Shown one piece after another: positions 1 to 64,000 of a stretch of DNA of 64,000 nt (within the stretch, counting starts at the first letter, position 1; the number at the start of each line of letters is the position of its first letter). Source of the stretch: Lamellibrachia satsuma. Its lineage: Eukaryota; Annelida; Polychaeta; Sabellida; Siboglinidae. The stretch lies in contig BSQZ01000015.1 in the NCBI GenBank assembly GCA_033239005.1, positions 8,443,001 through 8,507,000 on the forward strand, given 5' to 3'. A program made the translations under genes and the position numbers. The notes under the pieces were generated by a model. It ran no database searches, was not told the DNA's origin, and saw only the letters and a list, made by a program, of their open reading frames with translations.

Positions 1-333
1 TCCCCGGCAAGTCTTTTCATCTGGGTTTCTGCAAGATCAACAAATATCACAGGTGATTTTTAAATAAAAACAGGATCCTTTATAACTTTTTGTGTATAAT
101 CTTCCATTTTATTACACAAATCTTCTACTGAGTATCAAACTTTATTACAAAGTACAAAAAAAAACACCTCAAGATAAAATCAATTGATATATATTTCTTA
201 AACTTTCCCCAAAAAACACAACAAGGGTATGAACAATGGGATGTTTTAAAGTTGTTCTGTTATGTTGGTGTCATACCCCAGCAATCTTCTAATCGATTGT
301 TTCTCTTCTCTAAAAATGCACTCTCAGGCTTTG

Positions 334-592
334 TTCCTACATATTATTGATATTCGTCGATCCCTTGACACAACATTCCCACGAAAATATGACTGTTCTG
401 CAGCAAGGATTTCATGTGTGTATTCATATCTTGCCCGGTCCCTGAAAGCACAACAAAAGCATTAAGTATCTTCATTCCTATATAACATTGATATTCGTTG
501 ATCCCTTGACACAACATTCCATGAAAATATGATTGTTCTGCAGCAAGTATTTCATGTGTGTATTCGTATCTTGCCCGATTTATGAAAATACG
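334..592. repeat. Tandem duplication, period about 141 bp
   Basis: A block with GATATTCGTCGATCCCTTGA, then CTGTTCTGCAGCAAGGATTT and TATCTTGCCC, begins near 334 and recurs near 475 with a few substitutions. It lies to the left of the last ALKBH7 exon seen, in presumed intron. Nothing codes here convincingly. From about 600 to 1298 I see no recognisable feature. Confidence 0.7.
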
Positions 593-1302
593 ATATCTTA
601 GTGAATTATAGATATAAGATATACCTTATTTTACTTTGAAAATATGTACAGGTGGGCCACACAAATTGGTTCACACAGAACGCACATTATAATGAAGGAC
701 TTGAAATATGACATGTCAGAATTTTAGGGTTACAAGCATAACTCATAATTTGAAAATCTGCTTAATTACAAATGAGACACCTTGATAAGTTGTGCATCCA
801 ATTTTTTTTTAAAATCATGTCATAATTGCACAAAAGACATGCTACACACGGCTCCACTTGTAGTACATTTCTGTATCTAAGATTTGGGTATGCAGGCAGT
901 AATTTTGTTTCACCAACCATTATCCATCACAATTTTGGAGAATGTGCACTGAATGTGACTTTTAATGGTAAATCTGTGACATTTTAGTGAATTAAATTAC
1001 TTTTTTCTCCTTTTCTATCATTAGCATTGTCAAATGACCATGCTCTAATACCTAGTGGCTGACCCAAATTGTAATTACACATGGGGTAATCGTAATCATC
1101 GCAATGAACTGGTGTTAATTACATATGTTGTAACTGCATTAGAAACTAATTACATTTCTAATATAATCATAACTGTTGACTGCATAACAATGTACAAGGG
1201 TCTGTATTTTAAATTGACCAATAAACAGTTGTCCAATCTGCGACTTAGAGCAGACATTAGTTTCATAACTGCAGTAAATGCTTCAGAGAACTTTTTTCAT
1301 TG

Positions 1303-1734
1303 GGGGCATTCCATATCAAATCAATCAAGAATTTACATGACCGTCTTCTTTTGATGAAACTAGGTGTGTTGGTTTATGTTCATGAGTCCATGAGTCAAAG
1401 AAATCAACAAAATCTGAGGTTACATGATTTTTGCTAGGTCAGATCAAAGATTAAAAAAACATGTTTATAACATTTTTTTGCGTTTTATTGTCTAAATCAA
1501 TATCACATCTGTAGGTTACCTATGAGAGGAGTTATAACACCTGGAAGGTCGTTAGGTAGCCAAGGTTGGGTCAAACTTTTATGACATCTATCTCTGGAAA
1601 GGGAGGTCATGTTGACTTAAAATTTGGGTAGGAACGTTGACTCACAAACATAAACTAACATACCAAATTTCATCAAAATTAAAGGTGGTCATGTAAATTT
1701 CACCGTTTTTGATTGATTTGGCATGGAATGCCCC
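1303..1734. mobile_element. Short TIR element (MITE), 432 bp
   Basis: The left end GGGGCATTCCATATCAAATC is matched in inverted orientation by the right end (GATTTGGCATGGAATGCCCC). Similarity continues about 100 bp inward, including TTTACATGACC against GGTCATGTAAA. It is flanked by ATTG on both sides (1299-1302 and 1735-1738), a likely 4-bp target duplication. No coding capacity. The terminus resembles that of three other elements in the same ALKBH7 intron. Confidence 0.75.
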
Positions 1735-1939
1735 ATTGGTGAATTTCATTTCCATCCAATGAAGCAATATGTGCAGCAGGGTGTATACTTTACTCCTCTG
1801 TAAATTTTTTTTAGCTGCATGAACATTGAACAAGTATGTTATAATTATGTTGCCAGACAGAATGTAAATAATATATTCCACCAGAAAGTTCACATTAACA
1901 CAAAGCATAAAAAGTTAAAATGACAAAAGAGAACCTTAC

Positions 1940-4900
1940 CTCATTACATAGAGTGATCTTTGCTTCAGAAGAACATCAACATATTTGAACTTGTCTTTCT
2001 CATTGACAAATCGCATGATGCTGGAAGACAGCAGGCACATTCCAGCTATTGTACTGCCACAAAACTACAAACAGAACAAACACTTGACAACTGCAACAAC
2101 TATAATTATGGCTTGTCATTTCAGCTTTAGACTTCGGGTCAATTACGTTTAAAAGTAGCTATATACAAATACTTCATGTCTTCAAATACAAACACATTTC
2201 AAATGCAAGTTCAAATACTATTAAAAAATATTCTAACTTGCAAGTATATTTTAATACTTCACATGTATTACATAGATATGTTGCTAAGGTGTAGTAAATG
2301 TCTGATGTTTAAATATGTTGGGACTAAACACACATATATTTCCATTGTTTTAAGGAATATATGGCTTTGTACCACTAGTGAAGGTTCACAAATTTCATAT
2401 TTTTTGTTTCAACAGAATTTTCACCAGCACGGATATACCATATATATTTTATATGAATAGCATAAATGTCAAATATAAGATAATAATCATACTAATAATC
2501 TATAAACAGGTATCTTAATGATTTCCAAATAACGTTATCTATCATTCTGTCTGCTAATCACCTGTTCCATCATATTGTTGCATCTGAATAACATCAAATA
2601 GAAATTCATGTAATGTGTTGCTATAAATAATACAAAAAAATTATATATGTAATATCATATGACCATTTCAAAGATATTTCGAAAGATGTTTGACATTTTT
2701 TATTTATACATTCCATACAAATGCAATATATCTGGCAAAACATCTTCAATTGCAAAAACACATGAACATGAAAGAAAATATGTATCATACCCGAACACTG
2801 TCAACATGCGCTTTGATGTAGCCAGAAGGCATCAGGTCAAGCACGTGCACATAGGCAATGTGGGTGGCATCTGGTGGAAAGATCAACTTTCGCACACGCT
2901 CAATGATGATCTTGTTCTTCGCTGACCATCTATTTCGCTCCATCTCTCGGTAGCCATGTATAGCCTGTAATAATATGAACAGTAACTACTCTTACTGAAA
3001 AGCAATAAATGTGACATGCCTTTATACTTATTATACAGAATGTGCCAGACTTGGGATTGATTCCACATTAGCAATTCCGATTCCGACACCGTTTTGAAAC
3101 TGATTCTGATTCTACCCATCCTTTCCGATTCCACCACCCTATGGCAATTTCAAACCTTCTGACAATTCCAATACACTTTTTTATTCCAATTTTGTTTTAT
3201 GTCCACCATTACAATTATGATTGACTAAATATATAATTTATATGTATATACTGTAGGTATTTGTATTTAAACATAGCAACACAACAAAACACATCATTTG
3301 TATTTTAATTTTTCTTTATTCTTGTAAAAAACATGTTTATGAGTACATAGCAGTATATTATGACATGATAACATTACATATATTGCCAACATTTTAAACT
3401 AGTTAGTGACTTTGTATGCTCATCATTTACATTTTACTGAAAATACTGATCACTTCAAATGGGCACTGCCATGGATCACCATCATGTCCTCGAACCTAAT
3501 GTCACTGATAGACCATTGCTCTGGCAGGACATTTTTTTTGATATAAATCGATTTTTCTTATGTCAATGCAGCACAACACCCAGTTTTGCCAGGAGTTATA
3601 TTTTTATAAAAGTAAAACTAAACACAATCCTGCATACAGTATGACACTGTAACCCATTTGCCTCTTGCTCTGAATTTAACATTAGTCCGGGAATGAGCTC
3701 AATTAAACTGGCCCCAACCTTGTTTTGTGATATAAAATTTTTTCTTGGTACATTCTACAGTATTTTACTTCCTGATTTCAAATCCTGATTTAAATATGCC
3801 ACAACAAGCCACAAACGGTGCAAGCTGTGACCTGACCCCGCAGCACAGTCCAAAATGTGAAGTGAAAATGGCTGTAATGGCAACGCTGTCTCACAACATG
3901 CTAGAAAGGGTTCAGTTATGTGTTCACACTGTGTCACTGCTTCCCAAACAGACCCTAGTACTTAATGTGCCTGCCAAAAAAAACAGTTCATCCAGATGAT
4001 AGTAACTTGCCTATCTTTAATGTGGATTTCTTCTGACAAGAAAGTGATTGTAACTGAACCTGACCAAAACCCAATCCAGGTTGGTGTTGGCATGCAGCAA
4101 ACAGCCATCAGCCATGAATAAGCGGATGTCATCATGGCATGGCGTGTGGTACAAGAAGCCTTTGCTGAATCCTCACCAGTTAGAGTCGTCTCCGATGACA
4201 CTGATGTGTTGCTAATACTTGACCACCATTTGCACCACCATACTAATGGACTATCCTCAACAACCGAGTTGTCCATAGAGTCCTGAACTGCCAGCCAAAC
4301 CATGTTTAATGACACTGTAAGGGAACACGCCAACATCATCCGGATTCCCTTACATTCTTGCTGCTCATGTATTGACAGGATGTGACTCTGTGTCATCAAT
4401 GGCTGGTATTACCCAGCAAGGCATCTGTTTTCAAAATGTTGCAGTCACTTTCACACACACTCAACCTCAGAGATCAGGTATGTTCTGTACAATCAAGAAC
4501 CAGATGCAACATTAAGTTCCTTACTAAATTTGATCTAACTACAAGAAATTCATACTTTCATTGGCAAGTTAGACACCAGAGACATACCAACCAATCTCCA
4601 CTGTAAAACACAGTTTCAAAGCATGTCACAATCAAATGGCATCAATGCCAATGTAGGAAATGAAGTCACAGCAAAAATGTCGTGGAGAAAGGCACAGGAA
4701 ATAAAGTCACAGGAAAAGTCACAATTTATAATGATATAATACATCATCTGTGCCACTTTCTATAAGCACTAGTTTATCACAACCCTGACTAGTGGAGCTG
4801 TGTTAAACTTAACTTTGCACGCATTCACGTTGTGTCTAGACAAGATGGCGTGTTGTTTTGGTTTGGTTTGATATTTCTGATGACAAAAATTAAACAGTCA

Positions 4901-7900
4901 GGTTAGAACTATTCAGATATTAGATTCAACCAGAAATACAGGGACTGTTGGCATTGCAAGTGCACAATAGGTCAGATTGTGCCGATGAAAATCCTTGCAA
5001 ACTTGAGTAAAAATTATTTGACATAAACCATATTGTTCTTGTTGATATATCTATGAGATCCAAGTTTGACACGGAAATAAGCTACCTCAAAAATGCATGT
5101 TAAGTTTCAGAAATACAAATTTATGTGTAAAATCGGAGGGTCTCGGGATCTCAGATTTGTGCGTAAATCGGAGGGTCTCAGTATATAAGAGAATTATGTG
5201 TAAATTGGAGTGTTTCGCATACTCGCAATGCATAAAAATTACACTAGATCAGCTTTAGTTCCCAATACATTGCACATGTACTATAAAATGGTACACTGAC
5301 ATGTTAAAATAAACATTGTGGCAGTACATTTCCTTGTGGACTAGTAATTATAAAATAACAAGTTTACTACTCAGATGTTCTAGGAATAAAACAAATTCTA
5401 CTCCTGAAATATATTATCATACAAAAAAATTCCTTACCTGACTGGCAGTAGCCTACATATTTTAGTACACATGCAACTAACATACTACTTAGTGGCAGGA
5501 CTAGAACTGATGCATTTTTTCTTCAAAGTTTGTGATCCTGGCTGATGAAGGCATTTGAGACCCTAGGTGATGGAGGAATTTTTATATTTGTGAAACCTAT
5601 TTTTAAAATACGTTTTTTCCTTCAAAATGTGCTCTGATTGTGATAATTAGCAAACATGTATGATTTAAATAGAACTCGTATAAAGTGGAGATGTATATTG
5701 ATGGGCATCATTTAAATGAATATTTAACGAATTATACATTGATGAGCTATAATGGGGGATAGTTCGTTTAATGCACATTACAGACAAGGCAACATGCAAG
5801 GCACAAGGATACTGCCTCTGTCGACCAGTCTGCACAATTGTTAATTGAAATAACCCTTGCTGTTGCTGTGAGTAACAGGAGGAACTGATGATCTTTTGTT
5901 AACCGAGGCCACACAAAAATTTTCTTTAGAAATCCGGGAGATTTGTTCACCCGTGCAGAAGACTGGGAAATTTAATAGATTTCTGGGAGTTTCCCAGAGA
6001 TTCCGTATGACCTCAACCCCATTTTCTGAGATATTTATTTGAAATATCAATTAATATCAAATTAACTGCCTTTACTGGTAACATTAATTACTTAAATTAA
6101 GTTAATTTAGTTGAGCTAATTCAATTAACAACTTAAATTAGGGTATGGTTTGCATTAGGGTTAAGTTAGGATTAGATAAATAAATTTCCTACCCTAACAA
6201 TAAGCCAATAAATTAAAGCCATATATAAAAAATATGTTATAATACTTAATAGTAATGACAATGAAAAGTTGATTATGTTTCTTCAGGATATTCGTCCGTT
6301 TGAAGCAGTTGGTGGTGCTGGATTTCTAGAACTCGTCCAGCACACTATGGCAGTAGAAGGCAGACTAGTAGACATTATACAATGTTCATATATTATTATA
6401 TTTATGTTATTAAATAAAACAATACGTATTTTTTTGCGGGCCTGGGCAAATATATATTTATTGCGGGCCTGGGCCGGGCCTGGATTCTAACTAATAATTG
6501 CGGGCCAGGCTTGGGTTCAAATTACAAGCCATCTCATCCGGTCAAACTTCCCTGCACTTCATGGGAATAAACATGAAGGCTATCATTCAGGATTAGAAGA
6601 CTGAACTGTTTATTGAACTCCACAAATTCAGGTTCACTAAAAGTTGCACCAGGATTCGTAAACGAGGCGAGTCAGATTATGCATGTGCAAGCATTGGTTA
6701 TTTTATACAACATTTTTGTAACATAAAAGCCAAAATTAATACTTTCTGTAATTTTTTTTACTTGTTTTCATACGTGATCAGATGTTACAGACGCAAATAT
6801 TTAAGATACAGTGTACAATTTGCTAGAAAATTACTAAGGGCTATTCAAGGAAACAATAGGTGTGGGCAGCATTGTAGTTATTGTATTGGTGATGTGGAGT
6901 CAGGACAATTATTATAAATACCTACTGTATGGTTGGTATACAAACAAATTAGCCACCCACCCATCATTACCTAATCCCTAATTTTCATCCAGGAATATGA
7001 AGGGTATTTCTCCCCTTCCGGATACAAATAGTCCCTAATATCACACAATAGTCTTACAATTAGTGCTACATGCATGCCTGGTATGTTTGTACATGTACAT
7101 CCCCACAAGTTGTACTTAGAAAAACTACCACTATGTGGTTTATATGGTGATTTGTCTGAGTCAGTGCAGGAGGTGGTGCTTCTGTGTCGGTCTGGGTTGC
7201 AACATCCTTAGCCCATGTTTCTACATAAACATGGTTCAGTCTGGTGCGTGAGGCGTACCGTACAGCTTCAGTATCCTTGACAGGGAAGGCTGAAAACCAA
7301 ACACTGGATATATAATTGAGAAGTGCCAAAAGCGGAGACGTGAGGTCAATTCCATTTAAAAAATCAGTTGTTTTTTTACATCTATTAGAATGTTACAGTA
7401 TAGAGCTGGTAGCACACAGGAAGGTGTAAACAATCATTAATTAGTTAGTGTTAGTAGTTAGTATTAAATAATGTTAATTACTGCTCATGAATTACTAATT
7501 AGATAATGTTTATTACAATCATTATTGTGCTACTATAAATTTTTATTAAAATTATCCATTAACCAACTTTTGTGTTAGCGACGTACATCATGTCTTAATA
7601 AGAGTCTCCCTGACGTTACATTCATTTGGGCCAAATAGAAGTGTTTAAAATAGTGAACGATTATGAGGATGTTGATAGGAATATGGCCTTCAAACTTAAC
7701 CCATTAGACCCCACAACGGCCGTGGTCAGCCGCTCTGTGCAGTCCTGGAACGGCCGTCGCCGGCCGCATACAGGACCCTGTATTAAAAAAATCCTGGCGA
7801 ATAACTACTGAACTAAACGCTACAAAATTTTGCCACACCCTAGCAGATACATTTTGCAACAACAGCTCGTTACGTACATGGGTTGCCCTTTCGGAAATCT

Positions 7901-10900
7901 TGATTTTCATCAGTTTTGTTCACGCAATCTCGAAAATTTTTATTTCTATATTTGTCATGATAAAATATGGTGTAACCTGAAAAATAACCGTCAGAATTTG
8001 AATAATTTTTTCAGTGGTGCAAAGCTAACACATATAGGTTAATTTTCTTCACTGGGTTGCATAGGGTTATAGCATGGGATCATTGTCAAATGTCAGTGGC
8101 AAGGTAGAATAACTTTCAAAGTTTTAACACACTTACTATTTTGTCTATGCAAATAGTTTTTTTCTACAGATTTTTGAACACAAGGAGGTAAAATCGCTCG
8201 AAATTTGCCAGAAATCCTGGGAACAGGGGAACATGTTTTAATAAAATCCTGGGGCCTAATGGGTTAAAGAAGGCAGTAAAACCAGAGGACACAAAGCAGC
8301 ATTAGTTAAGGAGCAGTGTAGGTTGGACATGAGAAAGTACTCTTTCTCACAGAAGGTGAAAAATTAATGGAACAAACTGTCAAAAGATTGTGTTAATGCT
8401 AGTAGTGTGAATATGTTTAAATATAGAATTGACAGATATTTGATAAGGGCGGGCTACACATAGATGACAAAATTGTTGGACTCTCGATAAACCAATGGCT
8501 TCCTTGTCCACTTGCCATCTGGAACTTGTTTGGGATGGCAATCTTGTTCAATCTAATCGAATCTATATATTTGCTGTATTTAATATGATCATATGGTCAA
8601 ATAAATGATTCTGATTCTCTTAGACATGTTTGAAACAATGTGAAAAGACCAATAGGTTCATAAGTTTATGATTTCAGAAATACCTCCTCAATGAAACAAT
8701 GCAGGACTAGTAAGCCAATTACTCCCTTGTGTTGTGTTGGGGTGGCACCGTATGGCCATGTTGTATATCTTCAAATGGTTTAACCCCCCCGGGCTAGTGG
8801 GACTAATGGACTAATTATCAGCTTCGGAAGACTTTCTGGGTGTTCCATTCATTGTTCTGCCTCACCTTTATTAAAAATAAGTCATATAGCTGGTGTGCAC
8901 AAGGAATGTTAGACTTTTTTGATAAGAAACGGAAAAAAAAAACCTTTATTTGTGAATCACTAAAATGAAAATGTTAATAAATTGTCATTAATTTCAAGGC
9001 ACAATTGATAATGCCATGCATTACAAAATAATACATTTTTTTACATAAGGTTGAGAGTAATATCAGACAATAGCTATATCAATAGTGATAAAAAACATTA
9101 CAATGCAAGGACAACTGGCTTTCTACTAAACGCGTGAAAATTAAATTGGATTCTGATTAACTCACAACAGCTTCTGAGCAATTAGTTTTCCACTCAATGT
9201 GTGAAAGTTAAATTGGGTTTTACTCACTTCACATGAGCTTTATGTAGGGAACATAATTTAAACCTTTGGGTAATGAGCTATCCAATCAATGTGTGAAAGT
9301 TAAATAGGACTTACACTGGGCACTTTGAAGACTTCAAATTATCTTTATCTTTCAAAAGAAATGAAATTTAAACAACAATTATTTGATGTTTATTTTATTT
9401 TGTAACATCATATTATTTTTTAAATCATAAATAAACATTTTATTGTAAAAACTAATAATTAATACTCTAGAGGGTGTGTGTAACTCAATAACTGGGACAG
9501 TTAAATGGGGATAGGAGCTACTGGGATGATGCCCTTCAAATAATGCATCCCATTATTCCCGTATTTTTTAAACATTAACCATAATTTATTACACCTATTG
9601 TGCATTTGCTGCGGTAACTACAATTTAATTCCCAACCGATACATATGATGCATAAACTGAGGGAGGTATGTGATTCTGTGCTGTGGTATCTACACTACAA
9701 ATATACCTTTTTACATTGGTCATAAACCAAAATGGTAAATATCACCAATAGTGGATTAAATGTCAAATATGGTAAATATTTAACAATGTTTAAAAAAATA
9801 TAATAAAATGACTTCTTTGGCGCCAATATCCTCGGAAAATCCGAGCTCAGTTGTGCAACAAAACCAAAGGATTAGGCATTCTCGTGTCCAAGTACAATGT
9901 AAAAAGTCGTCAACCAATGGATTGAGGTGCCAAGAAGCTAAGGAAGATAGGCAATTTTGAAAAGACAGGTTTTCAGATTACGGCGAAATTAAGCTATATT
10001 TCTTGCTGATTTTACGCTGTCGGGGAGTGAATTCCACATAGTTGGTGCGGCAACCGAGAAAGCTTGAGTTCCAGCGTTTGTCTTAATTCTGGGAACAGAA
10101 AGTAAAACAGAACCAGACAACAGACGCTGTCTGGGCTGTCTTGCTGGATTGAGCATTGAATGTAAATATGCAGGTTGTTTGGTTGAAAGGGCTTGATAGG
10201 TAATTGTACAGATCTTAAAAATAATGCGATATCACACAGGGAGGCAATGCAATGATTTTAGAAGTGGCACTGAGCGAGAGAAACGAGGAGATCGTGTAAC
10301 TACCCTAGCCAAACAATTTTGGACACGTTGAAGTTTTGTAATATCCTTGATAGCAATATTATGAAGGAGGGAATTGCAATAATCAAGTCTGCTGCTAACA
10401 AGAGCTGTTGCAATAGTTTTAGCAACAGAAAGTGACATATACCGGCGAATACGGCAAAGATCACGGATATGATAAAAACAGCAACGACACGTTTCAGAAA
10501 TATGTTGTCTAAAGTTGAAATACAGACTCACAGCAGCAATGTACATTAAACTGATCTGGTTTGGTATTTATAATACAATGTAACATGTCTAATACTTGTA
10601 CATACATTTATCAATAATGTACTCACTGTGTGAAATCGTGTTGACAGAGATGACAGTTGGCTGCCTGGGCTTTCCTCCTATAATATAAGAAATATTATGT
10701 GGAAAAGTGAAGACCACATTTTAATATTTTACAAATTGTGTTTCAAAAATATAGATTCAGCACTAAATACAACACCACAGCAGATGCTATATGGGAAAAA
10801 CTGAAAATACATCATGCGGTCTCGTCTTTTGAAAGCACTATACAGACCAGCTTGGTTGAAATTAACCAAATGACCCACACAATGACTCAAAGCGTGATTG

Positions 10901-12514
10901 TTTTAAAAATTAGCATATCATAACCATTCCCAAGGTAAATGGTTGCAAAGGTGTTAATGAATAGAGTAATACTTACGTAAATTTTTCCCAGCAGCGGTGG
11001 TTCACTTGATGAAGTCATGGTGGAAGCAGGAGTCTTCCTCTTTCGTGAAATTTGTAAAACATTAATTATTGGTAGGATAAAGAGCATTACTCTTCTTTTG
11101 CCTGCATGGAAACAACCAGGTGAGATTAAAGGCTAAGGGAGCAACCAGTAGTTTCATGCAGTGCTGGCGATATCAGCCCACTCTATAGTTTAAGATGCAG
11201 ACATTTCACAAAAAAATATTCAACTGATACATTACACTGATAAGTGAAGCAAATAATCAACTAAAGCATGAGAGAATTTAATACTGTATTTACAATATGT
11301 TGAGGCTGGAAATCTTCAAAGTTGCAGGCTGAAGTCATCAGAGTATGGGCCAAAATCACCTCTATCTGTTTCTCGGGGTGGGGTTCAGTTTTAGGGCCTT
11401 TGTATTTAATACATTGTTATGACTTTATTTCCCTGTGACTCATATTAATTAATTAATTTCAGTGACAATTCCGATTCAACCAAAAGGGCTTCCAAATCCA
11501 ATTCTGATTCCACTGCTTTCACAACCGATTCCAATTCCGCTGCTTCCACATCAACCAATTCTAAATCCAAACTCGGAATTAGTCTTCCATTCCTATTCCA
11601 GAATAAGATTCGCCCCAAGTCTGGAATGTGTGCAACTGTTTATTAGTAAAAAAAAATTACTGACTGAGGCATAAGGATTTTATTAGTTTTTTATTATTAT
11701 TATTCAACTGACTGATGCATCATTACAATATGTAAACAAGGAATTAATTTTTTTATATTTCAGAGTAAATTTTTTTATATTATCCTAGGACATAAATATA
11801 TGTATACATGCTAAATGCATGCATGTAAATGTTGATACTTGGGTGTCTTAAAAAATGTCTTATTATGTCACGGTCCCTAGTAAACCAACTTGTTACATAT
11901 GGCATGTCTGAATAAAAAAACATGCATATTCACCATCTTATGAATAAAAGAGGCATAATGGCACTCAAGGCAAGTTAAATGTGCGATTTCGAGCATTGAA
12001 AAAAGGTGATTAAATGTGTTTTTATGAACGTTTATAATTTACATGTTCCATAGATAACTATGCATTGTGCATGGTTACTATGCGTACTGCATTTATCAGG
12101 CCTGGAGTAATAGTAATTTGTAATAGTAATGATTACAATTGCTCAAGTAATAAATCGAATAGAATGCAATGCATTAGTAATAGAAAGCAAAGTAATAGTA
12201 ATTGAACTATTACTTTGCTATTACAATTGAACATTTCAACCACACCAAAATTCAATTTCATCGAAAATGATCAGACCAAAAAATTCTGTATTTTGACATA
12301 ATGGGACTCATTCACATGCAGTTTTATTTATTTTCCAACAGTGGTAATAAAATGGTTTAGCACTATTAGCAGAAGACACTGTGACAGTGTGACTGCTGCA
12401 TGGCTAATTTGTCATTTGAAGCCAGGTCCACCAGCCATCTATCCTAGCCTATTCATTCATTCACTGAAACAGGACAAGGGTTCCGTCCAGCACTAAACAT
12501 ACTGTCTTTAACAT

Positions 12515-12558
<44 letters not shown>

Positions 12559-15500
12559 TTCAATCATTGCCATCTCCCAACCGTAGCTACAAGCCTGCCA
12601 TGCTGGGTAATGTTTGAACAAAATCCAGGGGCTTATACCAACTTTTTTAAGTTTTTCTCAGTTGGCAGCTAGCTTGCACACTATTGACCAAGTGTGAAAA
12701 ACGTCCTATCCTTGAGCCAATAATTAACTGTCCACCAAGCAGCAGCCGAGCAGTATGGGTCTACTATGGGATAATCAGACTGTGTTATATGACAGTGACA
12801 TTGCTTTTTCGTTTCATTCCAATGAATGAAACTGGAATTGTGTGAGGTTAACTTAAGTGGGAAATTTATTAGTTAATTGTAATTTAATTAATTATATACC
12901 CATCAGTTAATTTGAATCTATGTAAGTGATAAAGTATGTCAAATGTTTAATAAAAGGAAAATAGTTATAGTGGAAAATGTAATAGTAATATTAACAGCTT
13001 GAAATGTAATAATAATATATTACATTGCCTTCAGCATGTAATAGTAACAGAAAGGAAACTAAGTAATAGTAATCTATTACATTGTAATAGACCTCAGGCC
13101 TAGCATGTATACAACGGCAAAATTGAGGATATTCCAGATTCTAGAAAAGCACTGTTACTTGAGAATAACCATGCATAAATCTAAGAGGTCCTATCCAGTG
13201 CTCGGTAACAACAGAGGCTAGCCCAAAAGTGCCCCATTCAGGCTATAAGGGGCATTCCATTTCAAATCAGTAAAAATAAAAAATCTTGTTGCTCATATTT
13301 TTAAATTCAATAAAATTTACCAGTTAATTCACTGGTCAATGTAACCACACATGTCAAATGATACGGATGTAGCTTGAACAATTTCGGAGTTATGGCCATT
13401 TAAACATTTGCGGATTCTTTCATTTTTTTAAATTTTCGGAAATCATGAAGGTTTCTTGTTCTAATTAAAATACCAATAACTCCAAAACTATTTGGAGTTA
13501 TTGGTATTTTACTCTCCACCCTATGTAGATAATAATACACAAACTATAGTTCCACTTCTGTATATTATTTCTCCCACAATATTCCAACGAAGTTGTGCAT
13601 TTTTATGTGCAAAATTTAGCACACCTACATGTCTAGGTATGTGACAAGTTTGAAGTTTCTACCTTGATTAGTTTACGAGATACTGATCTCCAAACTGGGC
13701 ACATAGTGAAAAGTGGCCTATATTTAGCAGCCAAAAATGTTATGTGGCCATGGAGCTAAAATTCCAATTTATTTTTATATGAAAGGCAGGTACAGTGCCT
13801 GTGAATGCACTGTATTTGGATTCCCTACTCTTGAGTGCCGAATAAGCATCCCGTCCCTATTCGCATATTTACTTGATGAAAAATGCCACCCTATACGCAC
13901 CTTATTTGGCACTATAGTATTATTAAATTTAAACATTTGTGCCATTCACTGATAATCATGGCAAATTATGCAGGGCATAATTTTTAGGAGAGCAATCGCT
14001 CTCACTCCCTATTGCTAGCACTAATCAATCATCCACGGAGCAGTTTACTGTTCGCGGTAAAATCACTTGCTCTCAACTTGAGCTGCATGTGGTCCCTCTG
14101 ACGCCTAAGTTTTCATTCTTTCAAACGACAATCGTGAATTAAGCTGGATCCCGTGCTTCTGAGGATCCTAGATTTTAATTCCGAAGTGTTAGATTTCCAT
14201 GATTAGATGAATCGGTTAGAATCCTTAATTCTCGGGAGCTCGACATGGTTAGTTAAGACGCCATTATTACCGCGTTAACCGACCATAAATGGCCGCTGTG
14301 TGCAGCGCCTCAAACCGGTCGCAACAGGCTGGTGGCGGTTTCCCATACTTGCATATTTAATTCAATAAAACTTTAATGTCCATTTAAAAATTCCCTGGTT
14401 TTTCAGAGATATAAAATGCGGTTACTATATCAGTGGTGACGCAAATACGCATAAAGTTTATGCATATTCAGCAGAAAAAACCCACGATCTGCATAGTTTT
14501 CTAGGGATGCATTGGCTTCACATCGAGTAAAAAATTGCTTCAGTGTTAAAAAAGTGAAATATACTAGTGACTTTTTCGCACTGTACTATTATTTTTTTTT
14601 GAACAAATTGCCCCCCATACTATCATTAAATTTTACCGATTTGCCACCCTATACTGATTTGCACCAGAGCTTTCAAATGGCTTCATGTTGAAAAAATATT
14701 TCAGATGGATGCATTTTGTGTTTTTATCTAATCAACAGATTACATCACAATATAAAATCTTATAGCTGATTTTAATACCTATTCCATCTCTAGTAAGATA
14801 ATTATGTACATAATGTTGTCAAACACAAAAAAAACATTCAGAATATATAGTTAATTATATATACCTGGGTCATTCCATGAAATCAACCAATGGTCAAAAA
14901 GTTGATTTCTCAGAATTTACTTTAACCAATAACTAAGTGGCTATGCTTGAGCATTTGTGCAAATGAACTAAGCATTTACATGCAACATGGGCCAAGCACC
15001 CAAAATCATACCCATTATTTTTTACCTGTTTTCAGAGACGATTTGCATGTAAATGCTTGGTTATTGCTGAACTGCTGTGCTCAAGCATAGCAATTCAGTC
15101 ATTGGTTAAGATTTAAGTAAATTGTAAGACCACTGGTTGGTCTCATATTTTTGACCATTGGTCGATTTCATATGGAAAGACCTAGGTACATATATTCTAG
15201 AAAGTTCTGTTTTCAGAAGGTTTTTTTGGCATTTGACAACAATATTTGCATAATGTTCTTACTAGTGATGGAAAATTAACTGGAAATGTTTCCATCTGGA
15301 AATTTATTTCTAGAAGAAGCCATTTGAATAGGGTATCCAAGTATAGTGCATTGCACAGGCTTTGTACCTGCCTTTCATATAAAAAATAAACTGTAATTTT
15401 AGCTCCATGGCCACATAGCATTTTGGCTGCTAAATAGTTTCACCTCACCTCTCACCTATCCTCTTCGGGCCCATACGGCCGAAGTGAATCTCCTCCAGCT

Positions 15501-18500
15501 CGCTCTGTCAGCTGCTACACGTCTGGCTTCGTTCCAGCTGTTCCACCCCAGTATGCGTCTTTCATTTTCAATAGTTGATCACCACGTTGTCTTTGGTCGC
15601 CCAACCTTTCTTCTACTTTCAGGCATCCAGGTCAATGCCGTCTCACATTTGCTGTTCTTGTCCATTCGTAGGGTATGTCCTACCCACTTCCAACTTCTTA
15701 ACTTGACCTCAGTGCTGATTGTCTTCAATTTTGTTTTTCCTAGAATATCTCGATTTGATACAACGTATGGCCATCGAATTTGTAGGATTCGTCTTAAGCA
15801 CTTAAAAAAAAGGTATCTAACTTTCTGTTGTCTCCTTTGTTAATTTTCCACATTTCACTTCCATACAACAATACTGGTTTAACAAGTGTTAAAAAGCCTC
15901 AATTTAGATCTCAATGTGAACTCCATATTTGTTTTAGTTTCATGAAGGATACCCTCGCTTTACGAATTCTGTTAACAATGTCATCGCCGCCTCCTCCTTG
16001 CTTACTCACGTTAGCACCAAGGTAGTTATACTTGTCCACTTCCTTTAGCTCTTGATCATCGATTAGTATTCTGTTTTCGCACTTGCTGTTTATCCTCAAT
16101 ATTTGAGTTTTCTTTTTATTTATTCTTTGTCCTGTCCTTGCTGCAAATTGATTCAGTTGTCTTGTCTTTGTTTGCATGTGTGTGTAGCATGATGATATAA
16201 GTGCTATGTAGTCTGCAAAGTCCAGGTCCTCTAGTTTTGACGTGAAGTTCCATCCTATCCATATTTTGTTTCCTGCTGTTGTATTTCTTATTATCCAGTC
16301 CACTACTATCAAGAAGATAAATCCAGACATTGCATCTCCTTGTTTAACTCCAGTTTTGACCTCGAACCACTCAGATTTCTCACCTTCGTCTAACACTGCG
16401 CATTCATTATCTTCGTATAACATCTGTACCATGTGGATTATCTTACATGGAATTCCATAGCTCTCTATAATTTTCCATAGACTCTCTCGGTGCACCGAGT
16501 CAAATGCTTTTTCAAAGTCCACAAACGTGATGTATAGAGTTGCCTGCCATTCCACTACCTGTTCTATAATATTTTGTAAAATAAATATCTGTTCTACTGT
16601 GCCTCTCCCACTTCTGAAACCTGCTTGTTCATCTCTCAACTTGCTGTTAACTCCATCTCTTATTCTGTCAATGAGTACTCTTCCGAATATTTTACTAGGA
16701 ACAGATGTCAAAGTGATTCCTCTCCAATTCCCACACTCTGTAAGGTCACCTTTCTTCGGTATTTTAGCGATCAGTCCCTGCTTCCACGTTTTTGGCACTT
16801 TCTCTTGTTCCCAAAATGTTCTGAATAATTTGAAAAGCCATTTCTGTTGTATTCATGTCTGCTTTTAATAATTCTGCTGTAATTTCGTCCTTGCCCCCTG
16901 CTTTCCCATTTTTCATCTTCCTTAACGCTGTTCTAATTTCTGCTTTTGTTATTGGGTCTTCTGTTACAGGGTCATCAGGTATAGGTCTATTAAAGATTTC
17001 CTCAGTGTTCTTTCCATCACTCCCTTCTGGCCAATCCTTCCGTTATTAAATTTCCACATTTGTCTTTCACTGCATTTGTTGTCTTACGTTTGTCATTACT
17101 GAGGGTTTTTGTAATATCGTACACTTCTTTAATTCTTCCATTAAGTACTGCTTCCTCTGCTTCCATTGCAAGGTGGTCAACCCACTTCCTCTTGTCTTGT
17201 CTCATGCTCTCCTTCACTTCTTTGTCTTTACACCTATATTTATCCATGTAATTCTGCTTAATCCTATCTGACTTTGTCTGCTCGTTTTTGTTCTTCAGTC
17301 ATTTTCTCTCTTCTACTAACTCCCACGACTCCTTGCTGATCCATGATCTTTGCCCTTTCTTTTTTGTACCCCAGTAATTCTTGAGCCGTTTCTTTGTATG
17401 CACCCTCAAAGTCTTGCCATTGTTTCTCAACTTCTTTGTCGTCTGTTTCGTCGTAGTCTTGTAATATATATTTGTTGTGCAACTTCACTGAGAATTGGGC
17501 TTTAATGGCTGGTTGCTGTAACTTAATTATATCAAATTTCTTTCTAATCACCTTGTTCTTTTGTTTTCTCTTTAGTTTCAGCTTGATTTTTTATCACACT
17601 AATTGGTGGTCGCTTGCAATGTCGGCTCCTCTCATGGCCCTAGTGTCCATTACTGATGCCCGGTGTTGCCTGCTCACTAACACATGGTCTATTTGATTCT
17701 TTGTCTTTCCTCCTGGAAACTGTATCAGTTTATGTGGGAAAATGGTACCTGTTACCATGAGGTTATTGAGTCCCGCAGAAGTCAACAAGTCTTTCTCCAT
17801 TGTCATTTCTTTCACCTACTCCATGGCTTCCTATTATGTTTTCATATCCTTTGTTGTCTTCTCCAACTTTGGCATTTAAATCCCCCATTACTATGAGTAT
17901 GTCATGCTTATGAACGCTTGACTTCATTTGTTGGTGCATAGACTTGCATGATCGATAGCTTTACATACCTGGAGAATAATCTAGCATAAATAATTCTATC
18001 GCTGACAGGTTTCCATTCCATCAATACTTGTTCGGCTTTCTTTGTCATCATTATTGCCACTCCGTGTCTGTGTATGTTGTCTTCTCTCCATGACTCTCTC
18101 TCCGGTGTTCATCTTAACTTTTTCTTGTCCCATCCATCTGCATTCACTAATGCCCATGACATATATTTTATATTTATCCATTTCTCTTGCAAGCTGGGCT
18201 GATTTCCCTATAGAGTACAACGTTCTCACATAAATAGTTTCACTATGTACCAACTTTGGAGATCAGTATCTCATAAACTAATCAAGATAACTTCAAACTT
18301 TTCATATACCTAGATGTGTAGGTGTGTTACTGGTCCAAATAACATTTATTTGTGTTCTTTAGCTTTTTATGGGTTTAAAATCATTCATTTGCTCAATTTC
18401 ATAGATCAAAACACACAACTTCAATGGCAGATTGTGGGAGAATTATTATACAGAAGTGGAACTATAGTATGTTTGTTACTACCTACATATGATGGCGAAA

Positions 18501-21500
18501 AAGCAGACAGAATGACTGAGCTAATGACAGAATCCGCAAAATTTTAACTCAGAAGAAACTATTCCAGTTACAGCACTGGTTTATAATGTGTAGCTTTAGG
18601 GTCATTCTGTGTCAAATCAATCACTCAAAACATCACCCGACTCCAATTTTTATGAAATTTAGCAGTTGTTGGCTCACATGAGAACACTAAAACTGCAAAT
18701 AAAAAAATTAGGTCAAATATTATTGAAGATATTGGTCACAGAACTTTGACCCAATTTGCTTACTGACCGTGACATTAATGCCCATAACTCCACTGCTAAT
18801 AAAGCTAGAAAAGCAAGTAAGATATCATTTGGAAAGCCAGTAAACAGACACATACCTTTATGGCACTCACCATGTAAATAAAAATAACAATTTATCATAC
18901 TATGATCTTTGACCTCAGATACCCAAAAATGTATCCTCCGATTTTTTACAGCATCCTATGCCATTGCACAAGAAACCCTGAAAATGTTAAGATGGGCAAG
19001 TAATAATGTTCAGAGATACATTAAGTTTAGTATAGCCGGGCGACTTATCTTTGGTCTGTAGATCAGTAAATGAACATTGAATTTCACTAGTTCATCTTTT
19101 TCAGATCACATAAAAAGCATGCTAAAGGGCTATCTTATAATAAAATGGGTATACTTACATGCTGTAGTGTCTGTCTTAACATATTCACATTCTTTGCAGG
19201 GCCTCATTAACTTTTTCTCTCTCCTGTTTGGATATCTTGTAGGTCTGACCAGTGTCAGTTGTTGGGCGAGAATATCACAAACAGGAATACAAAGAGTGTC
19301 ACTATGTCATGGGTAAAAATATGATGGTGATGGACCATGTGGGTGAAGGAAGTTCAGTTGTGTCTCTTCGTCAGCTGGAGTGACATCTGTTACATACGCT
19401 AGCCACCAATGTCCATTGTAGATGGACATCACATACCCTTTGACATCCACGAAACTGAGGCCATCACACTGGGCTGTCACAACCTCTTCTCTTTTCATGG
19501 AAGATGTAGAATATAGTGCTACTTCCACGTGATTCAGTGATAATGGCTTGAAGAAGTGTAGCTGCTGTGTTCCCGCTATTGTTTTAGCTCTTTGCAAATG
19601 GCTTACGAGAAGAGTTGCTTCTTCGTAGTACTCTTCTGTGGTCGAAAAGCAGAACTAGATTGCTGGAATAAGGGCTGATGCAAATTCAAAGAGCTGCATT
19701 GGTGTGAAGTTGCAAAAAAGTGCCACTCTGCACTTATTCCAAAGTCCTGTTCATGGTGGCAGAGGTTAAGAAAGTTTTTGCAGTTCTTATACTAACCGGC
19801 ACAGCTATCAGAGAAGTGGACGATTTATTGCACAGCTGTAAATTGTGCAGTGAGGAAGTTGATGAGGTGTTTTTGGAAGAGGTGCACAGCAATGGTGTCA
19901 TGTATGTTACAGTCAGAAATTACAACATAACTAACATGTGACACACTCATTTCCTGCTTCACGATAGTAGCAAACAAATGGGTGCAATGTTGTCTCTGCA
20001 TTATTCCAATGGAAGGATTGTACCTCATCCTGCATGACGAAAGAGTAGTTTTCTGCAAAGTTACAGACAACAAGAAAATGGCCTGGCTGAAGTGATTCAA
20101 GAGTGTCTCTTAGACATGAAGATTGCTGTCTGCTTATGAAATCATGCCGCTGCAAGACTTCAAGTTGGCTACAGAATTCATGGATGAAATCATCTGCACC
20201 GAGCTTCATGGTTTGTAGTGTTGATCGATCAGTGATTATCCATTTTTTTTATTTCAATTTGCTCAATTACCTGGCTATCAAATGTAATCCGCCGTCATTC
20301 ACTCAGATTACTTGAGTCACCACACACATTGTTGCAGAAAGCACTCATGTCATGGTGGGTTACATCATAGTTGTCGACGACAATGGTTGTAGTGAAAGAG
20401 TGGGGTGTGACCATTTTCAGTAAGTTTGCTGAGTTTTGCACCAACCATCATTAATTTCACATTCTGATGAATTGTGCAAATGTACACTGAGTGAGTACCC
20501 AATGATCCTGCCTGAACACACTGATTGGGCATAGCTCTGCAAATTTGCCGAGTTGCACTTTTTTGCAACTTCATATGAGAAGTGGGCATGTGATGGCGCA
20601 GGTGGAACAATCAAGAGAACAATTGCAGAAAAAGCTAGTCTACAGACACAGAATGATCATCACTTCACAACACCAATGCAGCTCTTTGAATCTGCATCAG
20701 CCCATATTCCAGCAATCAAGTTCTGCTTTTCGACCACAGAAGAGTACTATGAAGAAGCAACTCTTCTCGCAAGCTGTTTGCAAAGAACTAAAAACAATAG
20801 CGGGAACACAGAAGCTACACTGCCTCAAGCCGTTATCACTGAATCACTTGGAACTTCCATGAAAAGAGAAGAAGTTGTGACAGCCCTGTGTGATGGCCTC
20901 AGTTTCGTGGATGTCAAAGGATATGTGACGGCCATCTACGATCGACATTGTTAAGACAGACACTACAGCATGTAAGTATACTCATTTTATTATAAAATAG
21001 CCCTTTAGCATGCTTTTTATGTGATCTGACAAAGGTGAACTAGTGAAATTCAATGTTGCATTTACTGATCTACAAACCAAAGATAAGTTGCCCGGCTATA
21101 CTAAATTTAATGTATCTCTGAACATTATTATTTGCCCATCCTAATATTTTCAGGAACTCTTGTGCAATGATATAGGATACTGTAAAAAAATTGGAGGATA
21201 TATGTTTTGGGTATCTGAGGTCAAAGGTATGATGTTATTTTTATTTACATGGCAAGTGCCACTTTACCATACAGGTATATGCGTCTGTTTACTGGCTTTC
21301 CAATGATATCTTGTTTTTCTAGCTTTAATAGCAGTGGAGTTATGGGCATTAATGTAATGGTCAGTATGCGAATCAGGTCAAAGTTCAGTGACCTATATCT
21401 TCAATAATATTTTACCTGTTTTTTTAATTTAATGAGCCAACAACTGTGCTAAATTTCATCAAAATTGGAGTAGGGTGATGCAAAAATTGCCTAAGTGATT

Positions 21501-22137
21501 GATTTGACATGGAATGACCCATTATGTGTAGTTATATTGACCTGTGGATTAATTGCTAAAATTTTGGTGGAATGGATGATGGAATGCCCCATAACGCAAT
21601 ATTTTATAGTAATAAAATACTAATATAATTGTGACCTTCATGTGCGTGCGTGCGTGCGTGCGTGCATTTGCGATTAGGCATAGAAAAAAACGAGGTAAGA
21701 ATGTCGCTTAGCAGTATAAATATGCCAAGCTAATGCAGGTTTACCCACGAATGGACTCTGTAGACAGAATCAGAGTCGAGAAGCAAAACACACGTACGTA
21801 CATCGTCCCAATGATCTTTCTCATATCTAAGCCTTTTTAAATGTGGTTCCACTTCATCAAATAAGGAATGTTCTTCCTCTTCAGTTATGAAATCTTGATA
21901 CACTGCAATGTTGCCTTTGAGTATATCTGCCGTTTCGGGGTCGCTGGCGTCGATTACATCTTCTGGCGGCATCGGCATTCGCTTCTCGACCTTCCCAGAC
22001 ACGCACGTGTCACTATTTACCTGCGTGACAGCCGACACGCGACTACAGATACTAGTCGAAATCATTTTCCTTGACAACTGACAACATCTGACGTGCATCA
22101 TATGTGCACATCTTATGAACTGAAATCCGAGAACCAT
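1940..22137 (-). CDS. ALKBH7: ALKBH7, mitochondrial AlkB-like Fe(II)/2-oxoglutarate dioxygenase (3 exons seen, 3' end missing)
   Basis: Coding exons on the minus strand are 22137-21802 (112 codons), 2964-2791 (58 codons) and 2064-1940 (125 nt, phase 2). All have GT/AG borders and agreeing phases. The start is the ATG at 22137, followed by a basic, Cys/Ser-rich leader that fits a mitochondrial presequence. Exon 1 then shows FDEVEPHLKRLRYEKDHWDD, exon 2 starts AIHGYREMERNRWS, and exon 3 contains FCGSTIAGMCLLSSSIMR and ends SLYVMR. These follow the order of the ALKBH7 family. H165 and D167 in KAHVDSV are the HxD iron ligands; the distal histidine lies in the next exon, which I did not find. Positions 28-1 hold an acceptor followed by open sequence, but it does not match the expected G-x-A-R-Y motif. 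The family acts in mitochondria in fatty-acid metabolism and programmed necrosis (known from vertebrates). Intron 1 is 18.8 kb and full of transposons. Confidence 0.9.
3041..3140. repeat. GATTCC-rich block with CAGACTTGGG end, possible hAT-type terminus
   Basis: CAGACTTGGG at 3046-3055 is followed by degenerate GATTCCGATTCC repeats. The inverted match CCCAAGTCTG lies at 11614-11623, after a similar GATTCC-rich block at 11462-11600. They could be two ends of one large old element or remnants of separate MITEs. Only about 10-15 terminal bases match in inverted orientation. Confidence 0.35.
3745..4460 (+). pseudogene. Decayed transposon-type gene with SDDTDVLLIL and AHVLTGCDSV motifs
   Basis: Plus-strand fragments in shifting frames read ADVIMAWRVVQEA, VRVVSDDTDVLLILDHH and AAHVLTGCDSVSSMAG in the right order. 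I associate this order with an uncharacterised protein family common in repetitive DNA of aquatic animals; the SDDTDV core recalls PIN/FEN-like nucleases, which is inference. In-frame stops and frameshifts near 4108, 4285 and 4370 make it non-functional. It lies in ALKBH7 intron 1. A minus-strand open frame over the same bases is a shadow. Confidence 0.55.
4465..7600. other. Intronic stretch without recognisable genes
   Basis: This part of ALKBH7 intron 1 shows only AT-rich sequence. It has repeated CGGAGGGTCTC phrases near 5136 and 5171, TTAATT-rich sequence at 6055-6130, and three GCGGGCC-type repeats at 6436-6512. Open frames here are short and have no family signature. Confidence 0.5.
7620..8605 (+). 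mobile_element. L2/CR1-like LINE 3' end, interrupted by a MITE
   Basis: Plus-strand sequence reads EVFKIVNDYEDVDRNMAFKL up to 7695. After an insertion it resumes at 8268 with RGHKAALVKEQCRLDMRKYS, FSQKVKN and then SVNMFKYRIDRYL. This is the C-terminal tail typical of L2-type reverse transcriptases (GDLIE..K...G... FF..R....WN.LP). The 3' end finishes in an AAATGATTCTGATTC-like tail near 8605, as L2-type elements do. The 5' part is absent. The coding sequence has stops, so the copy is dead. Confidence 0.75.
7700..8263. mobile_element. piggyBac-type MITE, 564 bp, TTAA target
   Basis: TTAA at 7696-7699 is followed by CCCATTAGACCCCA. The other end reads TGGGGCCTAATGGG followed by TTAA at 8264-8267. 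Inverted CCCATTAG termini at a TTAA target are diagnostic of piggyBac-type transposition. The interior has no transposase; it holds a GC-rich block (GGCCGTCGCCGGCC) near the left end. It sits inside a LINE tail whose reading frame resumes after the element. Confidence 0.8.
8610..9820. other. Intronic stretch with imperfect short repeats
   Basis: No gene is visible. An imperfect motif resembling CAATGTGTGAAAGTTAAAT recurs near 9132, 9199 and 9293, suggesting an old tandem repeat. The rest is AT-rich single-copy-looking intron sequence. Confidence 0.4.
9900..10546 (-). mobile_element. CR1/L2-like LINE reverse transcriptase C-terminus (fragment)
   Basis: The minus strand reads ALVSSRLDYCNSLLHNIAIK, ITKLQRVQNCLARVVTRSP and LLKSLHCLPV, then a shifted frame gives ICTITYQALSTKQPAYLHSM, FSVAAPTMWNSLPDSVKSAR. 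This is the thumb and C-terminal region of CR1/L2-type LINEs. A frameshift near 10230 and loss of everything upstream make it a dead 3' fragment. It lies in the same orientation as ALKBH7, within its first intron. Confidence 0.8.
10560..12097. other. Intronic stretch without recognisable genes
   Basis: AT-rich intron sequence of ALKBH7. Apart from the GATTCC-rich block at 11462-11630 (see the block at 3041) I see no coding signature, hairpin or strong repeat. Confidence 0.4.
12098..13101. mobile_element. Non-autonomous TIR element, about 1.0 kb, AGGCCTG ends
   Basis: The left end AGGCCTGGAGTAATAGTAAT is mirrored at the right end (TACATTGTAATAGACCTCAGGCCT). Both ends are followed inward by many TAATAGTAAT motifs on opposite strands. 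There is no coding capacity. An AATC microsatellite lies inside. The class is unknown. Confidence 0.6.
12519..12568. repeat. (AATC)n microsatellite
   Basis: About ten units of the tetranucleotide ATCA/TCAA occur in a row, with minor interruptions near 12548. Confidence 0.9.
14868..15184. mobile_element. Small TIR element (MITE), about 317 bp
   Basis: GGGTCATTCCATGAAATCAA at the left is mirrored by the right end (CGATTTCATATGGAAAGACC). Inner inverted matches include ACCAATGGTCAAAAA and TATGCTTGAGCA against TGCTCAAGCATA. The element is almost entirely a hairpin and has no coding capacity. It sits inside the long-TIR element. Confidence 0.7.
15444..18230 (-). mobile_element. 5'-truncated APE-type non-LTR retrotransposon (RTE-like), 2.8 kb
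   Basis: The minus strand carries endonuclease pieces (GKSAQLAREMDKYKIYVMGI, SECRW, QIDHVLVSRQHRASV, SDHQLV) and a reverse transcriptase at about 16798-15911. RT motifs are AKIPKKGDLTECGNWRGITL, DEQAGFRSGRGT, FVDFEKAFDSVHR and TGVKQGDAMSGF. The catalytic FADD box reads FADYIALIS, so one aspartate is lost. Several frameshifts break the ORF. Both ends are flanked by TAAATAGTTTCAC (15431-15443 and 18231-18243), a 13-bp target-site duplication. The 3' end finishes in GGTGAG-type repeats. Assignment to the RTE clade is tentative. Confidence 0.88.
19307..20545 (-). pseudogene. Uncharacterised transposase-like gene, broken
   Basis: In order on the minus strand: CTIHQNVKLMMVGAKLSKL; DDFIHEFCSQLEVLQRHDF with ISRQQSSCL; FLVVCNFAENYSFVMQDEVQ with SFHWNN; then after a frameshift near 19940 YVVISDCNIHDTIAVHLF; then the C-terminal SMKREEVVTAQCDGLSFVDV. 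I recognise the pattern (CTIHQNVKLM ... ENYSF.QDE.Q..HWN ... SDC..HDT.AVH) as a repeat-borne invertebrate family with no name I can give. The conserved acidic positions suggest an RNase-H-like DDE transposase (inference). Relative to the plus-strand copy, the minus copy lacks the CDGAGGTIKR block between HFFATS and TPMQL, an internal deletion near 19720. Confidence 0.6.
20545..20954 (+). pseudogene. Second, inverted copy of the transposase C-terminal third
   Basis: The plus strand reads HFFATSYEKWACDGAGGTIK, TPMQLFESASAHIPAIKFCF, TTEEYYEEATLLASCLQR and VTALCDGLSFVDVKGYVTAI, about 130 residues ending at TAA. It matches the minus-strand C-terminus at 19307-19720 but keeps the CDGAGGTIKR segment that copy has lost. 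It lacks the N-terminal and catalytic parts and is not a complete gene. Confidence 0.65.
21645..21666. repeat. (GTGC)n microsatellite
   Basis: About five uninterrupted GTGC units lie between the fold-back element and ALKBH7 exon 1, within intron 1. Confidence 0.85.
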
Positions 22138-22330
22138 TGTGCTTTGCAGACTACCCGTAGTTCTTCCGCTTACTACGAACTATTCGAAATGGTTTATCTG
22201 CGCAAGTATTCTCCTCCCACATCGGAAACCATGTTGAATTACAACGACTTGTGGGATACTTCCGGAACGACGTGTGCAGCGTGACGCGTTTCCTTGGCAA
22301 CAGTGAGAACCACTACAGCAGATCGAATTC
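22138..22330 (-). promoter_or_regulatory. Putative ALKBH7 promoter region
   Basis: The sequence immediately upstream of the ALKBH7 start is locally richer in CpG (TTCGAAATGG, CGGAACGACG, GACGCGTTTCC) than the surrounding introns. CpG density continues into exon 1. No TATA box is evident. This is positional inference only. Confidence 0.3.
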
Positions 22331-23059
22331 GAAGCCAAGCACTACAGCACTTACGTAGCAGTTGTACGATTTTGATATGCTCTCGAGAGTAAGTATTATA
22401 TTTATATGTTTCGAAGTAGTTGCGTATGTTTTCAATAAAACAAATGTCCAAGTTTCATGTTTGATTTGGCTTTGCCATTGGCTTTGCTTCAAGCTTGGAC
22501 ATGGACATGGATGGATCCACCCGGCCCCCACACTGCTACAGGCTACACTTACAAGTAATGGGCATTTGCCAGGCTACTGGTAAACATTTTATAATTCGCC
22601 CATATCTTAAACCAGTCTTTCTGGATTCTATTTTTGTCTATATTCGTAGAGGTTGCAGATATAAAATTGTCGGGCAATGAATTCCATACACCTACCACTC
22701 TCTGACTGAAAAATCGGCGTCTAGGACTAGGGCAGTAGGGGAGAGTTGCCGGGGTTGGGACCCCTAACGATAAACTTGAATATAAACGCGAAAACAAATG
22801 GAATTGATGTAAACAATATACTAACATATTTATATTTTAAACAACAAGCTATTAATCACAAGAAAATCATTGATGAATTTTGAAAAAAATTAATAAATTA
22901 CAAAACGGTCCAATCGTGGCCACGGTTTCCTCGATTGGACCACCCAATGTCTTCGATTGGACCAAAAGTAAAATTATTATATATAGGACTAAGCATAATT
23001 ATGAATTGATACATAAGTAACATATAGTGTTCATTATAAACAATAATAGTTATCAGTGG

Positions 23060-23281
23060 TTAAATACAATATACTGATAAATACTAGTGTTTATAATCTT
23101 TGTAGTTCCATCCACCCTACACAATGTCCCATGTCTTCTTCAACTGGACAAACAAACAAATTATTATTAGTTAAATACAATATACTAATAAATACCAGTG
23201 TTCATAATCTTTGTAGTTCCATCCACCCTACACAATGTCCCATGTCTTCTTCGACTGGACAAACAAACAAATTATGTAGAC
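23060..23281. repeat. Tandem duplication, period 111 bp
   Basis: The block starting TTAAATACAATATACT and containing CCATCCACCCTACACAATGT and TCCCATGTCTTCTTC is present at 23060 and again at 23171 with few differences. It lies inside the pogo element, left of the nested LINE. Confidence 0.85.
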
Positions 23282-23317
23282 CAAACTTTGAATTAATACG
23301 TGAGTAAAATGATCTGC

Positions 23318-24355
23318 CATACACCGTGAAGTCCACAGTACGACTCTTCGCGGATGACTGCCTGCTGTATCGGGAGGTCTGCTCCTTTCTAGATCACTTC
23401 ACCCTGCAGTCTGACCTCAAGAAATCTAGGAATGGCCAGCCCGGTGGGGGATGCGCAGAAGTGCTACGTCCTGTCCACCAAACCCAGATCACAATTCTAC
23501 TATAGACTTGGGGGCACCATTCTCAAACATGTAGGAAAAAACTCTTACATTGGCATTGAGATCTCTGCCGACCTGAAGTGGTCAACACACATCACTGGCC
23601 TGGGCAAGAAAGCTGGATCAACGCTCGGCTTCCTAAGCCGGAATATCCGGAACTGCCCTCAGGAGTGTCGACGCCTTGCATACATCGTTCTCGTTAGATC
23701 CACCCTGGAATATGGGATGGTAGTGTGGGACCCCTACCTCAAACAAGATACGGAAAAGCTTGAATGCATTCAACGTCAGACTGCACGCTTCATCACTAGA
23801 GACTACAGATCTCGGGAACCTGGATGCATTGGCAGGATGCTTGACTTCCTCGACCTACCACCCTTGGAAGAACGACGCAGGCAACTTAGGCTGTCAGTGC
23901 AACATAGCAAAAGGCCTGGTCCCAGCCCTACCTGCTGACGCCTTCCTCACAGCAGCCAACATAAACAGACGATCCGGCCCGGCCACTACCTACGAGGGGT
24001 ACGAAACTCACAACATTCTAAAAAGTCAAGCAAACGACAACAAATGCTGCTTCAAAATACCAAGACTGACCAATATAGAGGCTCATTCTTTGAAAAGACC
24101 GTCATCGAATGAAACACCCTCACAGATGACATCATCAACCTGCCCACACCCTTTTCATCTGCAGTTGGGAGGCAGAGGGTTGCATTAAACGTCTAGCAAC
24201 CTTCTCCATGTTTTTATTCTTTTAACTATGTTTTATAAAGTATTTTATATTATATTATCCGAATGCGCTGCGTACACCCCAAACATCACCTTAATAGCCG
24301 TGATCGGCTTCTGTGATGCACCCACATACAACAACTGCAGTGGGATATTCAGATT
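23318..24355 (+). mobile_element. Jockey/CR1-like LINE 3' fragment
   Basis: The plus strand starts in the RT domain (STVRLFADDCLLYREV). After a frameshift near 23430 it continues with LGFLSRNIRNCPQECRRLAY, LVRSTLEYGMVVWDPYLK, KLECIQRQTARFITRDYRS and LDFLDLPPLEERRRQLRL. This is the RT palm/thumb and C-terminus of a jockey- or CR1-type LINE. The 5' two thirds are missing. It sits inside the pogo element, opposite to that element's transposase. Confidence 0.82.
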
Positions 24356-27300
24356 CAGTGTTCGTTAGAAACATAAAATTAATCAATAGTCATATGAAAT
24401 GTTAACTGGGCCTGATGTTCATAGTGTTCTGTCAATGGCTCCGGAATAGGCTAGCGAAAATGATCGACATCCTTTAGAGCTAATCACATGTTCTGTCTCG
24501 CAGTTGCATGCACTGGCACCACAGAGTATTTAATAACATCAATTACTCATTGCAATATGCCTGCATAGTGTCAATTGTAATTCGTATACTGCTGTGTCGT
24601 CCTTCAGAGGCCACCGGAACCTGTTCTATCCCACAATTTACATGCAGTGCACTGCCACAGTTTATTTCGTCACATCCATGACTCTTCGCATTATGCCTGG
24701 GTAGATTTTACCATTGTACAAAATGGTGCACCATTTACCAGTTCTGCAGCCTTTGATGTCCTTGATGAGCTGCAATCAGCTAGGTTTGGGTGGATCAGAA
24801 CTGTTGTGTGCTCTCGGTTGAGTTGCAGTGGTCTTAGAAGTACTGGGCCCTTGAGTGGGTGTTGGCCTAATAGGCGTAGCTATCTCCGGTCCGACTTTGC
24901 TTTGTTTAGCTAGTTTCTATCTTTGGTGGGCATAATTCTGGTACAGCTTCCATGGCAACATCTGTCAGTGCTCGAGCTGCAACAACTGGTGTCAGAGGTG
25001 GCATAGGGGTGTGCTCTTCTACAGCTTCTGTGATCACATTAGTTACATAGCAGTTGCAAAGTCAAGAGTCTTGGAATACGTATATGGTCAATGACTACAT
25101 ATCTGCCACTAACAGCATTCTGGACAGATACTGCTTTTCTGTACGCCACATTAAGAATTTCGGCGACTTGCCACATTGTCACTGGTCTGCCTACATGCTC
25201 ATCCACATCCTCTCATCCACATCCTCAATGCATCATTTCCAAACGGTCCGAAAAAGGCCCCATCCAAAGTCTGGAATCGGTGAGTCATGTGTGACGGAAG
25301 TGAGACCATATGACTACTCCAGCTTCCCGAGCCATATCAGTTGCAACCAAATTCTTTGTGTGGTCACGTGGCTATCGAGTATGAGCACAACAGTTGGTTT
25401 AGCAAAATCTACGAAATGTCAAAGCCAAGTAACAAACCCCTCATTGGACATCCAGCCTTTGCCCCCGGAGCTCCAACATTTGTCAACTCTATTTTCATCC
25501 TCTTCCGTTTATGTATGACCTTTGGCACTAAATTTATGTAAACCCTTAAAATAAAGTCTTTGTTAGTCCGAAACAATGTAAATTTGCCTGTGACCAAATG
25601 TGTTATGTTACAAGTTCCCTCGATTGGACCACTTAGCAACTTCCTTTATTTGCATTATTATAATTGCTCCCTTGTCTAATATTACTTTATGGTAATCAAG
25701 AAACTGTGTTGGAATAATTACACACATCTAATGATGGCATACCCTTATGTGAGTCACTGGTCCAATTGTGGCAACTGCAGTGGTCCAATCGTGGACTTTC
25801 ACGTGTTAAAAATATTGCGTTGTCATCACAAGCAGATGACATCAACTTTAAAATTCTTATTATCACCACATACGTTGGGCTCCTATACTCTTGGTGGACC
25901 ACATTTTCACCTGTAAATATGACCAACGGTGCTGTACTCATGACTGATCACAGCCTGATTATTATGTCGGGGACATAGAAAACATACTTTTGGTGATAAA
26001 TATTTAAAAAGTACTGCTATTTCGTCGAAACTTACCGTGTCATCCGAAATGCCACTGATTAATGACATAATCGATAGAGGATGCCACAGTATACAGTAAT
26101 ATGGAATATTTAGCACTGGTCCGATTGAGGAACTGGGCCAATCCCAGCAACTCTCCCCTACATAGCCATGGTATAAGCCATAGCTTAAAACATTGTTGTT
26201 TGTTTATTTTTTTACTGTGGCCTCTGAGGTTATTTAGATTAATGTTAAAAAACTTATCTGGGTTTATGTTCTCCTTCCCAGTTAATAACTTAAAAGTCTC
26301 AATTAAATTTCCTCGTAATCTCCACTCTTCTAGTCTATATATAGTTTTAGTCATGTTAATCTTTCCTCATATGTAAATTCCTTGAATCCTATTACCAGTT
26401 TTGTTGCCCTATGTTGCACATTCTCAAGCATGAAAACATATTTAGCATAAGGTGACCTGTACACAATATTTTAGACGTGGTATAATATATGCGTTATAAA
26501 CAATGTTGAATGTTTCTCTGTCAAAGTGAATAAATGCGCTCTTTACTGAACGCAAAACCACCATAGCTTGTTTGGATGCAGCAACAACTTGTTTCTCACA
26601 TTTCAAATTATTTGACATCCATTAAAACCATATTATTATTTTCGGTTGTCATGGTGTATTTGAATTTTGGATTGTGTTTGCCTATTTCCTTTTACATTTA
26701 CTTGTTTTGAACGTTAGGCACCATTTATTACTCCACTCATTTAAATTATCTAAATCAGCATATCAGATTTCACAGTCAAATTTGTTGTTAATGTTCTGAA
26801 TAATTTGGTGTCATCAGCAAACTTCTTTTTTGGGACTTTGTTAAATGCTTTTTGAAAATCCCAAAAAAGTAACATCAACACTATGTCCCTGATCCACATC
26901 TTCTGTCCAACTTTCAAATGTTTCTAAAAAAATTGTTAGACAAGAACGACAATTTATAAAACCGTGTTGATATGGGATATTTAAATTGTTTTCTAATAAA
27001 TATTTTAACATTGCATCCATCACACAAGATTCCTTCAGTCTGCTGGCAAGACAAGATAAACTCACTGTTCTATGATTACTAGCCATAGACCAGGATCCTT
27101 TCTTATAAATTGGAGAAATGTTTGCTATTTTCCAATCTAATGGTACTACGCCACTAGATAATGATTCAGTGAATATTAAAAACAACGGTTTAGCTAAAGT
27201 TTCAACACAATCCTTCAATATCTTTGGATGCATACCATCTGGACCACAAGCCTTGTCTTCTTTTAACTTCTGTAGCTTTATAAATACTCAGTAAATGTGA

Positions 27301-28611
27301 TCTCATTTAAAACCTTGTTTTCTGGAACTTTGTTTTCAAATTCTGGTAAAATATTATCACCATCATCTTCCATTGTAAATACTAATTCAAAGAATGTCCC
27401 TAGAGCATCTGCTATTTCCTGGTCATTTGTTGTGGTTTCACCATCCTCCTTACTTAAATGTGGTATAACTGGTTTTACCTTTTGCTTACTTCTTACGTAG
27501 CTGTAGAAAAGTTTTGGTTTGTCTTTAAATTCTCTTCAAAAGCTTTTTTTCACACTCCCTTTGTGTTCTTTCATACCTTTTCCAAAGTTGAATCTGTTTT
27601 TTTTACTAATCTACAAATTCTTTTAGTTTTCCAATGGGCTTTAGGATTTGGCTTCTTCCTTTCTCATAAAGTCTCGTTTACCCCTTTTGTTTCCATTTCT
27701 TCTTCCCACTTAACATTATGAAAGGCTGCATTCATTGCTACCATATTTGCTTTCTAGTAACCACACCTTTTCCCACCATATGCTCTTGTATCTATAGCTG
27801 AATAGGTCATGAATGTCCACAGTCCAACATGATCACTTTTCCCCAGTGGAGCAATAGATTTTAGGTTCTCAATCATATAGTCCTCGTTTGTGAAAATTAA
27901 ATCTAACATTGATGGTTCATTTCTTTTCCTAAATCTAGTGTTAATCAACATGTTGTTTCATGAATAAATCCTGTGTTGTATAAAAAAAATTGCTGTAAGT
28001 GAGTCATCACTACCTTTCAGCAAACAGCTCTTCCAGTCAATTTCAGGAAAAATGAAGTCCTCTAAAAAAACGATAAATGAGATATATCATGTTTCTCAAC
28101 TGCTTTGTTCATTAAACTAATAAGCAACTTAATATTTTGTTCAGTTGCACTCATACCGTTCTCAATATAGAGAATAACTCCTCATCTCTGTATGGAGTAA
28201 AACCTTCCAGATTAATATCACCTTCACTTTTACCTTCATTACAGGATTATGTAATACCAATAACTTTAGGCTTCAGTACTGATACTACCTCTCTAAATTC
28301 ATCCATTTTATTATTTAAACTCTGTGCATTTGCATAATAACAATCAAATAAATAATCCTTTGTGCCTAGAACTGAAATGCAGTGTGCTTTTTTGTGCTAG
28401 TGCTTATGCTTTCTTTTTGTTCATTTTGCTGAGTGCTTACAGCCTCTCCCCATTCGGGGGTAACAGCACTTGAGCTCCTGTCACCTTCCCTTTCTGAGTC
28501 TGATTTACTTTTTTCTGGACACCACTCACCTCCTTTTGTCCCTTAGTTCTATCCCTGCTCTTAACTATTTTCCCATCTCTAATCATAATATCTGCTGTCA
28601 CCGCTGTTATC

Positions 28612-29712
28612 AAGTGAGACAAGTGGACAAGTTATTGTCCACCTCAAAGCGTTGTTCTCAAGATATGGCATTCCTATCACACTGATGTCGGATGGAGGTC
28701 CACAATTCTCCAGTGCCGAGTTTCAAAGATTTGCAGAGGAATGGGGCTTTGATCACAAAATGTCCAGCCCATACTACCCTCAGTCCAACAGGCTTGCAGA
28801 GAATGGCGTCAAGGTGATCCAGTGCCTTTTGACAAAGCTGCAGAGAAAGGAGAGGATCCTTATCTAGTGATGCTAGCATACAGAGATGCACCCTTGGACA
28901 AAGGTAAATCACCAACATAACTGTTGCTCGGACGGAAACTTAGAACACAGTTGCCTTCCGCAAAGTTCCAGAAGAGAAGAACAAGACGCAATGACAGAGG
29001 TAAACCATTGCCCGAGCTTCACCTCAGCTCGACTGTGTGGGTGAAATCACACAATACACATCAAGGACAGTGGCCTGTCAAAGCAAGAGTCAGGTCCATG
29101 GTCATATGATGTCGAATTGGAGGGTGGAAGTGTAATGCGCCAAAATCGCCAACACCTGCTACTCAGCAGGTAATCATACCAGACATCCATGGACAATGGG
29201 CTAACACTGAGGCCGCCAACACTGATGGCTGCCAGCCAAAATGTGAGTACACCCAGTACACAGTCATCCGCTGTGTTGCACACAAGTCCAACAAGTGAGA
29301 GTACACCCAGGAGTGAATCGCAAGAAAAGGCTGTACACAGATATCTGGAGAGAGCAAGAATGCCTCCGAAAAGATTAAATCTATAATTAGTAACACTGAC
29401 ACATTACAGGGCAGAATAATCCCTTGCCAGTGGTTGGAATATAAGCAGTCTACTTGTGTTCCATAGATTAGGTATCAGATACCAGGATGTTTGTTAAATT
29501 ATAGTTACTTATATTTACATATGTTCCTTATAGATTAGCTACATGGACATTAGATCAATGGACACTTAGTAGGTGGAAAGTGTTCAAGTTACACTTAAGT
29601 TGAAAAGGGATATGTGTTGATATTAATGTCTTACATCCGATCTGGAGCACCATACTGTGTAAACATCCGGTGACCTTTTGGTCTAAATAAAGCTACATCA
29701 GCTGTCACTTGT
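28612..29712 (+). mobile_element. Gypsy-type LTR retrotransposon, 3' part (integrase end plus LTR-like sequence)
   Basis: The plus strand encodes an integrase core segment: KALFSRYGIPITLMSDGGPQ, FQRFAEEWGFDHKMSSPYYP and QSNRLAENGVKVIQCLL. This includes the second catalytic Asp (SDGG) and the Glu (AENG); the first Asp is missing. A stop at 28865 is followed by AYRDAPLDKGKSPT and LLGRKLRTQLPSAKF, the usual C-terminal phrases. Sequence from about 29390 to 29712 looks like 3' LTR (AATAAAGC near 29685). Everything upstream of the integrase is absent. It interrupts the minus-strand L2-like LINE between its ORF1 and endonuclease parts. Confidence 0.7.
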
Positions 29713-30000
29713 ACTCGAGCACACTGGTTGTCAATTTACTTTTATGATAGAACTAATCATAACACTTTCTACTTTCATTAGTCTTTCGTTCATATCTGAC
29801 TGTTTAATCCTAACATCATTGAAAAATCTTAATGTTATCCCTACCATTGGATGGCATTTACTGCAAAAGTACATCAAATTATCATTCTTTGAGTTCACTA
29901 CTGCTTTGTACTCTGATTCTGTAACTTTGGGTTTAAGCATTTGCTGGTCCATAGACCACACCACTGGCACCCCCACTTGCACCCCATGGCATGGTATTTT

Positions 30001-31481
30001 TCTCCTACCTCGGATTCACATATAGAAAAAAAGTTTGTCATCTGCCTCACCTTTTGCTTGCATTATTTCCTCTAGTGCTGTATGTGCTCATTTTCAGAAA
30101 CGGGCATTTTGGTGCTTGTGCAGTGAAAGGATCCGATTTGTCATTCCCAGGATGCAGGAAACATGCACCCCTGAAAAAGCCTAATTAGTAAAAGAATAGA
30201 CGGGAAGTGCACACTAGCAAACAATTGCCTTGCCTTTCAAGCAAGACAATTGCCTTGCCTTTGGATATTTTGATAAGTATGCACAAGATTAAGGTGCAGA
30301 GGTACCAACTTTACTGCTTTGGTGGTGGAACTTCAGCATATTTTTCAATATTTAAACAATCTACCGCTCCACCTGCTTCAAACCAAAATTTACCACCAAA
30401 ACGCAATTGCATAGTTAAACAAATTATTTACGAATTTCCAGTCTAAATATACCGTCAAACCACAATTCCACAAAGTAAATGCAATGTAATGTACACCAGA
30501 ATTAAGTAAACGAACCATAAAATAAAGAATTTAATCTTCCACTAGGAAGGGAAACCCCTTGGCACACTCCACCTATGCGACCGCGGCGCGAGTCCCATGG
30601 CACGACATCTTCCTGCCAACAATCATAGCAAGCAGCAGATCTACTGCCTTTGTGCAATGTTACTTGGCACATTGAAGACGTTAAGTTTTCTTCTTCCTTT
30701 CCGCCACCTGATTGTCTCTGAGATGAACAAAATCAGGCATTTGGCATAAGCATGAATGTGCAATTACAGGCAGAAAAGAAACGATTATGTAAAAAAAATC
30801 AAAGTTTATTTCTACCTGATACAGTGTTTGTAATTATAGGAAATGGAACATTTGTGTAGAGATCATGCCTAGTTAAATGCAGACTGTCAGGAATCCACTG
30901 GCCAAGTCCTCTGTCTGGAAAGGTGTCTGGACATACATTCCTAAATGATTTAAATGACTGGCATCATGCCATGACAGGTTGAACACAGTTAACACAGTGA
31001 GTACAAACAGCAATGACAAATACATTTTTTTTTTAGAAAATAGAAAGTTGTTCCCTGAACAAACTAACAGTTAAATTAGACAATCTATTATAATGGAACC
31101 AGTTAAAAAACCAGAATGATTGACATAATAGGTCATCTATTTTCATTTCACCATAAACTGAGGGGGGTTTTGTCCATATTTATATTAAAGGGAGGGGGTT
31201 GTGTCCAGAGGGGGTTTTGTCCAGAGGGAGTTATGTCCGGAAATCGTTTTGCAGGCAGCATGCACAAAGGGTTCTAGCATAATGGCTGCATAAATATCTA
31301 GTGTGATTAGCAGGCCCTGGCTCTTGACTAAATGATTAGCAGCTAGACCGGGAAGGGGGGGTCGGAAACCTGCAGCATGATATTTCCTGTGGCATGCAGA
31401 CAACAAAAATGTGCATAATCCAGCCCACACACAATAGATATTGTTAACAAATAAATGTAATTACACATTTTTTTGTTTTAG
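30001..31481. other. Region upstream of CFAP57
   Basis: No gene recognised. A short duplicate (ACAATTGCCTTGCCTTT at 30221 and 30246) and GGGGGTTTTGTCC-type repeats at 31164-31235 are visible. A GC-rich patch (GCGACCGCGGCGCGAGTCCC) lies near 30576. ATACAGTGTTTGT...AGGAAA.GAAC at about 30820-30848 resembles the CFAP57 5' UTR at 31490-31519. The CFAP57 promoter and non-coding first exon probably lie here but cannot be placed. Confidence 0.4.
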
Positions 31482-31527
31482 GCATCTAATACAGTGTTTG
31501 TGGAGTGACAGGAAACGAACAGCCAAG

Positions 31528-34500
31528 ATGTCTATTGCCATTGCACAGCCGCGCCACATCTTTGGCCTGCGCAGTTCCATAGCAGGCAACATTGCCTTCC
31601 ATGATGAGCAGACCATTGTCTACCCATCTGGCGCCAACTGTATTCTCTATAATACAGATGCCAAAAGCCAGAGGTTTATCCCTGGCTCAGAGAAAAGTGA
31701 AGGAATGACAGCCATGGTAGTCAGTCCCAATCGACGCTACATTGCGATTGCTGAGAAGGGGGAAAAAGCGACAATCACAATCTATGACTTGCACTCTCTG
31801 CGCAAACGGAAGATCCTCAGTTCACCTGACATACAGTCAACTGAGTTTGTGAGTTTGGCCTTCTCTCCTGATTCAAAGTACCTGGTTGCTCAAGGAGGAA
31901 AACCTGACTGGACACTTCTCTACTGGACCTGGGAGAAGTCCAAAGTGATGGCATCAACCAAGACCACCAATCCACAGACCATCTACCAGGTACTGCATGT
32001 TTGTGGAAACATTATGAATATGTGCATATATTCACATGTCCAGTGCATATCAGTTATTCAATCATGTTTTTGGTCTATTTCGGTGACCATAATTCCAGTT
32101 TTCTTCAATTTGTATATCCTGTTCAAAATGTCATTGCCCAAATCTTTTTGTAAAATTTATGTCTTTCTCCAGCTATTCTACCCTGCCTACTTTTAAGACA
32201 TCTGTGATATTCTTCTGTCATCTTTGTCATGGTTTCCCTGCCACTGTTCCCTCCAGTATCATCTTTTCCCTGCCACTATTCCCTCCAGTATCATCTTTTC
32301 CCTGCCACTATTCCCTCCAGTATCATCTTTTCCCTGCCACTATTCCCTCCAGTATCATCTTTTCCCTGCCACTATTCCCTCCAGTATCATCTTTTCCAAT
32401 CCATCATGTCTCCTAATGTGGTCAAAATATTGCAATTTTTGACACTTGAAAAAATTGCACAACCAGTTTTGCATTACTTGTAGTCTGCTCAGTGCTGATA
32501 CAATTCTCTAGTATAACAATATATTAAATTTTAAGTGTGTCATGCAATTGCTGTTTACGATGTCAAGCTGCCATGATGCTTAATTAGATTAATATGTTTT
32601 GCAGGTTGCCTTCAACCCACAGGACAACACACAACTGTGCGTTGTTGGCAATGGCGTCTTCAAGTTGTTTCGCTATAGCGAAGGCAACCTGAAGCAGTTT
32701 GCTATACAAAAGACGGAGGGACAGAAGAACTATTTGTGTGAAACATGGGTCTCAGACGAACGCGTTGTTGTCGGCACTGACACTGGGCGAATGCTGCTCT
32801 TTGAGTCGGGTGAACTGAAACATGAATTCAACTTGTCTGGTATGCCTCACCCAAGCCTTGAGAGTGACAGGTGAGTGACTCAGTCAGCCCATCACTGTCA
32901 GCCCATTTTTGAAATTCAATGGCCGATTTTCCCTGTTTTTTATGTATCTATACATATGTATATACGTTTGTATGTACATACATATTAATATCTCATAATA
33001 GATTTCCAGTTCTGTATACAATTTGGGTATGGTTTCTGTCGCAATAGATTGGGCAGTGCTGCAGGTACACACTCTCTTTCCTCTGGACCACCACACATCA
33101 CAGCCTTGGTTGCCTATTCCAAGGGTTTTGCCTGTGCTGTCGGGCGTGGAACTGTGCATCTCTATGAGAAATCAGATGACAAAGAATTCTTCAAGAAAGT
33201 TCGCGAGATCAAGGTAAGCATATCCTGACGTTTTAGCAGGGTTCACTACGTATTTTTGTTTATATATTTTTAGATTTAGTGAAACCTCTATAATGGCCAT
33301 CTTCGATTTCCAAAATGATGTCTGTTGCAAACCTTTGACTCACAATAAAATTGACTGACCTCAAATCATTCTAGAGACATAATGTTGACAGAAGAACATA
33401 TAATCTTCAGAATAAGCAATTGAATGGTGAAATTTATAACATAACTATCCCAGTTGCATGGGAGAAAAGACAAGAGCATATGAACGGACGAATGAATGAT
33501 ATTTACACTTTCACATGACGTACCTTAATTATTATATGGTTAGTTTTAATGCTAAAATAAAATGGGTGCAAATTCATATTTTTTTACAAGTAAGGAATTT
33601 CATATTTAAATTTAAATATGCAATGTAGTGCAGCATGTAAAGTAATCTAGAACATTAATGCATTCAGTATATCAGGCAACATTCACCAATTTTGTAAAGT
33701 AGTTATTGAGGCGTGTCTTCATATATACTATACCGGTACGCTGCAGTTCAATGTTGAAAGAAACGTTGTATTGCATAGATCCCACAGGATCCAAACAGCT
33801 CAGATCCTGCGAGGGCCGAGAATCAGATGATAACATGCCTGGCTGTGAGTCCATCAGAGGAGAATCTTGTGTGTACTACAGATGTCAACCAGATGTACAT
33901 GATTCCACTCTCTAGTGCCGACCTCAGCAAGGTCAGTGTACATGATTCCACTCAGAAGGAACAGCTTCTTATACAAATAAATCCATACAAAGTGTAGACT
34001 CAAAGCAGTAGTACACATTTTCCCCAAGATACACCAATTGGAGAGGACTCCTACAGTTTGAACCAAGTGAGCAGTCATAGAGAGAGACTTGTATATACAT
34101 TATGTATACATAGGGTCACCATGCATTTATGAAGTGCTAAATACTCTAATTGTACCATTTGGCTATATTTATGAAGACATAGTTTAGAATATATGTGACA
34201 TACTTATTAAGATTGATTATGATTGTAGGGTGATCAGGCGACCTTTGAAACCCTCTCCCAAATGTTCCACTCGAGCCAAGTGACTGGACTGGACATCTGT
34301 ATCCGCAAACCAGTCGTTGCGACCTGCTCCATGGACAGATCCATTCGAATCTGGAACTTTGAGTCATGGTATTATCACTAGAGATTGTATCATCTGGAAA
34401 GCTATGCCTGAGCAGTTTAAATGCAGTATCACAATATTTTATCCTGTTACTCAATTTTTATTTTATATTTTACTTTACAACAATAAAGATGGCAGATTAT

Positions 34501-37500
34501 TATACATAATTCTTATATAACGCAATATCCAGTCCTTATGACCACTCTAAAATTTTTACACTTTATCCTCAGTCAGACCTGCTCATTCGAACAACAGCTC
34601 AACCTATCTGGAAGAATTCAGCCATGCTGCAATTACTGCATGAAGACTGTTTGTTCACTTATATCCACCACTGTCTATATTGCCAAAGCTTCGGACTTGG
34701 CATGCATGTTTGCATGCATGTGTGCGTGCATGTGTCCCCTGCTGTCAGAAGAGGCAAAGAGATGCCTGGCATATGAACAAAATATGCATTTATTAAGAAA
34801 TAATAATCTGTATGTACATTGACATTGATGTAATATTCCTGGTCTACGAGATGTGACTTTATTCATTTGAAATTTGTAAAGACTCACCAAAAGTTTGTGA
34901 GACGTGGATTAAAAAAGAAAACATTACTGCTTCATATATTATGTTACTTTATTTACTTTGTACAGCAATGTGGAGCTCTACAAGGAGTTTGCAGAGGAAG
35001 CCTACAGCATAGCTCTGCACCCCAGTGGTCTCTATATACTGGTTGGGTTCAGTGACAAACTGCGGCTGATGAATTTGCTCATAGATGACATCCGGACCTT
35101 CAAAGAGTTCCCAATACGAGGATGCCGCGAGGTGTGTCATTGCAACTATTCTTTGGCAGGTGTTAAGGTTACTCCAATACATTAAGAACTATTTAGAAAA
35201 AACACTGCAAATGTCGTATGATTTCATATATAATACACAATGTGCATATCATGTAATATTATAAGCCTGCATCCAAAATAGTTATCTACAAATTGTACAA
35301 ACTACAAGAGTATTGGACATTAATTGGTGTTTACTGTATCTGCATCATAAATTATATCTACATTTTTATTCTACTAATTCTCTATAATCCCTGCAATAAC
35401 CTTATCTGTATGTAGGTTGCCTATCTGTAATGGAACATATATATCCACAACGCAGAAATATGACGTTATTTAATTATTTCTTTAGTGGTTGTTTTACACA
35501 TTTATTGGTGTTGTAATTCATATGATATATGTAGTTTGTTCAGCATTAACCAACCCTGACTGTATTTTAATGAGTCATTTTAAAAAGTGCTTCTGCTCGT
35601 TATGCAGTGCTCCTTTAGCAATGGTGGCCATCTGTTTGCTGCTGTCCATGGCAACATCATCCAGATCTACTCGACTACGACCTTTGAGAACATTGCTAAC
35701 CTGAAAGGTCACAATGGTAAGGTTCGCTCAGTCGTGTGGAGTGCAGATGACAACAAGATCGTGTCCTGTGGTCTTGATGGCGCTGTTTATGAGTGGGACA
35801 CCATCAATGGAAAACGTATCGGTGAGAGTGTGCTCAAGTCTTGCAGTTACACCAGCGTGGCCATCACGCCTGATGGAAAGACAATGTTCGCTGTTGGCTC
35901 AGATAAGAAGCTTAAAGAGATTGCAGATTCACAGGTTGGTCTTTCTGTCAGTTAAATTTCTCTATATTTCTTTGCAATGATCTTTTTACTTTGTGCATTA
36001 TCCTGAGTAGTTTTGCTTTCTTTAAAATGTTTTCACCATTATTATTTAGCTTAAATTTTTATATGTATATGTCTGTTTACAAAATCTCCTCCTGTAAGAA
36101 ATTACAATACATTGTGTTTTTATTTCCACTTTTGTTTATTGTCTATAATTTGTAGTTTTAGATTGGCATGAAATCAGATAAGCATGTTTCTTCTGTAAAT
36201 GGTAGATGTTTTGAAACAAATTTCACACATATTTTAAAGATATTTTGAGGGTGCTTAATCCATGATTGCTGTGTGTCACTTTTTCCACTATTATGGTGTA
36301 ATTTCAAGAGTTACGTTCCAAGAAGCCATCAAGATATATTGACTGGCAGCACTAAGTACCAAGGCATAGATGGATATTTTGGTTATTACAAGTGTATGTT
36401 GTGTATCCTAAAATTTGGTAAACACAAACTACCAACTACCAAGTTATTTTGCCATAATGTTCACTATTGGATTACAGATGTATTCTGCTTTTAGCATCAC
36501 AGTCTTTAAGCCAAAGCAAATAGAATTTCCGAATGTGTTTTCGTTAAATATTTTTTATGTTGTGCTGTAGTCCTGTTCAAACATGTTGAATAATTTTTGT
36601 CTGATGATACTCCTAAATGTTTTGTTTGATATGAAGAGGTATTCCATACATGTACCTGAGTTGTGGTCATTTAAATTTTGCTTTTTTGCATGGTATCTAA
36701 ACAGCCACAATGGATTCAGTACCCTGATATTATCTTTAAAAACAGAAAAGTGTAAATTTTCCCTAGAAATGTCTTATTTAACTATGCATGGCATTTTGAC
36801 CTCTGCTATTCTGCAGTGTACCTCATTATTCTACAATTTAATCATATTATGTATATGCATTCCCAGAAATACAAGAGATCATGTAACAGACAAACCTGTA
36901 GATGGAGGGAAAAAAGTTTTTTCAAGCTGAATGTGTCACGAATCTACTAATGTGAGTTTCGTATAAAGATGATATTGTGGTGTCACATGTTTTAGATCCT
37001 GAGGAATGTTGAATCTGGAGACGTCACATTGACAACGGTTGCAATGTCACACTCGGGAAGAATGTTGTTTACGGGCACAAACACAGGCACACTGCGGGCA
37101 ATGAAGTTCCCTCTGACCCAGCCGGGGGAATGGACCGAGTACCAGGGCCATGCTAATGCAATCACCAAGGTGAGACATCATAGATACACAACAGAGGAAA
37201 TAATATTATGAAAACTCCCTTTTGACAAAATGCTGTAAAGAAATCAGATATAATAACTGTTTTGTATTTGGCAGGATGGGATACATCACAAGCATTATAC
37301 GCCTTACACAAAACTCTGTAAGTAACTAAAACAATGATTTGGTCAAAATAGATCATCATGAAAACAAAAAGGTCTGGGGCCCCCTAGATGTAACCTTATT
37401 CACTGGATTCCATTCAACAGAATCACTCCAGGCCAAAGTAATTTGATTCTGCAGCTGGTTCACACAAACGGTGCTTAATACAATGGGATAGGGAATGATT

Positions 37501-40500
37501 ATGTCCCAGACAAAAATATATTAGATTCTACAAAATAACTGGTTCTGTTAAACGGAGTCCAATGTTGTAACTATCACTTGTACCTTAATTTAAGGCAATG
37601 CATGTAAAATTACATAATCATGGAACAGTTTGCAAAATTGGCCAGGTATAAAACATGTTAGTCATAATTATAACAACTCTTCCATATTTTCTTTAACCTT
37701 TCAAACTTTCAGTTTGCATTCCTTGTTTGTTTTCCTTTCTTGATAATCTTCACTATCTCATTATATGCTATAATCCACATATGTGCTGCTCATTGTGAAC
37801 AATGTGGTTTGCTGCCTGGTTCCTTCAGATGAAGATCACATATGATGACCAGTATCTAGTGACAGTCTCAGAAGATGCATGTGTCATGATCTGGAAGATC
37901 CAGGACAAGGAAGGCAGAGGGATCAAGAGGGACAAGGAGGTTGGATATGCAGAGGAGATCTTAATTACAAAGAGTGATCTTGAAGAGAAGGTCAGTTGCA
38001 AACCTTTCTTTCTAAGTAAAGCTTAGTAAAAAACTAACAGGTTTTGTTTGGGTATCCACAGAGGGTGTTTGATCATCGTTTCTGATACTGCTCAACTGGT
38101 TGAGCTGTTGTGCCAATTGACCAATGCATGCATATAGTATACCTTGTTGTATTGCAAACCTGTACAGAGCACAAGACTCAAGCATTCTGGATGTAAAGTC
38201 CAATTGTCAACTCCTCCTGTAGTTAGATTATGTTGTAATACTAGCAAGTGTACTAATTGCTGTAGAACACAATCATGGCCGAGTTGAAAACTCGTGTGGA
38301 CGAACTGAAGATGGAGAATGAGTATCAACTGCGTCTAAAAGATATGAATTACAATGAAAAGATCAAAGAACTTACAGAGAAGTTCATCCAAGAGATGGAG
38401 TCACTGAAAACAAAGAACCAGGTATGACTTGAAGCATTGTAAAATCATAAAATTATATTCATTCAGGCAGTATCAGTAATGAAAACAGTAAATCAAGCCA
38501 GTATAGATTCCTTTACATTTTTAACTGCATTCAGAATATCATTTAGACCACTATCATCAGTGAGAAAAACAATTTGAATATCCATCTAAAAGACATAATT
38601 TTGACAAACCTAGTTTTCGTCCATTGGTGCAAAATAGATCAGAGGACTAAGCAAAGTATTCTGTTGTAAGGTAAAGATAAATGTAACTGAAGCATTTGAG
38701 TGCATTTAAAAGCACACTAAAAAAGTTTTGCAAGAGCCTCTACAGCTTGAAGAGGTGTCTTCATTCGAGGATATGACACTTGTGCATTGTGTAAATCATG
38801 GTGATGTAACAATCACACTGCTATGTAGGTTCTGAAAACTGAGAAGGACAAAGATGAGTCAAAACATGAAGAGGAACTAAGTGAGACAATGGAGAAACAT
38901 GCAAAGGAACTCCAGGACCTTGGTGAGTAGAACTAAGTGAGAATATTGAGAAACATTCCAAAGAACTCCAGGCCCTTAATGTGTACATCAACATGCCGAA
39001 GAATTTAGAAAGTTCTTTTCAAACACAGCTTTAGCTCATCAGGTATGAAGTAAATTAGACCTGCCAATGTGTGCTAGTGCATGATTGACACTCCTGTAAT
39101 ATCTTTCTGTGAAGAACTTTGTCTTTAATGCTCCATCCTCAGACCATGCGAAACAAGATATTTGAACTTTAAAGCAATGCATAAGAATATATTACTAGTG
39201 AAAATATACATGCATGTCATTCTATCTGGACCGGTAGTGAAGAGTTGTTAAAAAAAATCCCTATCTACCCTACCTAATTTTTTTTGGCCAGTTGCTGGAA
39301 ACACACCTGTGTTTTTATGCCTTACAGAGATACGTACAGAGATCTTTTTAAAATATTGCAATGAAATGATTGTTTCCAGAGTCATCCAACAACCAGAAGC
39401 TGATGATGGAGTATGAGAAGTATCAGGAGTTGCAGGCCAAGAGCCAGAAGATGCAGGAGGACTACGAGCGACAGTTGCAGGAGATGGAAGAAAACAAGGA
39501 GCGCTCCCTGGAGGAGCTCACTGAGTACTACGAGACAAAGCTGCAGGAGATGACTACCAGGCTGGAGCAGGTGGAATTTCTCAACTACTCTTGCCTAACA
39601 TGTATCTCACTCACTCACTTTACCAGTTCAGCCTCAGCCTTCTACATTGACCACCTCTTACATTTCACCAGTTTCACGTTGATGCCTACTTCTCCTTCAT
39701 TCTTTCTTTCAAACTGGTATGTCTCACACATATTTCAGTAATGGAACCGGTTGCACGTAATCATTTTGCATGCAACTATAATTTTGCAGCATGGATACTA
39801 GTGCCCACACTTTTTCTTTCAAACTACCATTGATTCTCAGTGATTTGTGTTTTTGCACAACCATTATATTTATCTCCCATTGTCATTTTGCTTGCACAGT
39901 GTTTCATTAGAATGACATATTTATTGTGTGACCACCAGATGGTGACATGCAGTAAAACAATCTATATTATAACTGTCATGTACTCTGGAGAATCTGCAAG
40001 CAAGCTCTTTGTTCATGATGTTGGTCTCAATTCATATTTATCACATTCTTCATTTTGTCACCACCGTCTCAAATCATATGTCCTCTCCCACTTAAACACA
40101 CAAAGTTAGTACTAGATTGTGTGTTAATGCAGGCGCATGATGAGGCCCGCCAACAAAGTCGAGAATATGATGAGACAAAGCGTCAGATTGAGGAGGATGG
40201 TGACCGTGAGATCCTCGACATGAAGAACAAGTATGAGAGGCGGCTGAGAGAGGAGAAGGAAGCAAACACAAAGCTAAAGGGAGAGACAGGAATTATGCGT
40301 AAGAAGTTCAACAGTTTGCAGCGTGAGATTGAGGACCACAAAGAGGAAATCAAGAAATACCATGTGAGGATCACCCAAAATGAACACCATACACAATCTG
40401 AACACACACACACATGCAAACGCACCACCCTTTAGTATGACTGTGACTTTATGGCAACTGATAAATACATAATTATATAATAATTATATGGTGATAATCA

Positions 40501-43029
40501 GACTTGTTGACTCAACATACTCAAGTCACCCATTTTGACTTGACTTGACATTCAGAGAAATGACTTGAGACTTGACTTGGAGGTCACTAACGTGAGACCT
40601 GACTTGATTTGCCAGTTTGTGACTTGCCAACAAATCTGGTAATAATCATGTTAGCATTGTGTAATACAAGGATAATTGTGTTAATAACATCATTATAGCA
40701 ACCATTCTGATTTTGGTGTGATGGACGTTTATTACCTGGCCAGAACAGAAACATTTTAAATTGACTGTTGATAACAGTAATACAAGCAAATATAAGACAG
40801 TATTCTAGGAATACTTGAGGTGACAATAAGCAAGAATATATATTTACTTTACATATTTATATTTTCTACAATTATGTTTGTCTGTTAACAGGTGGAGACT
40901 CTGAAGTTAAACAACATCATAAAGAACTTGGAGAAAGATATTGCTGGTCTGAAGAAGGAGATCCAGGAGAGAGATGAGACCATCCAGGACAAAGTTAGTT
41001 CATTACTCTTATTGTGTGACACAACAAACTATTTTAAAGCGTGCATGTCACAGTGAACCCATATCATATACAAGACTGCTATGTGAAACTAAGAAACATT
41101 AAATGAGCCTTTGGTATCTATCTGCAGGAAAAGCGAATCTATGACTTAAAGAAGAAGAACCAAGAACTTGAGAAGTTCAAATTTGTGCTTGATTACAAGA
41201 TCAAAGAGTTGAAGAAGCAAATTGAGCCACGAGAGAATGACATCAAAGCCATGAAAGAACAGATACAGGAAGTAAGTAGGCAATAGAGTACTAGTGTGTG
41301 TGGTGATGATGCATTATTTAACTTATTCCGACGAAAAAAAATTATTTAAATCAGTACTAGAAAAACTTTCATTTGGGTCTAAAACAGTGAATGATATGAA
41401 ACTTTATTACTCTTTCGGTTTATTCCATTAAGTTGAAATAAAGTAACAATATAATACATATGCATATTTATGCACTGCTATGTTACAGTCCACTCAATAT
41501 TCTGTGCCTAACATAAGGTACTTTTGCTGTGCTATTTTAGTATTTGTAATGTCAGACGCTTAATCAAGGGGACCAGGGCTCAAATCCTCTTGCTATCATT
41601 TCAAAGCTCATGGAAAATCCATCATAAAACAGAATCATTCGTAACATTTTAAGAATGTGATTCGCTAAGATACTCATAAAATCCATCATAACCCTAGGAG
41701 TAATGTTGTCATCATGAGCTCAACAGTGTGCACAATTGCAAAAAACATTGAAAAGTTGTCAAAAAGTGGTTGAAAATACTTTCCATTGGCTTCCTTACAA
41801 CCACTTATGACTTGTTTGCTCATTAGATGAAGAGCAAAAAATTTAATATTACAAAAGACAGCACTATATTACAGAGGACACTATTTATGTAACACACCTG
41901 TGAAAGTGTGGAAAAATTTTTAGTTTTCAAAAACAATGATCGCATAGAGGACCAACAACCTCAACTGAAATTGTGTCATAAGGTAGAGCAATATGAAGGT
42001 TAGTTTTTGAGTTAGATACAAATAAAAACATTTGGGGGGGGGAAATATTTAATTCTAAAAATGGAGCGTGGTCAAAAGATTTGGGGAAAACGGTAGGAAA
42101 CCTAAAAAAAGGAAGGAATCATGAAAAACGGGAGATTTCATTTCCCATGCAGGAGAATGGGAGATGGGTCCTAAAAGCTGGAGCCTCCCACCAGAAACAT
42201 GAGACATAACTGGTCTGCCCTTTTTGAACTACAAGACCTGTAACTGAACAATTGCACTGTCTTGAGCGTGTGCTATATTACTGGACAGATGGAGAGCGAG
42301 CTGGAACGATTTCACAAGCAGAACACACAGCTTGAACTGAACATCACTGAGCTGCGACAGAAGTTGAAAGCCACTGACAAAGAGATGCACCAGGAGAGAC
42401 AGAGGGTATGTAGACATTGCACACCTTCTGGCAGCCACAGTACCAGGAGAGACAGAGGGTATGTAGACATTGCACACCTTCTGGTAGCCACAACACCAGG
42501 AGAGACAGAAGATATGTAGATATTGCATACCTTCTAAGTAAGACAGCACAGTGGGTCCATTCTTGTGCTTCTTTGTAAAATTAATACCGCTTTTTCTGAT
42601 GGTTGTGTTTTAAGTCAATCAGGAGTTTCCTTCCATTTGTATAAAATATTTTTGCTAAGGAGAATTTGTAATTCAAAATGCTGCAGTTTTGGGAGTTCAG
42701 CAGCAATTTTAATGATTATTTCAACACTGACTGTAGAGGCAGGAGTGAGGGAGAAAGCAGCAGTGAAAGTTGCAACGTTTGATGATTACCTGTTTTTGAC
42801 TGGTGTGCCCGAGTATTAGCCAGCATTCGTTGAAAAGTTTAACTGTCAATTATCTTGGTAATACAATTATCAGATTATGAATACAGCCTCCTGGAAAAAG
42901 GAAATTGAAGCTCTTTTAATGCTGTATCTGATAAATAAAAAACAAAAAATTGTCAAATGCAACATTTGGTTGAATAGTACAGCAGAGGACACACACACAC
43001 ACACACAAATATATATATACTGGGTATAA

Positions 43030-43094
<65 letters not shown>

Positions 43095-44528
43095 TATATT
43101 CAGAAGCATTACTTTGAGACCAGAAGATAAAACAGAAAATAATGAAAACACCTTTTTTGATTTCCTTTTGGTAATCATTGATTATCTACTAAAATGTATA
43201 TTCTGTAAAGAAAGATTTGATCACACTATTTATACATAATACAGGACAATTACCCAAATAACACCTTGGCTCTAAGTTGACATGCTTCATTGGTTGTTGA
43301 TGTGCCTGCAGGTGCGGGACGTGGAGGCCGCAGTGAGACGGTTCAAAACGGACCTACACAACTGTGTGGGTTACATCCAGGACCCCAAACTACTGAAGGA
43401 GAGCATCCGGGCACTCTACCAGAAACATGTCCAGGAAGACATCGTAAGTAACATTTACATTCTCAATACCAGGAGAAAACACGAGTATCTCACTGTGAAT
43501 TTGAGGCATCGTAAGTAACATTTACATTCTCAATACCAGGAGAAAACACATGAGTATCTCACTGTGAATTTGAGGAATTTTATCAGGTACCGCTTTTATT
43601 ATTCATATTTATAATAGCTTTTAGTGGTATTGTGTGTTGTAATGTGCTGGAGCAACCCATTGGGCAATCATCCTTCAAAAAAGATATTCTCTGTTCACAG
43701 TCGGAAACAGCCAGCGTTGATGCAGACATTCAGAAGGAGTATGCTAGACAGAGAGAACACCTTGAGCGGTCTGTTGCCTCACTACGCAAGAAGCTCGTGA
43801 AGGACACAGAGATCCACCGTGCCGACAACGTGCGCATTATGCAGGTTAGCACGTTACTGGCAAACACACACTGTTGCTAGCAATTGTTCATTTTGAATAA
43901 TGACTTGCAGAAATTACTTCTAACTCCATCCATTGTAGTGTCTACTTGGAAAAGTTTAATGCTGCCTAATTTTGAAGTTTTTGACATTTCAAAATATAAC
44001 ATACAACATTTGAGATCAGCATTTCATTGTGAGAATGTGTTTATTCACACATGGAATTCCCAATCTAGTTGTAGTGATTATACTTTTAAAATATATTTAG
44101 ATATTTTTTTGACAGCTGTTTTTTTCATAAGGTGTTTATGACCAAATGATAGACTGTGGTTTTACTTTGACAAAAATAGTTGAAACTTGACAGTAAAACA
44201 AAATTTGTAATTTCAGGAGAATGTCACTTTGATCAAGGAAATCAATGACCTTCGCAAGGAACTCAAGATTGCACGTAGTTCTGTGCATGATCTAGAAGCA
44301 GCGCTAGGACTGCACCGTAAGAGCAACAAGGACCGAGCGATGGAGGTTGTTGCTGAACTAACAACAACCAATAAGAATGCAGCACTGCAGCGAGAACTTG
44401 AGGAAAAGGTGAAGGTCGTGACCTTGCAGAAAGACGAGATTGTGCGGCTGCGTAATCAGATTCGGGAAATGGAGCTGGTGTTACCAATCCGAGCCGGAAC
44501 TTTGTCCCCTACACTGATTCCCATATAA
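31528..44528 (+). CDS. CFAP57: CFAP57 (WDR65), cilia- and flagella-associated WD40/coiled-coil protein, 19 coding exons
   Basis: Coding exons: 31528-31989, 32605-32870, 33048-33213, 33779-33931, 34229-34368, 34966-35131, 35608-35934, 36996-37169, 37829-37990, 38266-38421, 38829-38922, 39380-39570, 40133-40363, 40892-40993, 41128-41271, 42289-42405, 43312-43443, 43701-43844, 44217-44528. Every junction is GT/AG with matching phase, and the product is about 1212 residues, close to the vertebrate length (about 1250). Residues 1 to about 670 carry WD40 repeats (for example [15 protein letters not shown] and [13 protein letters not shown]). Residues 680-1200 are charged coiled coil ([36 protein letters not shown]). 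The family sits in the axoneme and helps assemble inner dynein arms (known from Chlamydomonas and human). The start ATG is chosen by homology ([17 protein letters not shown]). An acceptor at 31480-31481 suggests an upstream non-coding exon. No frameshift or in-frame stop is present. Four donors carry tandem copies (see findings). Confidence 0.97.
32236..32398. repeat. 32-bp minisatellite in CFAP57 intron 1
   Basis: Five near-identical units of CCCTGCCACTATTCCCTCCA plus GTATCATCTTTT start at 32236, 32268, 32300, 32332 and 32364. The pyrimidine-rich unit is open in all frames on the plus strand, which creates false ORFs. Confidence 0.95.
33894..33953 (+). repeat. Partial duplication across the CFAP57 exon 4 donor
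   Basis: TGTACATGATTCCACTC occurs in exon 4 at 33894-33910 and again in the intron at 33937-33953, a period of 43. The true donor (AAG|GTCAGT, 33931/33932) lies between the two copies. Confidence 0.85.
38874..38984 (+). repeat. Tandem duplication across the CFAP57 exon 11 donor, period 56
   Basis: The exon end GAACTAAGTGAGACAATGGA ... GAACTCCAGGACCTTG and its donor GTGAGT recur immediately downstream. That copy runs GAACTAAGTGAGAATATTGA ... GAACTCCAGGCCCTTAATGTG. In the second copy the donor has decayed. Confidence 0.9.
40501..40630. repeat. GACTTG-rich repeat in CFAP57 intron 13
   Basis: Multiple GACTTGACTTG and GACTTGAGACTTG phrases are clustered here. They resemble subterminal repeats of short hAT-like elements, but no paired inverted end was found. 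Confidence 0.4.
42390..42548 (+). repeat. Triplicated 53-bp unit covering the CFAP57 exon 16 donor
   Basis: CCAGGAGAGACAGAGG followed by GTATGTAGACATTGC starts at 42390, 42443 and 42496. The first two copies have identical donors (AGAGG|GTATGT); the third reads AGAAGATATGT and has lost the GT at that position. The first copy is the one whose phase fits exon 17. Confidence 0.93.
42989..43092. repeat. (AC)n and (TA)n microsatellites
   Basis: An AC run at 42989-43007 and a (TA) run of about 52 bp at 43039-43090 lie in CFAP57 intron 16. The TA run gives spurious YIYIYI open frames on both strands. Confidence 0.95.
43440..43575 (+). repeat. Tandem duplication across the CFAP57 exon 17 donor, period 67
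   Basis: CATCGTAAGTAACATTTACA and about 47 following bases occur at 43440 and again at 43507. Both copies keep the strong donor ATC|GTAAGT. Only the first gives the correct exon 18 phase. Confidence 0.93.
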
Positions 44529-45900
44529 TCCAAGAGCACACATTCTGTGGTAGAACATTAGTTTGCCATTACTGAGCAATGTCAAACTTACATGTTTTAC
44601 CAAACCAAGATATTGATTGTCTAATATAATCAGAAGAATGTCTTGTAATTGTTTGTTGATTTTAATTTGAGTTATTGTTAGACTGAAAACATCCATATTA
44701 TATATTGTTTTATAACTAGGCACAGTTGAATAGAAAATGCCTTGAAAAATATTTCATCATATACATTGCCTACTCTAAGCATGCAACGTTGGAGAGTAAC
44801 ATTGAACCTATGTGTGTTCTGTGCAGGGTGGACATATACATAGTTACTGCATATCATGATTTTTTGTTACCCAAGGTATTTTGCAACAATTCCAAGCATG
44901 GGTTATATTAAATTTACAATGTTTTATGAAACATCAAAACTATTAACCAAGCTTTATAATAAAACTAGATATTTTAAACAATATTTTGTTATATAATGAT
45001 AGCTTTTAGTCATAGAACACAGTTGATGTTGCTCATGATATACACAAATCTGTAATTGACATAAAAGTGTATCTAGAAATTTATTCTAATTATAATATTA
45101 TTTTATTTCTATACACGCCTCAATTTTTAGTTACACATTCTGTGTGGCTAGTATACTAAATGAAATGAAATGCAAATGTGAAACAGAATTATGGCTAGCC
45201 TAAACAGCTAACACCAATTCTCACACATCTCGGACATCGCATATCTTCAGAAAGTTCTGTAACTTCACAAGAAGACAGGGCATCTATATTATTTTAATTT
45301 CCAGAAATGTGTTGCTCATATTTTCTTCAAGCCAAGTCGTGATTTTCACAGGCAAATAAAACAGTGAAATGTAACAGTCAGACATCTGTTGCATGACACA
45401 AAAATGTCTTAATTATCTTTCTCTACGCTAGTTTCCTGCATCTTTCAAGGTACACTGATGGATGATGGATGGATCATCTATCTCGCAAAACTTTTTCTTC
45501 ATAAAACTAAGTTTAATGTGGGCAAGTTACACCCAAAATCTGAAAAGACAATTCTATTTTGGGTTCCTGAAGTTTAGTTATTATATTTCCCATTCCTTGG
45601 CATAATTTGTCACCCTACACTATACAATCCAACTCCACAGTATCAGCTAGCCCTGTGCCCTGATTTTACATTTGCTATACAATTTGCTCATATTTGATTT
45701 TTATTGCATGCAACATGCTCTATCATAAGACTAGATTAGTGCTAACTTGCGAGACCACATTAATACTTCCTGTGACCAAGGTGGTTGTGCAAACACCACA
45801 AGACAGAGGGGTCATATACACCTTTATATGAAGGTTCTCACATTACTTCAGGAAGTCTTCATAGGTTGCAATCATTCATAATTAGTTTCTGTAAATCAAA
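44529..45900. other. 3' flank of CFAP57 without recognisable genes
   Basis: Contains the possible CFAP57 polyadenylation site at 44958. Beyond it the sequence is AT-rich and without coding signatures or clear repeats, up to the start of the 40-bp minisatellite. Confidence 0.4.
44958..44963 (+). promoter_or_regulatory. Possible polyadenylation signal of CFAP57
   Basis: AATAAA lies about 430 nt downstream of the CFAP57 stop codon on the same strand. No closer canonical hexamer was seen. Assignment is by motif and position only. Confidence 0.35.
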
Positions 45901-45901
45901 G

Positions 45902-46812
45902 CAAGGTACACTGATGGACCCAGTGCACTGTTCTGACAACACAAGGCACACCAATGGATCCAGTGCATTCTTCTTGCATCACAAGGTACACCGATGGATC
46001 CATTGTATTGTTCTGACAACACAAGGTAAACCAATGGATCCATTGCATTGTTCTGGCAACACAAGTTACACCAATGGATCCAGTGCATTGTTCTGGCAAC
46101 ACAAGGTACACCGATGGAGCCAATGCATTGTTCTGGCAACACAAGGTACACCGATGGATCCATTGCATTGTTCTGGCAACACAAGGTACACCAATGGATC
46201 CAGTGCATTGTTCTGGCAACACAAGGTACACCGATGGACCCAATGCATTGTTCTGGCAACACAGGGTACACCAATGGACCCAGTGCATTGCTCTGGCAAC
46301 ACAAGGTACACTGATTGACCCAGTGCATTGTTCTGGCAACATAAGGTACACCGATAAATCCAGTGCATTGTTCTGGCAACAGAAGGTACATTGATGGATC
46401 CAGTGCATTGCTCTGGCAACACAAGGTGCACTGATGGATCCAGTGCATTGTTCTGGCAATACAAGGTACACCGATAGATCCAGTGCATTGTTCTGGCAAC
46501 ACAAGGTACATTGATGGATCCAGTGCATTGCTCTGGCAACACAAGGTACACTGATGGATCCAGTGCATTGTTCTGGCAACACAAGGTACACTGATGGATC
46601 CAGTGCATTGTTCTGGCAACACAAGGTACACTGATTGACCCAGTGCATTGCTCTGACAACACAAGGTACACCGATGGATCCAGTGCATTGCTCTGACAAC
46701 ACAAGGTACACCGATGAACCCAGTGCATTGCTCTGACAACACAAGGTATACCGATAAACCCAGTGCATTGCTCTGACAACACAAGGTATACCGATGAACC
46801 TAGTGCATTGTA
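45902..46812. repeat. 40-bp minisatellite, about 22-23 units
   Basis: The unit is ACAAGGTACACCGATGGATC followed by CAGTGCATTGTTCTGGCAAC, repeated in strict 40-bp register with a few substitutions per copy. Because 40 is not a multiple of 3 and the unit has no stop in several frames, it yields long overlapping ORFs (up to about 300 codons) that are artefacts. It lies between the 3' ends of CFAP57 and TECR. Confidence 0.97.
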
Positions 46813-46878
46813 CTCCCAGTCACACACTAGTCTGGAGTCGCATCAAACAATCCATTTTATTAAACGTTTCACACACTA

Positions 46879-47277
46879 ATCAGATAACTTTAATTTTACA
46901 TATCCAAGGTGTGTTTAATATACCTGGTAGAGGCTTTCGTCAATGTATCACGTCGACTTCATCAGTACCAATGATGCTGAATGACGTCATCGTACACGTG
47001 AGGCAGTTCGTAATTGCCCTCGTCTCTGTTGATGGGTGTTCTAGTTTTCCTGATCCAGATGGCTTCCTTGACATGCCGGATTCTTCGGTTGGGTTCCTTG
47101 TCTACAATTTTCACTCACTCCCATCAACAGAGACGAGGGCAATTACGAGCTGCCTCACGTGTACGATGACGTCATTCAGCATCATCGGTACCGATGAAGT
47201 CGACGTGATACGTTGACGAAAGCCTCTACCAGGTAAATTAAACACACCTTGGATATGTAAAATAAAAGTTATCTGAT
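46879..47277. mobile_element. Hairpin of two inverted Penelope-like element 3' ends
   Basis: Arms of 158 bp (46879-47036 and 47120-47277) are inverted copies with only a few mismatches, around an 83-bp spacer. Read outward, each arm encodes TPINRDEGNYELPHVYDDVI. In the left copy this is preceded by EAIWIRKTR from the spacer. The combination resembles the segment after the GIY-YIG endonuclease of Penelope-like elements (I.IR....INRD.G.Y.L...YD). There is no RT here. It lies between CFAP57 and TECR. Confidence 0.65.
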
Positions 47278-47588
47278 ATGACAATTAACTATCCTGAAGA
47301 ACGTTCAGTAATTTCACACACTAGTCTGTATTCTGGCTTCGTTTCAATGACCACGGGCACAACATAAATTTTGTGAAACCAGTTTACAAAAACGAGGAGT
47401 TGCATATTTAGCAAATTTCAGAGGTTTTAATCTACCACAATTTGAACAGCAGGCACAAAATGGCATATATTCTCTCTATTTAATTGTAGTGGATGATTTT
47501 GCACAATTTTATTTTATGATTCAAACACCAGTGTGTGCAACTTTAACCAGGTTTCAACAACAAATTATAGTAGCTCATCATGCTCATA

Positions 47589-47594
47589 TTTATT
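47589..47594 (-). promoter_or_regulatory. Possible polyadenylation signal of TECR
   Basis: TTTATT on the plus strand is AATAAA on the minus strand, about 155 nt beyond the TECR stop codon. This is a reasonable distance for a short 3' UTR. It is motif evidence only. Confidence 0.35.
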
Positions 47595-47748
47595 TTTAAA
47601 ATATTGCTATACTTTGACACAGGCATTTAATGACTGTATGCAAATCCAACATAACTATTTTCCTGTAAATTAACAGCATGTTATCTTTCAAGACTGTTTG
47701 TGGCAGCATCACCATAGCAACTGCATGGTGGCTACACTCCTAGCAAGG

Positions 47749-50700
47749 TTACAAGATGAAAGGAACTATCGCATGACGACTGCGAGGATAGTTGCTAAAT
47801 TCACGACAGTAGTTCTGATGCTTGCCAATTGCCCACATCGTCATTTGATAGAGTCCCGCAATCATGAACAGGCCAGCTGAAACAACAAGCCAGCCCATTA
47901 GTACTGCAAACATAAACAGGCCAGCTAAAACAACACGCCAGCCCATTAGTGCTGCAAACATGAACAGGCCAGCTAAAACAACAAGCCAGCCCATTAGTAC
48001 TGCAAACATGAACAGGCCAGCTGGAACAACATGCCAGCCCATTAGTACTGCAAACATGAACAGGCCAGCTAACACAAGTCAGCCCATTAGTACTGCAAAC
48101 ATGAACAGGCCAGCTGAAACAAAAAGCCAGCACTGCAAACATGAACAGGCCAGCTGATACAACAAGCCAGTCCATTAGTAATGCAAACATGAACAGGCCA
48201 GCTGAAACAAACAAGCCAGCCCATTAGTACTGCAAACATGAACAGACCAGTTAAAACAACAAGCCAGCCCATTAGTACTGCAAACATGAACAGACCAGCT
48301 AAAACAACAAGCCAGCCCATTAGTACTGCAAACATGAACAGGCCAGCTAACACAACAAGTCAGCCCATTAGTACTGCAAACATGAACAGGCCAGCTGAAA
48401 CAAAAAGCCAGCACTGCAAACACGAACATGATAGCTGAAAACAATGACACACATTTCTGTTTTGATAAATTGTGTTAAGAGATCATAAGAATCTTAGTGA
48501 AACAGGGTAAAGCAGGAAACGGTCTTGGCAGCTGATTGGTCACCTTGTTTTTACTACAGGCATTGGGCAATTAATCTAATATGTTAACTAATTAGTAGAT
48601 TAATTGCCCAATAACTAGTTAACTTTCAAATTAACTTAACTTAATAAAAAATAATCCAAGTTTAGCTTATGTTAACTAGTTAAGTTAATCTTGAAGGATT
48701 ATTTTCGATTAAATGAAGTTTAAGTTAACTTCTAATTGGGAAGTTAACTTGTTAAGTTAATGTTGACTTACACTACATGTAAATCTGGAGTTTATAGAAT
48801 GTGCAGCCGGTCAACTATTTTACTCTCTTGTCACCAGTAAAATAGTTTACCTGCTGCACATCCTATAAACTCCAAGTGTGACCCACTGAGCCAATGTCCG
48901 TCTACCTGTATCTAAACATGTGGATGACATTATTCTAATTACTTTGTAAAAAATAAGTCAATTGAAGTTAAGGCCACACACGGCAGGTGAAATTACGTAT
49001 TTTGAAAAAAATATGCTCAAAATGTGTTTCCTCCTTTTTCCGATAGCTTTATATGTTAATTATCAATAAAGTTAATTTTTATGACGATCACATACCTCTA
49101 AATCACTTTTATTCGTGAATAAAGTCTACCCCTATCAAGTAATAGTCCCATTTTGATTTTCAAAAGTTCGAAAATATGCGATGTTTAGACCTTAGCAACA
49201 CTGCCGTAAATTCACCGTACGCCATTTTGTTGGGTACGGATAGATTCCCCTTTCCGTTCTCTAACTGCCTGTCTAGACGGCATCCCCACCCTTTGACCCG
49301 TACTCGCTGGACATAGGCATATAAGTAAGCAGTATTCTACCAACTATCTCCTTATTTGGTATTCGGCATCATGGTACTTCACCGTCGGGACGCTCCGCTG
49401 TACTTCCGACCCGCATTGACCCAGATATTTCCATACATGGCGCGGACATTTCCATATGACGCATGATCTCCCACAATGCATGATATTGTTATTTCCGAGT
49501 GTAAACAACAATGGCGTCTAACGAAAGTAATCATCGAGTCAGAACGAATAAGTTTTCCACAAAGCATGCTTTTGGGCAGAAAAAGAAAGGGAGAGCACAG
49601 CAACTGCCGGTATGCATGTGCAAATAGGACAATTTCGGCCGCGAAACAGCTGGATACGGCAAAAATGCAGCTGTGCGTTGCCACTGCAGACGACGAGTTA
49701 GCGAACGGGGGCACAGGTCAAGCGCCGAGGAGGAAGAAGGGCCAGCATGCAAGGCTGGCAGATTTGACTGAATGTTGTGGAACCTTGTTTGTCTTGTGGA
49801 CTCTGTTACTGTCTACTTGTTTCTTAATTGTTCCTGAGGTTAACAAATTTAGTTAAAATTTGTTTATGTATATAGACGTAGCCTGTCCGCGGGGTGACCT
49901 GAGAATTAAGGTACACATTTACATTTGGAAACATAGCTTTCTATATGTTTTATCAATCCTGATTGATGTTATCATATACATGACACTTCAACTTCTTCAA
50001 CACCTTCAAGTCATGCATCAAGTCATTATTTGAGTAAATACACAACCCTGTCAAATACCTACCAAAGAAACTTGCTAAAATCAAGTACTCAAATCAACAG
50101 AAGTTGTAGAAAACTGCTAATAAAGGAGCTTATACAGGCCAGATGGCCTCCTGTCCCACCAGCCATACTGGTAAAAATACTGGTAAGAAACTTCTGTTGT
50201 ATATTAATAATGACACACAAAAATTCCAAAATGGCGGCCATTTTGTTTGGTTCATATATCACATTTGCAGGGAGCATATCTCTGGAAGTACTTATGCCAG
50301 CAACATAATGTTTACATTGTTATATTCAGTATAATAATGTCTATAAGCATGCCAAAGGAAATGTCTATGTGACACATAGTTTGAAAGTATCAGAAGTATT
50401 GACGGTAAGGAAATCTTTGACGGCCGTTTTCTCAAATACATGTTTTCTGCATTTGGAAAAAGGATATCTCTGTGAGTAATTATGCTATACAAATAAGGTT
50501 TTGTATGTTGCATTCAGCATACTTTACTCTGTACAATAACCAGAGACATTTTAAAAATCATCAACAGTTTGAAAGATAAGCACGTATTTGTTGCCAAAAA
50601 TGAAGCAAATTATAAAATGTTGGGAAAGTGCCATTCATTGTGATTCGATTGGCGATTAATAAACATTTTATAATGAACATGATTATGTAGCAGGTAGTGG

Positions 50701-53700
50701 TTTCTTGTTTGTCTTGTTATCTTGCATGGGAATTGTTGGCAGTAATCTTCTTGGGAGTAGTGGTTTACATGGAAATCACAATTTTCTAGAAAATCACAAT
50801 TTAATTTAATTAATTAACTTTACTGGAATAGGTTAATTTTAATTAATAAAAAAATCACAATTAACTTTCAATTAACTTTTTTATTGGGTATATTATGTTA
50901 TGCAATCGGGTGGCAACTGCCACTGGCTTACTGTCAGGAGTAAGAATTTGCCTTGATGATCATAGTGCCCATTAGACACAGCCACTCAGCCAGTGGCTCA
51001 AGTTCACCCAGAGTCTTCCCGTTGCAGCTACTTCCCGTAACAGCTACTTCCTGTTATGGCTACTTTATTTTCCCGTTATGGCTACTTTTTGGAGGAGCAT
51101 TGATTTATTTGTATGTGGTTGTAAGCTGAGACATTTTCACCATGAATAATTCTATGTTTAGTATCACTGAGGACACTGTATCTGTATCTACATAATATTA
51201 TTGAAGATGGATGTGGTCGAATTTGTCATGTACAGAGGTTCCAGTGTAGGTGTACTGGGCCAAATGGCAACAAGTACTGGGTGTGTACCAGATATGACTT
51301 TAAATACAAGTCAACAGTGAGAACCAGTGAGGCTGGTGTCTTTATGAAGTAGGGTGGTGAGCATGACCACCCTCCTTGAAGTTCACAAAACTTGGGTGGG
51401 GTAAACATCACCCCAACATCTTCAAGTTTGTGGAGGCGATGAGGAAGGAGCAGGCAGCAACAAAGCTTAAGCTGGCACAACATGATGCAGCCATACCACC
51501 ACCACCACAGAAAAAGAGGAAGTATTGGATTGTGAACCAGCATCTGGCTCAGTTCAAACAGTAGTATGTGATGGGGGAAAGATCTGTACTGAGTTTTCTG
51601 CTTGTAGATGGACACTTACTTAAATTAGAGTGACATTGTGATGATTGATGACAGTTACGTGTTGATGTTAGAATGACATTCACTTGATACATGACTTTCA
51701 TTCAATGCATAATTTTGGGCATAATGTATGGAGTATCTTATACTGAGTACTCTGTACAATTAATGTCTTCATGTCTTAATAAAACTGTAATGCATACACA
51801 TCAGGTATTTTAATGTTTTATACCATCTGAAATAATTTATTCTCCATTGGCTCAAGAATAGAATCAAGGAAGTAGCTAGTTTCAATTTCTAATTAGTTGT
51901 TCCCACAACAATAGCCATAACGGGAAAAAAGTAGCCATAATGGAAAGTAGCCGTAACGGGAAGTAGCCGTAATGGGCCTAACTCAGCCACCTAACCAATA
52001 TCAAAGAAAGCGTAAAATGAGGTCCAGGCAGTGTCAATCAGTTAATAAGCTGAATTGTGAGTGTGCCTGGCCAAGTACTATGACTACCTACTCTTGCTTT
52101 TGTGGCTTTCATCACCCAACGAAGGTGATGCAATACAAAGTGTATCTGAGGTATGGGGTTTTTCTAGAAACAATCCCATATGACAAAATCCAAATGTGAA
52201 AAGTGAATGAAATCCCACAATACAATATTTAACTTAAATTCTTGAAATGTGCTTTCAAGGTGTATATATATTTGTACAATGTAATTAGGTTTCATTAACT
52301 TGCTTGCCATGTTGCAGACAGGGACACCAGTTAGGTGGGACACCAGTTAGGTGACTTTCATCACCCAACGAAGGGGATGCAATACAAAGTGTATCTGGGG
52401 TCTGGGGTTTTTCTGGAAACAATCCCATATGACAAAATCCAAATGTTCATTTTCCACCTGTATTTCTGTCTCCATGTCTAAACCACGTGTGTATAAAGAA
52501 TTTGACCTCCCAGTCAACATTGAAGTTAATTGAAATTAATTGTTAATTTAATGAAAGTTAATTGTTAATTTAATTTAACTGAACAATTTGGGAGGTTAAT
52601 TTAATTTAATTGACTTGATAAATGTGTGAGGTTAATTTAATTTAACTGTAATTTAATTAATTAACTTTCCAAGTTAATTGTCCTATGCCTGCTGGTATGT
52701 TACATTTTGCCGCAATGGTAAAACATGTTACAACTTGCCCCGCTGGCTGTTGCAACTTGCCCATCATCGGGATAAATTGTAACAGATTAGGAGACCTCAT
52801 AAAACATATCAATGCGCAAATGTATATTGCATTAAGCATTTGTTTATGCACCTGCTATGTGCAGGAGATATTTGTGGTTTCGTTGTCATTAAAAAAGTTT
52901 CGATCAGATAACAATTCGAACCGCAATCCTTAAATATGTTGTTTTTGTTACAATTAGCCCCAGTCTCCCCTATATTTAAAAGTAGTATCCCAAGATTTTC
53001 ATTCATGTTTGTCATTACAATTATGCTGACAAAGCGATTCAGACATTGGCTCAAATAAGGGGCCCCTACATATAATAACATGATAACATCTCAATAACTA
53101 CAAAAATCACATTCCAAGATGTACAATTCTGCTGATTCCTGGAAGAGTCTCTTCCCTGGTCATTCATAGTAACATACCTGGTAAGCACTGTGTCATGAGG
53201 GTGAAGCTGAACCAAGCGGAGGCTTCATAGGTGTAGTTGGGGCAGGAGACAAAGTTGAAGAGCCAGGTGAACGGGTTGGCTGTAGGGTAGGGGATTCGGC
53301 GCACTTTTGTACCTGCAGTAAAGTCACTCTTATTATCGCTTTAAAATTTTTTTATTTTCATATGTACAATTCAGGTTTTTTTAAGGTTCAGCTCATACAG
53401 GCAACATATTTTGACAACTGGCTTACACTAAAACTCCATCCTCAGCCTATCGCAAATCCGGTTTGTCAATATCCAAATACGGTTTATGTAGTGTGTGAAT
53501 AGTTTATGTAACATCCGCAGTCAATTTAATAAAAAAATCCCTATTTGTGTTCAAATTATCGAAAGAATTTACTTTAGTTGTTAAATATGATAAGGCTCAA
53601 AATGCTGAATATCCAAAATGGTAAAGATGTTCGGGTCAATGCTGATCTTGAGTTTTCAGCGTTTCCATTTTTACTTCAATTAATGTTGGACCAAACATCA

Positions 53701-56700
53701 AGTAAGCAAGCATGTTGCAGTGTATACTAGGTAGATTTGATTTTTCGCAAACTGAATTTGAAATGAGACTAGCGAAAAAATCGAATTGAGGAAGAACCTT
53801 TAAGATGGTGACCAATTGAGGAGGAACCTTTAGGATGGTGACCAATTGAGGAGGAACCTTTAAGATGGTGACCAATTGAGGAGGAACCTTTAAGATAGTG
53901 ACCAATTGCGTTTTATGTCGCGCATTGCATGCAACAAAATAAGTACATCCCAACAACTGCTGAATTTATTAATGAAATATGCTGTTAAAATTGCTGTGTA
54001 GAAGTTATTTAATTTTCAAATCATGAAGCGAACTTTGGAGAATATTGACAAAAAACAAATGTCAACTTCGCCATGCTAATTTGCTGTGCCCTACTGGTGA
54101 GTGGGTGCACAACCGATCATTTCAGGGATATGACAGGCAGAAGAGGAAACCCTGAAATAATTTGACTGGGTGGTAAGGGCCCGGAAGAAGCAGGGGGCGT
54201 GGTGGAAGGTGCGGGAGGGGGCAACCCCGCTCCTGCTAGAGGGGTCTGATTTCTGAGACACTTTGTAGCCAAACCAAAATGTTCAAAATCAGGACTCTTA
54301 CAAGGAGCAAAATAAAAATTCTGACGTTTTTTAAAACAAAATACATTTCAGATTGGGAGGAGTGGGGGGGTAATCTACAAGGTTATCTAACAGCTATGCT
54401 GCAAACTGCTTGTTCCATCTATCCACCTGATCTGGTCATGGTTTTTAACATGCTTAATAAGTGTCATAAACATTTTGACAGTTGGGTTCCACTATACGTG
54501 TAAGTTTTATATTTTAATAGAGTTTGAATTCTTAAGTCTTCTTATGCAGATTCTAGTTTTAATTGAAAATATTTTGCCAGATAAATTTTTTTTTAATTAG
54601 CGTGTCCCCACTAAAGTAATACTTTTTTGTGAATGCTATTTAACCTCATCCTCTCACCACCCCTCTCTATTAAAAATACGAGATATAAAATGATTAGATT
54701 TAGCACAAATTATCGCCCATTAAACACTTATGAAAAAGCTAAAAATTTGACCTTTAGCATTACCCTCTTAATGAATTAATGGGTGGGACGCATATGAAAA
54801 CAATTTCAGATATAAATTAGACTCTGAATTTGATGTGTTATCACGAATTGAGAGAAATACGGAGGAAGAGTCGACATAGGCCCTAATTAGAATTTTCGGC
54901 AAACAACTGGTTACACGGATAGTGAAAAATAACCTATTTTAAAAATATATTTCTGATCAAATTTATAGATGAGGCAAAAAAATATTCATACTGATAAAAT
55001 TATTATATTTTATTAGCCATTTGTGTGGTTGTAAGAGTGGGTGGCTTTCAATGGGGCATATATGAACTGGATTTTCAACTGAAGTGATTTATATTATTTC
55101 CTGTTTATTTCACAAGATGCGCAGATGCTAGTGTTGTTTCTTTCAAATGATCCCATTGGTGGAGAGGGCCAACACACTGCACATTCATCCAATCACAGTG
55201 ATCGTATCAAAAATAGTTGGAGAAATGTTTGTTGACGTCAATGGGAAGTAACACATCGGTAGCAAACTAGCAACACGTGGGTAGAGTTCTCCAGCAAAAA
55301 CATGAACCACAAATGAAAAATATGATCACCCTATACCCCCAGATTTTTAAACCGGATTCACACAAATCACAAAAAAATTTATTCATCCACGTCGTACTCA
55401 TCATTAAGTACAGTAAATGTGTCATCCACATAACGCAGCCACAGCGATGGAGGTTGAGGTGTTGTAGAGGGCTAGTTCTTCAAATAGTTCCATGTATAGG
55501 TTGGCTACTAGGGGGGATACGGGCGAGCCCATTGCTTCCTCATGTGTATGTTGGTAGTAGACCCCATCATACAGGAAATAGGTGGTATTCAGACAAAAGT
55601 CAAGGAGCTCCACTATCTGTGTGATAGATAGTTCAGTATGGCTGGCTAGATTGTCATCTTTGTGAAGTTTCCTAGTGATGACTTTTAGGGCTTTATCTAC
55701 AGGGACATCGGTGAAGAGTGGTATGACGCCAGTTTCCGCCCATGTGATATTTCCAACCCCTTTACTTGTCCACCAGCTCCTTGGTATTTCGCTGCATTGT
55801 ATGTGATACTTTCACAGCTAGATACAATTGGCCTAAGAGGGTAGTTGGCTTTGGTCATCAGTGCATGAACAAAGTCCACAGTAGATGGGTTGAAATGTCG
55901 CATTCGTTAAAATTTTTGCTCCAAAGTGCAAATTATTACTTTCTAATGGAATCTCATAAGATTCATCATGTTAAATAAATTCTATATAGGATTGACATGG
56001 GTATGGTGTGTCAGTACTTCTCTCTAATGTGTTATGAAAGAGTACTTGCTATATATGTGATGTATGATGGGTTTTGGGTTTTGATAGCAAATAGACTTTG
56101 GTGGGAGTAAGTAGACTTTGGTGGGAGTAAGTAGACTTGTGGTGGGAGTCAGTACACTTCATTGTGGTGGAAGTACACTTGTGGTGGGAGTAAGTACACT
56201 TGTGGTGGGAGTAAGTACACTTGGGTGGGAGTAAGTACACTTGTGGTGGAAGTAAGTACACTTTAGTGGGAGTAAGTACACTTGGGTGGGACTAAGTACA
56301 CTTTGATGGGAGTAAGTACACTTGTGCTTGGCTGTCAAAATTTGTTTTTTTAGGACCTAAGTCAGGGGAGAATTTGTATAGGCTATGCCACATGTTTGAC
56401 ATTGGAATAGAACAGTTTGAAAAAAATTATATCAAGTTTGCACTTGAAAATTAACAAATGTGTGAGAAGATGAAAGATTCCTTGTCATATCTCACCTGGT
56501 GGTCGTAGATTCCTCAGTACAATGTGTATTGACATATTTCCAAGTTCAGACAACTGAAAGAAAGGATTTCTGTATTGTGCTTATGCTAGGTAGAAATTGA
56601 TGTTGCTTTTTATCACAACCACATAATAACCTTAGTGAACGAGCAATAATTTTTTTTTAAAATTTCTTAGACTCCAGAAGTTGGTGATGTTTTGCCATTG

Positions 56701-56844
56701 AGTGTTCACTGCCCAATCACTGCACATGGGTGCAATTTATATTTACATTATATTTATATTAAAGCCTCAATTCCATTGTAGAACACATAAACATACTTAC
56801 GATAAAGCTGGCCAAGCCACCATACACTTGCAAGTTTCCAAAGG
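47749..56844 (-). CDS. TECR: TECR, very-long-chain trans-2-enoyl-CoA reductase (last four exons; 5' part not in window)
   Basis: Minus-strand exons 56844-56801 (44 nt), 56553-56496 (58 nt), 53312-53178 (135 nt) and 47876-47749 (128 nt including TAA) join in phase and encode about 120 residues. Signatures in order are [69 protein letters not shown] and [20 protein letters not shown], ending [14 protein letters not shown]. This is the steroid 5-alpha-reductase-type C-terminal domain of TECR, which does the NADPH-dependent last step of very-long-chain fatty-acid elongation in the ER membrane (known). Vertebrate TECR has about 308 residues, so roughly 180 N-terminal residues are missing. I found no further exon up to 64000, and a large transposon complex fills that side. 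The acceptor of the last exon is embedded in a 48-bp tandem repeat. Confidence 0.93.
47863..48440 (-). repeat. 48-bp minisatellite built from the acceptor region of the last TECR exon, about 12 copies
   Basis: The plus-strand unit is CATGAACAGGCCAGCTAAAA followed by CAACAAGCCAGCCCATTAGTACTGCAAA. On the minus strand each unit contains TTGTTTTAG|CTGGCCTGTTCATG, matching the true TECR acceptor and exon start (TTTCAG|CTGGCCTGTTCATG at 47876). The period is mostly 48 (16 codons), with shorter units near 48100 and 48380. The frame is open from the exon through four upstream units to 48075 and encodes [15 protein letters not shown] blocks. Confidence 0.93.
48562..48612. repeat. Hairpin with 17-bp arms in TTAA-rich sequence
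   Basis: ATTGGGCAATTAATCTA at 48562-48578 is mirrored exactly by TAGATTAATTGCCCAAT at 48596-48612. Surrounding sequence to 48770 is rich in GTTAACTT motifs. It is probably part of a MITE in the TECR intron. Confidence 0.8.
48787..48873. repeat. Hairpin with about 38-bp arms
   Basis: GGAGTTTATAGAATGTGCAG at 48787 is mirrored by CTGCACATCCTATAAACTCC ending 48873. The pairing extends through ACTATTTTACT to a loop of about 11 nt. It looks like a small palindromic MITE or a structured transcript region. Confidence 0.8.
49200..49860 (+). other. CpG-rich block with a short ORF, unrecognised
   Basis: The block is richer in CpG than the surrounding TECR intron (CGTCGGGACGCTCCG, TTTCGGCCGCGAAACAGC). 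An ATG at 49511 opens [19 protein letters not shown] ... [11 protein letters not shown], which ends just before a possible donor GTATGC; another frame runs 49476-49856. I recognise no family. It could be a promoter with a first exon of an unseen gene, or the 5' part of a transposon. Confidence 0.3.
49861..51017. other. TECR intron stretch without recognisable genes
   Basis: AT-rich sequence with no coding signature. TTAATTAATT-rich phrases at 50806-50885 resemble those at 48600-48760 and 52500-52680 and may be parts of one MITE family. Confidence 0.4.
51018..51976 (+). mobile_element. TIR element carrying a decayed FLYWCH-domain gene
   Basis: The left end CCCGTTGCAGCTACTTCCCG is mirrored at the right (CGGGAAGTAGCCGTAATGGG). 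Both ends contain several further CCCGTTATGGCTACTTT-type units in opposite orientation. Inside, 51230-51380 reads [32 protein letters not shown] and GEHDHPP, a FLYWCH zinc finger (F..C...Y.W.C...GEH.HP) with a stop near 51350. It is followed in another frame by [20 protein letters not shown] and [18 protein letters not shown] domains occur in Mutator-like elements and their host derivatives; no transposase catalytic core is present here. Confidence 0.65.
52106..52447. repeat. Direct repeat pair of about 92 bp, 249 bp apart
   Basis: CTTTCATCACCCAACGAAGG with the following ATGCAATACAAAGTGTATCT and ACAATCCCATATGACAAAAT is present at 52106-52196 and 52355-52447. A small tandem GACACCAGTTAGGTG lies just before the second copy. 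Confidence 0.85.
52500..52690. repeat. TTAATT-rich low-complexity block
   Basis: Repeated GGTTAATTTAATTTAA and TTAATTGTTAATTTAA phrases fill this block. No gene is visible from here to the TECR exon at 53178. Confidence 0.6.
53782..53908. repeat. 30-bp minisatellite, about four units
   Basis: ACCAATTGAGGAGGAACCTT plus TAAGATGGTG repeats at 53811, 53841 and 53871, with a preceding degenerate unit. A 30-bp unit keeps one frame open on the minus strand ([10 protein letters not shown] repeats), which is not a real gene. Confidence 0.93.
53909..55340. other. TECR intron stretch without recognisable genes
   Basis: No family signature or strong repeat is seen. Open frames are short and isolated. 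Confidence 0.4.
55340..55910 (-). mobile_element. Penelope-like element reverse transcriptase fragment
   Basis: The minus strand reads [20 protein letters not shown] (55850-55790) and, downstream, [20 protein letters not shown], then [20 protein letters not shown] and LFEELALYN (55613-55470). The [16 protein letters not shown] box is a hallmark of Penelope-like RT. Frameshifts separate the two parts, and the C-terminal GIY-YIG domain is missing. It has the same orientation as TECR, in whose intron it lies. Confidence 0.85.
56085..56330. repeat. Minisatellite of GTGGGAGTAAGTACACTTG units
   Basis: About 13 units of 17-20 bp, each close to TGGTGGGAGTAAGTACACTT, with slight length variation. Confidence 0.95.
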
Positions 56845-56934
56845 CTGCAAATCAAGGTATGTCAGAAGATGTTAGCGCCAAACACAGACAAATAATTATC
56901 AACAATGTTCTAGGATAGATGATGACTATTACAA

Positions 56935-57115
56935 GGATGGGTCAAGTACATTGGCAATGTATTTAAGTACAAGTACTTTCAATTTGTCAAGTCCAAGTAC
57001 AAGTATTCGTCTAAAAAATACAAGTACAAGTACTTTGTGAAAAATTCAAGTACAAGTCCAAAGTACTTTGACATTTTTAGTCAAGTACAGTCAAGTACAT
57101 CAAACGCTACATTTA
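56935..57115. repeat. CAAGTAC-rich repeat
   Basis: CAAGTACAAGTACTTT-type motifs occur many times. A related GAGTAC-rich block lies at 57478-57695. The two could be ends of one hAT-like element, but paired terminal inverted repeats were not identified. Confidence 0.6.
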
Positions 57116-57477
57116 TGTTTCATATTGGTGAAGGTCAAAGCGATGAAAACACAAAAGCAGCAGTATTATGCATATGCTTGCTGGGTATTTATCATCAACA
57201 TATCTGAACAGATTGCAATTGACTACTTATCAGTGATTATCCTAAGCCAAGTTAATTATGTCTACCACAATACAGGTGGATTGGTGGCTTTGGATCATCT
57301 GAAGCCACTATAGCTGATCAAGAGTTCAGTTAGTTTATTCCATGTAATTGGCTCATGGCTTCAAATAATCCTAAGTCATTGACAATGTGTGTATGATTGA
57401 TTGAAGGGTTCAGCTGATATGCATGTAAGTGCTTATGCTGCTCCTCCCCTTTTAGACCTGGGGCCAAGTATTTTTTC

Positions 57478-57695
57478 ATGAGACCGCGTATGAGTACATT
57501 GCTAAAAGCTGAGTACGAATACGAGTACATTGCTAAAAGCTGAATACGAGTACATTGCTAAAAGCTGAGTACGAGTACATTGCTAAAAGCTGAGTATGAG
57601 TACGAGTACATTACTAAAAGCTGAGTATGAGTACGAGTACATTGCTAAAAGCTGAGTATGAATACAAGTACGTTCTCATGAGTACGAGTACATAT
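57478..57695. repeat. GAGTACATTGCTAAAAGCT minisatellite
   Basis: About seven units of 24-32 bp share GAGTACATTGCTAAAAGCT, with GAGTACGAGTAC inserted in some copies. Confidence 0.9.
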
Positions 57696-59496
57696 TTGAT
57701 AAATATTAAATAATAATGTATTTTAAATACAAAAATATTAATTAATCTAATTTATATCACTCAGCAACAAGTGAATAGGGTAAATGTGCCCATTGCCGGA
57801 CAGTACCATCTATCGGACACTTTATATTAAAATGATTGGAATAGAACAATAAAACGATATGAGTCAGTGGCGCCAACTAGTGTCAAGCTAAGCATATCTT
57901 CTTTAATTCTACACTTTAGTTACGCCACCTGGCGAATAATATTGGTGTCTGGGCGACGTCACTTGAAGAATGCCGAACGCACCTGTCTAAACGCGCGCTA
58001 CAGTTTGAAATCGGTAAGTAGGCCTGCAAGTGTCTGGCTGCAATATTTCTTATTAGTGGTTGATTAGCCTTTCCATGTAAATAGAGTGACATTATGAATA
58101 CATAGAGAACACACTGGATGCATTTACCTGTGTCAATGACCATCCCACATATCATATAGGCAGTGTCCGATTACTGGCACAGGTATTAAGTTCGAATTTA
58201 GTTTCCGGACAATGTGTCCGATAACTGAAATGGCACCTTTTTTTTGCACTGCATATACACTCAACGTAAAGCGTAATAAGTGACGCAAGTGCTGCATCGT
58301 TTGTCGGGCTTTTTGATATTCCGTAACCAGAAACCGGACACGACGGACAGGGGTGTCTGATAACCAACCAGTTTTCGGACAGCTCCGTTCAAGGCGCCTA
58401 TATCCCATATGTATTTTAGGGCTGCAGTTTAAAACATTATAAAATAAACCGGCTGTGTTATTCTCCCGATTATTACATAAACTACGACGTATTCTAGGCT
58501 TGCACTATGTCTACAGATCATGTCAAAATACAAGTACGCAAAGGAACAAATGGCGGCAGCCCTGGTTGCCTGTCGTACCCAGCGCATGGGGGTGCGTAGA
58601 GCGGCGGAACAATTTTCAGTGCCAAGGTCCACACTAAGCGACAAGTTGCTCGGCAAGACGCCCGAGCAGCGCAAATGTGGTCCAGACACAGTCCTAACTT
58701 CGCAGGTGCATGTTTTTGCTCAATATAGTTTCACTTATAAATCTAGAGACCTAGGCCTAACCACTAATCCAGCATATTATAATGCTGCGGTTGTAGCGTA
58801 GTTATATTCTGTAGCATATCGTTGGCCTGCATTACATTTCCCCACTATGCAATAATAATAATAATGATTAATTTATGTATATAATATACATACATGCATG
58901 CATACATACATTCATACATGTATATTAGGCCTATATATAAAATAGGCTATACATGTAGCCTACATTGGTCATAATATGCTAGTCAATAAAATATAGGCTT
59001 TAGCCTATATGTAAACATAGGCAAAAAACTAGGGATTGTAATGTTAGTAGGAGAGGTATATGCCCAAGCGTTGTGTAATTTTTAAAGATCCTTAGGCTGC
59101 ATGTCCTACGAATTATAACAGTATATGTTGACATGTGTATTTAATTTTCTTTTAATTAATTACCATTCCTTTTTTCAGGACGACCTGGTGCGTTGGCTGG
59201 TGCACCTGGCGAAGACGGGACACTCGCTGAAGAAGGGCGAGCTATTGGATTCGGCGAGAAAGATTGTTGAAGATGACCAGTGGAAGACGCCATTCAATAA
59301 CAACCGACCAGGCGAAACCTGGTACAGAAGTTTCATGTGCCGACACCCCGAGATTGTGGTTCGCGAACCAGAGGGCGTGACTGGACTGTGACAGAGGAAT
59401 CGATTCGGAAGTGGTTTGAAAAAACGAAAGACTACCTGTCGAATAATGAAGGTAGTGCTTTCGCCGATATCATGGCTGACCCAAGACGTGTCTTAA

Positions 59497-62135
59497 CTCA
59501 TTCGCTACCGCTGACGCGAAAACACGTCGCCAATTCACATGTGTCACAGCCCCGCTGACTTGTAAACACGGCAGCATGCGCGTGGCTGTACTTCCCGAGC
59601 GCCGTGAAAACACGTCGCTAGCAATTGGCTGATCGTTTTGTAAAACGGTTGCCTATTGGTTCCTGTTTGATATGCTGACCAATAGAATACGTTGTAAGCT
59701 TTAATTTAGTATAATACATGATATAGGTCACTATTTGAGTTGTAAGAGAATATTTGATTGGAAGTTAGGGAACCGCGGTAAACCGCCATCTTGTCAACAA
59801 GTTTGGCAGTTTTATTAGCGATGTCTTCAGACGAGTCTGATTCAGAATTTCATGGATTTAACGCTGCTGATTTTGATGTTACATCGCATACGGCAGTAGA
59901 TAACCTGTCTGACATCAGTGTTTCATCAGTGAAAACCGACGATTTATGTAATAGTGACGAAGTCGAAGAACGCAATGATCAACATGACACACCCCCGACG
60001 TGGAATGCAAACAAAGCACCCATCACTGTATGTGATTTCGAAGAACCAGTAGGCCCTACGTTGACATTATCGGCAGACAAAACCGAACTTGACTTCTTTG
60101 AGTTACTTTTTCCTGCGATATTGTATGAACAATTAGCTAGAGAAACCAATCGCTATGCCGACCAATGTCAGCAAAAATCAGGGAAAGTTGACAAGCAGTG
60201 GGCAGACAAACCGACATCGCCGATGGAAATTCGCTGTTTCCTTGGCATCCACGTCTACATGTCGGTCGTGCAGTTACCTACCTACAAGGAGTACTGGAGT
60301 TCCGATGAACTTTTTGGAAATTTTCCAGTGAGTAGGTTCATGATCCGCACTCGGTTTGAAAAGATTCTGCAGTATTTTCATGCCACTGATTCAACACAAA
60401 ACCCAGGACGAGGACTGCCGGGTCATGATAAACTGCACCACATCCGATCTGTCATGGACGTTGTGCAGGAAAACATCATGCTGCAATACCGCCCTCATCG
60501 TGAAAATGCAATTGATGAGGCAATGGTTGCTTCGTAGGCGTCTTGGCTTTCGCCAATACATTCCTGCGAAGCCACACAAATATGGCATAAAGGTGTGGGT
60601 TCGTGCTGATTCGCATAATGGCTACGTCTGCGACTTCAATGTTTACACGGGCAAGGAAGGTAATCGCGTTGAAGTCGGGCTGGGAGAAAGCGTCGTGCTG
60701 AAACTTTGCGACAGCATTACTGGAAAATATTTCCACATTTACTGTGACAACTATTTTTCTAGTGTGCGTCTCTTCAAGAAACTTCTTGAGAAAGGACTGT
60801 ACGCATGTGGCACAGTCCGTACGAATCGGAAATGCTGGCCAAAGGACCTGAACAAAAAGGCCTTCAGCAAGAAACCAAAAGGACACACTGAAGTGCGACA
60901 GGACGGGAACTTGGTTGCAAGCGGCTGGATGGACAACAAAGCTGTTTTTCTGTTGTCGACAAATGCTGATCCGACAGTCGATGCTGCAGTGTTGCGCAAG
61001 CAAAAAGATGGCACAATTGTGGAGATTCAGTGTCCTTCTGCACTGCCACAGTACAATCTCTACATGAACGGTGTTGACATGGCAGACCAAAACAGAACCC
61101 AATATTCCTCGTGTCGAAAATCCATCAAGTGGTGGAAGTATTTGTTCTGGTTTGTATTCGACACCTGTGTTGCAAACAGCTTGATTTTGTTGAATTCATC
61201 ACCAAACCATCAGATGCAGACATCAAGCGGGAAAGAAAAGAAACACATCAACCTGGAATTTCGCAAGGCACTGGCCAAACAGATGATCGGCAGTTTCCAG
61301 AGCAAGCGTAAGCGAAAGGCACAACAAGAACTTGCTGTGGCAGATGATGCAGATCACTGGCCAGAAAAACGCAAAGCTGGCCGTTGTAGAGAATGCAGCA
61401 AGAAAGGCAAGCGCTCTGAACCACGAACTGGTTGTAGCGTTTGTGATGTCAATCTCTGCATCGGTGACTGCTACAAGGATTACCACCTTGCTCTTCGTGC
61501 TGGGCGTTAATGTAATAAATGACATTGAACAATGAGATTACAAAACACTTTATTACAGGGAATTAAATAGAAACACTAGAGTACACCATACAATTGCATT
61601 ACTAGTATTATATTATCTTCTGGACATTTTCGATTGTTATTATACCCAAACGACATTTTTCAGATTTTGTTGTTGTTGTGCGTGTCTATATAAACTGCCA
61701 TAACAGTAAAAGTAACCAACAGATTTTGATGATTTTTGAATTACTGGGCAGCTCACAAATATAGTTATATTTGCTTCATTGGGTTGTATATGCTAATGGC
61801 AAAAGATAATTATTTAGTAGCAGGGCGAAGTTTGCATGATACTAAAGAATAATTTTTCAGATTTTCTTGTGGTTTGCAACCTTGGTAGAAAAATAACTAT
61901 TGCATGTAAATTAATAAAATTTAGATGGTTAAAATCTGTATTCAGTTTACTGTAATTCATATACACAACATTGTCTTGTACAACTACTATTATGGAAGTG
62001 ACAGTGCAATTTATTCAACTACCCTAAATGATCTGTTCTAATTGCAGCAGCTTCTGGGGATGCAGGGTATTCAGGCTAAAAATAGACTGGGGATGGCAGC
62101 AGTTTCTCTGCACTGGTGATGCAGTAGCGAATGAG
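59497..62135 (+). mobile_element. piggyBac transposon, 2639 bp, almost intact
   Basis: The element starts CTCATTCGCTACCGC after TTAA (59493-59496) and ends GTAGCGAATGAG before TTAA (62136-62139). The 12-bp ends are perfect inverted repeats at the piggyBac target. It encodes one transposase on the plus strand (59821-61510) with about 320 bp before and 620 bp after. Only one frameshift is seen in the gene, so the insertion is young relative to its host element. Confidence 0.95.
59821..61510 (+). pseudogene. piggyBac transposase with a single frameshift
   Basis: The start is ATG at 59821 (MSSDESDSEFHGFN, an acidic N-terminus as in the family). The DDE-type core shows FLGIHVYMSVVQLPTYKEYW and FMIRTRFEKILQYFHATDS. 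The catalytic acids are in AIDEAMV, FHIYCDNYFSS and NGVDMADQNR. The C-terminus is a cysteine-rich domain (CRECSKKGKRSEP, GCSVCDVNLCIGDCYKDYH) ending at 61510. The first part stops at 60535-60537 (TAG). The rest is open in the next frame from about 60528, so one small indel there accounts for the break. Total length is about 565 residues, normal for piggyBac. It inserts by TTAA-specific cut and paste (known). Confidence 0.93.
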
Positions 62136-62842
62136 TTAAATACCGATGAGACGAGTTTTTCTCTTTGCCCCAAGTCTGGGAAAGTGCTCGACCCAAGAGG
62201 TTGGAGGAATGTTGGAGGAACGACCTCAAACGTGGCAACGAGAAGGACACCTTGATGGTGCTGGCGACCTTCTCCGCTGACGGCAAGGTGCTGCCCGGGA
62301 TGATTGTTTATCCCTATCAAACCGTGGGCGATCGGCTTATCCGATAGCGGATGGATGAAATCGGACACATTTTTCGAATACATAGTCAACGTCCTCGACC
62401 CCCCTCTCAGACCCTGCTCTCTCCGCGTGGAAACTGACCGTGAGAGAGTTCCAAAGGGAACACCCAAACACCGTCGTGACGAGGGTCAACTTTGCGACAC
62501 TAATCGACAAGACAATAGGAGTGGCGGCGAAGGAGTCTACCATCCGGAACGGCTTCTGGGCATGCGGGCTCTTCCCGTGGAACCCAGATGCGGTCGACTA
62601 CTCAAAATGCATGGTAGACGTGCTGGCTCCTATCTCAACTCACACACCTGCTGGAATGACAGTCACGCTCGATCAGGAAATTATTGATCTAGACAACACA
62701 CTATCGCACGGTGAAGTGAGCAGCGCAGAGAAAGCGGATTTGTTTCCACGTTTTTGGGCGTTAATCAATGTCGCCATCACCAATGCTACAAAGAACGCAA
62801 GCCAAGTGCCCAGAGTGAGAGTGAGAGCAGAAGAAGAGGACA

Positions 62843-63295
62843 ACGGACAAAGAGACGAGAGAGAAGACGGAGGACAAGAGCCCGAAGAAAGAAGAGTTAC
62901 ACGAGAACAGGAGAACGGACAAAGAGACGAGAGAGAAAACGGAGGACAAGAGCCCGAAGAAAGAAGAGTTACACGAGAAGAGGAGAACGGACGAAGAAAC
63001 GAGAGAGAAAACGGAGGACAAGAGCCCGAAGAAAGAAGAGTTACACGAGAAGAGGAGAACGGATGAAGAGACGAGAGAGAAAACGGAGGACAAGAGCCCG
63101 AAGAAAGAAGAGTAACACGAGAAGAGGACAACGGACGAAGAGACGAGAGAGAAGACGGAGGACAAGAGCCTGAAGAAAAAATAATAACACGAGAAGAGGA
63201 GAACGGACGAAGAGACGAGAGAGAAAACGGAGGACAAGAGCCCGAAGAAAAAGAGTTACACGAGAAGAGGACAACGGACGAAGAGATGAGATAGA
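62843..63295 (+). repeat. 72-bp coding minisatellite in the pogo transposase tail
   Basis: Units start at 62843, 62915, 62987, 63059, 63131 and 63203, with a partial seventh. Each encodes 24 residues close to NGQRDEREDGGQEPEERRVT plus REQE. One unit has a TGA in place of CGA at 63063, ending the frame. The minus strand is open too (SSSVLLFSC repeats), but that is an artefact. Confidence 0.93.
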
Positions 63296-63867
63296 AAAAC
63301 TACAGGGTCCCAAAGACAGAGGAACAATGGAGGCGAATAATGGCCGAAGAGACGAGATTCAAGGAGCAGGAGTGGAAGAACAAGCAGCGCACGATGCATG
63401 CGACATGCATGATTCTAGTCTCTTGGATGAGTTATACAATCTTGTCGTCGAAGCAGATGATCAGGAGCAAGGAGAACTAAGTTTGATACCACCGTCCACC
63501 TCTACATCAACCGCACACCTAGGTGCCAGGCAAGCGTTATCGACGCACACATTTTACCCTCGTAACCCCCCGCAGAAAGAAGAGAACTGCAGAAAAATAC
63601 CCAAGTGCAGTGACATCCGAGAAATGGCGGCAAATGTACAAGGAAAGGGAAGATGCAAAAAAGAAAACGAGAAAGAGAAACAAGCAAAAAAGGAAGAGCG
63701 TGAGAAGAAGCGAAAATTAAATGAAGAACTCAAAATGAAGAGAATGCAAGAGAGGAATGATAGGCAGAAAAAGAAAAACGAAGAAAAACAGCAAAGAGTG
63801 CAGACAAAGATAAACAAACACAAGTGAAACATGTCAACAAATGAGATTGAACACAACAGAAAAAGTG

Positions 63868-64000
63868 CCAAGAGAAATCCGTGCACCGTATGTGAAGAAA
63901 GTGTCGGGGCAACGGGTCCTGGCAAGATTGGGCTACAGTGTTCACGCTGTCGCGACAAAGTTCACGTTTCTTGTGTCGGGAAAGCACATCTTACGTATTT
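63868..64000 (+). pseudogene. C-terminal zinc-finger segment of the pogo element (cut by window)
   Basis: The plus strand reads NPCTVCEESV, GKIGLQCSRCRDKVHVSCVG and KAHLTY. This is a C-x2-C ... C-x2-C-x4-H-x2-C pattern like PHD or C1 fingers, which occur at the C-terminus of some pogo-type proteins. It follows a stop at 63824-63826, so it is either a separate exon or frame-shifted. It runs off the right edge. Confidence 0.5.

Follow-up and report, generated by a model that had tools for sequence, protein, structure and literature searches.

A 48-bp minisatellite across the last intron-exon boundary of TECR in the annelid Lamellibrachia satsuma resembles the mirages of amphioxus

Minisatellite-like duplications of intron-exon boundaries, named mirages, have been described in amphioxus, in Adh3 and the globin genes BflGb6 and BflGb9 (PMC3087553). 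In the accessible part of that report, the BflGb6 mirage is given as having 6 units in one of two haplotypes and 3 in the other, RT-PCR is said to have suggested that regular splicing was undisturbed by the mirages, and the authors remark that mirage units could serve as cryptic sites (PMC3087553). Two further systems share single properties with the locus described here. A minisatellite with multiple donor sites, known to us by the title of its report, also multiplies a splice site, although it concerns donors whose use in RNA is stated in that title, while the array presented below carries acceptors known here from DNA alone. NAGNAG tandem acceptors, as outlined in the part of PMC3250501 that was available, are likewise neighbouring in-phase acceptors that add whole codons, but their step is three bases, in contrast to 48-nt units that each bring a T-rich stretch and in most cases a branch-point-like word.

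The window, meaning the whole analysed stretch of 64,000 nucleotides from Lamellibrachia satsuma (contig BSQZ01000015.1), encodes on its minus strand the 3' part of TECR (very-long-chain enoyl-CoA reductase), with four exons at the following window positions:

56801..56844, minus strand: TECR exon with an AG acceptor and a GTAAGT donor, within the 121/121 match to P0002
56496..56553, minus strand: TECR exon with an AG acceptor and a GTGAGA donor
53178..53312, minus strand: penultimate TECR exon, its peptide ending MTQCLP, with an AG acceptor and a GTATGT donor, the donor lying after 53178 in phase 1
47749..47876, minus strand: last TECR exon including the stop codon, with the first 14 nt equal to the unit start (Pfam Steroid_dh, PF02544)

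Canonical splicing of these exons yields 121/121 residues of the annotated L. satsuma TECR (P0002, "putative art-1"), which uses the 47877-type acceptor, and the authentic boundary and reading frame are thus preserved when the gene is spliced at 47877. Beyond the window, four further exon matches were found, the most distant of them at 100518, numbered as in the window (genome searched: 735 Mb, 279 contigs). A structure search gave the steroid 5-alpha-reductases 7c83 and 7bw1 as best matches, as expected. Two distant TECR relatives (L010 and L011; 36–37% identity) are located on a different contig, on opposite strands and separated by about 5 kb, and are perhaps intron-poor, given their ORFs of 303 and 333 residues.

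A 48-bp minisatellite forms the 3' end of the last TECR intron (5.3 kb, 53177-47877, phase 1) and can be divided as follows:

47877..48434, minus strand: 48-bp minisatellite of 12 units closing the last intron of TECR, from Tandem Repeats Finder and unit decomposition, with the 3'-most AG (47878-47877) as the true acceptor
48154..48432, minus strand: six-unit block, first copy
47877..48153, minus strand: six-unit block, second copy
47877..48068, minus strand: four units in phase and open into the TECR peptide (heads 48068, 48020, 47972 and 47924)

Tandem Repeats Finder (TRF) reported the array at 47858-48412 with a period of 48, 11.8 copies, 89% matches and a score of 870, in keeping with a first-pass annotation that had placed the TECR acceptor within a minisatellite of about 12 such units. 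When cut at the exon-start word, the array comprises 12 intronic units followed by the exon start, with unit heads at 48432, 48394, 48346, 48298, 48250, 48201, 48153, 48113, 48068, 48020, 47972 and 47924, the exon head at 47876, and unit lengths of 38 (40 when counted from the AG at 48435), 48, 48, 48, 49, 48, 40, 45, 48, 48, 48 and 48 in this order. The unit consensus is CTGGCCTGTTCATGTTTGCAGTACTAATGGGCTGGCTTGTTGTTTTAG. An AG is retained at 12 of the 13 junctions, the lone exception being AA at 48251, and the 15-base T-rich stretches ahead of the AGs contain 8 to 11 pyrimidines, compared to 10 at the true site. Three features had been overlooked in the first pass: a second, inner AG (GTTTGCAG) found in most units, the branch-point-like word TACTAAT found in 9 of 12, and the arrangement of units 1-6 and 7-12 as two copies of one six-unit block, which agree in 259 of 281 columns when aligned. 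Similarity among the eight units that are exactly 48 bases long ranges from 88 to 100% (mean 93%), with units C and H identical, and together with the doubled block this makes tandem-repeat-type turnover evident. The exon matches the unit consensus at all of its first 14 bases, at 8 of the next 11 and at 3 of the 23 after those. Across the eight units the exon-like parts are less changed than the rest (2/112 vs 13/272 sites, as raw counts).

Repeats are common in the window, where 25 merged TRF arrays, hand-picked from 34 rows, make up 6.6% of the sequence. Downstream of TECR, a 40-bp minisatellite of 22.8 copies (45902-46811) is traversed by open minus-strand frames of 258, 305 and 307 residues, and a 72-bp array of 6.5 copies (62832-63298) has several open frames on both strands. 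At 31528-33216 the plus strand carries a WD-repeat gene that we take to be CFAP57-like, with an intronic 32-bp array at 32233-32397 (99% matches); this array was considered as a second mirage and rejected, since some 200 bp separate it from the next CFAP57-like exon match, so that it is not a boundary array. Two overlapping plus-strand ORFs at 59782-61510 match successive parts of the transposase profile PF13843 (3-136 and 136-348) with a broken frame, and presumably represent a piggyBac-like element, and a reverse transcriptase ORF (PF00078) is found on the minus strand at 15911-16852.

The TECR array consists of tandem repeats spanning an intron-exon boundary, its 12 units ending at an acceptor and its unit start coinciding with 14 exon nucleotides, and it carries splice signals in many units as the amphioxus mirages do in the available part of PMC3087553. 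As in the BflGb6 mirage described there, both the 3' end of the intron and the 5' part of the exon are included. The unit is 48 bp, compared to 150-160 bp in BflGb6 and 10-72 bp in Adh3, and, unlike what that part of the paper describes for amphioxus, four of the upstream units are open as well as in phase (PMC3087553). As the host is an annelid and not a cephalochordate, we class the array as the same kind of structure, common descent not being implied. The first pass had regarded such a repeat as an unusual potential source of protein length variation; this kind of structure is already known from the amphioxus genes. No report of an annelid mirage was among the papers listed by the literature searches, which does not imply absence from print. 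Our preferred interpretation, which we hold with a probability of roughly 0.75, is that the array is a mirage-type minisatellite and that the 47877 acceptor is used normally.

A possible origin of the unit was suggested by a second protein record. P0123 (ENA, 152 residues, from a 955-base contig) reads, in another frame, through a last exon of TECR that is more diverged. Over the 42 nt that end at the acceptor, its degenerate back-translation agrees with the window at 27 of 35 informative positions, compared to 34 of 95 further up. Sliding the unit along P0123 gave one fit only, at 28/39 and above 99% of shuffles, the next best (22/39) equalling the shuffle median. A relative without the array thus seems to exist, and the unit, as read from the protein letters of P0123 and not from DNA, looks like about 35 nt of old intron end joined to about 13 nt of exon. 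The intron from -35 (GTNTGYTGGACN) and the exon from +14 (GATTGCGGGACT), which are 48 nt apart, are compatible at 10 of 12 positions, a stretch picked by eye and compared in degenerate letters. An earlier proposal that the middle of the unit derived from the exon was dropped after P0123, in favor of derivation from an old intron end that has a near-repeat within the exon. A mobile-element origin was also set aside: searching the organism's own genome with 47600-48600 returned the locus itself, the 23-bp array of L002 and an AT-rich match in L003, with the reservation that missing matches are no proof of rarity. The L002 array (1501-1784; 12.3 copies, 96% matches) is unrelated, with GGCCTGT-CATGTTTG-like words in common with the TECR unit, and the L003 match (92%) concerns a 38-base AT-rich stretch at 48557-48594, just upstream of the array.

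We propose that a near-repeat of about 12 nt, present in both the intron end and the exon 48 bp apart, may have seeded the first duplication. The sequence itself shows that a 48-bp piece comprising the branch-point-like word, the T-rich stretch, the AG and some 13 nt from the start of the last TECR exon was duplicated in tandem and amplified, with one doubling of a six-unit block among the steps. The 47877 acceptor would give the normal enzyme, and the upstream copies would remain intronic or yield at most low-level, mostly non-functional transcripts. The normal protein would be spared if units were gained or lost, since the acceptor and the exon start are common to the units.

Several observations count against this mirage-type interpretation. 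Twelve near-identical AGs preceded by similar T-rich stretches offer no sequence reason for exclusive use of the last one, and the hydrophobicity of the repeat peptide (96% of open shuffles fall below 2.2), the basis of the neutrality test in only 7 changes in 4 units and the fewer changes in the exon-like parts point the same way. The most viable competing explanation, which we nevertheless consider improbable, is that the upstream acceptors, being met first by the spliceosome, are used to a notable extent and give truncated TECR, so that array length tunes the enzyme level. Use of the seven AG unit heads upstream of the four open units (7 of 12 AG heads) would indeed lead to premature stops and truncate TECR, the inner AGs of these upstream units also lead to early stops, and 9 of the 12 units offer a branch-point-like word of their own. 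Nonsense-mediated decay is not expected for stops in a last exon, and would not be expected for these transcripts. On the other hand, TECR is an essential lipid enzyme, which such a decoy would burden. The amphioxus mirages are, moreover, described in the available part of their report without disturbance of splicing (PMC3087553).

Less probable still is that the in-phase copies serve as alternative acceptors that lengthen TECR by 16 to 64 hydrophobic residues, as the first pass had proposed. Its observations on phase and frame hold: read in the true exon's frame, the sequence is free of stops between 48078 and the TECR stop, and the candidate AGs at 47925, 47973, 48021 and 48069, lying 48, 96, 144 and 192 nt from 47877, are in phase, have the TECR stop as their first stop and would add 16, 32, 48 and 64 residues, respectively. 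The inner AGs at 47904, 47952, 48000 and 48048 are likewise in phase and open into TECR, which further favors such use. In-phase open copies follow, however, from a period divisible by three combined with an open frame, and since a third of periods are divisible by three, chance is the likely explanation. Openness was rejected as proof of coding, as two of the three consensus frames and 51% of shuffled units (in the TECR frame) are open.

The repeat peptide is hydrophobic above chance, also as first claimed, with a consensus Kyte-Doolittle value of 2.45 while 4% of open shuffles reach at least 2.2. A 19-residue window of at least 1.6, absent from the canonical TECR C-terminus, arises with one added unit, so the insert would be membrane-like; the hydrophobicity may stem from the T-rich splice signals together with an exon part coding for a membrane helix. 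Against a coding role, there are 7 departures from the consensus in the four open units, 2 of them synonymous (27% expected neutrally; changes taken singly, and a weak test as they are few), including L to H and L to R within the hydrophobic peptide and two changes that share one codon and jointly give proline. The changes look neutral and, as far as so weak a test can suggest, indicate no constraint on the extra peptide.

Length at the site is also strictly conserved. Among 122 homologues (P0001-P0122; the best 120 of 1923 protein matches, none of these 120 a siboglinid by name, plus P0001 and P0002), exactly 10 residues separate the flanking P and QM in 114, while 7 retain the length, as judged by eye, with a changed flanking residue. 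No insertion at the junction was seen in 121 of the 122, the remaining one, P0001, starting inside the array, and an alignment of 30 of them revealed no gap there. In the structure modelled for the Owenia homologue (P0007; mean pLDDT 91.4, pTM 0.82), helices span 241-257 and 260-287, which places the junction (residues 261/262) where the last helix begins, two residues past a short break; an insert there would be predicted to disturb the TECR fold. The gene, acceptor, period, phase, open frame and hydrophobicity of the earlier proposal thus stand, but TECR length variants are spoken against by the seven truncating heads, the neutral-looking changes, the homologues without insertion and the 47877-type acceptor of the annotated L. 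satsuma protein.

The array as a protein-length system, for which phase, openness and hydrophobicity are the sole support, is accordingly disfavoured. In its extended form, unit number would set the choice among five in-phase acceptors, and TECR in different individuals or species would be extended by 0 to 64 hydrophobic residues ahead of its last membrane helix; we regard this as very unlikely, although it would, if true, constitute a splice-site VNTR doubling as membrane-segment code.

Variation in repeat number between individuals is in itself plausible. P0001 (ENA, 70 residues, from a 1.58-Mb contig), the only protein with the repeat peptide among the matches listed when the protein database was searched for isoforms, contains a last TECR exon identical to that of the window, ahead of which stand one complete unit and 12 residues of a further one, with a unit sequence that differs from the window's; it is an ORF beginning within the array and not a spliced product. 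An exact hybrid origin of its last unit (first part from unit I, end from unit J) fails at the first residue; 15 of 16 residues agree by eye, and two point changes in unit J would equally do. That the number or order of units in the window is an assembly error, as the identical units C and H and the doubled block might suggest, is least likely of all, as 22 of 281 columns distinguish the two blocks and the same exon likewise follows array units in P0001, a separate record.

If the mirage-type interpretation is correct, boundary-spanning minisatellites as described in amphioxus would extend to an annelid, and the TECR array, with twelve nearly identical acceptors in a row, would provide a natural test bench for acceptor choice.
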